Shown here piece after piece: positions 1 through 64,000 of a stretch of 64,000 nucleotides of DNA (position 1 is the stretch's first letter; each line of letters opens with the position of its first letter). The translations under genes were made by a program, and so were the position numbers. The notes beneath the pieces are model-generated. The model saw only the letters and a list, made by a program, of their open reading frames with translations, had not been told where the DNA came from and did not search any database. The stretch comes from Asticcacaulis sp. SL142. GTDB taxonomy: Bacteria > Pseudomonadota > Alphaproteobacteria > Caulobacterales > Caulobacteraceae. Location: the NCBI RefSeq assembly GCF_026625745.1, contig NZ_CP113061.1, forward strand, positions 2,567,501 through 2,631,500, in the 5' to 3' direction.

Positions 1-1
1 G

Positions 2-352
2 ATCGATGATATCAAAGGTGTGCTGTCGGGCATGCTGGCGCCGATCCAGCGCGAAACCTTCCTCGGCAATGCCGAAGTCCTTGAGGTGTTTGACATCTCC
101 AAGGTTGGCAGGGTTGCGGGCTGTCGCGTTACCGAAGGCCGTGTCGAGAAGGGGGCGCGTGTGCGTATCCTGCGCGACAACATCGTCATTCAGGAAATGG
201 GTGTCCTTTCGACGCTCAAGCGCTTCAAGGACGAGGTCAATTCGGTTGTGGTCGGTCAGGAATGTGGTATGGCCTTCAACGGCTTCCAGGATCTTAAGGC
301 CGGTGACTTCATCGAATGTTTCACCGTCGAAGAGATCAAGCGGACGCTTTAA
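2..352 (+). CDS. infB: Translation initiation factor IF-2, C-terminal fragment
   Basis: This is the 3' end of infB, cut by the window edge; about 116 codons are visible, ending in TAA. IF-2 is the GTPase that brings fMet-tRNA to the 30S subunit. The visible part is domain IV: it carries the [11 protein letters not shown] beta-barrel stretch, then IRDN-like and GQECGM segments and the closing [15 protein letters not shown] tail, all typical of the fMet-tRNA-binding C-terminal domain. In most bacteria infB is followed directly by rbfA and truB. Here a strong terminator follows and rbfA lies about 7 kb away at 7371. The GTPase domain is outside the window. Confidence 0.96.
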
Positions 353-410
353 GCCTAATGTAAAAGTTTTAGGCCCAGACGTTGTTTGGGCCTAAGCGAA
401 GCTATTAAAA

Positions 411-444
411 ACACCCCGCCAAATAATGGCGGGGTGTTTTTTTA
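411..444. terminator. Bidirectional rho-independent terminator between infB and the DUF1508 gene
   Basis: A perfect 10-bp stem (411-420 with 428-437) with a 7-nt loop is followed by seven T on the plus strand. An A-rich stretch on the other side (404-410) gives a T-rich tail on the minus strand, so it can serve both convergent genes. A second hairpin, AGGCCCA/TGGGCCT, sits just upstream at 371-393. Confidence 0.93.
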
Positions 445-445
445 G

Positions 446-640
446 TTAATAATATTTTTTTATATTCCGTATCAGTGAGTTAACACCATCTACAGCCGCT
501 TGTCGTGTTGTGTAATTTTCCGAATGACACAAAATGCGCCCGTTTGCGGCTTTTGCACGCCAATAATATTGCGCGTTAACCGTCGGAAAAACTTCAAAGA
601 CGGGCTTATCTGCTTGATACAGTGAGTTAGCGTTGGTCAT
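446..640 (-). CDS. DUF1508 (YegP-like) domain protein
   Basis: This 64-aa protein contains one copy of the DUF1508/YegP motif: a strand pair around FEVFPTVNAQYYWRAKAANG, then the helix-start pattern SENYTTRQAAVDGVNS. YegP-type proteins usually carry two such repeats in about 110 residues; here there is only one. The function of the family is not established. The gene is convergent with infB and shares its terminator. Codons are more AT-rich than in infB. The family assignment is from the motif pattern only. Confidence 0.8.
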   Translation of the reverse strand: MTNANSLYQADKPVFEVFPTVNAQYYWRAKAANGRILCHSENYTTRQAAVDGVNSLIRNIKKYY

Positions 641-760
641 CGAATGACCCTTTCAGGTTGGCGCAAGAGCGTCTTCAGCGGGGACGGTCTTGCAAAAAAT
701 GAAAGGACACCCTATACTTGCCAAGCTTGTCACAGCATGGGGCAGATGCATCTTGTCCCA

Positions 761-795
761 GTTAAGGCCAATCGACTCGTTCGGTTGGCCTTAAC
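761..795. repeat. Long hairpin between the DUF1508 gene and the 834 gene
   Basis: An 11-bp perfect inverted repeat (GTTAAGGCCAA at 761-771, TTGGCCTTAAC at 785-795) extends to 14 pairs with one G-T pair and a 7-nt loop. No T-run follows on either strand, so it is not a standard intrinsic terminator. It lies downstream of the minus-strand gene at 834. Confidence 0.7.
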
Positions 796-833
796 CATAT
801 CTAGCACACCTCATTTAAAAATCAATCCCCACA

Positions 834-1145
834 TCAATCCTCCCGCGCGGTTTTCTTGCGATAAACCCCCTTCTTTTCGCGTACGCTTTCTATCAGGTTG
901 GCTTTTGTCATTCTGTACAGCTTGTTAGATAGGTATGTACGCTCTAAAAGAAGTTCATATTTTCGATATAAACCCACTAAAATTTCATCTATGTTTGCGA
1001 TTTTATCAAATGAATCAATAACATTTATAATTTTCTCCTCTAATTCATCCATCTTGTTAATTTGGAGTTGTTTTTTTAGGGACTCAGGAAGGTCGGACAT
1101 GTCCCCGATTCTTTTGCCCACTCTTTTTAAAATTTCTTCGTCCAT
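834..1145 (-). CDS. Small AT-rich protein with a possible winged-helix end; function unknown
   Basis: Predicted 103 aa. The start at 1145 (protein begins MDEEILKRVG) is preferred because AGGAG lies 8 nt upstream of it; an ATG 30 nt further upstream in frame lacks this. The first half is charged and helical. The C-terminal half (from about NIDEILVGLYRKYE through SNKLYRMTKANLIES to KGVYRKK) has the look of a winged helix: helices followed by a basic two-strand wing. That is inference from pattern, not a family match. The gene is clearly more AT-rich than its neighbours and has a perfect CtrA-type box 60 bp upstream. It could be a cell-cycle-controlled regulator. Confidence 0.6.
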   Translation of the reverse strand: MDEEILKRVGKRIGDMSDLPESLKKQLQINKMDELEEKIINVIDSFDKIANIDEILVGLYRKYELLLERTYLSNKLYRMTKANLIESVREKKGVYRKKTARED

Positions 1146-1200
1146 TTCATAATCTCCTAGCTTCCTTTCATTCAATTTACACGACTTGTCCTTTAAGTTA

Positions 1201-1223
1201 AATGTTAATCTTTCGTTAACATT
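1201..1223. promoter_or_regulatory. Palindromic CtrA-type box (TTAA-N7-TTAAC)
   Basis: TTAA (1205-1208), seven bases, TTAAC (1216-1220) match the CtrA consensus exactly. The site is embedded in an 8-bp perfect inverted repeat AATGTTAA/TTAACATT. It lies 60 bp upstream of the minus-strand gene at 1145 and 200 bp upstream of purU, so the small gene is the likelier target. Confidence 0.6.
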
Positions 1224-1322
1224 CCTAAAATTTTTCTAAGTTTAATTTATCATTTTTTTGCCGCGCGCTCCTTTGTGTTTTTCAGGCTTGATTTTCGATT
1301 CGCCGCTGACATTTTAAGGGGT

Positions 1323-1350
1323 GTGGGGTCGATGACCCCACGCCTTTTTT
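1323..1350 (+). repeat. Dispersed palindrome family 1, copy A (terminator-like)
   Basis: GTGGGGTC (1323-1330), GAT, GACCCCAC (1334-1341), followed by a run of six T at 1345-1350. It belongs to the same family as the copies at 11600, 18652, 33865, 42847, 46640, 46693 and 51627. It lies upstream of purU. Confidence 0.85.
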
Positions 1351-1420
1351 CTTTCAATTGAAACCTTTGACTTTTCGAAAGATTTGCCTGCTATAGCGGG
1401 GAAACCTTTGGAATACGCCT

Positions 1421-2299
1421 GTGCCTGATACGACCTTTTTCGATCCGTCCCATTATGTCCTGATCATTAAGTGCCCGGATACGCGCGGTATCGTGGCGGC
1501 GGTGTCGGGCTATCTGAACGACAACGATATTTCGATCGTCGAGTCGAACCAGTTCAATGATGCGCAAGGTGATACATTCTATGTCCGCGTTGTCTTCCGT
1601 CAGGCGGGCGGACGTATGCCGCCGATGCAGATCCTCGAAGAAGGGTTTAAGCCCATCGCGCACCGCTTTGCGATGGAATGGAAAATCCATAACCTGAGCG
1701 TCAAGCCCAAGGTGCTGATTGCCGTGTCGAAATTCGGCCACTGCCTTTATGAGTTGCTGCACCGCTGGCGGGCAGGTTTGCTGCCGGTCGATATCGCGGC
1801 GGTGGTCTCAAACCACGAAGACATGCGCTCCTTTGTGGAATGGAACGGCCTGGCCTATGTCCATCTGCCGATCACCAAGGACACCAAGGCCGAGCAGGAA
1901 GCGCAGTTCCTGAAACTGATCGATGATCACAGCGTCGATCTGGTGGTATTGGCGCGTTACATGCAGATATTGTCGGATGAGATGAGCCGCAAACTGGATG
2001 GGCGCTGCATCAATATCCACCACTCGTTCCTGCCGTCGTTCAAGGGCGCCAAGCCCTACCATCAGGCCCATCAGCGCGGCGTCAAGATCATCGGGGCGAC
2101 GGCGCACTATGTGACCTCAGACCTTGATGAAGGCCCGATCATCGAGCAGGACGTGCAGCGCGTTCACCACGGCCATACCCCGGAACAACTGGTCGCCATT
2201 GGTCAGGATATCGAGGCGCGGGTGCTGGCGCGGGCCGTGACCTGGCATGCGGAACGGCGGGTGATTATCAATGGCAGTAAAACGGTTGTCTTCTCCTGA
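1421..2299 (+). CDS. purU: Formyltetrahydrofolate deformylase
   Basis: This 292-aa protein hydrolyses 10-formyl-THF to THF and formate, balancing one-carbon and glycine pools and supplying formate for purine synthesis. Residues about 10-85 form an ACT regulatory domain (CPDTRGIVAAVSGYL). Residues about 95-285 form the formyl-transferase-type catalytic domain, with the triad-like Asn198 and His200 in INIHHSFLPSF and Asp236 in DLDEGPI. The start is GTG at 1421. Length is standard for PurU. It ends in TGA and stands as a single gene, with palindrome copy A upstream. No glycine riboswitch was seen. Confidence 0.95.
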   Translation: MPDTTFFDPSHYVLIIKCPDTRGIVAAVSGYLNDNDISIVESNQFNDAQGDTFYVRVVFRQAGGRMPPMQILEEGFKPIAHRFAMEWKIHNLSVKPKVLIAVSKFGHCLYELLHRWRAGLLPVDIAAVVSNHEDMRSFVEWNGLAYVHLPITKDTKAEQEAQFLKLIDDHSVDLVVLARYMQILSDEMSRKLDGRCINIHHSFLPSFKGAKPYHQAHQRGVKIIGATAHYVTSDLDEGPIIEQDVQRVHHGHTPEQLVAIGQDIEARVLARAVTWHAERRVIINGSKTVVFS

Positions 2300-2320
2300 A
2301 CCGTGTGAACGCGCGCAAAA

Positions 2321-2342
2321 GATTCTCTTAATACGGGGTTAA
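2321..2342 (+). promoter_or_regulatory. CcrM site (GANTC) plus CtrA-type box upstream of the 2405 gene
   Basis: GATTC at 2321-2325 is followed closely by TTAA (2328-2331), TACGGGG, TTAA (2339-2342), a full TTAA-N7-TTAA CtrA half-site pair. The box is about 63 bp upstream of the start at 2405, a typical position for promoter control. Confidence 0.5.
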
Positions 2343-2404
2343 TTGCCCTTGTCAGGCGCAATTTGGCGTTGCAGTATCGGCACCCTACAGAGGGGTCAAA
2401 AGTC

Positions 2405-3103
2405 ATGTCCGATGCCGTCAAAACGGTTGTAAAAAAAGGGCGTAAGCGAAAACAACCCCAGATTTCAAACGTTTACATAACGCGTTATGGCGAATATGAT
2501 GGCGTCGGCATGGGTTGTCTCAGTGACGACAGTCTCTATCTGACCCAGCGCGGTCTGGCGCGACTGTGCGGGGTGCAAAACGCCCATATCGGCACGATCA
2601 GCGCCGACTGGCACACCGATAAGCCACGCATCCGGGCGATTAAGGCGCGGCTTGAAACGGTCAATGAAAACCGCCCAAGCCCTCACCGCGTCATGAGCCA
2701 TAAGGGTCGCATCCAGCACACCTATGATATGGCGGTCTGTCGGGCAATTCTCGCCTATTATGCCTTTGACGCGGGTCGGCAAACTCAGCCGGAGGCAGAA
2801 GCGCATCTTCGGGCCTATGATGGTGCGGGGCTTGAGGCCTATGTCCGGTATGGTTTGGCGATGGGGCTCAGGCCTGCGGAAGGTTCGCCCGCCCAACCGA
2901 TCCGTTTTCAACCCATTGCCGACGAGGTTGAGATGCCGTTGCCTCAGGCCGATGCCTTAAGCGACATGATCCGCGCCTATTATGACCTGTCATTCCTGAT
3001 GGCGCAGGCCTATGTGGCCTGGTTGAGCGCCTTGATGCAGCGGGCGGCGTGGAATAACCGGTTGGGGCTATATGTGCCGCTCAGGGCGTTTTTGACTTCG
3101 TAA
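2405..3103 (+). CDS. Conserved protein of unknown function, possibly DNA-binding
   Basis: Predicted 232 aa. The start is the ATG at 2405 with GAGGGG about 8 nt upstream. The N-terminus is basic (KKGRKRKQ). A central segment, LYLTQRGLARLCGVQNAHIG, resembles a helix-turn-helix as found in phage regulator and KilA/P63C-type proteins. It is followed by a helical region with AILAYYAFDAG and a C-terminal helical part. No catalytic motif was recognised. Its 3' end overlaps the convergent DUF418 gene by 23 bp. An upstream GANTC and CtrA-type box suggest cell-cycle control. The regulatory role is inference. Confidence 0.75.
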   Translation: MSDAVKTVVKKGRKRKQPQISNVYITRYGEYDGVGMGCLSDDSLYLTQRGLARLCGVQNAHIGTISADWHTDKPRIRAIKARLETVNENRPSPHRVMSHKGRIQHTYDMAVCRAILAYYAFDAGRQTQPEAEAHLRAYDGAGLEAYVRYGLAMGLRPAEGSPAQPIRFQPIADEVEMPLPQADALSDMIRAYYDLSFLMAQAYVAWLSALMQRAAWNNRLGLYVPLRAFLTS

Positions 3104-4280
3104 ATGGCACCTTGACGGTTAAATAGGTCGCCGCCCGCCACAACCACTCCAGCGGGCCGTAAAGAAATGCTTTGAACCACAGATGGGCAAAGGCGACCTG
3201 AGCGGCGAAGGCGGCAAGCCCGATCAGTACGGCCTCGGACTGGGTCATGGTGGCGTGCATCCCAAGTCCGTAACCGTAAAAGACCGGCACGAACATCAGC
3301 GATTGCGCCACATAGAGCGTCAGAGTCATCCGCCCGGCAGGGGCCAGCACATTGAGCGCCTTATGGGCAAAGCTATAGTAGAGGCTCATGAACCCCAGCA
3401 TCAGCACGGTCATGACGCTGAGGTCGAACAGGCTCGACAAAAATGCGCTAAACAGAGACTTGGGCATAAACATGGCCTCGGTTGCGGGCATGAGGTCGGC
3501 GATAGACCCGCGGCTGAAATAAAGCCCGATAGCGGCGACGAAGGCTATAACCAGCCCTGTCAGGCGCTCGCCGGAAAAGCGTACCGGTTCGCGGAAAAAT
3601 CCGATCCGGCCCAACACCATGCCTATCAGCGACAAACCTAAAATCTGGCTGAGGCGGCCGGATTCATACATGAACAGCCATTTAAAGGCGTGGCCGTCGC
3701 TGATGTTCATGGCGATGGTCTCAGCAAACCCGCCGCTTAAGTAAACTTCGGGGATTTCGGCGCTCCAGAATTTCAGGGGCTGATTGGCCCAGTCGGCGCC
3801 GTTCAGACCGCTGATGATGTGCACCCACATCAGCGGCTGGAGCAGTAACAGCACACCAATGGCGGCCACCACCGCATTGGATTTCACCCGGTAAAATGGC
3901 AGCAGGAAAAGGCCCATAACCGCCAGAACCTGCAGCACATCACCACGATACCAGACGGCGTGCGCGCAGCCGATCAGAAATAAAATGGTCAACCGCCAGA
4001 CAAACCGGCCTGTGAAATCGACGCCCTTCTGGGCCGACCGATCCATAATGATGACAAACGACACGCCAAAACACAGGGCCAGCAACGCAAAGGCCTTACC
4101 GGCAAAGACCGTGAAGATGACATCGTGCCAGATAAGCTGAGCCGGATCAGTAACCGGATGGGCCCAATAAAGTTCAAACAATTCCGGCATGTGGACGATG
4201 AACAACCCAAACAGGGCAAAGCCCCGCAGAGCGTCGAGACCCTCCATCCGCGGAGTGAATTCAGGTTTGACAGGCGCCAC
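3081..4280 (-). CDS. DUF418 / YeiB-family integral membrane protein
   Basis: This 399-aa protein has about ten hydrophobic helices. The N-terminus has the family hallmark R-GLDALRGFALFGLFIVHM, and the C-terminal half is the DUF418 region (PAGRMTLTLYVAQSL, the conserved GRM-LT-Y pattern). Relatives are related to acyltransferase-3 proteins, and their substrate is unknown. The start is GTG at 4280 with GGGGA about 7 nt upstream. It lies downstream of the adenylation-acyltransferase fusion on the same strand, with 89 bp between them, so the two may be co-transcribed and may both work on an exported acylated product. That link is inference. Confidence 0.88.
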   Translation of the reverse strand: MAPVKPEFTPRMEGLDALRGFALFGLFIVHMPELFELYWAHPVTDPAQLIWHDVIFTVFAGKAFALLALCFGVSFVIIMDRSAQKGVDFTGRFVWRLTILFLIGCAHAVWYRGDVLQVLAVMGLFLLPFYRVKSNAVVAAIGVLLLLQPLMWVHIISGLNGADWANQPLKFWSAEIPEVYLSGGFAETIAMNISDGHAFKWLFMYESGRLSQILGLSLIGMVLGRIGFFREPVRFSGERLTGLVIAFVAAIGLYFSRGSIADLMPATEAMFMPKSLFSAFLSSLFDLSVMTVLMLGFMSLYYSFAHKALNVLAPAGRMTLTLYVAQSLMFVPVFYGYGLGMHATMTQSEAVLIGLAAFAAQVAFAHLWFKAFLYGPLEWLWRAATYLTVKVPFTKSKTP

Positions 4281-4305
4281 GGTATTTTCCCCATATCTGT
4301 TCTTT

Positions 4306-4330
4306 CGCCTGATCGGGCAGGCGTTTTTTT
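4306..4330 (+). terminator. Intrinsic terminator pointing against the flanking genes
   Basis: Stem CGCCTG (4306-4311) with CAGGCG (4318-4323), followed by seven T. It is correctly built only for the plus strand, yet both neighbouring genes are on the minus strand. There is no T-run on the minus side. It may stop antisense transcription entering the 4370-7129 gene. Confidence 0.65.
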
Positions 4331-4369
4331 AACCGTATAACAGGATTTGGAGCGTCGGGCCAGCGCGGG

Positions 4370-7129
4370 TCAAACCATCCGCAATGGCCCGCCGTTGAAG
4401 ATGAAGCTTAAAATCTTTGAACGGGCAATGCCCAGATAAACGCCCCACGAACAGATCAGGGTGCCTGCGGTCGTCAGGACAATCGACAGGATCGGATTGA
4501 GATCAAGCTCAATACACACCGCGCTGAACACCAGCACAAAGACCATGTGCCATAGGTAGATGACGAAGGAGGCATCGAGCAGCCGTGCCACCATCGGATG
4601 CGGTTTATTGGCCCATTTGTGCATCAGGCTGAGGAAAATCTGCGTCCCCAATAAGCCGCACGGCAGCCAGTTGATGTTTTGCGCAATCTTGCCGATGAGG
4701 GTCTGAGAGTGATCATAGTAGACAAAGACACAGATCAGCACGGCCCCTAAGATATAGGCAAAGGCTGACGGCTTGAGGAACCAGTTAAACAGCTTAGGCT
4801 GCCCCGCCAGTATAGCGCCCAGAAAGAAGGCCGGCCCGAACGCCAGTATCGAGCGATATTCGTACACACCAAACAGCAGGTCATGTTCTGCGCTCAAAAT
4901 CCGGCCCAAGGCAGCGAGCCCAAGCCCCCATCCGGACAGAAAGACGAGCATCAGACCCCAGACCAGATTGGGCCTGGCACCGACCTTATCGATAAAGCGC
5001 TGCGGCAGGTGGCCGGCCAGGCCGCGTTTATGGGCCACCCAAAATAGCGCCAGCAGACTAATCAGGGCCATAAGGGTAATCAGGAACCAGCGGTGGGTCA
5101 GCCACTGCGGCGACAGGGTTGTGACCATGCTGAGCCAGTAGTCAGAGGCGGGCGGCCCCTCCCGACCGGGGGTAAAGGCTATGGCGGCCATTTCAAGGGG
5201 GGCCAGCAACAGACTGCCCAGAATGACCGGCACGCCCAGGCGCACGAACTGACGATCCAGCCATTTTCTGACATCGGCGCGCTTAAGGATCAACAGCGAG
5301 AAACAGCCGCTGATGAAAAAGAAAGCGAACATCCGAAAGCTGTGGGTGGTGGCCGCAAAAATCGTGGCCGTATGGGAGGTTTGGGCTGAGGTGATCAGCC
5401 AATCCTTATGTTCACTGAAGACCATGGCGGCGTGGTAGGGAATCCCCATCAGCAGCATCAGCACGCGGCAGGTGTTTAGATAATGCAGCCGGTTGCCTGC
5501 GGTCTCAGGCACCACCTGACCGCGCAGGGCTTCGAGGGCATCTATGGTTTGCACTTCCCAGTCTTCGGGCAGGAAACCGAGATAGTCCTCGATCGCCAGG
5601 GATATCTGCACATAGGACAGGGAATCACCGGAGAGGGACGCAAAGGTCGATTGGCCGGAAATGATTTTGGCACCGGACAGGGCGGTATAGATGGCGGCAA
5701 TGCTGTCCCAGCGTGATCTGGGCGCCGAATGGCCATTGGCTACGGTCTTTGGCTGTTCGGCCTGTCGCAACAAAGCCTGATAATCGGTTTTGCCATTGGA
5801 CAGGCGTGGAATAGCCTCAACCTTAAGGACTGACACCATAAAGGGCGGCAGTTTATAGGTTTCACAGACCCATGCGCTCAAAGCGTCTATGTCGGTATCG
5901 GCGGTGGTGGCGATGACGATCTTATCGTCCGTGCCGGTGCAGGCAACCTCGCCTAAACGCTCCCGCAGCCTGTGTTCGACATCATCAAGGTTAAGCCGCA
6001 CACCGAAGGGTTTGATAAACCGCTTGGCGCGGCCAATAATATAGAACAGGCCGTCCGCGTTGCGGCAGGCGATGTCGCCGGTCAGCAGGTGATCAAGCCG
6101 GTCGTCACGGGCAAGATCGGGCAGGCTTTCCGCATAGCCCATCATGACGTTGTCGCCTTCATAGACCAGTTCGCCGGGCGTGTCAGGGGTGGTGATTTCC
6201 GTACCGTCTTCGCCCTTAAGCCACAGGCGGCCACCGGGGACGGCGCGACCAATGCAGTCAGGGTAGCGGGTCGCCATGTCAGGCGGCAGATAGGCCATGC
6301 GCGGGGCGGCCTCGGTCTGGCCGTACATCACATAGAACTTCCAGCCCTGTTGCTGGCTGAGTCCGGCATAGCGGGTGACCAGCGCAGGCGACAGTTTACC
6401 ACCGGCCTGAGTGACGTAGCGCAGGGTTTTCAGATTGCCCAGATAACGGCTGCGTTCCAGCACTTCGAAGCTATAGGGCACGCCGGACAGGCCGGTGACT
6501 TTGTGGGCCTTCACCGCCTGCCACAGGTCAGCGTCAGTGACCGAGGCTTCGCTTAAGACGACCGATCCGCCGCACAACAGATGGCTGTGCAGGATGGAAA
6601 GACCGAAGGAGTAGCTGAATTTGAGATTGAGCAGCCCCCGGTCCTTGGCCGTCAGTTCAAGATATTGTGCAATCGAGCGGGCATTGGCTTGCAGGTTCTT
6701 GACCGACAGCTTGACCAGCTTGGCCGTGCCGGTTGAGCCCGAAGTGGACATTAAAACACTGACGTCCGGGTGCAGGCCCAGATCCTGAGCGTGGCGGGCT
6801 GTGATGTCACCGTCAGCCGCTTCGGGCCGGATCACGAAATGCGGATTATATAGCGTGATCAGGTCATCCAGACGCGCCGGCTCATAGTCCGAAAACAGAT
6901 GGACGGCATAGCCCGCCCGCAGACAGGCCAGATAGCGCACGACCGACTTGGCATCATTTCGCACACTTAAAAACACCAGCGACCGCTGACCCGGCAGGCA
7001 GGTTTTCAGGTGCTGCATCAGCTCATCGCAGCGCGCCGACAGGTCGCCATAGCTGATTTTGACATCACCCTCGATCAGGGCGATCGAACGCGAAGGGTGT
7101 GTCAAACTGAAAAACGAGGCGGTGGCCAT
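4370..7129 (-). CDS. Adenylation domain / carrier / acyltransferase-3 fusion
   Basis: A 919-aa three-part protein. Residues 1-460 are an AMP-forming adenylate domain: STSGSTGTAK (128-137), YGQTEA, TGD, GRAKRFIKPFG, and the catalytic lysine motif LSNGKTDYQ. Residues about 468-540 look like a phosphopantetheine carrier with SLSGDSLSYVQ, the modified serine being near 502. Residues about 548-910 are a membrane acyltransferase-3 domain with the family R-x10-H motif (R-VLMLLMGIPY-H) and FFFISGCF, about ten hydrophobic helices. The expected logic is that an acid is activated, loaded on the carrier and transferred across the membrane by the AT3 part. The acid and the acceptor are unknown. A DUF418 gene lies downstream. 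Confidence 0.88.
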   Translation of the reverse strand: MATASFFSLTHPSRSIALIEGDVKISYGDLSARCDELMQHLKTCLPGQRSLVFLSVRNDAKSVVRYLACLRAGYAVHLFSDYEPARLDDLITLYNPHFVIRPEAADGDITARHAQDLGLHPDVSVLMSTSGSTGTAKLVKLSVKNLQANARSIAQYLELTAKDRGLLNLKFSYSFGLSILHSHLLCGGSVVLSEASVTDADLWQAVKAHKVTGLSGVPYSFEVLERSRYLGNLKTLRYVTQAGGKLSPALVTRYAGLSQQQGWKFYVMYGQTEAAPRMAYLPPDMATRYPDCIGRAVPGGRLWLKGEDGTEITTPDTPGELVYEGDNVMMGYAESLPDLARDDRLDHLLTGDIACRNADGLFYIIGRAKRFIKPFGVRLNLDDVEHRLRERLGEVACTGTDDKIVIATTADTDIDALSAWVCETYKLPPFMVSVLKVEAIPRLSNGKTDYQALLRQAEQPKTVANGHSAPRSRWDSIAAIYTALSGAKIISGQSTFASLSGDSLSYVQISLAIEDYLGFLPEDWEVQTIDALEALRGQVVPETAGNRLHYLNTCRVLMLLMGIPYHAAMVFSEHKDWLITSAQTSHTATIFAATTHSFRMFAFFFISGCFSLLILKRADVRKWLDRQFVRLGVPVILGSLLLAPLEMAAIAFTPGREGPPASDYWLSMVTTLSPQWLTHRWFLITLMALISLLALFWVAHKRGLAGHLPQRFIDKVGARPNLVWGLMLVFLSGWGLGLAALGRILSAEHDLLFGVYEYRSILAFGPAFFLGAILAGQPKLFNWFLKPSAFAYILGAVLICVFVYYDHSQTLIGKIAQNINWLPCGLLGTQIFLSLMHKWANKPHPMVARLLDASFVIYLWHMVFVLVFSAVCIELDLNPILSIVLTTAGTLICSWGVYLGIARSKILSFIFNGGPLRMV

Positions 7130-7325
7130 GCGATAATCCGGTGTCGGGCAGGTTAGACCGTGGTTACTGCAAATCCCATACCAAGGGCCGTGTCAAATAT
7201 CGGGACTTTCAGAAGTTTTGTCGGTGACTAAGCCTTATGTGGTCGTCACTACCCTACACATCTTAAAAAGCAGAAATATTTCGGCGGTGCAACATAGATG
7301 CGAATAGGGCGCCCAAAGTCGCGTC

Positions 7326-7343
7326 ACACTTTTTGGATGCGCT
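7326..7343 (+). repeat. Dispersed GCGCAT-type repeat, right arm only
   Basis: ACACTTTTTGGATGCGCT just upstream of rbfA matches the right arm of the fuller imperfect hairpins at 17429-17473 and 31386-31427. The left arm is degenerate here. Confidence 0.5.
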
Positions 7344-7370
7344 TTAATTAAAATGATTTATAAGGCGCGG

Positions 7371-7829
7371 ATGAAACGAGCATCTTATACATCCGGCAAA
7401 GGCCAAAAGGCCGAAGCTATAGGCCCCACACAGCGACAATTACGCGCCGGGGAACTGGTCCGCCATGCGCTGGTTGAAATCCTGCGCGAAGAAGAGATCC
7501 ATGACGAAGCCCTGCACGGGGTGTCGATCACTGTGACCGAAGTGCGCTGTTCGCCTGATCTGCGTCATGCGACTATCTTTGTCGAGCCGCTGGGGGCGGG
7601 GCTGCTAACGGGGGTTTCTCCTGAGAAGGTCAAGCCGGCCATTGATGCGCTCAACCGCCATGCCAAGTTTATGCGCGGCGTTTTGGGCCGAATGATCGAC
7701 ATGAAGTTCACGCCCGCGCTTAAATTCCTGCATGACGAAAGCTTCAACGAAGCCTCGCGCCTCAATGCGCTGTTCTCCCGCCCGGAAGTGGCGCAGGATT
7801 TGGCGCATGATGAAGATGACCAAGACTGA
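7371..7829 (+). CDS. rbfA: Ribosome-binding factor A
   Basis: RbfA binds the 30S subunit near helix 1 of 16S rRNA and is needed for late 16S maturation and cold growth. The start at 7371 (MKRASYTSGK, 152 aa) has AAGG a few bases upstream; an in-frame ATG at 7353 has no ribosome-binding site. The KH-like fold is shown by ALVEILREEEIHDEAL, VTEVRCSPDLRHATIFVEP and LGRMIDMKFTPALKFLHDES. The acidic tail HDEDDQD is common in the family. The stop overlaps the truB start by one base. It begins the rbfA-truB-rpsO-pnp run, detached from infB. Confidence 0.95.
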   Translation: MKRASYTSGKGQKAEAIGPTQRQLRAGELVRHALVEILREEEIHDEALHGVSITVTEVRCSPDLRHATIFVEPLGAGLLTGVSPEKVKPAIDALNRHAKFMRGVLGRMIDMKFTPALKFLHDESFNEASRLNALFSRPEVAQDLAHDEDDQD

Positions 7830-8782
7830 TGGGGCGCACTAAAAAAGGCGATCCGGTCAGCGGCTGGGTCTGTCTCGATAAGCCCTATGATATGGGATCG
7901 ACCGACGCGGTCTCGAAAATCCGCCGGTTGTTCAATGCCCAGAAGGCCGGTCATGCCGGGACGCTCGATCCGCTGGCGTCGGGGATTTTGCCGATAGCCC
8001 TCGGTGAAGCGACCAAGACCGTACCCTACCTGATGGAGGCCGATAAGGTTTATCGCTTTCGCATCAAATGGGGTCAGACCACCAACACCTATGACGCTGA
8101 GGGCGAGGTCACGGCCGCGTCCGATGTGCGCCCGGCTGAGGCTGCCATCGTTAAGGTTCTGCCCGCCTATATTGGGGACATCGAGCAGGTGCCGCCCGCC
8201 TTTTCGGCCATCAAGGTCGATGGCAAGCGCGCCTATGATCTGGCCCGCGAGGGCATTGAGGTTGAGCTGGATGCCCGCACGGTTCGGGTCTTTGATCTGC
8301 ACCTTGAGGTCATCATTAGCCCTGACGAAGCCGAGTTTATACTCCATTGTGGCAAGGGCACCTATGTGCGCTCACTGGCCCGCGATATCTGTCTTGATCT
8401 GGGGGCGTGCGGCCATGTGTCGTACCTGCGCCGGGAGCGCGTCGGGGCCTTTGACCTGACCAACACAAAAACACTGGATAATCTGACGGAAATGGTGCAT
8501 AGAGCCGCCTCCTTGGAGGCTTTGCTTCCGGTTGAGACGGCGCTGGACGACATCCCGGCGTTGCCTGTGACCGAAGATGAGGCTTTTAAGCTCAAGCGGG
8601 GTCAGGCTTTGACCCTTCTGCCGCGTCAAGTGGAACTGCTCAAAAGTGCCTTTGAAATCCGCCGTGAGGCGGGCCGCAAAGAACACCTCAGAACAGTTCA
8701 GGCGCGTCACGAAGGTGAGGTTCAGGCCCTGTGCGAATTGCGGGCAGGCCAGCTATGGCCCACCCGGATTTTAAACCCTTAA
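7829..8782 (+). CDS. truB: tRNA pseudouridine-55 synthase
   Basis: The enzyme makes the universal pseudouridine 55 in the T-loop of tRNAs. The 317-aa protein has the TruB signature around [13 protein letters not shown], with Asp47 as the catalytic aspartate, then [18 protein letters not shown] and a C-terminal region with [11 protein letters not shown] and [10 protein letters not shown]. The ATG shares one base with the rbfA stop, showing translational coupling. rpsO follows after 22 bp. Length is normal. Confidence 0.96.
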
Positions 8783-8804
8783 TTTCTCAATAAGGAGAAA
8801 CCCG

Positions 8805-9074
8805 ATGTCGATCACTCCCGACCGTAAGGCCGAACTGATCCATACCCACGCCCGCACCGAAGCCGATACGGGTGGCGCTGAAGTCCAGATTGCAATCCTC
8901 ACCGAGCGCATCACCAATCTGACCGAACACTTCAAGACGCACAAGAAAGACAACCACAGCCGCCGCGGTCTTCTGAAGATGGTTTCGCAGCGTCGTCGTC
9001 TTCTGGACTACCTCATTTCTCGTGACACCGACCGCTATAAGGCGATCATCGAGACCCTGGGTATCCGCCGTTAA
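8805..9074 (+). CDS. rpsO: 30S ribosomal protein S15
   Basis: This 89-aa primary rRNA-binding protein organises the central domain of 16S rRNA. The fold is clear from [34 protein letters not shown] and [18 protein letters not shown] lies 9 nt before the ATG. It is third in rbfA-truB-rpsO-pnp and is followed by a strong terminator, so pnp probably also has its own promoter in the 285-bp gap that follows. Confidence 0.97.
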
Positions 9075-9093
9075 TCTTTGCGGTAAAAATCAC

Positions 9094-9128
9094 AAAAAGG
9101 GCTTGGGGCCAAACCTCAAGCCCTTTTT
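9094..9128 (+). terminator. rpsO terminator
   Basis: A 15-bp stem (9094-9108 with 9114-9128, one G-T pair) with a 5-nt loop; the 3' arm ends in five T. The rest of 9129-9359 holds no gene that I can support; it should contain the pnp promoter. Confidence 0.93.
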
Positions 9129-9359
9129 GCTTATTCGCGGGGCTTTACCGCGAATTCAGGCTATTCGCCCCTCAACAAAAAGTTCAATGGAACTTTCGCG
9201 TAAAATGCGATATTGGGCGCGGGCATAGTTAAAAATATCGATGCACATCTAAAATGTCGCGCTTCGAGTCCGAAAATCCCCAAAACAACACACGGGCACT
9301 TTTCGGATAGCGCTTCGCACCATTGGGAATGGGCCTGATGGGAACTGAAAGAAAAACAT

Positions 9360-11600
9360 ATGTTTGATATCAAAAGAAAAACAATTGACTGGGCTGGCCG
9401 TAAGCTGACCCTTGAGACCGGCCGTATCGCGCGTCAGGCAGATGCTGCGGTTCTGGCCACCTACGGGGAAACCACAGTTTTGGCCACCGTCGTGTACGCA
9501 CGCTCGCCAAAGCCGGGTCAGGATTTCTTCCCGCTGACTGTCAACTATCAGGAAAAGACCTTCGCCGCCGGCAAGATCCCCGGTGGTTATTTCAAGCGCG
9601 AAGGCCGCCCGTCTGAAAAAGAAACCCTGGTGTCGCGTCTGATCGACCGTCCGATCCGCCCGCTGTTCGTTAAGGGCTTCAAGAACGAAGTTCAGGTCGT
9701 CGTGACCGTCCTGTCGCATGACATGGAAAATGATCCGGACATTCTGGCCATGGTCGCCACGTCTGCAGCGCTTACCCTGTCGGGCGTGCCGTTCATGGGC
9801 CCGATCGGTGGTGCTCGCGTGGCCCTGATCAATGACGAATATGTTCTGAACCCGACCCTCGACCAAACCAAGGGATCCTCGCTCGACCTCGTTGTCGCAG
9901 GTACGCAAGACGCTCTGATGATGGTCGAATCCGAGGCTCAGGAACTGGGCGAAGACAAGATGCTGGGCGCGCTGATGTTCGCTCATGCCGGCATGCAGCC
10001 GGTAATCGAAGCGATCATCGAAATGGCCGAGCATGCCGCCAAGGAGCCGTTCGAGTTCGAAGCCGAAGACTTCTCAGAGGTCGTCACTCAGATCAAGGCT
10101 CTGGTCGGCAATGACATCCGCGAAGCCTATACCCATCAGGGTAAAGAGCAACGCCGCAATGCCGTCGGCGACGCCAAGAAAAAGGCCGCCGCGGCTCTCG
10201 TGAAATCCGATGAAAACCCGGACGGCGTCGATGCCGCCATCTTCGGTTCGGCTTTTAAGGAATGTGAAGCCGACGTTCTGCGTCGTGACATCATCGATCA
10301 CGGCCGCCGCGTTGATGGCCGTCCGGTCGATAAGGTTCGCCAGATCGTGTCGGAAGTCGGCATCTTGCCGCGCACCCACGGCTCGGCCCTGTTCACCCGC
10401 GGCGAAACTCAGGCACTTGTGGTCGCGACGCTGGGTACCGGCGATGATGAGCAGTTCATCGACAGCCTGGAAGGCACCTACAAAGAAAAGTTCCTTCTGC
10501 ACTATAACTTCCCTCCATACAGCGTCGGTGAAACCGGCCGTATGGGCTCGCCCGGTCGCCGCGAAATCGGTCACGGTAAGCTGGCCTGGCGGGCTATCCG
10601 TCCGATGCTGCCGTCGGCGGAAGAATTCCCGTACACCGTGCGCGTGGTCTCTGAGATCACCGAATCCAACGGCTCATCCTCGATGGCGACCGTCTGCGGT
10701 ACGTCGCTGGCGCTGATGGATGCCGGTGTGCCGCTGAAGTCGCCGGTATCGGGTATCGCCATGGGCCTGATCCTGGAAAAAGACGGCTTTGCGGTTCTGT
10801 CGGACATTCTGGGTGACGAAGATCATCTGGGCGACATGGACTTTAAGGTCGCCGGTACCGTCAACGGCATCACATCGCTGCAAATGGACATCAAGGTTCC
10901 CGGCATCACCGAGGAAATCATGACCAAGGCGCTGCGTCAGGCGAACGAAGGCCGTCTGCATATCCTGGAAGAGATGAACAAGGCCATTTCCGGCGCCCGT
11001 GAAGAGCTGGGTGAGTTTGCACCTAAGATCGAAACCATCAAGATCGCGACGGATAAGATTCGTGAAGTGATCGGCGCCGGCGGTAAGGTCATTCGTGAAA
11101 TCGTCGAAAAGACTGGCGCTAAGATCGATATTGCTGACGACGGCACCATCAAGATCTCGGCCTCTGAGCAGTCCAAGATCGACGCCGCCCGCGAGTGGGT
11201 CAAGTCGATTGCCTCTGAGCCTGAAGTCGGCGCTATCTATAACGGTAAGGTCGTGAAGGTCGTCGATTTCGGCGCATTCGTGAACTTCTTTGGTGCCAAG
11301 GACGGCCTGGTCCACGTCTCCCAGATCAAGAACGAAAAGGTCGCCACGGTTGCCGACGTTCTGAAAGAAGGCGACGAAGTCAAGGTCAAGTTCATGGGCT
11401 TTGATGATCGCGGCAAGACTAAGCTGTCGATGAAGGTCGTCGATCAGGAAACCGGCGAAGACCTGACCGAAAAGCTGGCGGCTGAACGCGCGGCCCGCAT
11501 CGAAGCCGGTGAAGAAGTGCCGTCGGAAGAACGTGCTGAGCGCTCCGACCGTGGTGATCGCGGCGACCGCCGTCCGCCGCGCCGTCCGCGCCGCGACTAG
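9360..11600 (+). CDS. pnp: Polyribonucleotide nucleotidyltransferase (PNPase)
   Basis: The enzyme is a 3'-5' phosphorolytic exoribonuclease and a core partner of the RNA degradosome. The 746-aa protein has two RNase PH-like domains (about 1-220 and 310-545, with [21 protein letters not shown] and TRGETQALV), a KH domain near 560-615 ([19 protein letters not shown]) and an S1 domain near 620-690 ([17 protein letters not shown]). The tail after about 700 is Arg/Asp-rich, ending RPPRRPRRD, as in Caulobacter-type PNPases that bind RNase E. The TAG stop abuts palindrome copy B. Confidence 0.97.
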
Positions 11601-11617
11601 CAGGGTCTAGACCCTGC
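11600..11617. repeat. Dispersed palindrome family 1, copy B, on the pnp stop codon
   Basis: GCAGGGTC (11600-11607), TA, GACCCTGC (11610-11617). The first G is the last base of the pnp TAG stop. It is followed by CACCCG, as in copies D, E and, in part, H. Confidence 0.85.
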
Positions 11618-11656
11618 ACCCGTTAGCTTGGCAAAGCCGAACGGGTAAGGATAACG

Positions 11657-11690
11657 AAAGGCGATCCCGTTGAGGGGTCGCCTTTTATTT
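11657..11690. terminator. Terminator between pnp and the convergent rhuM gene
   Basis: Stem AAAGGCGATCCC (11657-11668) with GGGGTCGCCTTT (11674-11685), one G-T pair and a 5-nt loop, followed by TTATTTTTT on the plus strand. The T tract overlaps the 3' end of the minus-strand gene. Confidence 0.88.
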
Positions 11691-12716
11691 TTTCTTCGTT
11701 TTGGGTAGTTTTTTTACTTCTTTAATTATGGAAGATATTTGTTTATCCGCTTCTCGTTGACGCTCCTCTTTTCGAATTTGTATATATTTCTCATACTGAG
11801 ATTCTGCTTTACGTTTAGCGTCAGAAGCTTTTATAGAACCACCTGTATTTAAGACGGTACGACCAAGCTGCTTTAATTGTAGGTCAAGAATGTTCTGCGC
11901 TTCTTGCATTGTCGTCAAACGACCCAAATCAAGCTGATCTTCGAATATATCAAGAAGTATGGATGTTAATCGATTTAATTCTTTTATTTCAGTTTGTGCC
12001 AAATAATTCTTTGAGACAGTAACATCTATCTTTCTAATATTTTCATGTGGCCAAGTCTGTAACCCCATATTGTCTACGCTTGAATCTGCTCTTTTTACGA
12101 TAAGTTCGGCTGGCGTAAATGATGTCACTGCATAGACCAATTTAGCTTGAGTTCTTTGATAAAACTCGCGAGCCAACTCTGTTGTTCCATCATAGTCTTG
12201 GCACATGGCGCATATCGAACGAAGCTCTCGATACAGGTTAGCTTCGTCTGAGCGAATATCGCGGATTATTTCGCGAAGCTCAGTAACCCGGTCGAAATTT
12301 TCCGGCTGTTTCAGGCGCTGTGAATCTACAACAAAGCCTTTTGTAGCGAACTGAACCAAAACGCTGGTTGCCCAACGCCGGAAAATAGTAGCTTGAGTTG
12401 ATGAGACCCGATAGCCAACGGATATAACCATATCTAGGCTGTAAAGTATGGCTGGACGACCTGTCGTTGTTTGCGTTTTTTGCAAAGAAGTCGATTCTTC
12501 CAGTTCGCCTTCATCAAGCACATTATTAATGTGCCGGGAAATTGTTGAAACATCCCTACCAAAAAGTTGGCTGATCTGGGCTTGGCTCATCCATAGCGCT
12601 TCCCCTTCATATCGGATGTCCAGTCGCAAACCTTTATCAGTTCCATAAACAAGAAATCTGTCTCCGGTATCTGCATCTTCTATGAGATGAACGGGTTCGG
12701 CGTCCTTATCTGTCAT
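11685..12716 (-). CDS. RhuM-family protein
   Basis: Predicted 343 aa. The start at 12716 (MTDKDAEPVH) is preferred over an upstream ATG because AGGTGA lies 5 nt before it. It contains the RhuM domain: LWMSQAQISQLFGRDVSTIS is a helix-turn-helix-like start, then ILYSLDMVISVGYRV and ATIFRRWATSVL are signature segments. A helical middle and a very basic coiled C-terminus (ending KKLPKTKKK) follow. RhuM is known from Salmonella pathogenicity island 3 and many mobile islands, with unclear function, and related domains occur beside restriction systems. It is AT-rich relative to pnp and lies next to palindrome copy B, which suggests recent acquisition. Confidence 0.88.
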   Translation of the reverse strand: MTDKDAEPVHLIEDADTGDRFLVYGTDKGLRLDIRYEGEALWMSQAQISQLFGRDVSTISRHINNVLDEGELEESTSLQKTQTTTGRPAILYSLDMVISVGYRVSSTQATIFRRWATSVLVQFATKGFVVDSQRLKQPENFDRVTELREIIRDIRSDEANLYRELRSICAMCQDYDGTTELAREFYQRTQAKLVYAVTSFTPAELIVKRADSSVDNMGLQTWPHENIRKIDVTVSKNYLAQTEIKELNRLTSILLDIFEDQLDLGRLTTMQEAQNILDLQLKQLGRTVLNTGGSIKASDAKRKAESQYEKYIQIRKEERQREADKQISSIIKEVKKLPKTKKK

Positions 12717-12828
12717 TATTTCACCTATAAAGCGGGAACAATTTGGCAACATATCGCGATTTTTCTGTTTCGTCCACATTCTCAAGGCTATATTTCAAAC
12801 CGTTGTATCAATTTGAAAAACTGGAAAA

Positions 12829-13500
12829 ATGCAAATCACCGACCAAATCCTTGACCGTGGCGCGATCCTGTTGCTGGCCAATAAGGGCGAGCCGGTAAAG
12901 CTTATCGGCTGCGAGGTCGAAGCCATCGATCTGTCGGATGTTATTCTCAACGGCTGGGTGTTTGAGGACTGCATCCTGCGCAAAACCAAATTCAAATCCG
13001 CCAAGCTGGAACATGCGCAGTTCATCGGCTGCAAGGGCGGGCAGGCTGATTTTACCTCCGCTGATCTGACCGAAGCGCAATTCACCGCCTGCGATTTCAA
13101 TAACACCTCATTCAAGGGCACCGTCCTGCCGCAGGCGACCTTTAAGCGCTGTAAGCTGACCGGTGCCAATTTCAGCGACAGTCGCAATATCGATGTGACC
13201 TTTGAAGAATGCCGCCTGAACGATGCTCATTTGCGCGGGTTTTCGTTCAGCAAGCAGACGCTGAAATCGCTGGATATGCACAATGCCGATCTGCAACGCT
13301 GTGATTTCAGAAAAGCGGTGTTTGAGGATTGTTCCCTGCGCGATGCGATCCTGGATAATGCCCGTTTCGAAGGCGCTGACCTGCGCGGTACGGACATCGG
13401 CGGGGTGCGTCTTGAGGATGCCCGCCGCTTCAAAGGGGCGACCATTTCGCGCGCTCAGGCCGCAGAACTTCTGTCCGAACTGGGCTTGAAAGTGCTATAA
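12829..13500 (+). CDS. Pentapeptide-repeat protein, Qnr/MfpA-like layout
   Basis: This 223-aa protein is built almost entirely of A(D/N)LXX-type repeats (SADLTEAQF, GANFSDSRNIDVTF, NARFEGADLRGTDI), predicting a right-handed quadrilateral beta-helix. Cysteines recur at the repeat corner (GCEVE, DCILR, GCKGG, ACDFN, RCKLT). After the coil comes a short helix, SRAQAAELLSELGLKVL, resembling the C-terminal dimerisation helix of Qnr proteins. Qnr and MfpA mimic DNA and act on gyrase, but most pentapeptide proteins do not, so gyrase protection is only a possibility. It is a single gene between rhuM and a TonB receptor. Confidence 0.88.
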   Translation: MQITDQILDRGAILLLANKGEPVKLIGCEVEAIDLSDVILNGWVFEDCILRKTKFKSAKLEHAQFIGCKGGQADFTSADLTEAQFTACDFNNTSFKGTVLPQATFKRCKLTGANFSDSRNIDVTFEECRLNDAHLRGFSFSKQTLKSLDMHNADLQRCDFRKAVFEDCSLRDAILDNARFEGADLRGTDIGGVRLEDARRFKGATISRAQAAELLSELGLKVL

Positions 13501-13648
13501 GGGATGGGCCGGTATTCATAAACCGGCTCTGGTTTCCGTAGCGTAAGGTAAGCGTTATCATCAACCGCAAATAGCTTGTGACCCGTTTGAAAACCGGCTA
13601 CGCAACGCCTGTTGCCTGACGGTGACATAGCTGTAACTGGAAAATTTA

Positions 13649-16033
13649 ATGCACTCAAAAACCTTTAAGGCCTCGCTGGGGAGCGCTAGGGCCTTAACTG
13701 CTACCGCCATGACAAGCGTCGTGGCGATGGCGGGCGCATATGCCGTACCGGCCTATGCGGACACTGAAGATGTAACTGAAGTCGTGGTCACGGCCCAGAA
13801 ACGGGCTGAACCGCTGGCGACCACGCCATTGTCGGTTGCGGTCGTCACAGGCGACCAACTCAGGCAAGCAGGCGCCCATGACCTCAAAGACCTGCAAAGC
13901 CTGACCCCATCGCTGATCATTACCTCGACCGCCAACGAGGCCCAGACCACGGCCCGCCTGCGCGGTATCGGCACGGTCGGCGATAATCCGGGTCTGGAAT
14001 CCTCGGTCGGTGTGGTGATCGACGGCGTGGTGCGGGCGCGTACCGCCACGGCCATGAGCGATCTGGGCGAGGTGGATCGTATTGAAATCCTGAAAGGGCC
14101 GCAGTCGGGCCTGTTTGGCAAGGGCGCCTCGGCCGGCCTTATTCAGGTCGTCACCAAGGCACCGGAAATGGCCCCACGCCAGACCCTGGAGCTGACCGCC
14201 GGTGAACATGGCACGCTAGGGGTTTCCGGTTATGCTACCGGGCCGCTTAGTGAGACCGTGGCCGGGTCGCTGAACCTGACCTATCGCAGCCGTGAGGGTC
14301 AGTACAAAGTCCATACCGGCAATGGCCCGCGTAGCGACGACCGCGACAATGATCAGAACTATTACTCCGTGCGCGGTCAGTTGTTGTTTGCGCCCAATGA
14401 CACCGTGACCGTGCGTGTGATCGGTGACTATACCAAGCGCGATGAAAACTGCTGCGCGGGTGTGGCCGTGGTAAAGGGTGCGACCTCGGCCTATATCGAC
14501 CTTTTGGCCCCCGACAGCGGTGTGGCCCAGACGATCAATCTCGAGGGCCGCGAAGTCTGGTCCAACCGTTCAACCGCGCAGGTGCTGGTCGATGCGGGCC
14601 TGTCAGTTGAAACCGTGGTGCGGTTGTCCGATACGATCGATCTGACCTCGATCACGGCCGCCCGTCACTGGGATCACACCAATGGCTATGATGCGGATTT
14701 CTCATCAGCCGATATCTATTACCGCGAACCGGACGGCGCGTTTGGCAATCGCTTTGATACCTTAAGCCAGGAACTGCGGGTGGCTGGTCGCACGCCTAAG
14801 CTGGACTGGATGGTGGGTCTTTATCTGTCGTCCGAAGACCTGACCCGCCATGATCAGTATATTTATGGCGCGGCCTATGAGCCCTATCTGGGTCTGCTGT
14901 TATCGGCTGGTGGCAATATCAACCGGGTGTCCCAGCTTACTGGACGGCCTGTGGGCCAGTCTTTTGGGGCGGGAGATGGCATGAATGATGTCTATAACCA
15001 GAAAGAGCGTAATATCGCTCTGTTCACGGACAATAGCTGGCATTTCACTCAAACCGTGACGGCGACTTTGGGTCTGCGCGTTAATAAACAGGACAAGACC
15101 CTGATCAGCCGCCATACGAATTCTGACGGCGGCGTGGCCTGTGCGGCGGCACAAAGCCTCAATATCGGCGGGGTCGGCACGATCTGTCAGTCGTTTGCCA
15201 ATCCGGCGTTTAACAATCTGTCCTATGGCCAAAAACATGAAGAAGACGCCACGACCGGATCGTTTCGTCTGAAATGGCAGGCCCTGCCCTCGCTGATGAC
15301 CTATGTGTCCTATGCGCGCGGCTGGAAAGGGGCGGGCTACAACCTCGACCGTGAGCAGACGGCGACGTTTGCGGCCGATAAGGATACATCCTTTGCGGCA
15401 GAAACTTCCGAATCCTATGAGGTCGGTCTCAAAGGCCGGTGGTGGCGGGGGCGGCTGGCGCTGGATGCCGCTGTCTTTGATCAGGCGTTCGAGGATTTCC
15501 AGCTGAATACCTTTTTGGGCACCAGCTTTCTCGTAAAATCGATCCCGGAGCTGAAATCGCGGGGTGTGGAGTTTGAAACGCGCTACAGCATCCCGTCGAT
15601 GGGCTTGAAACTGTGGGGCGGGGCGACCTTTGCCGAGGCCCAATTCGGGCCGCAAGCCGTGGCGGGGCTGCCCAAGCTTACCAACCACAGAGCGGCCTTT
15701 GCGCCCAAATGGTCGGTAACTTCCGGTGTGGATTACCAGCGTGAGGTGATGAACTGGATGCTGCGGGCCAATCTGACGGCGCGTTATAATTCGGCCTATA
15801 ATACCGGCTCTGATCTGGCGGCGATTAAGATACAGGAAGCGTTTACGCTCCTTAACGGTCGTCTGTCCCTTTTGAGACCGGATGATAGTGTAGCGGTCGA
15901 ACTGTGGGGTCAGAACCTGACCGACGAGACCTATTATCAGGTCGTGTTTGGTGCCCCGTTCCAGTCAGGGACGTTTAACGCCTTCCTGTCGCAGCCCCGG
16001 ACCATCGGACTTACTTTGCGGCTAAGACACTGA
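13649..16033 (+). CDS. TonB-dependent outer-membrane receptor
   Basis: A 794-aa precursor with a signal peptide likely cleaved after Ala37 (AVPAYA). Next comes a TonB box region (EVVVTAQKR, from about 44), a plug domain (LRQAGAHDLKDLQSL, VEILKGPQSGLFGKGASAGLIQ-type segments) and a 22-strand barrel ending in aromatic/hydrophobic strands (PRTIGLTLRLRH). It imports a bulky ligand across the outer membrane using TonB energy. The substrate cannot be told; no transporter or regulator adjoins it. It stands directly upstream of trmD, where rimM is found in many relatives. Confidence 0.94.
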   Translation: MHSKTFKASLGSARALTATAMTSVVAMAGAYAVPAYADTEDVTEVVVTAQKRAEPLATTPLSVAVVTGDQLRQAGAHDLKDLQSLTPSLIITSTANEAQTTARLRGIGTVGDNPGLESSVGVVIDGVVRARTATAMSDLGEVDRIEILKGPQSGLFGKGASAGLIQVVTKAPEMAPRQTLELTAGEHGTLGVSGYATGPLSETVAGSLNLTYRSREGQYKVHTGNGPRSDDRDNDQNYYSVRGQLLFAPNDTVTVRVIGDYTKRDENCCAGVAVVKGATSAYIDLLAPDSGVAQTINLEGREVWSNRSTAQVLVDAGLSVETVVRLSDTIDLTSITAARHWDHTNGYDADFSSADIYYREPDGAFGNRFDTLSQELRVAGRTPKLDWMVGLYLSSEDLTRHDQYIYGAAYEPYLGLLLSAGGNINRVSQLTGRPVGQSFGAGDGMNDVYNQKERNIALFTDNSWHFTQTVTATLGLRVNKQDKTLISRHTNSDGGVACAAAQSLNIGGVGTICQSFANPAFNNLSYGQKHEEDATTGSFRLKWQALPSLMTYVSYARGWKGAGYNLDREQTATFAADKDTSFAAETSESYEVGLKGRWWRGRLALDAAVFDQAFEDFQLNTFLGTSFLVKSIPELKSRGVEFETRYSIPSMGLKLWGGATFAEAQFGPQAVAGLPKLTNHRAAFAPKWSVTSGVDYQREVMNWMLRANLTARYNSAYNTGSDLAAIKIQEAFTLLNGRLSLLRPDDSVAVELWGQNLTDETYYQVVFGAPFQSGTFNAFLSQPRTIGLTLRLRH

Positions 16034-16046
16034 TTTGCTAAGGTGG

Positions 16047-16136
16047 GGGCTTCGTGATAAGTGCCCCCACCACCCCTTTGCTATCGCAAAGCGGTCCCCC
16101 TCCCCAACAAGTTGGGGAGGTATATAGGGGGGGCAA
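16047..16136. repeat. GC-rich dispersed element (CCCCCACCACC / CCTCCCC family)
   Basis: It begins with a GTGGGGGC-type arm and CCCCCACCACCCC, then CTTTGCTATCGCAAAG, TCCCCCTCCCCAACAAGTTGGGGAGG and a run of G. The middle part is a hairpin (CCTCCCCAAC/GTTGGGGAGG). The same blocks recur, partly inverted, at 33106-33256, and a relative is at 42914-42982. It separates the TonB receptor from trmD. Confidence 0.8.
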
Positions 16137-16150
16137 TTCTGGATTATTCA

Positions 16151-16879
16151 ATGTCTGAAGATTCTCAAAGACCTTACGCTGTGTCGGTGCTGACCATGTT
16201 CCCGGAAGCTTTTCCGGGGCCGCTGGATGTATCGGTCATCGGCAATGCCCGAAAAGAATCTGGGCTTTGGACGCTGGAAACGGTGGACATTCGCGCCTTT
16301 TCGAGCGATAAGCGCGGCTTCCTTGACGACACCCCTGCGGGTGGCGGCCCCGGACAGGTGCTCAAAGCGGATGTAATCGCCAAAGCGCTTGATTCGATTG
16401 ATGTTTCCAATCGACCGCTCATTTACATGAGTGCCCGTGGCAAACCACTGACGCAAGGTCGGGTTCGCGAATGGTCTAAGGCCCAAGGCCTTATTGTCCT
16501 GTGCGGGCGGTTCGAAGGGGTGGATCAGCGAGTGCTCGATGCCCGCGGGTTCGAAGAAATCAGCGTTGGCGATGCCGTCCTTGCGGGCGGAGAGTCGGCG
16601 GCGATGGTGACAATTGAGGCGACGTTGCGGCTTATTCCGGGGGTTCTCGGCGCATCGGCCAGCCTTGATAACGAAAGCTTTGAGGATGGTCTCCTTGAAC
16701 ACCCGCAGTATACAAGACCGCGGACGTTTGAGGGCCTCGACATCCCCGAAGTGCTGTTAAGCGGCGACCATAAAAAGGCGGCGCTCTGGCGGCAACAGAT
16801 GCGAGAGGCAACCACGAAAGAACGACGTCCCGATCTGTGGGCGGCGCATCTTTCCAAATCACAGGCAAAAGGCGATTAA
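16151..16879 (+). CDS. trmD: tRNA (guanine-N1-)-methyltransferase, G37
   Basis: TrmD methylates G37 next to the anticodon and prevents +1 frameshifting. The 242-aa SPOUT-class protein shows AVSVLTMFPEAFPG at the start, the loop DDTPAGGGPGQVLKADV, and the knot region LIVLCGRFEGVDQRVL followed by EEISVGDAVLAGGESAAM, the SAM-binding trefoil knot. The start at 16151 (MSEDSQRPYA) matches the family; the open frame extends upstream into repeat DNA with no supporting homology. rplS follows after 45 bp. The usual upstream rimM is absent. Confidence 0.95.
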   Translation: MSEDSQRPYAVSVLTMFPEAFPGPLDVSVIGNARKESGLWTLETVDIRAFSSDKRGFLDDTPAGGGPGQVLKADVIAKALDSIDVSNRPLIYMSARGKPLTQGRVREWSKAQGLIVLCGRFEGVDQRVLDARGFEEISVGDAVLAGGESAAMVTIEATLRLIPGVLGASASLDNESFEDGLLEHPQYTRPRTFEGLDIPEVLLSGDHKKAALWRQQMREATTKERRPDLWAAHLSKSQAKGD

Positions 16880-16924
16880 GCCTCAACAGTGTGCCCACCG
16901 GCACCTACAATATTGGAGACTATG

Positions 16925-17356
16925 ATGAACCTGCTTCAAAAGCTCGAAGCCGAAGAATGTGCCAAGCTGCGCGCCGGCAAATCCTTTCCTGAATTCCAGC
17001 CGGGCGACACCGTCCGCGTCAGCGTCAAGATCAAGGAAGGCGACCGTGAACGCGTCCAGGCCTACGAAGGCGTTTGCATCGCGCGCGCCGGTTCCGGCAT
17101 CAATGAAAATTTCACCGTCCGTAAGATCAGCTTCGGCGAAGGCGTAGAGCGCGTATTCCCGCTGCTGTCACCAATGATCGACGGTATCGAAGTCAAGCGT
17201 CGCGGTGTCGTCCGTCGCGCCAAGCTCTACTACCTGCGTGACCGCCGTGGTAAGTCGGCCCGTATCGTCGAGCGTTCGCAAAACTCGACTCGCGGCTCCA
17301 AGGGTGCTGAACTGCGCGCCCAGATGGCCAGCAAGAGCGAGGCTTCCGAAGGTTAA
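16925..17356 (+). CDS. rplS: 50S ribosomal protein L19
   Basis: This 143-aa protein lies at the 30S-50S interface. It is recognised from [30 protein letters not shown], the [19 protein letters not shown] block and [18 protein letters not shown]. Two adjacent ATG codons occur at 16922 and 16925; the second is preferred because GGAG (16915-16918) is then spaced 6 nt. It forms trmD-rplS and is followed by a strong terminator. Confidence 0.96.
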
Positions 17357-17380
17357 TCGAAACCTTATACGAAAACCATT

Positions 17381-17413
17381 AAACCCCTTTGTGACCTCAC
17401 AAAGGGGTTTTTT
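17381..17413 (+). terminator. rplS terminator
   Basis: A perfect 13-bp stem (AAACCCCTTTGTG, 17381-17393, with 17398-17410), loop ACCT, then a run of six T. Confidence 0.95.
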
Positions 17414-17428
17414 GTGGCTTTTTTTGAC

Positions 17429-17473
17429 GCGCATCTTATCCAAAAACCGCTTAACACTTTTTGGGATGCGCTC
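17429..17473 (+). repeat. Dispersed GCGCATC hairpin repeat
   Basis: An imperfect hairpin with left arm GCGCATCTTATCCAAAAA and right arm CTTTTTGGGATGCGC. It matches the copy at 31386-31427, in which CCAAA/TTTGG is replaced by CCGAAA/TTTCGG, a paired change. It lies 37 bp before the next gene. Confidence 0.75.
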
Positions 17474-17509
17474 TAAACTAGCCTGAATATAAAAGCAGCA
17501 GGTGGTTAT

Positions 17510-18652
17510 ATGAAACGCTCAAACTGGATGATGGGCATTGCCCTAAGTGTGATGGCGGTGACGGCGGCGTGTAATAAACCCGCGACCTCACAAAATGCGG
17601 CACCTGCTGCGGCGGTCACTGAATCCTTTGAGGTCGTAACCTTCGCCGAAGGGCTGGAGCAGCCGTGGGGCATGGCCTTCCTGCCGGATGGGCGTCTGCT
17701 GGTGACCGAGAAAGCCGGGCGGCTACAGGTCATTTCCAAGGACGGCAAACCTAAGCTGGTCAGCGGTACGCCTGCGGTAGCTGACGCGGGACAGGGTGGG
17801 CTTTTGGGCGTGGCGGTCGATCCGGACTTTGCCAAAAACCAATATATCTATCTGTCGTTTTCCGAACCCGGTGAAGGGGGCGTTGCGGGCACGTCCGTGG
17901 CGCGCGCTAAATTTTCCGGGCAAGCCCTGACCGACCTCAAGGTCATCTGGCAGCAAATCCCAAAGGTCAAAAGCAACAATCACTGGGGGTCGCGCATTGT
18001 ATTTGCGCCCGATGGCAAGCTGTTTATCACGACCGGCGACCGGGCATCTTACCGAGAAAAGGCGCAGGATCTGACCTATACCTTCGGCAAGGTCATCCGC
18101 ATCAACAGCGACGGCACCATCCCGCAGGACAACCCGTTTGTGGGCCGCAGCGATGCCAAGCCGGAAATTTGGTCATACGGTCACCGCAATATGCAAGGGG
18201 CGGCGATCAATCCGGCGACGGGCGAGCTGTGGACCAATGAGCACGGCGCGCAGGGCGGCGATGAAATCAACGCGCCCGAAGCCGGTAAAAACTATGGCTG
18301 GCCGGTCATTACCTTGGGTGTCGATTACAGCGGTGCCAAGATCGGTGAAGGTAAGGCCAAGGACGGCATGGAACAGCCGCTGCATTACTGGAACCCGTCG
18401 ATCGCCCCATCGGGCATGTTGTTCTACACCGGCGACGCCTTCCCCTCATGGAAGGGCGATCTGTTTATCGGCGCACTGAAATTTCAGTATTTAAGCCATC
18501 TAAAGCTCGACGGCACTAAGGTCGTGTCGGAAACCAAGCTGCTGGAAGACAAAGCCGAGCGTATCCGCGACGTTATTCAGGGGCCGGATGGTCTGATCTA
18601 TGTCGCCTATGACAGTGTCGATGGCCGGATCGTGCGCTTACAGCCGAAGTAG
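17510..18652 (+). CDS. PQQ-dependent aldose sugar dehydrogenase, lipoprotein
   Basis: A 380-aa six-bladed propeller quinoprotein of the soluble glucose dehydrogenase / YliI family that oxidises sugar aldehyde groups in the periplasm. The signal is a lipobox, VTAAC, with the acylated Cys21. The family start QPWGMAFLPDGRLLVTEKAG is followed by NNHWGSRIVFAPDGKLFITT with the catalytic-type histidine, and IWSYGHRNMQGAA plus NEHGAQGGDEIN, the PQQ and calcium site. Gene context gives no PQQ biosynthesis genes. The TAG stop overlaps palindrome copy C. Confidence 0.92.
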   Translation: MKRSNWMMGIALSVMAVTAACNKPATSQNAAPAAAVTESFEVVTFAEGLEQPWGMAFLPDGRLLVTEKAGRLQVISKDGKPKLVSGTPAVADAGQGGLLGVAVDPDFAKNQYIYLSFSEPGEGGVAGTSVARAKFSGQALTDLKVIWQQIPKVKSNNHWGSRIVFAPDGKLFITTGDRASYREKAQDLTYTFGKVIRINSDGTIPQDNPFVGRSDAKPEIWSYGHRNMQGAAINPATGELWTNEHGAQGGDEINAPEAGKNYGWPVITLGVDYSGAKIGEGKAKDGMEQPLHYWNPSIAPSGMLFYTGDAFPSWKGDLFIGALKFQYLSHLKLDGTKVVSETKLLEDKAERIRDVIQGPDGLIYVAYDSVDGRIVRLQPK

Positions 18653-18670
18653 TGGGGTCACAGACCCCAC
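18652..18670. repeat. Dispersed palindrome family 1, copy C
   Basis: GTGGGGTC (18652-18659), ACA, GACCCCAC (18663-18670), followed by GCCCC. The first G is the last base of the TAG stop of the preceding dehydrogenase gene. Confidence 0.85.
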
Positions 18671-18754
18671 GCCCCGTTATTAAACCAATGCGGCGCTACT
18701 CACGATTTACCTATATGGTTTTGAGGGACACGGGGACCAATCATAAAAATGTGC

Positions 18755-18949
18755 CTATGCTTTCCTGTTTTTCAAATTCCAAATACCATGTATGATGCCT
18801 ATCAACGCCGCTAATGGATACAAAAAGGGCAGATGAAAAGACCATTGCTGCTCAAAGATTGAAGCAACGGCATCGCCAATCAGAGGGAGAAGCATCAGCC
18901 GAAAAGGCTGGCTTGCGGCCTCAATTTTTGGATTATTAAACCAAGCCAT
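18755..18949 (-). CDS. Small membrane protein, function unknown
   Basis: This 64-aa protein has one or two hydrophobic segments (RLMLLPLIGDAVASIF and PFLYPLAALIGIIHGIW). The start is supported by AGGGGTGA 4-5 nt before the ATG. It is more AT-rich than neighbouring genes and lies about 85 bp from palindrome copy C. No family was recognised. Confidence 0.55.
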   Translation of the reverse strand: MAWFNNPKIEAASQPFRLMLLPLIGDAVASIFEQQWSFHLPFLYPLAALIGIIHGIWNLKNRKA

Positions 18950-19031
18950 TTCTCACCCCTAAATTAATCATCACTGCCAATGGGTCAGTTTGGAGGTACC
19001 TTCAAGGGCAGGGATCGTAAAGCGTACGCTT

Positions 19032-19841
19032 CTACTGTACCGTGGTGACTTCCGGGGCGCCGGGACCATAGTCGCCGGTAGCTTGGGGCTCGGCTGAGGC
19101 GCTGTAGGCTTCGGGCGCGATGATGACCGCCTCGGCTGCCTCAGATGATGCGGGTGCGGGGGACACGGTCTCACCTAAGCTGCCCGCCGGAGCTTTTTCA
19201 GGTGCACCCAAATCCTCGCGCACGAAATGATACATCTTTTCGTCCGAGCAGGCGCAGACCTTAAGCTTATTGTCCTTATCGCGCCACATAACGATCGGAT
19301 AGCGCACTTCGACGCCATTGGCCCGCAACAGAGGCTCAAGCTGATCCTTGAAATCGCGGCTGGCCTGCACGACCGCAGAGCGCGCCAAGTCACCATCAGC
19401 GGGACGGATGCCGGGCGCGGCCCAGGCCTTAACCGGCGTGGTGCGCCAGGCTTCATACAGCGACCAGTTACGGTTCAGCCATAGCTCCGCAATGGTCGAG
19501 CGCTCAGCCGGTGTTGATTTTTGCAGACCCTCGACATCAGCCGGGGCAAAGGCGATCACACGGCGGTCGACACCAATGGCCGCGAATTTCGGAAACTCCT
19601 GATCCTCATAGGTGCTGCATTCCTTGCAGTCGCGGAAGGTGATCACATAAAGCGGCGGGCCTTCGGTGCCGGAGGCGACATAGCCTGCCGAATCCAGCAG
19701 CTTTTGGATGGCGGCCTGTTCTTTTTCGACCGTGATGGGCTTATAGCGCTCAAAATAGTTCCAGTAGGCCCACCAGCCGACCCCTACGACCGTCGATACG
19801 ATCAGAAGCGTTAAAGCCGCCCACAGAAAAAACTTACGCAT
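19032..19841 (-). CDS. Membrane-anchored thioredoxin-like CxxC protein
   Basis: A 269-aa protein with an N-terminal membrane anchor (about residues 5-26) and a periplasmic part. A beta strand LYVITFRD runs into a CKEC motif (Cys72, Cys75), the position of the redox pair in thioredoxin/DsbC-like folds. A second pair, CAC, occurs near residue 200. The tail after about 215 is Ala/Pro/Glu-rich and probably disordered. Compared with DsbG/DsbC the active-site dipeptide is unusual. A thiol-disulfide role in the envelope is likely but inferred. The 44-aa gene at 19917 lies upstream on the same strand. Confidence 0.7.
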   Translation of the reverse strand: MRKFFLWAALTLLIVSTVVGVGWWAYWNYFERYKPITVEKEQAAIQKLLDSAGYVASGTEGPPLYVITFRDCKECSTYEDQEFPKFAAIGVDRRVIAFAPADVEGLQKSTPAERSTIAELWLNRNWSLYEAWRTTPVKAWAAPGIRPADGDLARSAVVQASRDFKDQLEPLLRANGVEVRYPIVMWRDKDNKLKVCACSDEKMYHFVREDLGAPEKAPAGSLGETVSPAPASSEAAEAVIIAPEAYSASAEPQATGDYGPGAPEVTTVQ

Positions 19842-19916
19842 GAAAACCCCCGAAACCCCTGCTGCGACGCAGCCATATTAACCATGATACACTGTTATCA
19901 CGGCGTTTGTTAAGGG

Positions 19917-20051
19917 TCAGGACAGATTATATAAACCGATCAGGGCAAATACCACACACACCACCATGATGGCCCACAGGGTCAGGTAAGGTTTCAACGC
20001 CTTGGGATGGCGCTTATCCTCATTAAGTTTGGCCTCATTTGGCTTGGTCAT
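19917..20051 (-). CDS. 44-aa single-span membrane protein coupled to mmsA
   Basis: The sequence begins MTKPNEAKLNEDKRHPKALK, then one hydrophobic helix (PYLTLWAIMVVCVVFALIG) and ends YNLS. Its ATG lies only 2 bp past the mmsA stop, with GGGG just upstream overlapping the mmsA end, so it is probably translated by coupling to mmsA. No family was recognised. The charged N-terminus followed by one helix predicts a small inner-membrane protein. Confidence 0.65.
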   Translation of the reverse strand: MTKPNEAKLNEDKRHPKALKPYLTLWAIMVVCVVFALIGLYNLS

Positions 20052-20053
20052 AC

Positions 20054-21556
20054 TTACCCCATTTGCGGCATGATGTAGGAGGTTTCGCCGTCCCCTGCCT
20101 GATGTTGCGGCCAGCGGGCGGTGACGGTTTTAACCTGGGTGTAAAACCTGACGCCCTCCATACCATGTTGATTCATATCGCCAAAGGCCGAACGCTTCCA
20201 GCCGCCAAAGGAATGATAGGCAACCGGCACGGGAATGGGCACATTGATGCCGACCATACCGACCTGAACCGACAGGGCAAAATCACGCGCGGCCCGGCCT
20301 TCGCGGGTGAAGATAGCGACGCCATTGCCATAAGGGTGGTCGGACGCCAGCGTAACGGCTTCCTCCAGACTCTCAGCACGCACAATTTGCAGGACGGGGC
20401 CGAAGATTTCCTCCTGATAAGTTTTCATGTGCGGCTTAACATGATCAAACAGCACCGGCCCAATGAAGAAGCCGTTTTCATAGCCCGCGACGGTGATATG
20501 GCGATTATCGACCACGATTTCCGCGCCTTCACGCACCCCCAGATCGACATAGTCCGAGACGCGCTGTTTGTGCGCTGCCGACACCACCGGGCCATAGTGG
20601 GCGGATGGGTCAGTGCTTGCGCCCACCTTAAGGGTCTTGATCTCGGCGATCAGCTTTTCGCGCAAACGCTCGGCGGTCTTGTCACCGACGGCTACCACAA
20701 CCGGCAGGGCCATGCAGCGTTCTCCGGCTGAGCCATAGGCGGCACCCATAATGTCTTTAACCGCCTGATCAAGGTCAGCATCGGGCATGATGATGCCGTG
20801 GTTTTTGGCCCCGCCCATGGCCTGCACCCGCTTACCTGTGTCGGCGCACATCCTATAGACGCTGTGGGCGATGTCGGATGAGCCGACAAAGCTGACCGCG
20901 CGAATGGCCGGATGGGCGCAGATGGCCTCGACCATGTCCTTGTCACCGTGGACGACATTGAGCACGCCTTTGGGTGCCCCCGCCTCCAACAGCAGTTCTG
21001 CCAGACGGTTGGGCGCGGACGGGTCTTTTTCCGATGGCTTAAGGATAAAGCAGTTGCCGGTGGCAATCGCCGGCCCAAACATCCACATCGGGATCATGGC
21101 CGGGAAGTTGAACGGGGTAATACCAGCCACCACGCCTAGCGGCTGACGAATCGACCAGACGTCGATATCGGGCCCCGCCCCATAGGTGAACTCACCCTTG
21201 AGCGCATGTGGGATGCCGCAACAAAATTCAATGACCTCAAGCCCGCGCTGAATGTCGCCCTTGGCGTCGCTGATGACCTTACCGTGTTCATGGGCAATCA
21301 GTTCGGCCAGTTCATCCATGTGGGCCTCTAACAGGGCCTTGAAATTGAACATGACCCGTGCGCGCCGCTGAGGGTTCAGCCGCGACCAGTCCTTAAAGGC
21401 TGCCTGAGACGATGCCACCGCGGCCTCCAGGTCAGCGGCATCACCAAGCTGAACCTGCGCGTTTTGCGTGCCCAAAGACGGGTTAAACACCGGCCCCATG
21501 CGCTGATCGGGACAGAGGCGATACGCGCCGTCGATAAAGTGGGCAATGGTTTTCAT
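20054..21556 (-). CDS. mmsA: CoA-acylating methylmalonate-semialdehyde dehydrogenase
   Basis: The enzyme oxidises methylmalonate semialdehyde (and malonate semialdehyde) to propionyl-CoA or acetyl-CoA in valine and myo-inositol breakdown. It is 500 aa from MKTIAHFIDG; GGAGG lies just upstream of the ATG at 21556. The NAD site appears as GVVAGITPFNFPAMIPMWMF and ILKPSEKDPS. The catalytic Cys281 is in SAGERCMALPVV, and QAMGGAKNHGIIMPDAD is a family mark. Most ALDHs have a glutamate general base that this CoA-dependent branch lacks. Other mms/bkd genes are not nearby. Confidence 0.94.
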   Translation of the reverse strand: MKTIAHFIDGAYRLCPDQRMGPVFNPSLGTQNAQVQLGDAADLEAAVASSQAAFKDWSRLNPQRRARVMFNFKALLEAHMDELAELIAHEHGKVISDAKGDIQRGLEVIEFCCGIPHALKGEFTYGAGPDIDVWSIRQPLGVVAGITPFNFPAMIPMWMFGPAIATGNCFILKPSEKDPSAPNRLAELLLEAGAPKGVLNVVHGDKDMVEAICAHPAIRAVSFVGSSDIAHSVYRMCADTGKRVQAMGGAKNHGIIMPDADLDQAVKDIMGAAYGSAGERCMALPVVVAVGDKTAERLREKLIAEIKTLKVGASTDPSAHYGPVVSAAHKQRVSDYVDLGVREGAEIVVDNRHITVAGYENGFFIGPVLFDHVKPHMKTYQEEIFGPVLQIVRAESLEEAVTLASDHPYGNGVAIFTREGRAARDFALSVQVGMVGINVPIPVPVAYHSFGGWKRSAFGDMNQHGMEGVRFYTQVKTVTARWPQHQAGDGETSYIMPQMG

Positions 21557-21640
21557 GACGGCCTCCTGTGCATTGTGATCACAGTCTATACCCAAAGATT
21601 TGACCTTGCCAAGCAGGTGCATTTGGGCAACATCTGCCCC

Positions 21641-22528
21641 ATGCACGACCTTACTGTTGATAGCCTATCCGTGGCCAAAACCGCTAACCCGTCCGGCCTG
21701 CATATTGTTGATGTGCTGATCCATGAGCGGGCGCCGCGTTTGGTCGCATCGCCCCTGTGGCCGGTGGTGCGACCCGCTCTTTACAACATTCTGGGTTACG
21801 GCGCAGCGGTGCGCATGGCCGATGCGATAGCGCCTCTGTCCGGTCAGGCCGCCCTAGATCATGTATCAAATCTGCTGTCGCTTAAAGTCGTGATGCAAAA
21901 CCTTGAGCGCGTGCCGGCTTCCGGCCGGTGTATAGTGGTGTGCAATCACCCGACCGGTATAGCGGACGGCGTGGTGGTCTATGATGCCCTGAAAACGCGC
22001 CGCGACGACCTGATCTTTTTTGCCAATGCTGATGCTTTGCGCGTCAGCCCGCGCCTTGGTGAGGTTCTGATCCCGGTCGAGTGGGTTGAGGCCAAGCGCA
22101 CCCGTGAAAAGACCCGCGCCACCCTGATGGCGGCTAAGGCGGCCTTTGAGGCAGAGCGGTGCGTGGTGCTGTTTCCGGCGGGTCGGCTGGCGCGAAAGCG
22201 GGGCGGTGTGTTGCGCGATCCGGACTGGGCGACCACGGCGGTGTCGCTGGTACAGAAATATCAGGCCCCTATGGTGCCGGTGCATGTGGCTGGCCCCAAT
22301 TCCGTGTGGTTCCATAGTTTTGATAAGATTTCCAAAGAGTTGCGCGATGTGACCCTTTTTTTGGAGCTGCTCAATAAGGCCGGTAAGCGCTTTGACCTGA
22401 CGGTCGGGCCGGTGATTACACCTGACGAACTCACCGGAGAGGTATCGGTGGTATGTGCGGCGGTGAAGGATTATGTGGAAACGCAGCTTTGTCATGGTGA
22501 CGCTGCCTTTACGGAGGTTGGGCCATGA
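21641..22528 (+). CDS. Lysophospholipid-type acyltransferase (PlsC-like, hemolysin branch)
   Basis: Predicted 295 aa starting MHDLTVDSLS. The acyltransferase motif is NHPTGIADG (His103, Asp109), an H-x5-D spacing seen in the 'putative hemolysin'/ornithine-lipid branch rather than the classical H-x4-D. Further family blocks are VLIPVEWVEA, CVVLFPAGRLARK and APMVPVHVAGPNS. It probably acylates a lipid or ornithine-lipid precursor at the inner membrane; the substrate is not fixed by sequence. It overlaps tsaE by 4 bp and starts the long overlapping operon to trxA. Confidence 0.88.
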   Translation: MHDLTVDSLSVAKTANPSGLHIVDVLIHERAPRLVASPLWPVVRPALYNILGYGAAVRMADAIAPLSGQAALDHVSNLLSLKVVMQNLERVPASGRCIVVCNHPTGIADGVVVYDALKTRRDDLIFFANADALRVSPRLGEVLIPVEWVEAKRTREKTRATLMAAKAAFEAERCVVLFPAGRLARKRGGVLRDPDWATTAVSLVQKYQAPMVPVHVAGPNSVWFHSFDKISKELRDVTLFLELLNKAGKRFDLTVGPVITPDELTGEVSVVCAAVKDYVETQLCHGDAAFTEVGP

Positions 22529-22974
22529 TGCCGGAAACGGTATGGCTAAAGGATGCGGCAGCGACTGAAAGCTTAGGCGCGCGGGTCGGCCAAACCCTGA
22601 AAACGGGCGATATTATCTACCTGACCGGTGATCTGGGGGCCGGGAAATCCTGCCTGGCGCGTGGATTGATCCGTACACGGACAAGTTCTGATCAGGATGT
22701 GCCCTCGCCGACCTTTACCCTCGTGCAGACCTATGAGGCTGAGGGCGTAGATATCGCCCATTTTGATCTTTACCGCCTGACTGATCCCGAAGAGGTTCAT
22801 GAGATCGGCCTGTTTGAACTGGCGGAGGATCATGCCTGCCTGATTGAGTGGCCGCAGCGACTGGGCCATCTGAGCTTTGAAGATTATCTGGAAATCCGCC
22901 TCGAAGCGGGTCAGGATGAGCACGGACATCAGGGACGTATCGCCACCCTGACCCCGCATGGCCACTATAGATAA
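22525..22974 (+). CDS. tsaE: tRNA N6-threonylcarbamoyladenosine biosynthesis ATPase
   Basis: TsaE works with TsaB and TsaD to make t6A37 in ANN-decoding tRNAs. The 149-aa protein has Walker A GDLGAGKS (35-42), the conserved SPTFTLVQTYE block, IAHFDLYRL (Walker B-like region) and CLIEWPQRLG. The ATG overlaps the acyltransferase stop (ATGATG); the second ATG at 22528 is an alternative start. In alphaproteobacteria tsaE commonly precedes amgK and murU, as here. Confidence 0.94.
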   Translation: MMPETVWLKDAAATESLGARVGQTLKTGDIIYLTGDLGAGKSCLARGLIRTRTSSDQDVPSPTFTLVQTYEAEGVDIAHFDLYRLTDPEEVHEIGLFELAEDHACLIEWPQRLGHLSFEDYLEIRLEAGQDEHGHQGRIATLTPHGHYR

Positions 22975-22981
22975 GAGACCG

Positions 22982-24061
22982 ATGAGCCCTGACCGAGAGA
23001 CGCAAAAAACCGCTTTTCTTAAGGCGCACGGCCTTGAGGGCATGGCGCGCCAGCCCTTACCGGGGGATGCGTCGACGCGCCGTTATGAGCGGTTGAGCGA
23101 GGGTGGCCGTAGTCTGATGCTAATGGATCAGGCACCGTCGCCGGAGTTGATCCCGTGTCCGCCACTGGCTGATTATGCTGAGCGCAAACGGTTAGGCTAT
23201 TTCGCCATGACGCGGTTGTCAGCGGGCCGGATCGAGGCGTTTGCGGCCTGCGCTGACTATTTACGCAGCCAAAGCCTGTCGGCGCCGGAAATTGTGGCCT
23301 TTGATGCGCAGGCCGGATTTCTAGTGTCCGAAGATCTGGGCGACGGCCTGTTTGCCCGGCTGATCGAGCAGGGCGAGGACGAAATGAGCCTCTATCTGTC
23401 AGCGGTTGAGGCGCTGGCGGTGCTGCACCAAGCCCCGCCGCCTGAGACCCTGCCGGGTGGGTGGCCACTGTTGGTTTATGATGATCTGGCGCTGAAAACC
23501 GGAGCCGATCTGTTTGTCGAATGGTATCCAAAATATGATCCGTCTCATAGCTTAAGTGATCAGGCGCGGGCCGATTGGGAGGCGGTCTGGGCACCGATCC
23601 GGGCGCGGGCTGAGGCGGGGGCGTCGGTCTTTATTCACCGCGATTTCCATGCCGAAAACCTGCTGTGGCTGCCGGATCGTGACGGCTATCGCCGCGTTGG
23701 CCTGATTGATTTTCAGGACGCCCTGAAAGGTCACCCAAGCTGGGATCTGCATTCATTGTTGCAGGATGCGCGGCGGGATGTATCACCGGAAATTGAGGCG
23801 GCGGCCTTAGAGCATTATTTCAGATTACGACCCGGCATTGATCGGGATGTGTTTATGGAGATGTATCAGGCGCTGGCGACGCTCAATGAAGCGCGCATTT
23901 TGGGCGTGTTTGCCCGCCTGATCATTCATTTCAAAAAGCCGCGTTACGAAGCTTTTATGCCGCGTATGTGGGGTCACATGTCGCGTAATCTTAAGGCTGC
24001 GCATTTGAAACCCGTGCGCAACTGGTTTGAGACTTACGGTTTCGGAGACATGCTGTCATGA
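22982..24061 (+). CDS. amgK: N-acetylmuramate/N-acetylglucosamine anomeric kinase
   Basis: AmgK phosphorylates MurNAc at the anomeric carbon in the cell-wall recycling route that bypasses de novo UDP-MurNAc synthesis. The 359-aa APH-fold kinase has the ATP site start PLPGDASTRRYERL, the catalytic loop FIHRDFHAENLLWL (Asp221), and the metal-binding DFQDA (Asp243) followed by GHPSWDLHSLLQDAR. The start at 22982 lies 7 bp after tsaE; an in-frame ATG at 22958 would overlap tsaE. It overlaps murU by 4 bp, the pair seen in Pseudomonas and Caulobacter. Confidence 0.9.
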   Translation: MSPDRETQKTAFLKAHGLEGMARQPLPGDASTRRYERLSEGGRSLMLMDQAPSPELIPCPPLADYAERKRLGYFAMTRLSAGRIEAFAACADYLRSQSLSAPEIVAFDAQAGFLVSEDLGDGLFARLIEQGEDEMSLYLSAVEALAVLHQAPPPETLPGGWPLLVYDDLALKTGADLFVEWYPKYDPSHSLSDQARADWEAVWAPIRARAEAGASVFIHRDFHAENLLWLPDRDGYRRVGLIDFQDALKGHPSWDLHSLLQDARRDVSPEIEAAALEHYFRLRPGIDRDVFMEMYQALATLNEARILGVFARLIIHFKKPRYEAFMPRMWGHMSRNLKAAHLKPVRNWFETYGFGDMLS

Positions 24062-24777
24062 ACGCACCGACAACGGCTTTGATCCTGGCGGCGGGCCTCG
24101 GTACCCGTATGCGGCCGCTGACCAATGACCGTTCCAAGGCTCTGGTGGAGGTCGGCGGTAAGGCCCTGATAGACCACATGATTGATCGGCTGATCGCGGC
24201 GGGGGTTACGCGCTGTGTGGTCAATGTCCACTATTTTGCCGACCGGCTGGAGGCGCATCTCAGGGTACGCTCCGATGTCGAGATCGTTATTTCTGATGAG
24301 CGCGAAAAGCTGCTGGAGACCGGCGGTGGCTTAAAAAAAGCCCGACCCCTGTTGGGGGATGATCCCATTTTTGTCGCCAATATCGACAGTGTGTGGATTG
24401 AGGATGATGACGGCGCGGCGATGGCCGATATGGTCGCGCGCTGGGACCCTGAGCGCATGGATGCGATCCTGATGCTGGCGCAAATGCAGTGTTCCAGTGG
24501 CTTTGACGGCGCAGGAGATTTTATATTGTCCGATGACGGACGAATTGCGTTCAGAGGCGACGCGCCATCGGCCCCCTATAACTATATGGGCGTGCATATC
24601 TCCAAGCCCGATATTGCCGACCATGTGGCCGATGATGCCTTTTCTCTGTCGCCGATATGGCGCGAAAAGGCTATGGCGGGGCGTTTGTTTGGCTGCGTCA
24701 TGCACGGCGACTGGATGCACGTCGGCGATCCGGTCGCGCGCGATGTCGCCGAAGCCAGACTGGCTAAGGTAGTTTAA
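24058..24777 (+). CDS. murU: N-acetylmuramate alpha-1-phosphate uridylyltransferase
   Basis: MurU converts MurNAc-alpha-1-P and UTP to UDP-MurNAc, the step after AmgK. The 239-aa sugar nucleotidyltransferase has ALILAAGLGTRMRPLT at the N-terminus (nucleotide loop), RSKALVEVGGKALIDH, VVNVHYFADRLE, LLETGGGLKKARPLL and FVANIDSVWIED (metal-binding aspartate). The family can be mistaken for mannose-1-phosphate guanylyltransferase; pairing with amgK favours MurU. Its stop shares a base with the addB start. Confidence 0.9.
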   Translation: MNAPTTALILAAGLGTRMRPLTNDRSKALVEVGGKALIDHMIDRLIAAGVTRCVVNVHYFADRLEAHLRVRSDVEIVISDEREKLLETGGGLKKARPLLGDDPIFVANIDSVWIEDDDGAAMADMVARWDPERMDAILMLAQMQCSSGFDGAGDFILSDDGRIAFRGDAPSAPYNYMGVHISKPDIADHVADDAFSLSPIWREKAMAGRLFGCVMHGDWMHVGDPVARDVAEARLAKVV

Positions 24778-27700
24778 TGAGCGGACTATTTTCGTCAGAG
24801 GGCCCTCGTTGGTACTCGATCCCGTCGGGGCGGTCGTTTCTGGATGATCTGGCGCGCGGGCTTTATGACCATCTGGGATCGCTGGGCTTAAGCGAAGCGC
24901 AAATCCTGACGCCGACGCGGCGTGGGGCGCGAGCCATGGCGCGGGCCTTTTCAGAACTGGCGCACGGCGGCGCGCTTTTGCTGCCGCAGGTTCGGGCAAT
25001 CGGTGATCTGGATGAGGGCGAGCCGCCGTTCGATCTTGAGTTTCTAGCGCTCGATCTGCCGCCGGCCTTAAGTTCAACCCGGCGGCGGTTTGAACTGGCG
25101 CGGCTGGTCATGGCCCACTATCGGCCCGATGGCTATGAGATGACGTCGAAGGTGGCGCTGGAATTGGCATCATCCCTCTGCGGGTTTTTTGACTCTCTGG
25201 CGCTGGAGGAGGTGGACGCCTCAGACCGGCTGGACGATCTGGTTCATCACGAAGCCGCGTCGCAATATGTGATTGATGAGTGGGCCAGGCACTGGCAGGT
25301 GTCGGCGAAATTCCTGTCGATCGTGGTGCATGAATGGCCGCGGCGGCTGAATGAATTGGGCCTGATGGACCCGTCCCAGCGGCGGGTGGCGCTGATCCGC
25401 AAGCTGGGTGAACAATGGACCCTGCGCCCACCGCAACATCCGCTGGTGCTGGCCGGATCGACCGGCACGGCGCCGTCCATGGCCGATCTGATGGGGCTGG
25501 TGGCGAACCTGCCGCAAGGGGCGGTGGTGCTGCCGGGGCTTGATTTATCACTGGATGATAAGGCGTGGCGTCAGGTTGAGGATTCCCACCCCCAGGGGGG
25601 GATGAAGCGGCTGCTGGAACGGCACGGCGTCGAGCGGGCAGGGGTAAAGACATGGCCGGCATCGGTTGAAACCGAACGCGGCCCACGGGCGCGACGCAGG
25701 CTGCTGAATGAGGCGCTCAGGCCGGCTCAGGCGACTGAGGACTGGCTGCAGCAGATTGCGATTATGAAATCTGAGGCTGACTCATCGGGATTTGATCCGT
25801 TCACAGAAGGTTTGCGGGGCTTAACTCTGATTGAGGCGCGTCAGGACGAAGATGCGGCGACGCAAATCGCGGTGTTGATGCGCGAAACGCTGGAGATACC
25901 GGATAAGATTGCCGCCCTGATCACGCCGGATATCGGTCTGGCGCGGCGGGTCAGTGCGCACCTGAGCCGTTGGGGGCTGGCCGCGGACTCGTCAGCCGGT
26001 GAGCCGTTGGCACATAGCCTGAGCGGGCGGTTTTTGCTGGATATTCTGGCGCTGTCGGTGGACCCGCTTGATCCGGTCCGGCTGTTGTCGGTGCTTAAAC
26101 ATCCATTCGGGCGGTATCACAATCAAGCCGATTTGATTGATCGGGTGGGTTTAAGAACCGTGCGTCCGCGTGACATGGCGGAGGTCACGGCACGGCTCGA
26201 TAAATATCCGGAAGCGCAGAGCGTTTGGTTGGATTTTTCAAGCCACATAAGCGTTTGGCACGATGGGTTTGATGGTCCGCGCGCCCTGAGTGAACTGGTG
26301 CGCACCTTTGTCGCGGCGGCGGAAACTCTGACGCGGGAAGACGGTCAAGCGCTATGGCAGGGGGCGGCGGGGGCGTCAGCCTCGGCGCTATTGTCCGGCC
26401 TGATCACCGAAGGGGAAGGTTTTAACGTCACCTCAGCCGATGATTTTGCCAGCATCATAGGCCACATGATCAAGACGGAGACCCTGCGCACCGGCGGCAA
26501 CACCCATCCGCGTCTGCTGATTTTGGGGGCGATCGAAGCGCGTCTGGTTAAGGCCGACCGGCTCATACTGGCGGGGCTTGAGGACGGGGTGTGGCCGCAG
26601 TCGCCGCCGCTTGACCCGTTTCTGTCCCGCCCAATGCGTAAAGCACTGGGGCTGCCGTCGCCGGAGCGTCGCACGGGACTGGCCGCCCATGATTTTGTCC
26701 AGGCGGCGTCTGCGGAAGATGTCTGGCTGATCACCCGTAAGCGCCGCGAAGGGGAGCCGCAGGTTATGTCGCGCTGGCTGTGGCGGCTGAAAACCCTGTG
26801 TCAGGGGGCGAAGGTTGAGATCACGGATGCCCCGCACATTGCCGACTGGGCCCATCAACTGTCCGAAGCGGTGGCAGATGCGCCGGATAGTCTAAAACCG
26901 GCGGCGCGGCCGGAGCCGCGTCCGCCCGCCGAAGTGCGGCCCACATCCATGAGTGTGACCGAAGTCGAAAAATTTGTGCGCGATCCCTATGCCATATACG
27001 CTGGGCGGATTTTGAATCTGAAACTGCGCGACCGTGCCAATGAGCCGTTTGAGCAAAGACGGCGCGGCAATGCCGTCCATGAGGCGGCGGAAAACTTTGT
27101 GCTGCAAGGACATCCGTTGGGTGAGGCGGGTGAGGCAGCGTTTATGGATCTGATGGAACAGGCCTTGCGCGCTGAGAATTTGACCGAAGCCGAGATTGCG
27201 CTGCAACGGCCATTGTTTGGTGACTGGGCGCGGCACTTTGTGAGTTTTGAAACTGAGCGCCGCGCCGGTAAACCGCGCTTCATTATCGAAAAAGAGGGCG
27301 CTTATAATTTTGAAACCGCGCGCGGTAAGTTCACCCTTAAGGCCCGCGCCGACCGGATCGAAGTGCGTGAGCACGGCATCGATATTCTCGATTTCAAGAC
27401 CGGTCAGCCGCCATCCGCGAAGGAGGCGGTGGCGGGCTTTTTCCCGCAATTGACCCTGACGGCGGCGATTGTGAAATATGGCACTTTTGACGGGACGGGC
27501 CATGATAAGCCCATTGGCGACCTGCTCTATGTGCGCCTGTCGCCGGACGGGGCCAAGCTGAAACCGGTGGCGGAAAAAGGCGTTAGCTCGGACGAACTGG
27601 CCAATCAGGCGCTAGATAAATTCAAGGCTCGCATCGACGCTTACGGCAAGACGTCACAGCCCTACCGGTCGTGGGTCGCGCCGAAATACCTTAAGAAAAA

Positions 27701-27794
27701 AGGCGACTACGATCAGTTGGCCCGGCTTTATGAGTGGCATATTATGGGTGATGAGGATGCGTCGCCTGAGCCCGCTTCGGAGGGCGAAGAATGA
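24777..27794 (+). CDS. addB: Double-strand break repair protein AddB
   Basis: A subunit of the AddAB helicase-nuclease that processes DNA ends for RecA. The 1005-aa protein is of the alphaproteobacterial type: an inactivated helicase-like fold (ILTPTRRGARAMARAF, LILGAIEARLVKADRLILAGLEDGVWPQ-type segments) and a C-terminal PD-(D/E)XK nuclease domain (SVTEVEKFVRDPYAIYAGRIL, then DILDFKTGQPPS near residue 873, followed by FPQLTLTAAI). It overlaps murU by 1 bp and addA by 4 bp. Confidence 0.95.
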   Translation: MSGLFSSEGPRWYSIPSGRSFLDDLARGLYDHLGSLGLSEAQILTPTRRGARAMARAFSELAHGGALLLPQVRAIGDLDEGEPPFDLEFLALDLPPALSSTRRRFELARLVMAHYRPDGYEMTSKVALELASSLCGFFDSLALEEVDASDRLDDLVHHEAASQYVIDEWARHWQVSAKFLSIVVHEWPRRLNELGLMDPSQRRVALIRKLGEQWTLRPPQHPLVLAGSTGTAPSMADLMGLVANLPQGAVVLPGLDLSLDDKAWRQVEDSHPQGGMKRLLERHGVERAGVKTWPASVETERGPRARRRLLNEALRPAQATEDWLQQIAIMKSEADSSGFDPFTEGLRGLTLIEARQDEDAATQIAVLMRETLEIPDKIAALITPDIGLARRVSAHLSRWGLAADSSAGEPLAHSLSGRFLLDILALSVDPLDPVRLLSVLKHPFGRYHNQADLIDRVGLRTVRPRDMAEVTARLDKYPEAQSVWLDFSSHISVWHDGFDGPRALSELVRTFVAAAETLTREDGQALWQGAAGASASALLSGLITEGEGFNVTSADDFASIIGHMIKTETLRTGGNTHPRLLILGAIEARLVKADRLILAGLEDGVWPQSPPLDPFLSRPMRKALGLPSPERRTGLAAHDFVQAASAEDVWLITRKRREGEPQVMSRWLWRLKTLCQGAKVEITDAPHIADWAHQLSEAVADAPDSLKPAARPEPRPPAEVRPTSMSVTEVEKFVRDPYAIYAGRILNLKLRDRANEPFEQRRRGNAVHEAAENFVLQGHPLGEAGEAAFMDLMEQALRAENLTEAEIALQRPLFGDWARHFVSFETERRAGKPRFIIEKEGAYNFETARGKFTLKARADRIEVREHGIDILDFKTGQPPSAKEAVAGFFPQLTLTAAIVKYGTFDGTGHDKPIGDLLYVRLSPDGAKLKPVAEKGVSSDELANQALDKFKARIDAYGKTSQPYRSWVAPKYLKKKGDYDQLARLYEWHIMGDEDASPEPASEGEE

Positions 27795-30700
27795 CCCCGC
27801 AAAATGTCGCCGCTGATCCGTCCGCCCATGTCTTTGTCACCGCCAATGCCGGGTCGGGTAAGACCTCGACCTTGGTGAACCGGGTGGCGCGCTTATTGCT
27901 GCGCGGAGCACGGCCTGAGCATATATTATGCGTCACCTACACCAAGGCGGCGGCGGCGGAAATGCAGGGGCGGCTGTTCGCGCAACTGGGCGGTTGGGCG
28001 GTTATGGCGGACGAGGAACTGTCGCAGCAACTGGCCAAAATCGGTGAGGACATCAGCCCGGAAAACTTGACCCGCGCAAGGACTTTGTTTGCAGGCGCGC
28101 TGGAGACGCCGGGCGGTTTGAAAATTCAGACTATCCATGGATTTTGTGAAAAATTGCTGCGCCGGTTTCCGCTGGAAGCGGGGCTGTCACCATCGTTCAA
28201 AATCCTTGATGACCTGGAGGCTAAGGCGCTTAAAGAACGGGCGCAAGAGCAGTTACTGACTCTTCATGATGATCAGGGGGTACATGGCGATATCAGTAGC
28301 CGAGACCGCCTTATCCGTACACTCAGGATTAATAATTTCGAAAAATTGCTGCGCCAGTTTTCGATGCAGCATGAAGATATAACCGAACAATTCGAGGAAC
28401 TTAAACTAAAGGCAGAGTCTGAGGGTTCAAACTGGATTCAATTTATTTACCAATCACTTGGATTTGATCAGGTAGTCACGCCAGAGCAGATCGAGCGCAA
28501 TTATCTGCGTGGCCTTAACTGGGAAGTTATCGCTGCGCTGACACGATCTGTTGCCAGCGTGAATGACGCAACAAACCAGAAAATCAGTTCAGCCTTGTTG
28601 TCATTTTGCGAAGCAAATCTCAGGGGGGAAGAATTTAACGCGACGGGTTTTGCGGCTATCTTTCTTAAAAAAGATGGCGACATAAACAGTCGTATTTATA
28701 CGCAAAAGACGCTGGCTTCTGATCGTGAGACAATCGACAAACTGGCACAGAACGCCTTCACATTTAATGCGCAGCATAATGCAGCAAAAATTGCCTTTAC
28801 GACTTTTGATGTCTTGCGGCTGTTCATGGATTTCAGCGCGATTTACCGCACGCTGAAACGCCGGTCGGGGGCGCTCGATTTTCAGGATCTGATCGTCCAG
28901 ACGCGCCGGTTACTACACCAGACCGATATGTCGTCCTGGGTACTCTATAAGCTCGACGGCGGGCTGGAGCACATACTGGTCGATGAGGCGCAGGATACGT
29001 CTGAGGATCAGTGGGCGATCGTCAAGGCCCTGACGTCCGAGTTTTTTGCCGGTGAGGGAGCCAGCCTTAAACTGACCAAAGCCGTGCGGACGGTCTTTGC
29101 GGTCGGTGATGAAAAGCAATCGATCTATGGCTTTCAGGGCGCACGACCGGATAAGTTTCTTGAGACGCGGCAATATTACGATATGGCCGCCGTCAGTGCT
29201 GGTCAGGTGCTCAAAGTCCCGGAATTGGTCCACAGTTTCCGCTCCCTGCCGCAGGTCTTGGGGTTTGTCGATGCGATCTATGACGGCGACCCGGATCTGT
29301 CCTACGCCCTGACCTTCACCAGCAATGTGGTGAGGCACGCAGCCGTGCGTAATGACATTGGCTGCATCGAATTGTGGCCTCTGGTTATGCCGATTGAGAC
29401 GGATGATACTGAGGACGATGGCACCGAAGTCGATCCGGTCGATAAAACCGGAGCGACGCCAGCCAAGCGGCTGGCTCAGCAACTGGCGTTTCATATCAAA
29501 TCCGAAATCTCCGCTGGCCGTGGGATTATGGTCAAGGATAAATGGCGGGCCATGCACGCCGGTGATGTGCTGATACTGGTGCGCAAACGCGATGCTCTGT
29601 TTGAAAATATCATCCGCGAACTGAAACAACAGGGTGTGCCGGTATCCGGCGCCGATCGGTTGAAACTGTCCGAGCATATTGCCTTTCAGGACCTGCGTAC
29701 GCTGATGCGCTTTGCGATGCAGCCCGGTGATGATCTGTCGCTGGCGTGCGTATTGCGCTCCCCGTTGTGCGACCTGAGCGAACAGGATTTGTACGATCTG
29801 TCGCAAGGTCGATCAGGTTCATTGTGGGGTGCGCTTTTACAAAAACCGTCCGACGACGGGCGGTTTGATGATGCCCGCAGTTTAATGCAGTGGGTTCTGG
29901 CCGAAGCGCCCCGTCGGGCCGCGTTCGATTTTCTGGCGCGGCTGCTGAACCGGCGTGACGGTAACGGCCTGACCATGCGGCAACGCTTTCTGAGCCGGCT
30001 GGGGCCTGAGTGTGAGGACGTGCTGGATGAGACCCTGGCGCTGGCGCTCAAGGGCGAAGGCATTGACGATATCGGCGTCGAAGCGTTTCTAAACCTGTGT
30101 GAATTCAATGCTTCCGACATCAAGCGCGAGCAGGAAGAGGGCGGTGAGCGCGTCCGCGTTATGACCGTGCACGGCTCAAAGGGTCTTGAGGCGCCGTGGG
30201 TGATCATCCCCATCGGACCGAATTTCAAATCGAGCCGCAATGATGATCTGCTGCTGATGGATGACGATGGCGGCCTGTTTGTCGATGTCAAACCGGAGCG
30301 CGGCAAGGTCGACGCGATTGTCCGCTTCAAAGACGCCAAGGCCGAAAAGGATGAGCAGGAAGCCTTGCGGCTGTTCTATGTGGCCCTGACTCGGGCGCGC
30401 GATCGGCTGACGGTGTGCGGCTATCAGGGCAAACGGGCAGGCACCGGCCGGTCATGGTACGGTCTGGCGGCGGATGCGTTTTCACGGTTGCCAGCTAGTG
30501 AGGTATCGGCGGTCGATATGGCGCTGCGGGCCGATTTTGGACTCGATGACCCGGGTCGGGCGCAGGTCATGATCTATGGCATCAGGGCTGGAACCTATGT
30601 GGCGGACGAAAAGTCCGTACGGGTGAAATCGCCTCTGCCCGCGTTTCTTACCGCGGGCGCTTACGGTGAGGATGATACGTCGGCGGTGTGGCGGGCGGTG

Positions 30701-31294
30701 TCGCAAATGGGCGATGACGACCGGACGGAGACTGAGCGGTCGCCGTCGCCGCTGGCTATGCAAAAGGGTTTAGGCCGGTACCGGCGCGGCAATCTGATCC
30801 ATAAGCTGTTTGAAATCCTGCCGGATTTGGCGGCTGATCAGCGCGAGGCGGTGGCGGCAAAATATCTCGCCAAACAGATTGACCTTGATGACGATCAGCG
30901 GGCGGAAATTATAGGTTCGGTCATGGCGGTGCTGAATGATGACCGCTTTGCCGAAGCCTTCTCGCCCAAATCCCGTCCCGAAGTGGCTCTGGCCGGTCAG
31001 ATCGGTGTCAACGCGCGTGGTGAGCCGGTCTATCTGTCGGGCCGGATCGACCGGCTGGTGGTCAGTGAGGATCGCGTCTGGGTAATTGATTATAAATCAA
31101 ATCGCCCAGCACCTGATCGGGCCGAAGATGCCGCCATCGACTATCAGCGTCAGATGGCCGGTTATGTCGCCCTGCTGCGGCAAATCTATCCGAAGGCGAA
31201 AGTCGAAGCGGCGCTGTTGTGGACGGATGGGCCGAAACTGACGCCGTTTTCCGATGAGTTGATCACGGTTAGGTTAGCTGAACTGTCGCGCTAA
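27791..31294 (+). CDS. addA: Double-strand break repair helicase-nuclease AddA
   Basis: This 1167-aa UvrD-like helicase has a C-terminal nuclease domain. Walker A is ANAGSGKT (18-25), motif Ia region TYTKAAAAEMQ, Walker B ILVDEAQDTSEDQW near 398, motif III VGDEKQSIYGFQGA, motif V VMTVHGSKGLEAPWV, motif VI LFYVALTRARDR, and the nuclease motif WVIDYKSNRPAP near 1098. Codons from about 28240 to 28810 (subdomain 1B, between motifs Ia and II) are markedly AT-rich compared with both flanks, suggesting recombination within the gene. A non-coding gap of 151 bp leads to trxA. Confidence 0.96.
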   Translation: MTPQNVAADPSAHVFVTANAGSGKTSTLVNRVARLLLRGARPEHILCVTYTKAAAAEMQGRLFAQLGGWAVMADEELSQQLAKIGEDISPENLTRARTLFAGALETPGGLKIQTIHGFCEKLLRRFPLEAGLSPSFKILDDLEAKALKERAQEQLLTLHDDQGVHGDISSRDRLIRTLRINNFEKLLRQFSMQHEDITEQFEELKLKAESEGSNWIQFIYQSLGFDQVVTPEQIERNYLRGLNWEVIAALTRSVASVNDATNQKISSALLSFCEANLRGEEFNATGFAAIFLKKDGDINSRIYTQKTLASDRETIDKLAQNAFTFNAQHNAAKIAFTTFDVLRLFMDFSAIYRTLKRRSGALDFQDLIVQTRRLLHQTDMSSWVLYKLDGGLEHILVDEAQDTSEDQWAIVKALTSEFFAGEGASLKLTKAVRTVFAVGDEKQSIYGFQGARPDKFLETRQYYDMAAVSAGQVLKVPELVHSFRSLPQVLGFVDAIYDGDPDLSYALTFTSNVVRHAAVRNDIGCIELWPLVMPIETDDTEDDGTEVDPVDKTGATPAKRLAQQLAFHIKSEISAGRGIMVKDKWRAMHAGDVLILVRKRDALFENIIRELKQQGVPVSGADRLKLSEHIAFQDLRTLMRFAMQPGDDLSLACVLRSPLCDLSEQDLYDLSQGRSGSLWGALLQKPSDDGRFDDARSLMQWVLAEAPRRAAFDFLARLLNRRDGNGLTMRQRFLSRLGPECEDVLDETLALALKGEGIDDIGVEAFLNLCEFNASDIKREQEEGGERVRVMTVHGSKGLEAPWVIIPIGPNFKSSRNDDLLLMDDDGGLFVDVKPERGKVDAIVRFKDAKAEKDEQEALRLFYVALTRARDRLTVCGYQGKRAGTGRSWYGLAADAFSRLPASEVSAVDMALRADFGLDDPGRAQVMIYGIRAGTYVADEKSVRVKSPLPAFLTAGAYGEDDTSAVWRAVSQMGDDDRTETERSPSPLAMQKGLGRYRRGNLIHKLFEILPDLAADQREAVAAKYLAKQIDLDDDQRAEIIGSVMAVLNDDRFAEAFSPKSRPEVALAGQIGVNARGEPVYLSGRIDRLVVSEDRVWVIDYKSNRPAPDRAEDAAIDYQRQMAGYVALLRQIYPKAKVEAALLWTDGPKLTPFSDELITVRLAELSR

Positions 31295-31385
31295 TTATTC
31301 GCCATTGATTATTTCATAGCATTCACTACCTATGGGAACAGTTGGTCATCAATCGTAATTGGTTCGGTGACAATTTATTAAGTCA

Positions 31386-31427
31386 CGCATCTGATCCGAA
31401 AGCCGCTTACACTTTTCGGGATGCGCT
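31386..31427 (+). repeat. Dispersed GCGCATC hairpin repeat
   Basis: CGCATCTGATCCGAAAG, a short loop, then CTTTTCGGGATGCGC. It is a paired-change variant of the copy at 17429 and ends 18 bp before trxA. The remainder of 31295-31445 holds no gene that I can support. Confidence 0.75.
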
Positions 31428-31445
31428 TTGGATAGGAAGCTGATT

Positions 31446-31772
31446 ATGGCGACTGTGAAAATTACCGATGAGACCTTTGAGAGCGATGTCTTAAAGTCCG
31501 ATAAGCCGGTTCTGGTAGATTTCTGGGCAGAATGGTGTGGCCCGTGTAAGCAGATCGCGCCGATCCTTGAGGAAGTGTCAGAGGCTTACGGCGATAAGTT
31601 GGTGGTCTCCAAGATCAATATCGAAGATTCACCTATGACGCCGTCGCGCTTTGGCGTGCGCGGTATTCCGACTATGATGCTGTTCAAGGACGGTCAGATG
31701 ACCTCGATGAAGGTCGGCGCCATGCCGAAGGCTAAACTTCTGGAATGGCTTGCCGAGTCTGGCGTCGCTTAA
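31446..31772 (+). CDS. trxA: Thioredoxin 1
   Basis: The 108-aa cytosolic disulfide reductase has the active site WAEWCGPCK (Cys31, Cys34), the buried Asp in VLVDFW, the cis-proline loop RGIPTMMLF and the C-terminal helix. AGGAAG lies 6 nt before the ATG at 31446. It follows addA in the operon order common in alphaproteobacteria and is convergent with folC, 10 bp away. Confidence 0.97.
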   Translation: MATVKITDETFESDVLKSDKPVLVDFWAEWCGPCKQIAPILEEVSEAYGDKLVVSKINIEDSPMTPSRFGVRGIPTMMLFKDGQMTSMKVGAMPKAKLLEWLAESGVA

Positions 31773-31782
31773 GGCTTAGTTG

Positions 31783-33087
31783 TTAGATGGGCCAAGTCTC
31801 TTCAGAGAGAGCCAGCACATCGCCCGCCAGATAGAGTGAGCCGCAGATCAGGATGCGCACCGGCGCATCGGTTTGCAAGGTTTTAACGGCTTCTAAGGGG
31901 CTTATCGCGGTCGTCGCGGTAAGCCCTTTGCTTTGGGCGGCGGCGGCCAGTGTCGCCGGATCGGTGGCGGCCTCTGATGAGAAACCCACACACACAATTT
32001 CCAGAGACAAACCGTCAAAGGCCGCGAAAAATTCATCGGCGTCTTTGTTATTCAGCAATCCGCAGATCATTTTCAGGGGTTTGGGGTCTTTGGATCCCAA
32101 AATATCTAGGTGCGCCCGTAAAGCCTTGGCGGCATGAGGATTATGACCGCCATCCAGCCAAAGCTCAGAGGCCTTGTCCGTCAGGGCGGTATGGAGTGGC
32201 CCAGCCTTGAGCGCTTGCAACCGCCCTGGCCAGACGGCGGTTTTGAGGCCGCGATCAATGGCGTCTGATGAAAAATTAAGCGCTAACGCGGCCTTGATGG
32301 CCAATCCCGAATTATCAATCTGATGCGGGCCGGACAGGCGCGGCAGCGAGAGGTCTAACAGGGCGTCGTCATCCTGAAACACCAACCGGTCGTTTTCGCG
32401 GTAAGCGTCAAACCCTTGCCCCATGACCGACAAAGGGCTGCGGTGTTGCAGGGCTGCACGTTCAATGACAGTTTCAGCCTCTTCGGCCTGACGGGCGCTG
32501 ATGACCGGACAGTTGGGTTTGATAATGCCGGCCTTTTGTTTGGCGATGGTGGTCAGGTCGTTGCCCAAAAACGCCTGATGGTCATAGTCGATCGGCGTGA
32601 TGATACTCAGGCGGGGGGCCGCGATAATATTTGTGGCATCCAGTATCCCGCCGAGGCCGGTTTCCAGTAGCAACAGATCGGCGGGCCGTTCTGAAAAGGC
32701 CAGAAATGCCGCGGCAGTGGTGGCCTCGAAAAAGGTCAGGGCCTGACCGTTATTGGCGATTTCAACGCGGTTTAGGACATCGGCCAGATAGTCATTATCG
32801 ATCAGGGCGCCGTTGAGGCGGATACGCTCACAAAATCTGACCAGATGGGGCGAGGTATAGACATGAACGCTTAAGCCCTCAGATTCGGCCATTGCGCGCA
32901 GGAAGGCGAGGGTCGAGCCCTTGCCATTGGTGCCCGCAACATGGACGACGGGCGGCAGTTTGTCGTGCGGATTGCCTAGCGCTGCGCAGACCCGCAGCAT
33001 GCGCTCCAGGGTCAGGTCAATCCGCTTGGGGTGCAGGGCTTTGAGGCGTTCCAGGGGGGCGTCGAAGGGGAGCAATCTATCGGTCAT
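31783..33087 (-). CDS. folC: Folylpolyglutamate synthase / dihydrofolate synthase
   Basis: FolC makes dihydrofolate from dihydropteroate and glutamate and adds further glutamates. The 434-aa Mur-ligase-type protein has the P-loop HVAGTNGKGSTLAFL (49-63), YTSPHLVRFCERIRLNG, the LLLLETGLGGILDATN omega-loop region, IDYDHQAFLG and LWLDGGHNPHAAKAL in the C-terminal domain. In most alphaproteobacteria it directly follows accD; here about 780 bp containing a repeat and a foreign-looking gene separate them. Confidence 0.95.
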   Translation of the reverse strand: MTDRLLPFDAPLERLKALHPKRIDLTLERMLRVCAALGNPHDKLPPVVHVAGTNGKGSTLAFLRAMAESEGLSVHVYTSPHLVRFCERIRLNGALIDNDYLADVLNRVEIANNGQALTFFEATTAAAFLAFSERPADLLLLETGLGGILDATNIIAAPRLSIITPIDYDHQAFLGNDLTTIAKQKAGIIKPNCPVISARQAEEAETVIERAALQHRSPLSVMGQGFDAYRENDRLVFQDDDALLDLSLPRLSGPHQIDNSGLAIKAALALNFSSDAIDRGLKTAVWPGRLQALKAGPLHTALTDKASELWLDGGHNPHAAKALRAHLDILGSKDPKPLKMICGLLNNKDADEFFAAFDGLSLEIVCVGFSSEAATDPATLAAAAQSKGLTATTAISPLEAVKTLQTDAPVRILICGSLYLAGDVLALSEETWPI

Positions 33088-33105
33088 ATGGCCTTATAAA
33101 GAAAA

Positions 33106-33256
33106 GCCAGAACCCCCACCACCACAAACCTTACGGTTTGCGGTCCCCCTCCCCGCCACAGGCAGGGAGGTATAAGAAATAACCTTAATCATACCTCCCT
33201 AACTTGTTTGGGGAGGGGGACCGTCGAGCGTAGCGAAGAGGGTGGTGGGGGCTCTT
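33106..33256. repeat. GC-rich dispersed element, two inverted halves
   Basis: It begins CCCCCACCACC, then AAACCTTACGGTTTG, GGTCCCCCTCCCC and CAGGGAGG. The inverted half follows: CCTCCCTAACTTG, GGGGAGGGGGACC, GAGCGTAGCGAAG and GGTGGTGGGGG. The outer ends (CCCCCACCACC/GGTGGTGGGGG) and the GGTCCCCCTCCCC/GGGGAGGGGGACC blocks are inverted repeats of each other. It is related to the element at 16047-16136 and lies between folC and the 33306 gene. Confidence 0.85.
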
Positions 33257-33305
33257 ACTTTCCTTAACCCGGTGTTTTATCGTCCAAATCGGGACGACGA
33301 ACTAT

Positions 33306-33824
33306 TTAGGCTATTAAAGGCTTAAATTTTGGAAGCAAAAACTCAAAATCTTTCTTTTGATGCATTAATCGTAAGCACCAAATGTCATGATTAAGCGTCT
33401 TGACGGAATTAATGTGTTGTTCAAATTCAGGTGGGCTGAATTTTACTTTATAAGTATTATTCACTTTGTTTTTAGTACGCTTTGCATACAGGTTTCCGTC
33501 ATCATCAATTCCATTCCAAAAACCGTGAACGATGTCATGGCGGATTGGACAAAGGTAAGAGTATTTAGACTTTACAATATCAGCTTCAGTTGGGAATTCA
33601 GATATTACGGCTCCGAACAGTAAATTTGGTTGTTCAGATGTATTTTTTAAAAATTCATACCTTTGCTTATCAAATTCGGCGCCATTAAATGCGCAGATAG
33701 TTGATGTAGTAGTATATTCTAATTTGCTCCATTCCTGTACGAAAGTACCTATAAGCCAAGGAGCAGCAATCATGGACTTATGCAACTCTGACATAGGAAG
33801 TACATCTAACAGAGCTTTGATCAT
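33306..33824 (-). CDS. AT-rich protein with a HEPN-like R-x4-H motif; function unknown
   Basis: Predicted 172 aa and strongly AT-rich compared with accD and folC, between which it is inserted. It starts with a helical segment (LHKSMIAAPWLIGTFVQEWSK) and has CPIRHDIVHGFWNG in the middle, with Arg95 and His100 in the R-x4-H arrangement of HEPN ribonuclease folds. Short HEPN-like proteins with an RxxxxHG motif are often toxins, antitoxins or defence parts, but many are inactive. No partner gene was seen. The ribosome-binding site is weak. Function is not established. Confidence 0.68.
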   Translation of the reverse strand: MIKALLDVLPMSELHKSMIAAPWLIGTFVQEWSKLEYTTTSTICAFNGAEFDKQRYEFLKNTSEQPNLLFGAVISEFPTEADIVKSKYSYLCPIRHDIVHGFWNGIDDDGNLYAKRTKNKVNNTYKVKFSPPEFEQHINSVKTLNHDIWCLRLMHQKKDFEFLLPKFKPLIA

Positions 33825-33864
33825 TCTGCTATTTTCGTGAGCGTTGAATAAATAACTTACGGGT

Positions 33865-33883
33865 GCAGGGTCTAAGACCCTGC
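33865..33883. repeat. Dispersed palindrome family 1, copy D, containing the accD stop codon
   Basis: GCAGGGTC (33865-33872), TAA, GACCCTGC (33876-33883), preceded by CGGGT on the plus strand. Read on the minus strand, the last accD codons GCA GGG TCT and its TAG stop lie within the palindrome. Confidence 0.88.
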
Positions 33884-34819
33884 CTTCCGGCGGCCGCCCA
33901 TGAGCATCGACATCAGGGCGGCTAAGACAGCGGGCAGTTCGTCGCGGGGGACGACGCGGTCAACCATGCCTTTTTCAACGAGGTATTCCGAGCGCTGAAA
34001 GCCTTCGGGCAGTTTTTCGCGGATGGTGGTCTCAATCACACGTGGGCCAGCAAAGCCAATCAGCGCGCCGGGTTCCGCCAGATGCACATCACCCAACATG
34101 GCGTAGGATGCGGTCACGCCGCCGGTGGTCGGATCGGTCAGGACAACAATATAGGGCAGTTGAACGGCTTTAAGTTCCTGAATGGCCAGGGTCGTGCGCG
34201 CCAACTGCATCAGGGAAAGCGTGCCTTCCTGCATACGCGCCCCACCGGACGCGGTAAAGGCGACCATCGGGCATTTGCGGGCAACGGCGGCACGGGCCGC
34301 ACAGATAAAGGCTTCACCGGCGGCGATGCCGAGCGATCCGCCCATGAAGGTAAAGTCCTGCACCAGCACGACGCAATCCACGCTCTGAACCTTGCCATAG
34401 CCGATCGCCATAGTGTCGTCTTCGCCGGTGTTTTCGCGGGCGATTTTCAGGCGTTCGGTATAGGCCTTGCCGTCGGAAAAGCTCAACGGGTCTTCAAAAA
34501 CTTTTGGGGATTCGATGGTTTCCCACTGCTCGTCATCAAAGGTATAGCGCAGGCGCGTTTCGGCATTGAGGCGCATATGGCGACCATTGGGGGTGACCCA
34601 CAGGGCGGCCTCCAGATCCGGGCGGTAGATCATCTCACCGGTATCGGGATCCTTGACCCACAAATTTTCCGGCGTTTCACGCTTGGACACCAGCTTTGAG
34701 ACGCCCGGTGCAATCTTGGCCAGCCAACCGCCGCGTTCACGACGCTCGCCTGACTTGTCACCTGATCTGACGTTCGTAGGCAATACTCTACCCTTACCCA
34801 ATTTGTCGGCAATAGCCAT
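33872..34819 (-). CDS. accD: Acetyl-CoA carboxylase carboxyltransferase, beta subunit
   Basis: AccD, with AccA, transfers carboxyl from carboxybiotin to acetyl-CoA, making malonyl-CoA for fatty acids. It is 315 aa from the ATG at 34819. The crotonase-like core shows FTASGGARMQEGTLSLMQLA, VLTDPTTGGVTASYA and AGPRVIETTIREKLPEGFQ. The N-terminal zinc-ribbon region is present in outline (TPENLWVKDPDTGEMIY), but its cysteines are missing, with Asp57 at the usual first position. The final residues AGS and the stop are supplied by palindrome copy D. It follows trpA after 19 bp. Confidence 0.95.
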   Translation of the reverse strand: MAIADKLGKGRVLPTNVRSGDKSGERRERGGWLAKIAPGVSKLVSKRETPENLWVKDPDTGEMIYRPDLEAALWVTPNGRHMRLNAETRLRYTFDDEQWETIESPKVFEDPLSFSDGKAYTERLKIARENTGEDDTMAIGYGKVQSVDCVVLVQDFTFMGGSLGIAAGEAFICAARAAVARKCPMVAFTASGGARMQEGTLSLMQLARTTLAIQELKAVQLPYIVVLTDPTTGGVTASYAMLGDVHLAEPGALIGFAGPRVIETTIREKLPEGFQRSEYLVEKGMVDRVVPRDELPAVLAALMSMLMGGRRKAGS

Positions 34820-34838
34820 GTATGATGACTCCAGACGC

Positions 34839-35657
34839 TTATAGCCGTGCAGTATGAACAGCGTGAGCCAAAATGGCCGCCGTTTCCAGCACTTTTGTGT
34901 TAACGGGCGCTTTTTCCGGTAAAGAATTTTTGATGGCGTCGACCAGAACCGAGCCCACAACCGACCCATCGGCCACCCGCGCGATAGCGGCGGCGGCCTC
35001 TGGCGTCTTGATGCCAAAGCCCACGACGACCGGCAGATTTGAGGCTTTTTGGACGCGGGCGACGGCGTCTTTGACACTGTCGGCACTGGCAGACTTGACA
35101 CCTGTGACGCCCGCGACTGAGACGTAATAGACAAACCCCTTGGTGCGTTTCACCAGTGTTTTCAGGCGGTTATCATCGGTCGTCGGGGTCGCCAGCCGGA
35201 TCAGCGCCATATCGTTGGCATCCAGCGCATCAGTCAGGCCATCAGCTTCTTCGGGCGGGCAATCGACGACGATCACCCCGTCGGCACCAGCCTCAGAGGC
35301 GGTCGTGGCAAAGCGCTCATAGCCCATGTTTTCGACCGGGTTCATATAGCCCATCAGGATCAGCGGCGTGTCCTGATCCAATGCGCGGAACCGCTTAATG
35401 AGGTCAAACACATGCGCCATTTTCGTGCCGGATTTGAGCGAACGCTCAGCCGCCAACTGTATGGTCGGGCCTTCGGCCATCGGATCGGAGAACGGAAAGC
35501 CAAGTTCGATGATGTCGGCGCCCGCCGCGGGCAGACCTTTGAGCACCTCGAATGAGGCCTCAACATCGGGGTCACCGGCCATGATATAGGCCACAAACGC
35601 GGCCTTGTTGTCCGCCTTAAGCTGGGCGAAACGGGCATCAATACGGGAAATACTCAT
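34839..35657 (-). CDS. trpA: Tryptophan synthase alpha chain
   Basis: TrpA cleaves indole-3-glycerol phosphate to indole, which channels to TrpB. The 272-aa TIM barrel has the catalytic Glu51 in IIELGFPFSDP. The second acidic residue, Asp60 in E. coli, is Glu62 here (PMAEGP). GVTGVKSAS and VVVGFGIKTPE mark the phosphate-binding loops. The ATG overlaps the trpB stop by one base. The operon order is trpF-trpB-trpA-accD. Confidence 0.95.
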   Translation of the reverse strand: MSISRIDARFAQLKADNKAAFVAYIMAGDPDVEASFEVLKGLPAAGADIIELGFPFSDPMAEGPTIQLAAERSLKSGTKMAHVFDLIKRFRALDQDTPLILMGYMNPVENMGYERFATTASEAGADGVIVVDCPPEEADGLTDALDANDMALIRLATPTTDDNRLKTLVKRTKGFVYYVSVAGVTGVKSASADSVKDAVARVQKASNLPVVVGFGIKTPEAAAAIARVADGSVVGSVLVDAIKNSLPEKAPVNTKVLETAAILAHAVHTARL

Positions 35658-36910
35658 TACATACCGCTCATGGGCTGACCGATAGCGTTTGCCACCGTGA
35701 AAATGTCCTTATCGCCGCGACCGGACAGGTTAAGCACAACAATGCCGTCTTTGCCGACGTCTTTGGCGATCTCACCCACCCGCGCCAGGGCGTGCGCGCA
35801 TTCAAGGGCCGGTATGATCCCTTCAAGCCGTGAGGTGAGCTGGAAAGCCTCCAATGCTTCGGTATCGGTCGTGCTGACATAACGGGCGCGGCCAATATCG
35901 AACAGGTGGGCGTGCTCCGGCCCGATGCCGGGATAGTCAAGGCCTGCGGAGATCGAATGGCCCTCAAGGATCTGGCCGTCGTCATCCTGCAGCAGATAGG
36001 TGCGGTTGCCATGCAGGACGCCCGGACGCCCGCCGGTTAAGGAGGCGGCGTGACCATTATAGACATCAAGGCCGTGCCCTGCGGCTTCGACACCGATCAG
36101 CTTGACGTTTTCATCATCAATGAACGGGTGGAACATGCCAATGGCGTTGGAGCCACCGCCAACGGCAGCAATCACCGCATCGGGCAGGCGGCCTTCCAGT
36201 TCCATGATCTGTTGCTTGGTTTCCTTACCGATCACAGTCTGGAAATCGCGCACCATCTCAGGATAGGGATGCATACCGGCGGCGGTGCCGATCATGTAAT
36301 AGGTGTCGTGGACGTTGGTGACCCAGTCGCGCAGGGCTTCGTTCATGGCGTCTTTGAGCGTGCCATTGCCCGCCGTCACCGGATTAACTGTGGCTCCCAA
36401 CAGGTTCATGCGGAAGACATTGGGCTTTTGACGCTCAACATCAAGAGCGCCCATATAGACGAGGCACGGTAAATCAAAGCGGGCGCAGACCGTGGCCGAG
36501 GCCACGCCATGTTGGCCCGCGCCGGTTTCCGCGATAATGCGGGTGCGGCCCATACGCTTGGCCAGCAGGATCTGGCCGATACAGTTGTTGATTTTGTGCG
36601 CGCCGGTGTGGTTCAGTTCTTCGCGCTTGAAATAGATCTTGGCGCCGCCGTAATAGTCGCTCAGGCGCTCAGCAAAATAGAGCGGGGACGGGCGGCCCAC
36701 AAAGAACTTCAAAAGGCTATGATATTCGGCCCAGAAGGCTTCGTCTTTTTTTGCGTCTTCCCAGGCCTGCGTCAGTTCTAACACGAGCGGCATGAGGGTT
36801 TCGGGCACATAAAGCCCGCCGAAATCACCAAAACGCCCCTTGGCGTCCGGCAGATTATAGCTGTTGGTCAGGACAGCCGGTTCGGATAACTCAGTGGACA
36901 CGGGAGACAT
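35657..36910 (-). CDS. trpB: Tryptophan synthase beta chain
   Basis: The PLP enzyme joins indole and serine to make tryptophan. The 417-aa protein has the PLP lysine Lys106 in [11 protein letters not shown], the ammonium/indole channel block [13 protein letters not shown] and the phosphate-binding [13 protein letters not shown]. Its N-terminus has a short extension before [13 protein letters not shown]. trpF lies 21 bp upstream. No trp leader peptide or attenuator was recognised before trpF. Confidence 0.97.
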
Positions 36911-36931
36911 TCCTTATGGGGTCAATCAGTT

Positions 36932-37594
36932 CTAAATGCCTTTTACGGCTTTAAGAAAGTTTGAGATCAGGGAGGCGTCTTTTAAGCCAGGACCGCGCTC
37001 TACACCAGAGGAAACATCTACCATCGGCGCTTTTGCGGTGGCGACAGCGTCCGCCACGTTCCACGGATCAAGCCCGCCCGCCAGAAACCATGGGGCCGAG
37101 CCTTTGTGGCCCTCCATCAGCGTCCAGTCGAACTTGGCCCCGACCCCGGCAGGCAGGCCCGCATCCGCCGGTGGTTTGGCGTCAAACAACATGTGCGCCA
37201 CCAGCGGTTCATAGGCGCGTGCGGCGGCCACATCGTCCTTTGAGGATACGGTGATGGCCTTAATGAGCGGCACATTGAGGCGCGCGCGAATATCAGCGAC
37301 CCGCTCTGGTGTTTCATGACCGTGCAACTGGATAAAATCCGGCTGTAGCTCACGATGAATGTGATCCAAAAGCTCATTGTCCGGGTTTACCACGACGCTG
37401 ACGCGCTTTACTCTGAGTTGGTGTGTAAAGGCGTGCTGTTTTGCTTGTTCCATCAATGATCGTGCGGCATCGACGCCCAAGTGGCGCGGGCTTTTCGGGA
37501 AGTAAATGAACCCCAAAAAGCCCGCGCCATGATCTATGGCGGCCTGAGCGGCTGAAAAACTATTGATACCGCAGATTTTTGCTAAGACAGTCAT
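36932..37594 (-). CDS. trpF: Phosphoribosylanthranilate isomerase
   Basis: The enzyme isomerises PRA to CdRP in tryptophan synthesis. The 220-aa TIM-barrel protein has the catalytic cysteine in AKICGI (Cys8), DFIQLHGHETPE, and the C-terminal catalytic aspartate and phosphate loops in LAGGLDPWNVADAV and MVDVSSGVERGPGLKD. It heads the trpFBA-accD operon, divergent from the glucokinase-like gene with 132 bp between them, where its promoter must lie. Confidence 0.96.
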   Translation of the reverse strand: MTVLAKICGINSFSAAQAAIDHGAGFLGFIYFPKSPRHLGVDAARSLMEQAKQHAFTHQLRVKRVSVVVNPDNELLDHIHRELQPDFIQLHGHETPERVADIRARLNVPLIKAITVSSKDDVAAARAYEPLVAHMLFDAKPPADAGLPAGVGAKFDWTLMEGHKGSAPWFLAGGLDPWNVADAVATAKAPMVDVSSGVERGPGLKDASLISNFLKAVKGI

Positions 37595-37726
37595 GAGAAG
37601 GCCATACCGTATTTCGCGCTTATTTGCGGTGGCTTTTAAGATTAATCAAGACTTATCGCCTACTGTGAGCGGTAACACATAAAGAAAATCCGAAAACGGA
37701 CATAAATTACAGGGGCATACAGGAAC

Positions 37727-38692
37727 ATGGTACAATCGGTACTTTTAAGTGATATCTCAAGCGGCAACTATCTGAAACTGGCTTTGGCACGTCCGGGTGA
37801 GCGTCCGGGGGCGTTTATGCACTATACCTGCTCAAGTCTTGATGAGTTTAACGCCGACATCACGGAGTTTTTGTCGGCCAACGGCAATCCGCGTCTGAGG
37901 GGCGCGGCCTTTTCGACATCGGGCTGGGAAACCAATGGCGTGGTGGAGCTGGTGCGTTACGGGTTTCACTTAAAACGCGGCGATATCCGTAACCTGTTGG
38001 GGATTCAGCGCCTCAATATCGTCAATAATCTGGTGGCCAAGGCGCTGGCGGTGCCGCAGCTTGAAGCCCATGAGCGCGAAAAGATTTTCGGCGGGGATGC
38101 TACACCGGATCAGCCGATTGCGGTTATCGGGCCTGAGCATGGGCTCGGTGTAGCGCTGCTGGTGCCAGACGGCATGGGCAACTGGACGGCCATGCCGTCT
38201 GAAGGCGGTCACGCCGATCTTGCCGCCACCAATGCCGAAGAGGCGGCGGTGCTGGAGCTGATGGCAAAGAAGTTCGGCCATGTATCGCGCGAGCGGGCGG
38301 TGTCGATTTCCGGGCTGGCCGAAGTGTGGCGCTGCCTGGCTATACTGGACAAGGATGATGTGCCGACCCCGGCTCCCGAAGAGATTGTGGCGCGCGCCTA
38401 TGCCGACGAAGCGCGCTCAAAACGCGCCATTGGCCTCAGTCTGGGCTGGTATGCGGCGATGGCAGCAGATGCGGCCCTGATGATGGGGGCGCGCGGTGGC
38501 ATTTACCTGTCGGGCGGGATCGGCGACCTTGTCGGCGACCTGTTTGATATTGAGGCGTTTGCGACCCGCTTTTACGATAAGGGCCGGGTGATCAGCTTCC
38601 TGAAAGGGATTCCGGTCTATCGCACCAAGGCCAGTGAGATGGAAATCTTAGGTCTCACGACCCTGTTCGATCCGGATTTGATGCCGGTTTAA
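37727..38692 (+). CDS. Glucokinase-fold protein with eroded active-site motifs
   Basis: A 321-aa protein of the bacterial Glk family by overall layout: AKALAVPQLEAHE, PSEGGHADLA (Glu159, His162), YLSGGIGDL and GRVISFLKGIPVYR. However, the first phosphate motif D-x-G-G-T-N is DISSGN (9-14), the catalytic Asp after Asn in the N-D-F motif is Asn101 (VNNLVAK), and the second phosphate motif GTGxG is EHGLG (137-141). These changes remove the catalytic base and both ATP loops, so a regulatory or binding role is likelier than kinase activity. It is convergent with the MFS gene, 6 bp apart. Confidence 0.82.
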   Translation: MVQSVLLSDISSGNYLKLALARPGERPGAFMHYTCSSLDEFNADITEFLSANGNPRLRGAAFSTSGWETNGVVELVRYGFHLKRGDIRNLLGIQRLNIVNNLVAKALAVPQLEAHEREKIFGGDATPDQPIAVIGPEHGLGVALLVPDGMGNWTAMPSEGGHADLAATNAEEAAVLELMAKKFGHVSRERAVSISGLAEVWRCLAILDKDDVPTPAPEEIVARAYADEARSKRAIGLSLGWYAAMAADAALMMGARGGIYLSGGIGDLVGDLFDIEAFATRFYDKGRVISFLKGIPVYRTKASEMEILGLTTLFDPDLMPV

Positions 38693-38698
38693 GGCTGA

Positions 38699-40384
38699 TT
38701 ATTCATCATCCGGTATGGTGTCTAGGTCGCGGCCGGTATGATCTTTCAGAAAGATCAGCGCGACCACGACCGCCAATGACCCAATGATGACCGGATACCA
38801 CAGGCCGAAATAGATATTGCCTGAGCCCGCCACCATCGAGAATGATATGGCGGGCAACAGCCCTCCGAACCAGCCGGTGCCAATGTTATAGGGCAAGCTG
38901 AGCGCCGTATAGCGCACATTGGTCGGGAACATCTCCACCAGCATTGACGCCATCGGCCCGTAAAGGGCGGTGGCCCCCAGCGCAAAGACCATCAGCACGG
39001 CGAATACACCCCATAGATTAGCCCGCTTCGGGTCGGCTTTTTCAGGGTAACCGGCGGCAATCAGTGCGGCCTTGATCTGAGTGGTGGCCTGAAGCTTAAG
39101 GTCGCGCACCTCAGCCGTATCTAAACCAGCACCGGAGCGAATGGCGACCATTTCCGTGCCGACCTGCACGGTCGCGGCCACAGCACCGGGTTCAGAGGCG
39201 CGGCTCTGATAGGGCACGCCCAGATTGGACACGATCCCCTTGGCCAGATCACAGGGGGAGGTGAACTGCGCCTTGCCGACCGGGTCAAACTGCACCGAGC
39301 AATCGCGCGGATCAGCAAAGATCAGAACCGGGGTCTTTGATATGGCCTGATCCAGCGCCGGATTGGCAAACTTCACCATCAGATGAAAGCCGGGGAAGAA
39401 GCTGATCACCGCCACAGCGATGCCGGTGACCATGACTTTTTTACGCCCTATCTTGTCCGACAAAGACCCAAAGAAAATATAGAGCGGCGCGCTCAGCACG
39501 GTCATGGCCATCACCAGATAATTGATCGTCGCGGGTTCAAGCCTGACCGTCTTTTCCAGAAAGACCTGAGTGTAGAAAAAGGTGGTGTACCAGACCACGC
39601 CCTGCGCGGTCATGAAGGCAAACAGGGCGATCAGAACCTTTTTCAGATTGCTCCATTTGCCAAAGCTTTGACGGAACGGGTCTTTGACGACCGCACCCTT
39701 ATCGTGCAGGGCCTTGAACGACGGGCTTTCCGCCGTCTTGGTGCGCACATAGACCGAAACCGCCAAAAGGCCGATCGAGATAATGAACGGTATCCGCCAG
39801 CCCCAGTCAGCGAACGCTTCTTCGCCGGTGAGGGTACGGGTCAAAAGAATGACCGCCAGGGCCGCAATCAGCCCCAGTCCGGCCGAGGTCTGAATCCAGC
39901 TTGTGAACGCGCCGCGCTTATCGGCTGGGGCATGTTCAGCGACATAGATGGCAGCTCCGCCATATTCCCCGCCCATGGCGATACCCTGAACGATGCGCAA
40001 AGCCATCAGCAACAGCGGTGCTATGATCCCGGCCTGCTCAAAGGTCGGCAAAAACCCGATCAGAACCGTCGCTATGCCCATGATCAGGATGGTGTATAAG
40101 AATGTGCCTTTGCGACCCTTTCGGTCACCGATATGGCCAAAAATCAGCGCCCCGAGCGGACGCGACATAAAGCCGAGCGCAAAGGTCAGCAGCGCCAAAA
40201 TCATCCCGGCTGTGTCGGACAGGCCGCTGAAAAAGTTTTTTGTGATGATGCTGGTCAGGGTGCCGAAGATGAAGAAATCGTACCATTCAAAGGTCGTACC
40301 GGCAGCGGAGGCCGCGACAATAGTTCTGAGTCCTGATTTTTTGCTGCCGTTTTCGGTAGTGGCAGGTGCGGTGTCATGGGCCAT
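38699..40384 (-). CDS. MFS metabolite:proton symporter (MHS family)
   Basis: A 561-aa transporter with 12 predicted helices. Family marks are GTTFEWYDFFIFG in helix 1, GHIGDRKGRK in the loop after helix 2, and RIVQGIAMGGEYGGA in helix 4. A large loop of about 110 residues (roughly 350-460), rich in Ala, Lys and Asp, separates helices 8 and 9 and is longer than in ProP/KgtP, although extended loops are seen in some alphaproteobacterial MHS proteins. The substrate is probably a carboxylate or osmolyte; it cannot be fixed. Confidence 0.9.
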   Translation of the reverse strand: MAHDTAPATTENGSKKSGLRTIVAASAAGTTFEWYDFFIFGTLTSIITKNFFSGLSDTAGMILALLTFALGFMSRPLGALIFGHIGDRKGRKGTFLYTILIMGIATVLIGFLPTFEQAGIIAPLLLMALRIVQGIAMGGEYGGAAIYVAEHAPADKRGAFTSWIQTSAGLGLIAALAVILLTRTLTGEEAFADWGWRIPFIISIGLLAVSVYVRTKTAESPSFKALHDKGAVVKDPFRQSFGKWSNLKKVLIALFAFMTAQGVVWYTTFFYTQVFLEKTVRLEPATINYLVMAMTVLSAPLYIFFGSLSDKIGRKKVMVTGIAVAVISFFPGFHLMVKFANPALDQAISKTPVLIFADPRDCSVQFDPVGKAQFTSPCDLAKGIVSNLGVPYQSRASEPGAVAATVQVGTEMVAIRSGAGLDTAEVRDLKLQATTQIKAALIAAGYPEKADPKRANLWGVFAVLMVFALGATALYGPMASMLVEMFPTNVRYTALSLPYNIGTGWFGGLLPAISFSMVAGSGNIYFGLWYPVIIGSLAVVVALIFLKDHTGRDLDTIPDDE

Positions 40385-40550
40385 ATGAACGGTTTTCCCT
40401 GATTTTGTTTACCCTGTCTGGCAAACAGGCTCAGCAATGACAAGTGTTTTGTGGCAGGCCCTGTAACACCGGATGATTTCACAGAAACTTCGTGGTAATT
40501 TACCTTAAGCCGTGTAAGCTTGGCACGGGATAACAGACGGGGGTTTTGTG

Positions 40551-40802
40551 ATGAAATTTCAAGCTATGACGCGCCGCGCCGAAGGGGTGGACAGCTATGC
40601 GTCGGGTAAATCCGTGTCGCCGACCCAGAGCCTGATCAATGTTTTGTCTGGGATATTAAGCCTTTTGGGGGCGGTGGTGCTGATCCTGCTGCTGAAAGAA
40701 GGCTCGTTCACTAAGGCCGGGGCCTTTATGGATGTGGGCCTAACCAAAGCGGTCGAGGGGATCGCTATCGTGATCGGTTTTGTACGCGGCCTTATCGGAT
40801 AG
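40551..40802 (+). CDS. Small membrane protein, function unknown
   Basis: Predicted 83 aa. The start ATG at 40551 follows GGGGG by 8-9 nt; a GTG directly before is also in frame. It has a basic N-terminus, one strong hydrophobic helix (INVLSGILSLLGAVVLILLL) and a weaker one near the C-terminus (GIAIVIGFVRGLIG). No family was recognised. It lies between the MFS gene (divergent) and the carbonic anhydrase. Confidence 0.6.
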   Translation: MKFQAMTRRAEGVDSYASGKSVSPTQSLINVLSGILSLLGAVVLILLLKEGSFTKAGAFMDVGLTKAVEGIAIVIGFVRGLIG

Positions 40803-40909
40803 GCACGTCATTTACCATTTTTGGGGTTGTCAGGGGTGCGGCTTGGCCTTATCTCGCCGGTAGTTTCTCTCAGTGACGTAGTTTTTCTCAGTGAAAAGGA
40901 CACCGCGAC

Positions 40910-41530
40910 ATGGTTGACAGCCTCATTGAAAATAACCGCCTGTGGGCGCGCGAAAAAACGCGGGTCGATCCGGATTTCTTTTCGCGGCTGGTGCGCCAGC
41001 AGGCGCCGGACTATCTGTGGATTGGCTGCTCGGATAGTCGTGTGCCCGCCAACGAAATCGTCAATCTCGATCCCGGTGAGTTGTTCGTTCACCGCAATGT
41101 CGCCAATCTGGCCCCGGCGCAGGACGCCAACTACCTGTCGGTGCTGCAATATGCCGTCCATGTGCTTAAGGTAAAGCATGTGCTGGTCGTCGGCCACTAT
41201 GGCTGCGGGGGTGTACGGGCGGCTATCGACTCCAAGGATCACGGCCTGATTGATCACTGGCTGTCGCCCATCCGCGATGTCGCCCATGATCATCGTCACG
41301 AACTGTCGGCCTTTGACGACGATAGCGCCAAGATCGACCGGCTGTGTGAATTGAACGTCATCGCTCAGGTGCGTAACGTGTCGGTCAATCCGATCATTCA
41401 CTCAGCCTGGGTACAGGGCCATCAGGTCGCTATTCACGGCTGGGTGTACTCGATCGCCAATGGTCTGGTCACCGATATGAACGTGTCGGTGCGCAGTATG
41501 GCCGACCGTCAGCGCCTGTTCGACATCTGA
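40910..41530 (+). CDS. can: Beta-class carbonic anhydrase
   Basis: The zinc enzyme interconverts CO2 and bicarbonate. In this 206-aa protein the zinc ligands are Cys40 in CSDSRVPA (with the Asp42/Arg44 dyad), His96 and Cys99 in VVGHYGCGGVRAA. Length and order match the E. coli Can type. There are 107 bp upstream with no other gene. The stop is TGA; a hairpin array starts 3 bp later. Confidence 0.96.
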   Translation: MVDSLIENNRLWAREKTRVDPDFFSRLVRQQAPDYLWIGCSDSRVPANEIVNLDPGELFVHRNVANLAPAQDANYLSVLQYAVHVLKVKHVLVVGHYGCGGVRAAIDSKDHGLIDHWLSPIRDVAHDHRHELSAFDDDSAKIDRLCELNVIAQVRNVSVNPIIHSAWVQGHQVAIHGWVYSIANGLVTDMNVSVRSMADRQRLFDI

Positions 41531-41533
41531 TTA

Positions 41534-41669
41534 GAGCGGAATGATTTTTAATGGAAACATTCCGCTCAAGCCGCCATTGAGGCGGCGGCCAAGGTGGCGA
41601 AGCCACCGCCCGGCTAGGGACTGAAACTAAACCAGATCATTATGTTTTGACCTGAAAACATAATGATCT
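41534..41669. repeat. Array of four consecutive hairpins
   Basis: Hairpin 1 is GAGCGGAATG/CATTCCGCTC (41534-41567). Hairpin 2 is GCCGCC/GGCGGC (41570-41586). Hairpin 3 is GGTGGC/GCCACC (41593-41607). Hairpin 4 is a perfect 15-bp stem AGATCATTATGTTTT/AAAACATAATGATCT with a 6-nt loop (41634-41669). None has a plain T tail. The rest of 41670-41929 holds a further GGGGCCGT/ACGGCCCC inverted repeat near 41736-41760 and no gene that I can support. Confidence 0.85.
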
Positions 41670-41929
41670 AAATGGCGAATAAATATGGGGTGTAACGGTT
41701 TTTCAGGTGAAAGCTGTAAATAACCCATAAAAATAGGGGCCGTGATCACGACGGCCCCGAAATCTTCAGAACTTGTTTAGCACTTTTCGATGTAATGGCC
41801 CAAAGCAGCGGATTCGTTACGTGTCGGCTGCGCCATAATATCGGGTGTTGAACAAGGCTTTATGACGCTGAAAACCTTTATCTTCAATGGGTTTAGTGGC
41901 CGCGCCAGCGATACGGCGGACGGTTGCCT

Positions 41930-42847
41930 ATGACCGCAGCCCTGGGTCTTGGCTCGGCGCAGTTTGGCACCGACTACGGTATTTCTAACCCGCGCGGCCG
42001 GGTGACGGAGGATGAGGTGCGCCACATCCTGCAATATGCCGCCGACTGCAAAATCCTGCCCATAGATGTCGCCTTTTATGATGGTGATGTCGAACGAATC
42101 TTAGGCCGTTGCTGGCCGTTTCCGTCCCCGTTCAAGCCGCAAATCCGCACACAAAGCCTTGATAAGGGACTTGACTGGATCGAAGCTCGCCTCAAACGCA
42201 GTGTCGACCATATGGGTCTGGCGCGCGCCCATGCGGCTCTGGTCGATTGCCCCGAAGATTTAATGGGTGCCGGTGGTGCCGATCTGTGGCGCCGACTGGA
42301 AACCCTGCGCGGCAACGGCATGATCTCCAAAATCGGCATCAGCGCCCATATTGACGATGAACCCCTGCTGCTGGCCAAGCGCTTCAAGCCCGATATCATG
42401 CAGGTGCCGGTCTCCATCCTTGACCAGCGTCTGGTCGAAGACGGCACGCTTGAGGCTCTGGCCGACATGGGGGTTGAAGTGCAGGTGCGCTCGGTCTTCA
42501 CCCAGGGCTTGCTGTTTGTGCCGCGTGAGACCCTGCCCGCCAGCCTGCAGCCGTTCGGGCCGCATCTGTCAAAGCTGCGCCGGATCATGGCTGAGGCCGG
42601 GACTGACCCGCTTCATGCCGCCCTGAGCTATGTCATGAACCTCAAAGGGGTATCGACGGTTATCGTCGGTGTCACCTCAGCCGCCGAACTGCGCGCCATT
42701 GTGGCCGCCTCTGAGCGCCCCAAGCCTGACCTGCCCTGGGCGAGCTTTGCCCTCACCGAAGACCGCATCCTCGATCCGCGCCTGTGGTTCCTGCCGGACG
42801 AAGACCTGCCGCAAAAACCAGCCTCTCAGGTCATCAAAGCCGCCTAG
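41930..42847 (+). CDS. Aldo/keto reductase-like protein with substituted catalytic tetrad
   Basis: A 305-aa protein with the AKR barrel pattern: LGLGSAQFGTDYGISN at the start, DVAFYDGDVERILG (Asp46, Tyr50), RRLETLRGNGMISKIGIS, PVSILDQRLVEDG and GVSTVIVGVTSAAELR. In the usual Asp-Tyr-Lys-His tetrad the lysine position reads RTQSL (Gln75) and the histidine position LVDCPEDL (Asp106). The protein may therefore be inactive as a reductase or use a different chemistry. The start is ATG at 41930. The TAG stop abuts palindrome copy E. Confidence 0.85.
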   Translation: MTAALGLGSAQFGTDYGISNPRGRVTEDEVRHILQYAADCKILPIDVAFYDGDVERILGRCWPFPSPFKPQIRTQSLDKGLDWIEARLKRSVDHMGLARAHAALVDCPEDLMGAGGADLWRRLETLRGNGMISKIGISAHIDDEPLLLAKRFKPDIMQVPVSILDQRLVEDGTLEALADMGVEVQVRSVFTQGLLFVPRETLPASLQPFGPHLSKLRRIMAEAGTDPLHAALSYVMNLKGVSTVIVGVTSAAELRAIVAASERPKPDLPWASFALTEDRILDPRLWFLPDEDLPQKPASQVIKAA

Positions 42848-42865
42848 CAGGGTCGCAGACCCTGC
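42847..42865. repeat. Dispersed palindrome family 1, copy E
   Basis: GCAGGGTC (42847-42854), GCA, GACCCTGC (42858-42865), followed by ACCCG. The first G is the last base of the TAG stop of the aldo/keto reductase gene. Confidence 0.87.
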
Positions 42866-42913
42866 ACCCGTTTGACCAGAGGTTGCCAACATAAATCCGT
42901 ATTCGTATATCTC

Positions 42914-42982
42914 TCCTCCCCTGTTTACGGGGGAGGTGGCGCGGCGCGTTAGCGACGTGACGGAGGGGGCAGACCCCCAGCG
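42914..42982. repeat. GC-rich dispersed element (CTCCTCCCC...GGGGGAGG type)
   Basis: CTCCTCCCC, GTTTACG, GGGGAGG, then GTGGCGCGGCGCGTTAGC, GACGTGACGG and AGGGGGCAGACCCCC. It runs up to the ribosome-binding site of mutM. Similar elements are familiar between alphaproteobacterial genes; it resembles 16047 and 33106. Confidence 0.75.
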
Positions 42983-42991
42983 GAGTGTTTT

Positions 42992-43873
42992 GTGCCCGAA
43001 TTACCCGAAGTTGAAACCGTAAAGCGCGGATTAGCACCGTCTTTGGAAGGTGCCGTGCTGTCGAATGTGCGACTAAACCGGCCAAACCTGCGTTACCCCT
43101 TCCCCGATCAGTTTGCTGAGCGCCTGAATGGGGCTACGGTTGTGCGACTGGAGCGGCGGGCGAAATATCTGCTGGCCTATATGGATAGCGAAGATGTGTG
43201 GGTGACCCATCTGGGTATGACTGGCCGGTTTCAGGTAACGCCATTGGGGGGCAATGCCGCGAAAGCTTTGGATGGTAATTATTATCATTCGGTCGATACG
43301 GGCGCTAAACACCTGCACATGTCGGTAACCGCAAATAAAGATGACCAGACCCATCTGATCGATTATTACGACCCGCGCCGGTTCGGGTTTATGCTGTTGA
43401 TGACGCCCGATGAGCTTTCTGCCTCGAAATGGTTTCAGGGGTTGGGGGTTGAGCCTCTGGATGGGGCGCTGGATGCGGAATTTTTACTGACACAATTTGC
43501 GGGCCGTGCCGCCAATCTCAAGACGCTGCTGATGGCGCAGGGGCTGATCGCGGGTCTTGGCAATATCTATGTCTGTGAGGCGCTATACCGGGCCCGTTTG
43601 AGCCCGGACATGGCCGGACGTGACCTGGCCCCAGTTGGTGCAGAGCGTCTGTCGGCGGCGATTAAATCGGTGATTGCGGAGGCCATAGCGGCGGGTGGGT
43701 CATCGATCAGCGATTTTGCGGCCACGTCGGGAGAACTGGGCTATTTTCAGCACCGCTTCAAGGTCTATGACCGCAAGGGCCAGCCGTGCCTCACGCAAGG
43801 CTGCGCGGGCCTAATTGAGCGCAAAGTCCACACCGGTCGCTCAACCTTTTTTTGTTCGACTTGTCAGAAATGA
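42992..43873 (+). CDS. mutM: Formamidopyrimidine-DNA glycosylase
   Basis: MutM excises 8-oxoguanine and cuts the abasic site. The 293-aa protein starts at GTG (42992) with GGAG upstream and begins PELPEVETVKRGL, where the N-terminal Pro2 is the nucleophile and Glu3 assists. The helix-two-turn-helix domain contains GRAANLKTLLMAQGLIAGLG and IYVCEALYRARLSPD. The zinc finger has Cys266, Cys271, Cys288 and Cys291. rpsT follows 190 bp later, an arrangement shared with other Caulobacterales as far as I recall. Confidence 0.96.
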   Translation: MPELPEVETVKRGLAPSLEGAVLSNVRLNRPNLRYPFPDQFAERLNGATVVRLERRAKYLLAYMDSEDVWVTHLGMTGRFQVTPLGGNAAKALDGNYYHSVDTGAKHLHMSVTANKDDQTHLIDYYDPRRFGFMLLMTPDELSASKWFQGLGVEPLDGALDAEFLLTQFAGRAANLKTLLMAQGLIAGLGNIYVCEALYRARLSPDMAGRDLAPVGAERLSAAIKSVIAEAIAAGGSSISDFAATSGELGYFQHRFKVYDRKGQPCLTQGCAGLIERKVHTGRSTFFCSTCQK

Positions 43874-44063
43874 AGACGTTGCACCGCAAGGCGTATCGGC
43901 GGGTGGCCCTGCCACCTGTCCACATGGGGAAGATTTGCAAATTACGTTATTGACCTCAAGCTGGCGTTCGGTTATATCCCGCCCCTCTTGAAATTCTTGT
44001 CTTTGAGGGCCGCGTGGCGGCTTTTGCAGGCATTTCGTTTACTCTCGTCCCCAAAGGTGATGA

Positions 44064-44333
44064 ATGGCTAATAATCCCGGCGCCAAGAAGGCGATCCGCA
44101 AGATCGCCCGCCGCACTGAAGTTAACAAGGCGCGTCGTTCGCGCGTGCGTACCTTCGTTCGTAAGTTCGAAGAAGCCCTGAGTGCGGGCGACGTGGCTGT
44201 GGCCAAGACCGCTTTTGTCGAAGCGCAATCCGAGCTGATGCGTGCGGTGTCTAAGGGCGTGGTTCACAAGAACACCGGCGCTCGCAAGGTGTCGCGTCTG
44301 GCGGCAGCCCTGAAGAAGCTGGCGGTTGCCTAA
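44064..44333 (+). CDS. rpsT: 30S ribosomal protein S20
   Basis: This 89-aa basic protein binds 16S rRNA in the body of the 30S subunit. It starts [17 protein letters not shown] and has [18 protein letters not shown] and the C-terminal [20 protein letters not shown], all standard for S20. It is transcribed toward dnaA as a single gene with its own terminator. Confidence 0.97.
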
Positions 44334-44399
44334 CTAAAGATCTGCCGGTGCGGGGTTTATCCCTGATGCGGGCGGCCACTGCTGATTAAGCCTTTCCAG

Positions 44400-44434
44400 A
44401 AGGGCCCGACCGCTTATGCACGGGCCCTTTTGTT
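44400..44434 (+). terminator. rpsT terminator
   Basis: Stem AAGGGCCCG (44400-44408) with CGGGCCCTT (44421-44429), a 12-nt loop, followed by TTGTT. Confidence 0.9.
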
Positions 44435-45066
44435 ATGGCTGATGGGTGTCATTTCAACGCTATTGTGATCTCAGTTTTTCACTTTGTGAGGTGTCGTTAA
44501 ACCTTCCGAAAGCGTGGAATTGCGTGCGCAAAAACCACTCGGAAAAACCGAAAAATAAATCGTAAAAGATTTATTAAATTCTCTTTGCGGGCGAATAGGT
44601 TACCGGAGTCAACAGAAAATTCCGCACTGCTCTGCAAATAGATTCGTTGACCGGGGCGCTGGCTTGATTAAGTTGTAGGTCTCTTCACCCTTTCCATCCC
44701 AACACGGATGAATTGGACATTGCACGAGTTATGCTCAGGCAGTGCGGGAGAATCTGTCTCTGGTGTACGGGGCGTTTGCGGTTTTCAGGCCAATAATCTG
44801 GGGCGCAAACTCACAAAGCCTTGAGCCCGGAAACAGAGACAATGCAGATTTTATCCCGGTGGTGGGCAGGCAACTGCGCGGCCGGTATGAACGTCTGTGA
44901 AAACGGGGCTGACTAAAAAGACGACAGGCATTGATCACCTAAAAGGTTTGGGTGTGCAGGGGAATGTTTGTTGAGATGGCGGGTCTGGCTTAGGTGGCGT
45001 GGCTTAAAATTCAGGGTGGTAGAGTTGAGTGTTGGTTTGGGGAATATTGATCGGGGCGATAATAAA
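44435..45066 (+). promoter_or_regulatory. dnaA promoter and leader region
   Basis: A 632-bp non-coding region upstream of dnaA. It has three GANTC sites within 150 bp (44606-44610, 44641-44645, 44750-44754). Nested inverted repeats follow at 44755-44841: outer TGTCTCTG/CAGAGACA, inner GTTTGCG (44774-44780)/CGCAAAC (44804-44810). Only one near-match to a DnaA box was noticed (TTATGCTCA near 44730). No open frame here has coding character. The GANTC cluster fits methylation-sensitive dnaA transcription as known in Caulobacter. Confidence 0.55.
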
Positions 45067-46608
45067 ATGCCAGGTTTAACAAACTGGTCGCCGATCCTGC
45101 CTGAAACGGTATGGTCCAAAGTGGCTTCGGCGCTTCGCCAGGAATTGGGTGACGGGCCTTATAATTCTTACGTAGCGCCGTCGGCGCTGAAGGTCACTAT
45201 CGACGGTGATCCGGTTCTGGTGACGCCGACAGTATATGCGCGTGACTGGTTTCAGCGTAATGCCCTGCGTCGCATCCATGAGTTATGGGCGCAGTTTGAT
45301 CCGGAAGGCCGGGTGCTCGATCTGCAATCGCGCATCGACTTCGATACGTGCGAGCGTCAGCGGCAGGCCCAGAAGGCCCTGTCGGAAACCTTAGATGTGG
45401 CGAAATCGGCAAGCCGTTCAGAGTCTGACGTGCCTTTGTCGTCGGTGAAGGCAAACGATGCGGCGATCATGGCCGATACCGGTGTCGCAAAATCAAATGA
45501 GGTGTCTGGTCATGAGGCCTCGCACGTTCAGGCTCTGGCTCAGGCGCGGGCTGATCTCAACCGCATTGCCGGTTTGCAGGATCGCCTGACCTTTGAAACC
45601 TTTGTCGCCGGCCGCGGCAATGAGTTCGCCTACACCATGTCGCGGCAGGTAGCCGGTTGGGGCGATGGTCATTTTAATCCGGTGTTTTTTCATGGCCCCT
45701 ATGGTTACGGTAAGACCCACCTTCTGAACGCGATTGCCTGGGAAGCTAAGATGCGCCGCCCGGACGCCAAGATTGTCTATCTGACGGCGGAAAAGTTCAC
45801 CAATACCTTCGTCAAGGCGGTGATGGATCGCTCGCAAAGCGTCTTCAAGGAAGACATCCGCAGCGCCGATTTGCTGCTCATCGATGATGTCCATTTCATC
45901 GGCGGCAAGACCTCTTCGCAGGAAGAACTGTTCCATACCCTGACGGCGCTGATCGAAAAGAACCGCCGCGTCGTGTTTACCGCCGATCGTCCGCCCACCC
46001 AGCTTACGGAAATCGAGGCACGGCTAAGATCACACTTGTCATCCGGTCTCGTCTGTGCTTTGGACGTGGCCGATCAGGCCTTGAGAATAGGCATCATCGA
46101 GCGCAAGCTCGAACAACTGTCGCGTCGTCTGGGATTGTCCCGGATGCCGCATGTCGACGTATTACAATTTATAGCAGACAGCGTACCCGGTTCCATTCGT
46201 GAACTCGAAGGGGCGGTGAATACGCTTGCCGCTTCGGCAGGTACGCGTCTGGGGAGTTTGACTTTGGACGAAGCTATGGCCCTGTTGCAACCGAACCTTA
46301 AGGTTTCCGTTGAGCGCCGTGTAACTGTTGATGAGATTCAAAAACTGACGGCTGATCATTTCAGCCTGAAACAAGCCGACCTGTTGTCGGAGCGCCGCAC
46401 GCGCAGCGTGGCCCGTCCGCGTCAGGTGGCGATGTGGCTGTGCAAGCAGCACACCACGCGGTCGTATCCGGACATTGGCCGCCGCTTTGGTGGCCGGGAT
46501 CATACTACCGTTCTTCATGCGGTGAAGAAGATCGAGGAACTGCTGCAATCGGACGAACAGATCGCCCGCGATGTAGAAGCCCTGACCCGCAAATTGCGTA
46601 GCAACTAA
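45067..46608 (+). CDS. dnaA: Chromosomal replication initiator protein DnaA
   Basis: The 513-aa AAA+ initiator opens the chromosomal origin. Domain I (about 10-85, SPILPETVWSKVASAL) is followed by a linker rich in Ala/Ser. Walker A is GPYGYGKTHLLNA near 209, where many relatives have GLGKT. Walker B is LLLIDDVHFIGGK; the arginine-finger region is IEARLRSHLSSG. The helix-turn-helix DNA-binding end has RRFGGRDHTTVLHAVKKIE. The start at 45067 follows GGGGCGAT; an upstream TTG-initiated extension is rejected. dnaN, recF and gyrB follow on the same strand. Confidence 0.97.
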   Translation: MPGLTNWSPILPETVWSKVASALRQELGDGPYNSYVAPSALKVTIDGDPVLVTPTVYARDWFQRNALRRIHELWAQFDPEGRVLDLQSRIDFDTCERQRQAQKALSETLDVAKSASRSESDVPLSSVKANDAAIMADTGVAKSNEVSGHEASHVQALAQARADLNRIAGLQDRLTFETFVAGRGNEFAYTMSRQVAGWGDGHFNPVFFHGPYGYGKTHLLNAIAWEAKMRRPDAKIVYLTAEKFTNTFVKAVMDRSQSVFKEDIRSADLLLIDDVHFIGGKTSSQEELFHTLTALIEKNRRVVFTADRPPTQLTEIEARLRSHLSSGLVCALDVADQALRIGIIERKLEQLSRRLGLSRMPHVDVLQFIADSVPGSIRELEGAVNTLAASAGTRLGSLTLDEAMALLQPNLKVSVERRVTVDEIQKLTADHFSLKQADLLSERRTRSVARPRQVAMWLCKQHTTRSYPDIGRRFGGRDHTTVLHAVKKIEELLQSDEQIARDVEALTRKLRSN

Positions 46609-46639
46609 TCCGGCTAAAACACATATTAAGTTATGGGGT

Positions 46640-46667
46640 GCGGGGTCTGTGACCCCGCATCTTTTTT
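46640..46667 (+). terminator. dnaA terminator formed by palindrome family 1, copy F
   Basis: GCGGGGTC (46640-46647), TGT, GACCCCGC (46651-46658), AT, C and a run of seven T. It is both a member of the dispersed palindrome family and a good intrinsic terminator. Confidence 0.88.
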
Positions 46668-46692
46668 TGCCTTTTAGATGCCTTAAGAAGAT

Positions 46693-46712
46693 GTGGGGTC
46701 TTAAGACCCCAC
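46693..46712. repeat. Dispersed palindrome family 1, copy G
   Basis: GTGGGGTC (46693-46700), TTAA, GACCCCAC (46705-46712), followed by GCCCC as in copy C. It is the second copy within 55 bp between dnaA and dnaN, with no T tail. Confidence 0.85.
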
Positions 46713-46823
46713 GCCCCACTATATTGGGCAAATTGACCTTTACGCCGGTAAATTTTACTTCTAATGTCCGCCTCCCGGTACGGCAAAAGGGCTCGCCGGA
46801 CAGACTGCCAGTAGGACGATAAG

Positions 46824-47945
46824 ATGCAATTGATCATCGAGCGGGGCGCGCTTTTAAAGGCTTTGGGTCACGTACAAAACGTGGTGGAACGCCGCAATAC
46901 GATCCCCATTCTGTCCAATGTGCTGTTGTCTGCCGAAGGCTCTCAGGTGTCGTTTTCAGCGACCGACCTTGACATGGAAATTGTCGATGTCGCCGAAGCC
47001 ATTGTCTCCATTCCGGGCCAGATCACCGCACCCGCCCACACCCTTTATGAAATTGTGCGCAAACTGCCGGAAGGCGCTGATGTCGAACTGAAGTTCGCGT
47101 CCGGCGAAGACCCGCGCCTGACCGTATCGGCCGGCCGTTCGCGCTTTGCCCTGCCGGTGCTGCCGGCCGGAGATTTCCCGGTCATGTCCGGCGACCACGA
47201 AGGTGTGACCTTTCAGGTTCTGAAAGAAGACCTTAAGCGCCTGATCGATAAGACCCGCTTTGCGGTCTCAACCGAAGAAACCCGTTATTATCTCAATGGC
47301 CTTTATTTGCACACCCTGACCGAAGAGGGCTCCGGTTATCTGCGTGCGGTCGCCACCGACGGTCACCGTCTGGCGCTGGCGGAAATGCCCGCCCCGGATG
47401 GCTCCATGGGTGGCCCCGGCGTGATCGTGCCCCGCAAGACCATCGATCAGGCCCGTCGTCTGCTCGATGATGGTTCCGGCTCGGTCGAAGTGACGGTCAG
47501 CCCCGCCAAGATCCGTTTCAACTTCGGTCAGGCGGCCTTGACGTCCAAGATTATCGACGGCTCCTTCCCTGACTATGGCCGCGTGATCCCGAAGAACAAC
47601 GAAAAGATCATGCGCGTCGATTCCGGCGTCCTGTCCAAGGCTGTTGACCGGGTGTCGACCATTTCCGCCGAAAAGAGCCGCTCGGTTAAGCTGGCCATTG
47701 AACCCGGTCGTCTGACCCTGACCGTGCGCAATATCGAAGCCGGTCAGGCCGTCGAAGAGGCCGAGATTGACTACGATAACGACACCATCGAAATCGGCTT
47801 CAATGCCCGCTATATCCTTGATGTCATGGGGCAAATCACCGGCGATGTGGTGGAACTGCGTCTGAACGATGCGTCGTCACCGACGCTGGTGATCGATCCG
47901 GCTGATCAGGGCGTGCAGTACGTGCTGATGCCGCTCCGAGTCTAG
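46824..47945 (+). CDS. dnaN: DNA polymerase III beta sliding clamp
   Basis: A ring-shaped processivity factor for the replicative polymerase. The 373-aa protein shows the three-domain layout: MQLIIERGALLKALGHVQ and VVERRNTIPILSNVLL in domain 1, FAVSTEETRYYLNGLYLH in domain 2 and the C-terminal hydrophobic cleft with YVLMPLRV at the end. It follows dnaA after 215 bp, ends in TAG at an inverted repeat, and a terminator separates it from recF. Confidence 0.97.
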   Translation: MQLIIERGALLKALGHVQNVVERRNTIPILSNVLLSAEGSQVSFSATDLDMEIVDVAEAIVSIPGQITAPAHTLYEIVRKLPEGADVELKFASGEDPRLTVSAGRSRFALPVLPAGDFPVMSGDHEGVTFQVLKEDLKRLIDKTRFAVSTEETRYYLNGLYLHTLTEEGSGYLRAVATDGHRLALAEMPAPDGSMGGPGVIVPRKTIDQARRLLDDGSGSVEVTVSPAKIRFNFGQAALTSKIIDGSFPDYGRVIPKNNEKIMRVDSGVLSKAVDRVSTISAEKSRSVKLAIEPGRLTLTVRNIEAGQAVEEAEIDYDNDTIEIGFNARYILDVMGQITGDVVELRLNDASSPTLVIDPADQGVQYVLMPLRV

Positions 47946-47988
47946 CGGTTAAAAGTCCCTCGCTAACGCTCGGTGTACATTTTAACCG
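47946..47988. repeat. Inverted repeat after dnaN
   Basis: CGGTTAAAA (47946-47954) and TTTTAACCG (47980-47988) flank a loop containing TCGCTAACGCTCGG. It starts directly after the dnaN TAG stop. The plan is similar to the inverted repeat at 52999-53039. Confidence 0.75.
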
Positions 47989-48000
47989 ATCCAATAAGGT

Positions 48001-48045
48001 CAAATCAAAGCTAGGGGCTGCCCTTCGCTTTGATTTGGCTTTTTT
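48001..48045 (+). terminator. Intrinsic terminator between dnaN and recF
   Basis: A perfect 11-bp stem CAAATCAAAGC (48001-48011) with GCTTTGATTTG (48027-48037), then a T-rich tail at 48040-48045. It would end or reduce readthrough into recF, whose promoter must then lie very close or which depends on readthrough. Confidence 0.85.
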
Positions 48046-48070
48046 GGTTTAGTGGGATAGGTATCCGGCT

Positions 48071-51626
<3,556 letters not shown>

Positions 51627-51627
<1 letters not shown>

Positions 51628-51645
51628 CAGGGGCACGGCCCCTGC
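51627..51645. repeat. Dispersed palindrome family 1, copy H
   Basis: GCAGGGGC (51627-51634), ACG, GCCCCTGC (51638-51645), followed by ACCC. The first G is the last base of the gyrB TAG stop. Compared with copies B, D and E, both arms carry the paired T-to-G and A-to-C change, so the palindrome is conserved. Confidence 0.85.
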
Positions 51646-51660
51646 ACCCAAAATCTTGGG

Positions 51661-52251
51661 TTAGCTCATCAACCTGAACCAGTCTCGTATGGTTAGTTGT
51701 AAGCGTAGGACTTCATCTTCGGCTAAAGGGCTGCAATGTGCAATCGGGGCTCTTAAAGTATTTAGGTTACCCATCACTCTTTCAACGGCCTTTTTCCCTT
51801 TAGAGAATATGCCGCCAAAAATGTCCCAATTGCTGGTGATTATGGCCGCTAACTCACCTAGTGTAGTGTAATCCAGTTCATCATCTGAGCGAGGTGTTAC
51901 GCCTGCATCTCGTTCCTTGGTAATTCGGCTCGATACTTCACCTTTAATATGAGGCGGTACACGCGGGCTTTCCCACCACTCTTCTGTTTTTTCAACTTCG
52001 GATATTGTTTCGGAAATCAATTGTCGGATTGATTTTTCGAGACAATATATGACCTCATAATGTTTGGCCATTAATGCGGCCTCTGTCCGAACCGCAGCTT
52101 CAAACTGAGGATAGTACACATCCTCTATGTTTGTTTCTGTAGTCGAGATATGGCCTAATTTTATCGCGTATAAACTCTCTACAGAATTTAAATCATCATT
52201 TATTATGTGGTTTCCCATAATAAATGATTTAATCTTGTGCTCGGCATCCAT
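51661..52251 (-). CDS. Swt1-type HEPN domain protein, second gene of a two-gene module
   Basis: A 196-aa AT-rich gene. The C-terminal half matches the pattern of the Swt1-family HEPN domain: CLEKSIRQLISETISE, WWESPRVPPHIKGEV, TTLGELAAIITSNWDIFG and NTLRAPIAHCSPLAEDE. The R-x4-H catalytic motif of HEPN ribonucleases is Arg167 to His172. It starts immediately after the TAA of the DUF5343 gene (TAA-ATG), so the two are translationally coupled. HEPN proteins of this kind are often RNA-cutting effectors in defence or toxin-antitoxin pairs; this role is inference. The pair lies between gyrB and lpd. Confidence 0.85.
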   Translation of the reverse strand: MDAEHKIKSFIMGNHIINDDLNSVESLYAIKLGHISTTETNIEDVYYPQFEAAVRTEAALMAKHYEVIYCLEKSIRQLISETISEVEKTEEWWESPRVPPHIKGEVSSRITKERDAGVTPRSDDELDYTTLGELAAIITSNWDIFGGIFSKGKKAVERVMGNLNTLRAPIAHCSPLAEDEVLRLQLTIRDWFRLMS

Positions 52252-52878
52252 TTATTCAACCTTTAATAGATTTTCGCGCAGGCTTTTGAATATCGCGTTA
52301 AAAACTGATTGGTCACTTGTGGCCGGAAGGTTTAAGTTTATTGTATAAGATAGGTTTAGTCCAACCGTTTTTTCTTGTTTAAATTCTTTGGTTTCATTGT
52401 AATTTATCGGCAAAACGGGAATTTCTTGTTCCAATTCTTCTGATTCTTCAGCATCAAAAGTTGCCATACTTTTCAAATTTTGAAGGGTGGAAAATATAAG
52501 GCTAACTACTTTATTATCTTTATCTAGGCCAGATACTTGTATGATGAGATTTTTCAATTCATGATCTTTTAGATCATAAAAGTATTCATTAGCTGATGAA
52601 AGCGCTGAATAACCATTTTTGATGCCTTTTGCTAAGGCTGATCCTCCAGATGATTTATTGCGAAATTGTTTATATAAATCAGTCGGCACTCCATCTGCAG
52701 ATACAAAGCCGATCTTTTTTAAAAATGGTATGATTGCTTTCCCAGTTCCGCCCTTAATTAAGATTTTTGTGGAGATGAAATCTATATTAACTCTCTCTGG
52801 CACACTGGCATTTCTTATGCGCTCTAAAGCAGTTTTGATTGAGCCTGGTGATACTAGATAAGGTAAGTTTTCAGCCAT
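52252..52878 (-). CDS. DUF5343 protein, first gene of a two-gene module with HEPN
   Basis: A 208-aa AT-rich gene. Residues about 1-145 fit DUF5343: LPYLVSPGSIKTALERI, the helix-turn pattern around GTGKAIIPFLKKIGFVSADG, then PTDLYKQFRN and EYFYDLKDHELKNLIIQVSG, suggesting winged-helix-like nucleic-acid or protein binding. Residues about 146-208 form a separate tail (VGLNLSYTINLNLPATSD, VFNAIFKSLRENLL) that may contact a partner. GGGG lies upstream of the ATG. It is transcribed with and directly coupled to the HEPN gene downstream. A sensor or antitoxin role is possible, not shown. Confidence 0.83.
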   Translation of the reverse strand: MAENLPYLVSPGSIKTALERIRNASVPERVNIDFISTKILIKGGTGKAIIPFLKKIGFVSADGVPTDLYKQFRNKSSGGSALAKGIKNGYSALSSANEYFYDLKDHELKNLIIQVSGLDKDNKVVSLIFSTLQNLKSMATFDAEESEELEQEIPVLPINYNETKEFKQEKTVGLNLSYTINLNLPATSDQSVFNAIFKSLRENLLKVE

Positions 52879-52950
52879 AATAGCCCCGATACATTATGAG
52901 TTGTATTTAGAGGCTATGATAAATTCACGATTCTTTGAAGTGATTTGTTC

Positions 52951-52984
52951 AAAACAAAAAGCCTCAGCATTGCTGCCGAGGCTT
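52951..52984 (-). terminator. lpd terminator
   Basis: On the minus strand a stem-loop AAGCCTC.../GAGGCTT (52959-52965 with 52978-52984, plus inner GCA/TGC) is followed by TTTTTGTTTT. It ends the suc-lpd operon. Confidence 0.9.
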
Positions 52985-52998
52985 AAAGCTAATTGAAC

Positions 52999-53039
52999 CA
53001 CTCAAAAGTACACTGAGCGTAGCGAAGGACTTTTGAGTG
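52999..53039. repeat. Inverted repeat after lpd
   Basis: CACTCAAAAGT (52999-53009) and ACTTTTGAGTG (53029-53039) with a loop containing CTGAGCGTAGCGAAGG. It lies 6 bp from the lpd TAG stop. Its central GAGCGTAGCGAAG string also occurs in the 33106-33256 element. Confidence 0.78.
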
Positions 53040-53045
53040 AGGCCA

Positions 53046-54452
53046 CTAGGCCTGCATCGTCCAGCCTTCGACGCCCATAGCCGCCTGCTTAACGGCCTCA
53101 GAGCGGGTCGGGTGCGGATGGCAGGTGCGGGCCAGATCTTCGGACGCGCCGCCAAAGGCCATCAGCACGCACGCTTCGCCGATCATTTCCCCGGCTTGCG
53201 GCCCAAGGATATGCACGCCGTACACCTTATCGGTCTTGGCATCGGCCAGGAACTTCACGAAGCCGTCGGTCTCATGGTTGATCTTGGCGCGGCTGTTGGC
53301 CATGAACGGGAACTTGCCGGTTTTGTACTGCACACCCGCGGCCTTAAGCTGGTCTTCGGTTTTGCCGACCCACGCCACTTCGGGGAAGGTGTAGACGACC
53401 GACGGCACCAGATCATAATCGACGTGACCGGCCTTACCGGCGATCAGTTCGATAACGGCGACGGCGTCTTCTTCGGCCTTGTGAGCCAGCATCGGGCCGT
53501 GGATCACGTCACCGATGGCCCACACGCCGGGGGCCGAGGTCTTGAAATGATCGGTGGCGATAAAGCCGCGCGCATCGGGCGTGATGCCAACCGTATCAAG
53601 GCCCAGACCATTGGTGAACGGGCGACGGCCGATAGCGACCAGAACCACATCGGCTTCCAGGGTTTCGGCATTGCCACCGGCGGCGGCCTCTAAGGTCAGG
53701 TTGACACCGGACTTACCGGTCTTGGCCGAGGTGACCTTGGTGCCGAGCTTAAAGGCAAAGCCCTGCTTGGTCAGGATTTTCTGGAACTGGGTGGCGACTT
53801 CGGTGTCCATGCCCGGCGTGATGCGGTCGAGGAACTCAACCACGGTCACCTTGGCGCCCAGACGACGCCAGACCGAGCCAAGCTCAAGGCCGATGATGCC
53901 AGCACCAACGACGACGAGGTGCTTAGGGACCGCCGGCAGCGACAGGGCGCCGGTGGAATCGACAATCTGCTTTTGGTCAACCGTGACACCCGGCAGCGGC
54001 GTTGGCTCAGAGCCGGTGGCGATGACGATGTGCTTGGTGGTCAGTTGCTCGACCTTACCGTCAGCGGCGGTGACCGAAACCTTACCGGCCCCTTCGATCT
54101 TACCGAAGCCGACGAAATAGGTGACCTTGTTCTTTTTCATCAGGAATTCGACACCCTTGGTCAGGGCGTTGACGCTGTCCTGTTTGGCCTTCATCATCTG
54201 GATGAGGTTGAGCTTGGGCGCGGGGACTTCGATGCCGATATGGGCAAATTCACCGGAGGCGGCTTCGAACAGTTCCGAGGCGTGCAGCAGAGCTTTTGAC
54301 GGCATACAGCCGACGTTCAGGCAGGTGCCGCCCAGTACGCCGCGCGATTCCACGATCGCCGCTTTCAGGCCCAGTTGTCCGGCGCGCACCGCCGCATTGT
54401 AGCCGCCGGGGCCACCGCCGATGATGACTACGTCAAAGTTCGTGTCCGCCAT
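53046..54452 (-). CDS. lpdA: Dihydrolipoyl dehydrogenase (E3)
   Basis: A FAD enzyme that reoxidises the lipoyl arms of 2-oxoglutarate and related dehydrogenases. The 468-aa protein has the FAD site FDVVIIGGGPGGYNAAVRA, the redox disulfide GGTCLNVGCMPSK (Cys44, Cys49), a NAD site VVVGAGIIGLELGSV and the C-terminal catalytic HPHPTRSEAV. It ends the sucCDAB operon. Length is standard. Confidence 0.97.
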   Translation of the reverse strand: MADTNFDVVIIGGGPGGYNAAVRAGQLGLKAAIVESRGVLGGTCLNVGCMPSKALLHASELFEAASGEFAHIGIEVPAPKLNLIQMMKAKQDSVNALTKGVEFLMKKNKVTYFVGFGKIEGAGKVSVTAADGKVEQLTTKHIVIATGSEPTPLPGVTVDQKQIVDSTGALSLPAVPKHLVVVGAGIIGLELGSVWRRLGAKVTVVEFLDRITPGMDTEVATQFQKILTKQGFAFKLGTKVTSAKTGKSGVNLTLEAAAGGNAETLEADVVLVAIGRRPFTNGLGLDTVGITPDARGFIATDHFKTSAPGVWAIGDVIHGPMLAHKAEEDAVAVIELIAGKAGHVDYDLVPSVVYTFPEVAWVGKTEDQLKAAGVQYKTGKFPFMANSRAKINHETDGFVKFLADAKTDKVYGVHILGPQAGEMIGEACVLMAFGGASEDLARTCHPHPTRSEAVKQAAMGVEGWTMQA

Positions 54453-54563
54453 GATAGCTGCCTTTTTTCATATCAAATGGTATCCTTGACCTAGGAGCCT
54501 AAGCCCCATGGGTCAAGCCTGTTGGCAGGAAAATCGCATGTTTTTTAGGGGACGCGCCGACAA

Positions 54564-55106
54564 TCAGAACGGGCGGCGGTTAACGGGCCGCAGACGGGCC
54601 ATCGCCATGATAAACCCTAAGCCCAGCGCCACCAAGGTCAGCACATAGCGCGGGTCCCAGCCCGACAGGATTTCAAGCACCTTATCGAATATACCGGCCC
54701 CCGCTTCGCCCTTGGTCAGATAGGTCAGGACGACATCGGCGATAAATCCCAGGCCATAAGCAAAGGCGGCGCGCAAATTGCCATTGGCGAACAAAAACGC
54801 GGCGATGACATATAGCGCCACGACCGACGCCCACAACCATATCACCGGCTGATTGTCGGTCTCAATCGCTTCAAGGGCGGTGCGGCCCTGAATGGATTCT
54901 TCAAAGGGCGGGGCGTAAGGGTCCCGCGACGGGGGCAGGCTGAAACCTCCACGATGATCGATGTCATCGGCGGCGCGGGACGACACAAACGGCTCATCGG
55001 GCCCACCCAGCACCTTGGCCTGAATGACCGGCCAGCTAATCCAGACCGTATAGGCCAGCACCAGTGCTGCGATAAACCAGCGCAGAATTTTCATAGCCGC
55101 ATCCAT
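54564..55106 (-). CDS. Membrane protein, function unknown
   Basis: A 180-aa protein with one N-terminal helix (ILRWFIAALVLAYTVWISW), a Pro-rich soluble stretch (SLPPSRDPYAPPFEES), and three further helices around 90-170. GGGGG lies upstream of the ATG at 55106; a second ATG at 55094 is also possible. No family was recognised. It stands inside the suc-lpd cluster. Confidence 0.72.
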   Translation of the reverse strand: MDAAMKILRWFIAALVLAYTVWISWPVIQAKVLGGPDEPFVSSRAADDIDHRGGFSLPPSRDPYAPPFEESIQGRTALEAIETDNQPVIWLWASVVALYVIAAFLFANGNLRAAFAYGLGFIADVVLTYLTKGEAGAGIFDKVLEILSGWDPRYVLTLVALGLGFIMAMARLRPVNRRPF

Positions 55107-55196
55107 TAGAGCCCCCTACGGATCATCTGAAATCTGCGCGATATTAGCCTATTAACCGTAATTTGCCCACAGGCTAATTCATGGCGGTAAGGTGCA

Positions 55197-56354
55197 TTAT
55201 TTTTCCTGCCAGGCGGTTTCGGACACGCCCATCTGATAGCCGATGTCATAGACCTTACGCATACTTTCGGCATCGAATTCGATCAGCCCGCCATTGGTAA
55301 TGCCCGGCGTCATGGCCATGACCGACACCTTCATATTATTGCGGGTTGCGTAGCCGGACAGATCGTTCAGCGTCGTGCGCGCCTGTGCCCGGGTAAGGGT
55401 CTCAAGGCTGCGAGTCACGACAGGCAGGGGTTTATAGGGTGTGACTGCGAACCCGGGCGCGATCTTGCCATTAATCAGCACATAAATATGACCGCCGCGA
55501 AACAGGTCTGGTGGCAGAACCCAATCGGTCAGCGATTCTGGCAGCAGGAAGAAGGGCATCGTCACTGACCCGTCAACATGCATTTCTTCGAGAATCCGGC
55601 CATCCGGGCTGCGTGAGCGGATGATGACAGGCTCAAAAGCGCCGGGCAGAGACGCCGAGGCCACCAGTACCTGACGGATCAGATCGCGGGCATCTATGAG
55701 GCGCTGATCCCAGCCATATTCAACGGCTTCACGGGCTATGCCGCTGATGTCCCAGACCACGCCGGTCTGGGAATCGAGATTGGTCGTCGCCACCACCAGC
55801 CGCCGGCCTTTGGCGTGCTCACGCGCCAGCGCCATCACCATGTCGATGGTGATATAGCTGTCTACTAAAGCTTTAAGGCGATTGGAGGAATAAAGCCCGG
55901 GCGTGAATAGGGCGAGTGCGCCGCGCGATTGCAATAAGCCGCTGGCGCGCCCATCGGTATAGCCATCTTTCAGTTCATCATCATAGTCAGTGCCCAGAAA
56001 CGCAAATGGCGCCATAAGTGCGCCGGTTGACACGCCCGTCACCACCCGGAACGGCGGCCGGTCACCGCGCTTTGTCCAGCCATTGAGCACCCCGGCTCCA
56101 AAGGCACCATCGGCTCCGCCGCCGGATAAGGCCAGCACGTTGAAATCATCAATACCGTGAGCGGCGAAATTGCCGCGTAAATCGGCTTCCAGTTTTTGGG
56201 CCAATTGCGGGTCGTCGCTGGCAAACCGGGCGCGCTCAAAGCCGCCGGGGAAAGCCGTCGCCTGCTCAAGCGCGGTCATCTGCGGGCGCTCGATTCCGGC
56301 ACAGCCGCTTAAGGCCAGCGCTATCACTAAAAGCCAGATCCTGAACCGATCCAT
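55197..56354 (-). CDS. Patatin-like phospholipase, predicted lipoprotein
   Basis: A 385-aa protein from the ATG at 56354, preceded by GGGGGGCGA. The lipobox is ALALSGC with Cys18. The patatin oxyanion hole is SGGGADGAFGAG (77-88), the serine lies in GVSTGAL (Ser109) and the dyad aspartate in HVDGSVTMPF. It should hydrolyse phospholipid or lipid acyl bonds at the inner face of the outer membrane or in the periplasm. It sits between sucB and lpd, an unusual place with no clear metabolic link. Confidence 0.9.
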   Translation of the reverse strand: MDRFRIWLLVIALALSGCAGIERPQMTALEQATAFPGGFERARFASDDPQLAQKLEADLRGNFAAHGIDDFNVLALSGGGADGAFGAGVLNGWTKRGDRPPFRVVTGVSTGALMAPFAFLGTDYDDELKDGYTDGRASGLLQSRGALALFTPGLYSSNRLKALVDSYITIDMVMALAREHAKGRRLVVATTNLDSQTGVVWDISGIAREAVEYGWDQRLIDARDLIRQVLVASASLPGAFEPVIIRSRSPDGRILEEMHVDGSVTMPFFLLPESLTDWVLPPDLFRGGHIYVLINGKIAPGFAVTPYKPLPVVTRSLETLTRAQARTTLNDLSGYATRNNMKVSVMAMTPGITNGGLIEFDAESMRKVYDIGYQMGVSETAWQEK

Positions 56355-56414
56355 AGTCGCCCCCCGATAGTTGCGGCCTGATCCTACTATGGACTGTCGC
56401 ATCGCCCAACAAAA

Positions 56415-56440
56415 AAGGCCGCTCCGGATGGAGCGGCCTT
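56415..56440 (-). terminator. sucB terminator
   Basis: An 11-bp perfect stem AAGGCCGCTCC/GGAGCGGCCTT with a 4-nt loop, followed on the minus strand by TTTTTT (411-416 side). It ends transcripts from sucB before the patatin gene, which may therefore have its own promoter. Confidence 0.92.
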
Positions 56441-56460
56441 CTGGTAGTCAGTAACTGACT

Positions 56461-57999
56461 TTAGACGTCGAGGATAAAGCGCTGCGGGTCTTCGAGGCCT
56501 TCCTTGATGCGGACCAGGAAGGTCACGGCTTCCTTACCGTCGACGATGCGGTGGTCGTAGGACAGGGCCAGATACATCATCGGACGGGCGACAATCTGAC
56601 CGTTCACGACCACCGGGCGCTGGACGATGTTGTGCATCCCCAGAATACCGACCTGCGGCATGTTGAGGATCGGCGTTGACATCAGCGAGCCGTAGATCCC
56701 GCCGTTGGTGATGGTGAACGTGCCGCCCTGAAGCTGATCCAGCGACAGGGTGCCTTCACGGGCCTGCTTACCCAGACCGGCAATGCCCTTTTCGATGCCG
56801 GCCAGCGACAGTTGATCGACATCGCGCAGGACCGGCACCACCAGGCCTTTATCGGTGCCGACGGCAACGCCGAGGTCATAGTGGTTCTTATAGATGATGT
56901 CGGTGCCGTCGATTTCGGCGTTAACCGCCGGAATGTCTTTCAGGGCTGCAACCACAGCCTTGGCGAAGAACGACATGAAACCCAGCTTGACGCCGTGACG
57001 CTTTTCAAAGGCATCCTTATAGGTGTTGCGCAGGTTCATAACGGTCGACATGTCGACTTCGTTGAAGGTGGTCAATTGCGCGGCGGTCGATTGCGACTCT
57101 TTCAGGCGACGGGCGATGGTCTGACGCAGGCGCGTCATCTTTACGCGCTCTTCGCGGGCGGCGGCGGGACGCGGGGCTGCCGGGGTCGACGGTGTTGGCG
57201 CCAAAGCGACGGGTGTCGGGGCAGGCGATGACAGGGCCGCCAAAGCGTCGCCCTTGGTGATGCGACCGTCTTTGCCGGTGCCAGCAATGGCGGAGGTGTC
57301 GAGGTTGTTCTCGGTCGTGATGCGTTGCACCGACGGCGACAGATGCTGAGATGCGGCGGGGGCGGCAGCCGCAGCCGCCACGGGTGCCGGCGTTGCAGCC
57401 GGTGCCGGTGCGGCTGGAGCGGAACCAGCCGATGCGCCAGCAGCGATCTTAGCGATGACCTGACCCGGCGTGACGGTGGCACCGTCAGCGGCTACGATTT
57501 CAGCCAGTACACCATCCGCGGGAGAAGCGACTTCGACGGCAACCTTATCAGTTTCGATCTCGACCAGAACTTCGTCTTTTTTGACGGCGTCACCGGCCTT
57601 TTTCAGCCAGGTGCCGATAGCGCCTTCGGCCACCGATTCACCCATGACCGGGGTTTTGACTTCGACCAAATTGCCCGAAGCGGGGGATGATGCGGCGGGT
57701 GCCGGAGCGGCCGGTGCCGGTGTAGCAGCGGGAGCTGCCGCTGGGGCCGGAGCGGCGGCGGCACCGGCGGCACCGATGCGGCCAAGGATGGTGCCGGGGA
57801 CAACGGTATCGCCTTCACCGACCAGAATTTCAGACAGGGTGCCGTCAGCGGGGGCGGCCACTTCGAGGGAGACCTTATCGGTTTCCAGCTCGACCAGGAC
57901 TTCGTCCTTCTTGACAGCGTCGCCGGGTTTTTTGGTCCAGCGGGCGATGGTGGCTTCGGCAACAGATTCGCCCAGAACGGGGGTTAAGATATCAGCCAT
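56461..57999 (-). CDS. sucB: 2-oxoglutarate dehydrogenase E2 with two lipoyl domains
   Basis: Dihydrolipoyl succinyltransferase of the TCA cycle, 512 aa. Two lipoyl domains stand in tandem, about 1-78 and 113-188, each with an ETDKV lysine (Lys42, Lys152), separated by an Ala/Pro linker. Next come the peripheral-subunit-binding domain ([15 protein letters not shown], about 222-260) and the catalytic acyltransferase domain ending [13 protein letters not shown]. Typical SucB has a single lipoyl domain and about 400 residues; the second domain accounts for the added length. It overlaps no neighbour; sucA ends 60 bp upstream. Confidence 0.96.
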
Positions 58000-58059
58000 G
58001 AGGTTTCAGGCTCCGATTTTGAATTTTGAAAAATGCGTGTGGGGAAAAGGCGCTCGCGC

Positions 58060-61032
58060 TTACGCGAACGCCTCATTGAGAAAGGTTTCAAGCTCTTTGA
58101 GGTGGCGGCTCATGACACCGGCAGCGGTCGAGGCCGAAGCCGGACGACCGACATAACGGGCGCGCTTGGCTTTGACTTTCAGCTTATCCAGCGTCAGTTC
58201 CAGCCACGGCTCAACAAACGTCCAGCCGCCCATATTTTTCGGTTCTTCCTGACACCAAACCAGTTCGGCGTTCTTGAAGCGGCCAAGCTCGGTCAGCAGC
58301 GACTTCATCGGCCACGGATAGAACTGCTCCAGACGCATCAGATAAACGTCCTTGATGCCCTTCTTTTCGCGGTCTTCGAGCAGGTCGTAATAGACCTTAC
58401 CTGAACACAGAACGACGCGGCGGATCTTGTCGTCTGCCACCAGCTTGACGCCGGCGACTTCCGGACGGGTCTGGGCGTCGTCGTGCAGGACGCGGTGGAA
58501 GCTAGACCCCTCAGAGATATCCGCCAGAGTCGATACCGCCTTCTTGTGACGCAGAAGCGATTTCGGCGTCATGATGATCAGGGGTTTGCGGAACGGACGG
58601 TGGATCTGACGGCGCAGGATGTGGAAATAGTTGGCCGGCGTCGTGCAGTTAGCGACCTGCATATTGTCTTCGGCGCAGGCTTGCAGGAAGCGTTCAAGGC
58701 GTGCGGACGAATGTTCCGGGCCCTGACCTTCGTAGCCATGCGGCAGCAACATCACAAGGCCCGACATGCGCAGCCACTTGCGCTCACCCGATGAGATGAA
58801 CTGGTCAATAACGACCTGTGCGCCGTTGACGAAGTCGCCGAACTGGCCTTCCCATAGGGTCAGCGTATTCGGATCGGCGAGGCTGTAGCCGTATTCAAAC
58901 CCAAGCACCGCTTCTTCGGACAGGGCCGAGTCGATCACTTCGTACTGAGCCTGACCTTCGCGCAGATTATTAAGCGGGAAGTAGCGTTCTTCCGTGGTCT
59001 GATCAACGAAGGCCGAGTGACGTTGAGAGAAGGTGCCGCGTACCGAATCCTGACCGGACAGGCGCACGGGGAAGCCTTCGTCGAGCAGTGAGCCATAGGC
59101 CAGATGCTCCGCCAAAGCCCAGTCGATATTCTCACCGGAATCCACCGCCGCGCGACGGGCCTCAATAACGCGTTTCAGCGTCTTGTGCATATCGACATGG
59201 TTGGGGATTTCGGTGATCTTGCGGCCGATTTCAAGAAGTTTGGCGCGGGGCACAGAGGTGGTACCGCGACGCTCATCTTCTTCAGGCAGGCCAAGGCCCG
59301 ACCATTTGCCGTCGAGCCAATCGGCCTTAGAGGCCTTATAGACCTTACCGGCTTCAAATTCGGAATCGAGGAAGGTGTCGAAGTCTTTGATAAAGCCATC
59401 AACCTCGGCCTGAGAGACCGTACCCTCAGCGATCAGGCGCTGCGAATACAGCTCACGGGTTGAGGGGTGATCCTTGATCCGGGCGTACATCAACGGCTGG
59501 GTGAAGGTCGGATCATCGCCTTCGTTATGGCCAAAGCGGCGATAGCAGAACATATCGACCACGACGTCCTTGGCGAAGGTCTGGCGGAACTCGGTCGCCA
59601 GCTTGGCCGCGAACACAACGGCCTCGGGATCGTCGCCATTGACGTGCAGGATCGGGGCCGCCACCATCAGCGCCACGTCCGACGGATACGGGCTTGAGCG
59701 CGAATTGTGCGGCGAGGTGGTGAAGCCGATCTGGTTATTGATGATGAAATGTATCGTCCCGCCGGTGCGATAGCCCTTAAGGCCCATCAGGGCGAAACAT
59801 TCCATGCCGACACCCTGACCGGCAAAGGCGGCATCGCCGTGGATCAGCAGCGGCAGGGTGCCTGAACGATCAAGCGTGCCGTCGTTCTTTTCCTTGATCT
59901 GGTAATACTGCTTGGCGCGCGCCTTACCCAGAACGACCGGGTTGACGATTTCAAGGTGCGACGGGTTGGCGGTCAGCGACAGGTGGACGTTGTTACCGTC
60001 AAAGGCGCGGTCGGAAGACGCGCCCATGTGGTACTTCACGTCGCCGGAGCCTTCGATGTCCGACGGCAGGGACGAGCCGCCCTGAAACTCATGGAAGACG
60101 GCCTTATAGGGCTTGCCCATAACACCAGCCAGCACGTTCAGGCGGCCACGGTGGGCCATGCCGAGGATGATGTCCTTCATGCCGAGCGCGCCGCCGCGCT
60201 TAATGATCTGCTCCAGCGCCGGGATCATGGCTTCGCCGCCATCAAGACCGAAGCGCTTGGTGCCGGGGAAGCGGCGGTGAATGAAGCGCTCAAAGCCTTC
60301 GGTTTCGATCAGCTTCTTCAGGATGGCGATCTTGCCTTCCTTGGTGAAGGTGATTTCCTTGTCGCGGCCTTCGATGCGCTCTTGAATCCAGGCTTTTTCA
60401 GCCGGATCAGCGATGTGCATGTACTGCACGCCGACGTTCGAGCAATAGGTGCGCTTAAGGATGGTGATGATTTCGGTTAAGGTCGCGGTCTCTAAGCCCA
60501 GAACGCCATCGATGAAGATCGGACGGTTCAGGTCAGCATCGGTAAAGCCCCAGTGCGAGGGCTCAAGCTCAGGGTTGGTGCCCTTGGGCGAAATACCGAG
60601 CGGATCAAGGTTCGATTGCAGGTGACCGCGAATACGGTAGGCGCGGATCAGCATCAGGGCCCGCACGGAATCGCGCGATGCGGCGCGCAGGGCTTCCGGT
60701 GACGGAGCGGCAGACCCGGTCACTGCTGCAGCGGCTTTTTCCGGCATCTTGGCAGCCTTGGCTTCGACGGCGGGCCAAAACCCGTCCATGGCCGAGGTCA
60801 GCTCATCGCGGACGGCGGGAATGTCGCGCGCCCAGGACCCGGCATCAGCGTTGTTCGCGACGACCGATGGGCTGTCCATCAACTGATCGAAGAAGGCCCG
60901 CCATGCGGGGGAGACGGAACTGGGGTCTTTGGCCCATTTTTCCTGAATTTGTTCGATAAAAACGGCATTGCCGCCATACAGAAACGAGGTTTCTGCGAAC
61001 ACCTGATTTAGTCGGCCGGAATCATCCGCCAT
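58060..61032 (-). CDS. sucA: 2-oxoglutarate dehydrogenase E1
   Basis: The ThDP-dependent decarboxylase of the TCA cycle, 990 aa. The start is ATG at 61032 (MADDSGRLNQ), 5 nt after AGG. It shows SFLYGGNAVFIEQIQEKW at the N-terminus, the E1o marks HRGRLNVLAGVMGKPY, MGASSDRAF, the ThDP-binding HGDAAFAGQGVG and MFCYRRFGHNEGDDP, and the C-terminal LRRQIHRPFRKPLI region. It follows sucD in the minus-strand operon with 310 bp between the genes, where a hairpin pair is found. Confidence 0.97.
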   Translation of the reverse strand: MADDSGRLNQVFAETSFLYGGNAVFIEQIQEKWAKDPSSVSPAWRAFFDQLMDSPSVVANNADAGSWARDIPAVRDELTSAMDGFWPAVEAKAAKMPEKAAAAVTGSAAPSPEALRAASRDSVRALMLIRAYRIRGHLQSNLDPLGISPKGTNPELEPSHWGFTDADLNRPIFIDGVLGLETATLTEIITILKRTYCSNVGVQYMHIADPAEKAWIQERIEGRDKEITFTKEGKIAILKKLIETEGFERFIHRRFPGTKRFGLDGGEAMIPALEQIIKRGGALGMKDIILGMAHRGRLNVLAGVMGKPYKAVFHEFQGGSSLPSDIEGSGDVKYHMGASSDRAFDGNNVHLSLTANPSHLEIVNPVVLGKARAKQYYQIKEKNDGTLDRSGTLPLLIHGDAAFAGQGVGMECFALMGLKGYRTGGTIHFIINNQIGFTTSPHNSRSSPYPSDVALMVAAPILHVNGDDPEAVVFAAKLATEFRQTFAKDVVVDMFCYRRFGHNEGDDPTFTQPLMYARIKDHPSTRELYSQRLIAEGTVSQAEVDGFIKDFDTFLDSEFEAGKVYKASKADWLDGKWSGLGLPEEDERRGTTSVPRAKLLEIGRKITEIPNHVDMHKTLKRVIEARRAAVDSGENIDWALAEHLAYGSLLDEGFPVRLSGQDSVRGTFSQRHSAFVDQTTEERYFPLNNLREGQAQYEVIDSALSEEAVLGFEYGYSLADPNTLTLWEGQFGDFVNGAQVVIDQFISSGERKWLRMSGLVMLLPHGYEGQGPEHSSARLERFLQACAEDNMQVANCTTPANYFHILRRQIHRPFRKPLIIMTPKSLLRHKKAVSTLADISEGSSFHRVLHDDAQTRPEVAGVKLVADDKIRRVVLCSGKVYYDLLEDREKKGIKDVYLMRLEQFYPWPMKSLLTELGRFKNAELVWCQEEPKNMGGWTFVEPWLELTLDKLKVKAKRARYVGRPASASTAAGVMSRHLKELETFLNEAFA

Positions 61033-61046
61033 GAGGTTACCTGCTG

Positions 61047-61113
61047 AAGCGGCCAATTACGACACCGCTTCCCTTTCATGTTTCGGTTTAGGCGGCCAAT
61101 GACGACACCGCCT
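61047..61113 (-). promoter_or_regulatory. Two tandem covarying hairpins upstream of sucA
   Basis: A 20-bp unit occurs twice (61049-61068 and 61092-61111, 19 of 20 identical, 43 bp apart). Each forms a 6-bp stem around a 12-nt loop: AAGCGG/CCGCTT (61047-61070) and AGGCGG/CCGCCT (61090-61113). The stem difference is compensatory. The nearer one ends 15 bp upstream of the sucA ATG, so it could be a leader RNA element or a paired operator. Nothing else is recognised in 61114-61290. Confidence 0.6.
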
Positions 61114-61290
61114 GCCTTGAGCACTAGGCAAAGATAAGATGCGCTGAGACCATTCGCAGCACCCGTTACGCATACTCTTTTTTTTGACCGTTGAGAACCG
61201 GCAAAAACGGGTGAATCAATTGTCAGACAAGAATTTTTCATTTCCGTTTATGACCGGACATTCGTGTCTGAAAATGGCTTTCGCCCACAA

Positions 61291-61320
61291 AAAAGGCGGC
61301 ACCTTACGGAACCGCCTTTT
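61291..61320 (-). terminator. sucD terminator
   Basis: Stem AAAAGGCGG (61291-61299) with CCGCCTTTT (61312-61320), followed on the minus strand by TTTTTTG. It ends sucCD transcripts before sucA. Confidence 0.9.
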
Positions 61321-61342
61321 CTGAATAATTTAAGGATATTGA

Positions 61343-62230
61343 TTAACCCTTAAGGACTGACAGAAGCGTCTCGCCCAAGGCTGCCGGAGATGGCGACACC
61401 TTGATGCCCGCGGCTTCCATGGCGGCGATCTTGTCTTCCGCGCCGCCCTTGCCGCCGGAGATGATCGCACCGGCATGGCCCATGCGACGGCCCGGAGGCG
61501 CCGTGCGACCGGCGATGAAGCCAGCCATTGGCTTTTTACGGCCGCGCTTGGCTTCGTCGATCAGGAACTGAGCGGCGTCTTCTTCGGCCGAACCGCCGAT
61601 TTCACCGATCATGATGATCGACTTGGTTTCATCATCAGCCAGGAACATCTCCAGCACGTCGATGAACTCGGTGCCCTTGACCGGATCGCCGCCGATGCCA
61701 ACAGCCGTCGTTTGGCCGAGACCGGCATTGGTGGTCTGGAACACAGCTTCGTAGGTCAGGGTGCCGGAGCGCGAAACCACGCCGACCGAGCCCTTGGAGA
61801 AGATGTTACCCGGCATGATGCCGATCTTGCACTCGTTCGGGGTCAGGACGCCGGGGCAGTTCGGCCCGATCAGGCGCGACTTGGAACCCGAAAGGGCGCG
61901 CTTGACCTTGACCATGTCCAGCACCGGAATACCTTCGGTGATGCAGACGATCAGCGGGATTTCCGCTTCGATGGCCTCAAGGATGGCGTCAGCCGCGAAG
62001 GGCGGCGGCACGTAGATGGCCGAGGCCGTGGCACCGGTACGCTCTTTGGCTTCGGCGACCGAGTCATAAACCGGCAGACCGATATGGGTCGTGCCGCCCT
62101 TACCCGGCGTTACGCCACCAACAACCTTGGTGCCGTAATAGGCAATGGCCTGCTCGGAGTGGAAGGTCCCTTGCGCGCCGGTAAACCCTTGCGTGATGAT
62201 CTTGGTGTCTTTGTTGATCAGGATTGACAT
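61343..62230 (-). CDS. sucD: Succinyl-CoA synthetase alpha subunit
   Basis: With SucC, it converts succinyl-CoA to succinate with formation of ATP or GTP. The 295-aa protein has the CoA-binding Rossmann start [17 protein letters not shown] and [14 protein letters not shown], the domain link [18 protein letters not shown], and the phosphohistidine region [15 protein letters not shown] with His252. It lies 9 bp after sucC and ends 23 bp before a strong terminator. Confidence 0.97.
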
Positions 62231-62239
62231 GTCTGAACC

Positions 62240-63442
62240 TTAGCCCTTCACAGCTTTGACAATTTTCGCGGCCGCATCGGCCAGATCGTCGGCAGCGATG
62301 ACATTCAGGCCCGACTCATTGATGATTTTCTTGCCCAGTTCGACATTGGTGCCCTCTAAGCGGACAACCAGCGGAACCTTAAGGCCGACTTCCTTCACGG
62401 CGGTGATCACACCAGTCGCGATGATGTCGCACTTCATGATGCCACCAAAGATGTTGACCAGAATGCCTTTGACCTTGGGGTCGGAGGTGATGATCTTGAA
62501 CGCCGCCGTGACCTTTTCAGTCGTGGCACCGCCGCCGACGTCGAGGAAGTTGGCAGGCTCAGAACCGTAAAGCTTGATGATGTCGAGCGTGGCCATGGCC
62601 AGACCCGCACCGTTGACCATGCAGCCGATTTCACCGTCAAGGGCGATATAGCTGAGGTCGAACTTTGAAGCTTCGATTTCCTTGGGGTCTTCTTCGGTCA
62701 GGTCACGCAGGGCCTGAACGTCCGGATGACGGAACAGGGAGTTCGAATCGAACGATACCTTGGCATCCAGAACCAGAAGCTGGTCGTCGCCGGTGATGAT
62801 CAGCGGGTTGATTTCCAGCATGTCCATGTCCTTGGCGTTGAACGCCGCGTACAGTTGCTGGAGCAGCTTATAGGCTTGCTTGGACAGGTCGCCCTTGAGG
62901 CCAAGCGCCGCCGACAGGGTGCGTCCGTGGGTCGGGAAGACGCCGGTCGCTGGATCGATGGTGAAGGAGTGGATCTTCTCAGGCGTCGAATGGGCGACTT
63001 CTTCGATGTCCATGCCGCCTTCGGTCGAAGCGACGATCGAAACGCGCGAGGTGACGCGATCAACCAGCAGAGACAGATAAAGCTCTTTTTTAATGTCAGC
63101 GCCTTCTTCGATGTAAAGGCGGTTGACTTGCTTGCCCGCAGGGCCGGTCTGGTGGGTCACGAGGACGCGGCCCAGCATTTCATCGGCATTGGCTTCGACT
63201 TCGGCCGGAGACTTGACGACGCGCACGCCGCCCTTGGCATCGGCGCCTAAGCCTTCAAACTTGCCCTTGCCGCGACCACCCGCGTGGATCTGCGACTTGA
63301 CCACCCACACCTTGGTGGAGTCGTCTTTCAGGTTCTTGGCGGCCTCAAGGGCCTCCTTGGGGGAAAACGCGGGATAGCCGCGCGGAACGGCAACGCCGAA
63401 CTCTTTCAGTACGGCCTTGGCTTGATGTTCGTGAATGTTCAT
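62240..63442 (-). CDS. sucC: Succinyl-CoA synthetase beta subunit
   Basis: The ATP-grasp subunit of succinyl-CoA synthetase, 400 aa from the ATG at 63442 ([16 protein letters not shown]). It shows [14 protein letters not shown] near 45, [40 protein letters not shown] and [14 protein letters not shown], the standard blocks. An in-frame ATG 102 bp upstream lacks homology. Upstream DNA (63443-63739) is AT-rich and contains two LacI-type operator-like sites. Confidence 0.97.
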
Positions 63443-63668
63443 GGAACCCGTCTGTGCTTTGCGAAAGCTTGGAAATATCTTTGGGGCGTAAGCCCCTGGC
63501 GAACGGTACTTGAGGGCGAACCTCATTGTCCGTCCCGCGACCAAGCTGCCTTATAAAGTCCCAAACACTTGTGTGCAACCGCTCAAAGGCGCTAAATTGC
63601 ATCTATTTTGCAATCTCAAAACACAAAATACGCCCATTAAATCGTATAAATTCATGCTATAAAAATAA

Positions 63669-63729
63669 TGTTAGCGCTGTCATATCTCAGGAAACGGTAT
63701 GTATAAGGTATATTATTTTAGCGCTAACA
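63669..63729. promoter_or_regulatory. Pair of LacI-type operator-like sites
   Basis: TGTTAGCGCTGTCA (63669-63682) and TTTTAGCGCTAACA (63716-63729) are each near-palindromes centred on AGCGCT, of the kind bound by LacI/GalR regulators. They are 47 bp apart centre to centre and form an 11-bp perfect inverted repeat (ATGTTAGCGCT/AGCGCTAACAT). They lie between the 3' end of the DUF2306 gene and sucC, about 230-290 bp upstream of the sucC start. Confidence 0.55.
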
Positions 63730-63739
63730 TCGCTGATAT

Positions 63740-64000
63740 TTACCCAAAAAAGACCCGCCACATCAGCCGTCCTGGCAGGAAGGTAAAGGCACCCGCTATG
63801 ATCAGCCCGCCCATGAACAACCCTATGGCGGTCGAACGATGGCGCTTGATGTCGTGCTTACGCGCCCAGTAAATGACCATGGGGGCAACCACCACCGTCC
63901 AGCCAGACAAGGCGTGGATCAGGCTGAAATGACCCGGATTAATCGATTTGATGAAAAAGCTCGATATGGCCGTGACCAGCATAAGTCCGACCCAGACCCA
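63740..64000 (-). CDS. DUF2306 membrane protein, C-terminal fragment
   Basis: At least 86 residues are visible, open at the window edge. The pattern VGLMLVTAISSFFIKSIN, GHFSLIHALSGWTVV, RKHDIKRHRSTAIGLF and the end FLPGRLMWRVFFG match DUF2306, a family of small four-helix membrane proteins with conserved His and Arg residues of unknown role. It is on the same strand as sucC but separated by about 300 bp containing operator-like sites. Confidence 0.85.
   Translation of the reverse strand, partial: WVWVGLMLVTAISSFFIKSINPGHFSLIHALSGWTVVVAPMVIYWARKHDIKRHRSTAIGLFMGGLIIAGAFTFLPGRLMWRVFFG

Follow-up and report, generated by a model that had tools for sequence, protein, structure and literature searches.

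The question raised by this locus is what two small, AT-rich genes do between gyrB and lpd in Asticcacaulis sp. SL142. They were studied within a window of 64,000 nucleotides (contig NZ_CP113061.1, positions 2,567,501 to 2,631,500). The first gene of the pair, on the minus strand at 52252..52878, encodes a DUF5343 protein of 208 amino acids; the second, on the same strand at 51661..52251, encodes a Swt1-type HEPN protein of 196 amino acids. The flanking genes, on the plus strand at 49186-51627 and on the minus strand at 53046-54452, are presumably gyrB and lpd, respectively, names that were assigned by inspection of the protein sequences. In 500-base windows, the GC content is 0.34-0.41 over most of the length of the pair versus approximately 0.55-0.64 in the flanks, and the stop codon TAA of the DUF5343 gene (52254-52252) directly abuts the start codon ATG of the HEPN gene (52251-52249). 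An earlier note on this DNA had described both the AT-rich two-gene insert and the coupled junction, and the open reading frames, the low GC content and the window sequence bear it out. A weak sigma-70-like promoter match (9/12; 52893..52922, minus strand) lies just upstream of the DUF5343 gene, and a putative terminator-like stem-loop (52959..52984, minus strand) follows lpd and may keep transcription of that gene apart from the pair. The hairpin and the promoter-like match together suggest that the pair is a unit of its own, with both scans little above the shuffled control (four promoter-like matches in the region versus a mean of 3.2 after shuffling, and three terminator-like stem-loops versus 2.0). 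An imperfect inverted repeat, ATCATAGCC...GGCTATTAT (52877-52920), noticed by eye, spans the promoter-like match and the start codon and is a possible candidate operator.

Both proteins belong to families of which more than 3000 protein clusters each were matched. The DUF5343 protein matches PF17278 (E 9.4e-44, residues 6-145), and the second protein matches PF18731, HEPN_Swt1 (E 9.5e-12, residues 68-196), with a score of 45.7 bits, above the curated cut-off of 27.5. The predicted active site of the latter, R-x4-H (Arg167...His172, RAPIAH; 51736..51753, minus strand), was correctly reported as intact in the earlier note: both residues are invariant in a 21-row alignment (A2) and are kept in all 31 aligned pairs. 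Family membership and motif together point to a probable RNase. The pair has the appearance of a switch for phage defence or self-arrest, and the reading preferred here, to which we would give about an even chance, is that of a sensor-controlled abortive-infection RNase module.

The pair is already a listed candidate. Nearly the full length of each protein is matched by a PADLOC model, PDC-M34A (PDLC04589; E 2e-42, residues 1-204 of 208) and PDC-M34B (PDLC04592; E 3.5e-35, residues 2-194 of 196), and the genes are adjacent and co-directional, as in PDC-M34, which differs from a known system in being a database candidate only. PDC-x models stand for unpublished candidate systems, and the available part of the describing paper states no mechanism for them (PMC11811056). 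The claim that no characterised system consists of exactly these two parts thus has to be qualified, as the pair had been named a PADLOC candidate, while no paper naming DUF5343 or PDC-M34 was found. The full-text search, which took in few subscription papers and no bioRxiv preprints, returned no paper on DUF5343, PDC-M34, HEPN_Swt1, or PF18731, and no studied function for the DUF5343-HEPN pair appears in the literature covered. The term "Swt1 family HEPN" occurs in a survey of HEPN proteins, the main text of which does not contain DUF5343 (PMC3710099), and, in the part available of another study, the five DUFs newly implicated there do not include DUF5343 (PMC13092281). What is new here is the co-occurrence of the two genes, the predicted fold of the DUF5343 core, the tails of the DUF5343 proteins, the exchange of partners, and the mobility of the pair.

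The co-occurrence of the two families, which the earlier note had proposed to check, is complete on the HEPN side. In a sample of 398 genomes of the phylum, DUF5343 was found above cut-off in 10, and six were matched by the profile for this branch of HEPN; all six carry DUF5343 directly upstream (Fisher p 4e-11, a value that is too small because the genomes are related and not phylogenetically independent). Three of 61 relatives, the own genome included, have DUF5343. Wherever both genes are present, in the loci from the protein search, the relatives, and the phylum sample, DUF5343 comes first and HEPN second. The junction lies between -14 and +4 nt in all 32 placeable pairs outside the window, 27 of which overlap; starts were assigned by script, and locus L012, with its HEPN frame shifted near the start, was left out of these counts. 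As the genes abut or overlap, joint production of both proteins is probable, and since the same genes in the same order recur in many other genomes, the pairing is beyond chance. Thirty loci and the window make up the 31 aligned pairs; L002 and L003 (repeated by L076 and L075, respectively) and the frameshifted or cut loci L012, L023, and L028 were excluded, and L029 and L030 are near-copies within the set. The HEPN distance matrix is correlated at 0.91 with that of the DUF5343 core and at 0.75 with that of the tail; core and tail are correlated at 0.70, and none of 2000 permutations reached any of these three values.

The DUF5343 protein falls into three parts. The core (residues 1-145; 52444..52878, minus strand) has eight helices and is predicted to adopt a fold with two HTH units of the nucleic-acid-binding type, resembling BrxA, SspB, and BpuJI, which are the best matches of the model, with modest scores. 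A linker (residues 146-171; 52366..52443, minus strand) is predicted to be disordered and has no column that is at least 95 % identical in the 31 aligned pairs. It is followed by a tail, called tail I here (residues 172-208; 52255..52365, minus strand), with a strand-like stretch, a proline, and a helix (190-205); this is the densest conservation of the whole protein in the same alignment, and it is proposed that tail I is an adaptor that docks the partner. Of the layout noted earlier, a helical core and a C-terminal tail set apart from it are borne out by the predicted model. The suggestion that DUF5343 binds nucleic acid stands as far as the type of the predicted fold goes, with the modest scores to be kept in mind. 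Foldseek gave no match at E<=0.001 for either predicted model, a sequence search gave no convincing solved relative, and in a joined AlphaFold2 model of the pair no DUF5343 segment made confident contact with HEPN, nor was the tail confidently docked on it. The pair also differs from BrxA (BREX), SspB, and the BpuJI recognition domain, in that the window protein has no Pfam match other than DUF5343 at E<=1, the flanks are gyrB and lpd rather than BREX genes, and the partner is an RNase-type protein.

The main rival to an abortive-infection module is a classical toxin-antitoxin pair, in which DUF5343 would be a DNA-binding autorepressor and antitoxin and HEPN a growth-arresting RNase, serving to stabilise mobile DNA or to arrest growth under stress with no specific sensing of phage. 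Two small, co-directional, coupled genes are also the format of type II toxin-antitoxin systems, and the HEPN-MNT (type VII) systems likewise are two-gene modules with a HEPN protein, their partner being a nucleotidyltransferase instead of DUF5343. The antitoxin-first order on low-GC DNA speaks for this alternative, as does the combination of HTH-type core, disordered linker, and short tail, which is the layout of many antitoxins. On the other hand, the core has a full 145 amino acids, and DNA readers from restriction and defence occupy the top of its VIA table, with small repressors ranking lower. Broken genes point both ways. An open HEPN frame is missing in L018 and in L082-L084; in L018 the HEPN reading frame is broken after the first residues by what we take to be an IS3-like element (10624-12015), and the DUF5343 frame is open, which speaks for a toxin-antitoxin pair. 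Against this may be set that DUF5343 pieces in Rhizobacter lie on two contig ends (L019 and L023), probably halves of one gene of one genome, while the HEPN frame on the second contig is open. In addition, no DUF5343 turned up at E<=1e-5 among the records of plasmids and phages; the pair was not found on plasmids, where a single weak HEPN match of 30 % identity was the sole hit. Taken together, we consider a toxin-antitoxin pair unlikely, though still a serious competitor.

Tail I is not the only ending of DUF5343 proteins. A tail-I profile found in the 398 genomes the six with DUF5343-HEPN and one match of 11 residues at E 0.004; as it was built with tails from all six genomes found, it is circular for these, and the informative part of the search is that, apart from the short match, no further genome appeared. 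In three genomes (G388, G094, and G262), DUF5343 occurs without Swt1-HEPN and ends in a differing but similar strand-helix tail (type II). The next gene in these encodes a protein of 170-171 amino acids with weak similarity to DUF4145, at E 2.1e-3 and 3.5e-4 and below cut-off for the two tested (L082 and L084); the protein of L083 is by eye nearly identical to that of L082. A type-II profile, likewise circular as it contains three of its four matched genomes, found these three and G349. In G349 the DUF5343-like gene is followed by what is presumably an IS3-type element; in L095 the open DUF5343-like frame has a presumably IS3-like element directly after it (1672-2909).

A second sample, of 198 genomes of one family, added four tail-I proteins with Swt1-HEPN (L096-L099), a DUF5343 protein with a third type of tail and a Ymh partner (L101), another with a type-II-like tail, a Ymh partner, and a DUF5343 match below cut-off (L102), and one with no tail and no recognised HEPN in its locus of approximately 3.4 kb (L100). 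Both Ymh partners were above the Pfam and NCBIfam cut-offs. No new DUF5343 was found in a third sample of 32 genomes of one order. In the first two samples combined (398 + 198), DUF5343 was above cut-off in 16 genomes: 10 have tail I with Swt1-HEPN, three have tail II with the DUF4145-like gene, one has the third tail with Ymh, one has neither, and one holds a weak fragment (L042 in G249, barely above cut-off with a match of 53 positions); L043 and L103, under the cut-off, were not counted. Thus, the type-II-like tail sits beside two kinds of partner, and only tail I is one-to-one with its partner in this material. A tail search in the protein database, in which only proteins of 0.55-1.75 times the query length could appear, had 3575 matches; among the 120 listed, all but two carried the DUF5343 label, the exceptions being proteins of 114 and 122 amino acids without a Pfam label. 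DUF5343 proteins encoded next to another HEPN-like gene are scored by the PDC-M34A model as well. Ymh and DUF4145 are both HEPN families according to the part of the HEPN survey available here (PMC3710099). Since DUF5343 proteins with similar tails also stand next to HEPN-type genes of other kinds, DUF5343 has the look of a sensor whose RNase partner can be exchanged. The full form of this idea, that DUF5343 is a BrxA-like nucleic-acid sensor whose strand-helix adaptor tail takes Swt1-type, Ymh/PF09509, or DUF4145-like HEPNs, with tail I specific for Swt1, is put forward tentatively, at somewhat less than an even chance.

The pair is patchily distributed and its GC content is below that of the rest of the locus in 28 of 29 loci (exception L020). 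Of 25 genomes of the genus, the own one included, four others keep gyrB and lpd close, with inserts of 766-1184 bp that differ as judged by their ORFs and have a GC content of 0.41-0.44 in three cases and 0.54 in one; the remaining 20 have gyrB and lpd tens of kilobases from each other or on separate contigs. No Pfam match at E<=0.01 was found for five proteins of these inserts. The gyrB-lpd gap (51649-52993 in the window) is a variable insertion site. An inverted-repeat element, CACTCAAAAGT...ACTTTTGAGTG, is present beside it (52999-53039), and similar pieces occur elsewhere in the own genome and in relatives. The HEPN profile also led to nine loci on viral contigs, eight with DUF5343 directly upstream and one cut at the contig end. 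Genes located 2-6 kb from such pairs, in a scan covering 77 of 111 neighbouring ORFs, encode a terminase large subunit and a primase (L029), a major head protein (L028), and a replication initiation protein (L026); two proteins of L031 and one of the two tested of L027 had no PHROG match. Patchy presence, low GC content, and carriage by phages suggest that the pair is an accessory element, and it is probably a small module that moves horizontally.

Enrichment in defence islands, which the earlier note had put forward as a test, was not seen, and a defence-island context was dropped. Around 29 loci, viral contigs included, 140 neighbouring proteins shorter than 900 amino acids gave matches to 122 PADLOC families, each with two members at most; 41 window genes used as a control matched 33 families, a similar rate, so that such counts are a poor yardstick, ordinary genes matching too. 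Housekeeping functions dominate the 25 neighbour Pfam families listed of 97, where two OLD/GajA-type ATPases, two tyrosine integrases, and two resolvases also occur. Such neighbours and the lack of defence islands would suit a role outside defence, with the two genes acting as a regulatory pair, of the host or of a phage, for the processing or sensing of particular RNAs. Patchy presence, low GC content, and occurrence on phage contigs are what one would expect of an accessory element and not of a regulator of core genes; we regard a regulatory role as improbable.

In the abortive-infection module favoured here, the two-gene unit, DUF5343 first and HEPN second, would yield two proteins probably made together. 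The predicted two-HTH, BrxA/SspB-like core would sense foreign or altered DNA, and the flexible linker and conserved strand-helix tail would restrain HEPN and relay the signal. HEPN, once released or dimerised, would cleave cellular or phage RNA, and growth and phage production would stop. The pair would differ from AbiF/AbiD, Csm6, and Swt1-like HEPN RNases in that Pfam finds no CARF domain and the proposed sensor is a separate protein, DUF5343. It has little likelihood that the HEPN protein instead binds a small non-coding RNA as in an AbiF-like, RNA-controlled RNase, with DUF5343 binding RNA and not DNA: there is no Rfam match above gathering score in 51500-53200, and no shared block was seen by eye, unscored, in 17 upstream stretches of 120 nt. 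If the sensor-controlled RNase module holds, two families would gain one testable role, that of a DNA-reading sensor with a BREX/Ssp fold that is coupled to an effector cutting RNA. From the tail-partner rule it can be predicted which HEPN type a given DUF5343 pairs with, and the rule singles out a short segment as a target for deletion.

Two minor observations concern the C-terminal parts of these proteins. Residues 93-208 of the window protein match positions 676-789 of the 1165-position PADLOC model PDC-M60A (E 2.9e-4), and this part may be common to some larger protein. The tail-less DUF5343 protein of L100 (1153-1956) and a protein of L042 without a DUF5343 match (193-1125) share, by eye, a C-terminal HPFIxGLLxTLP...LIYKG motif, which is perhaps another adaptor.
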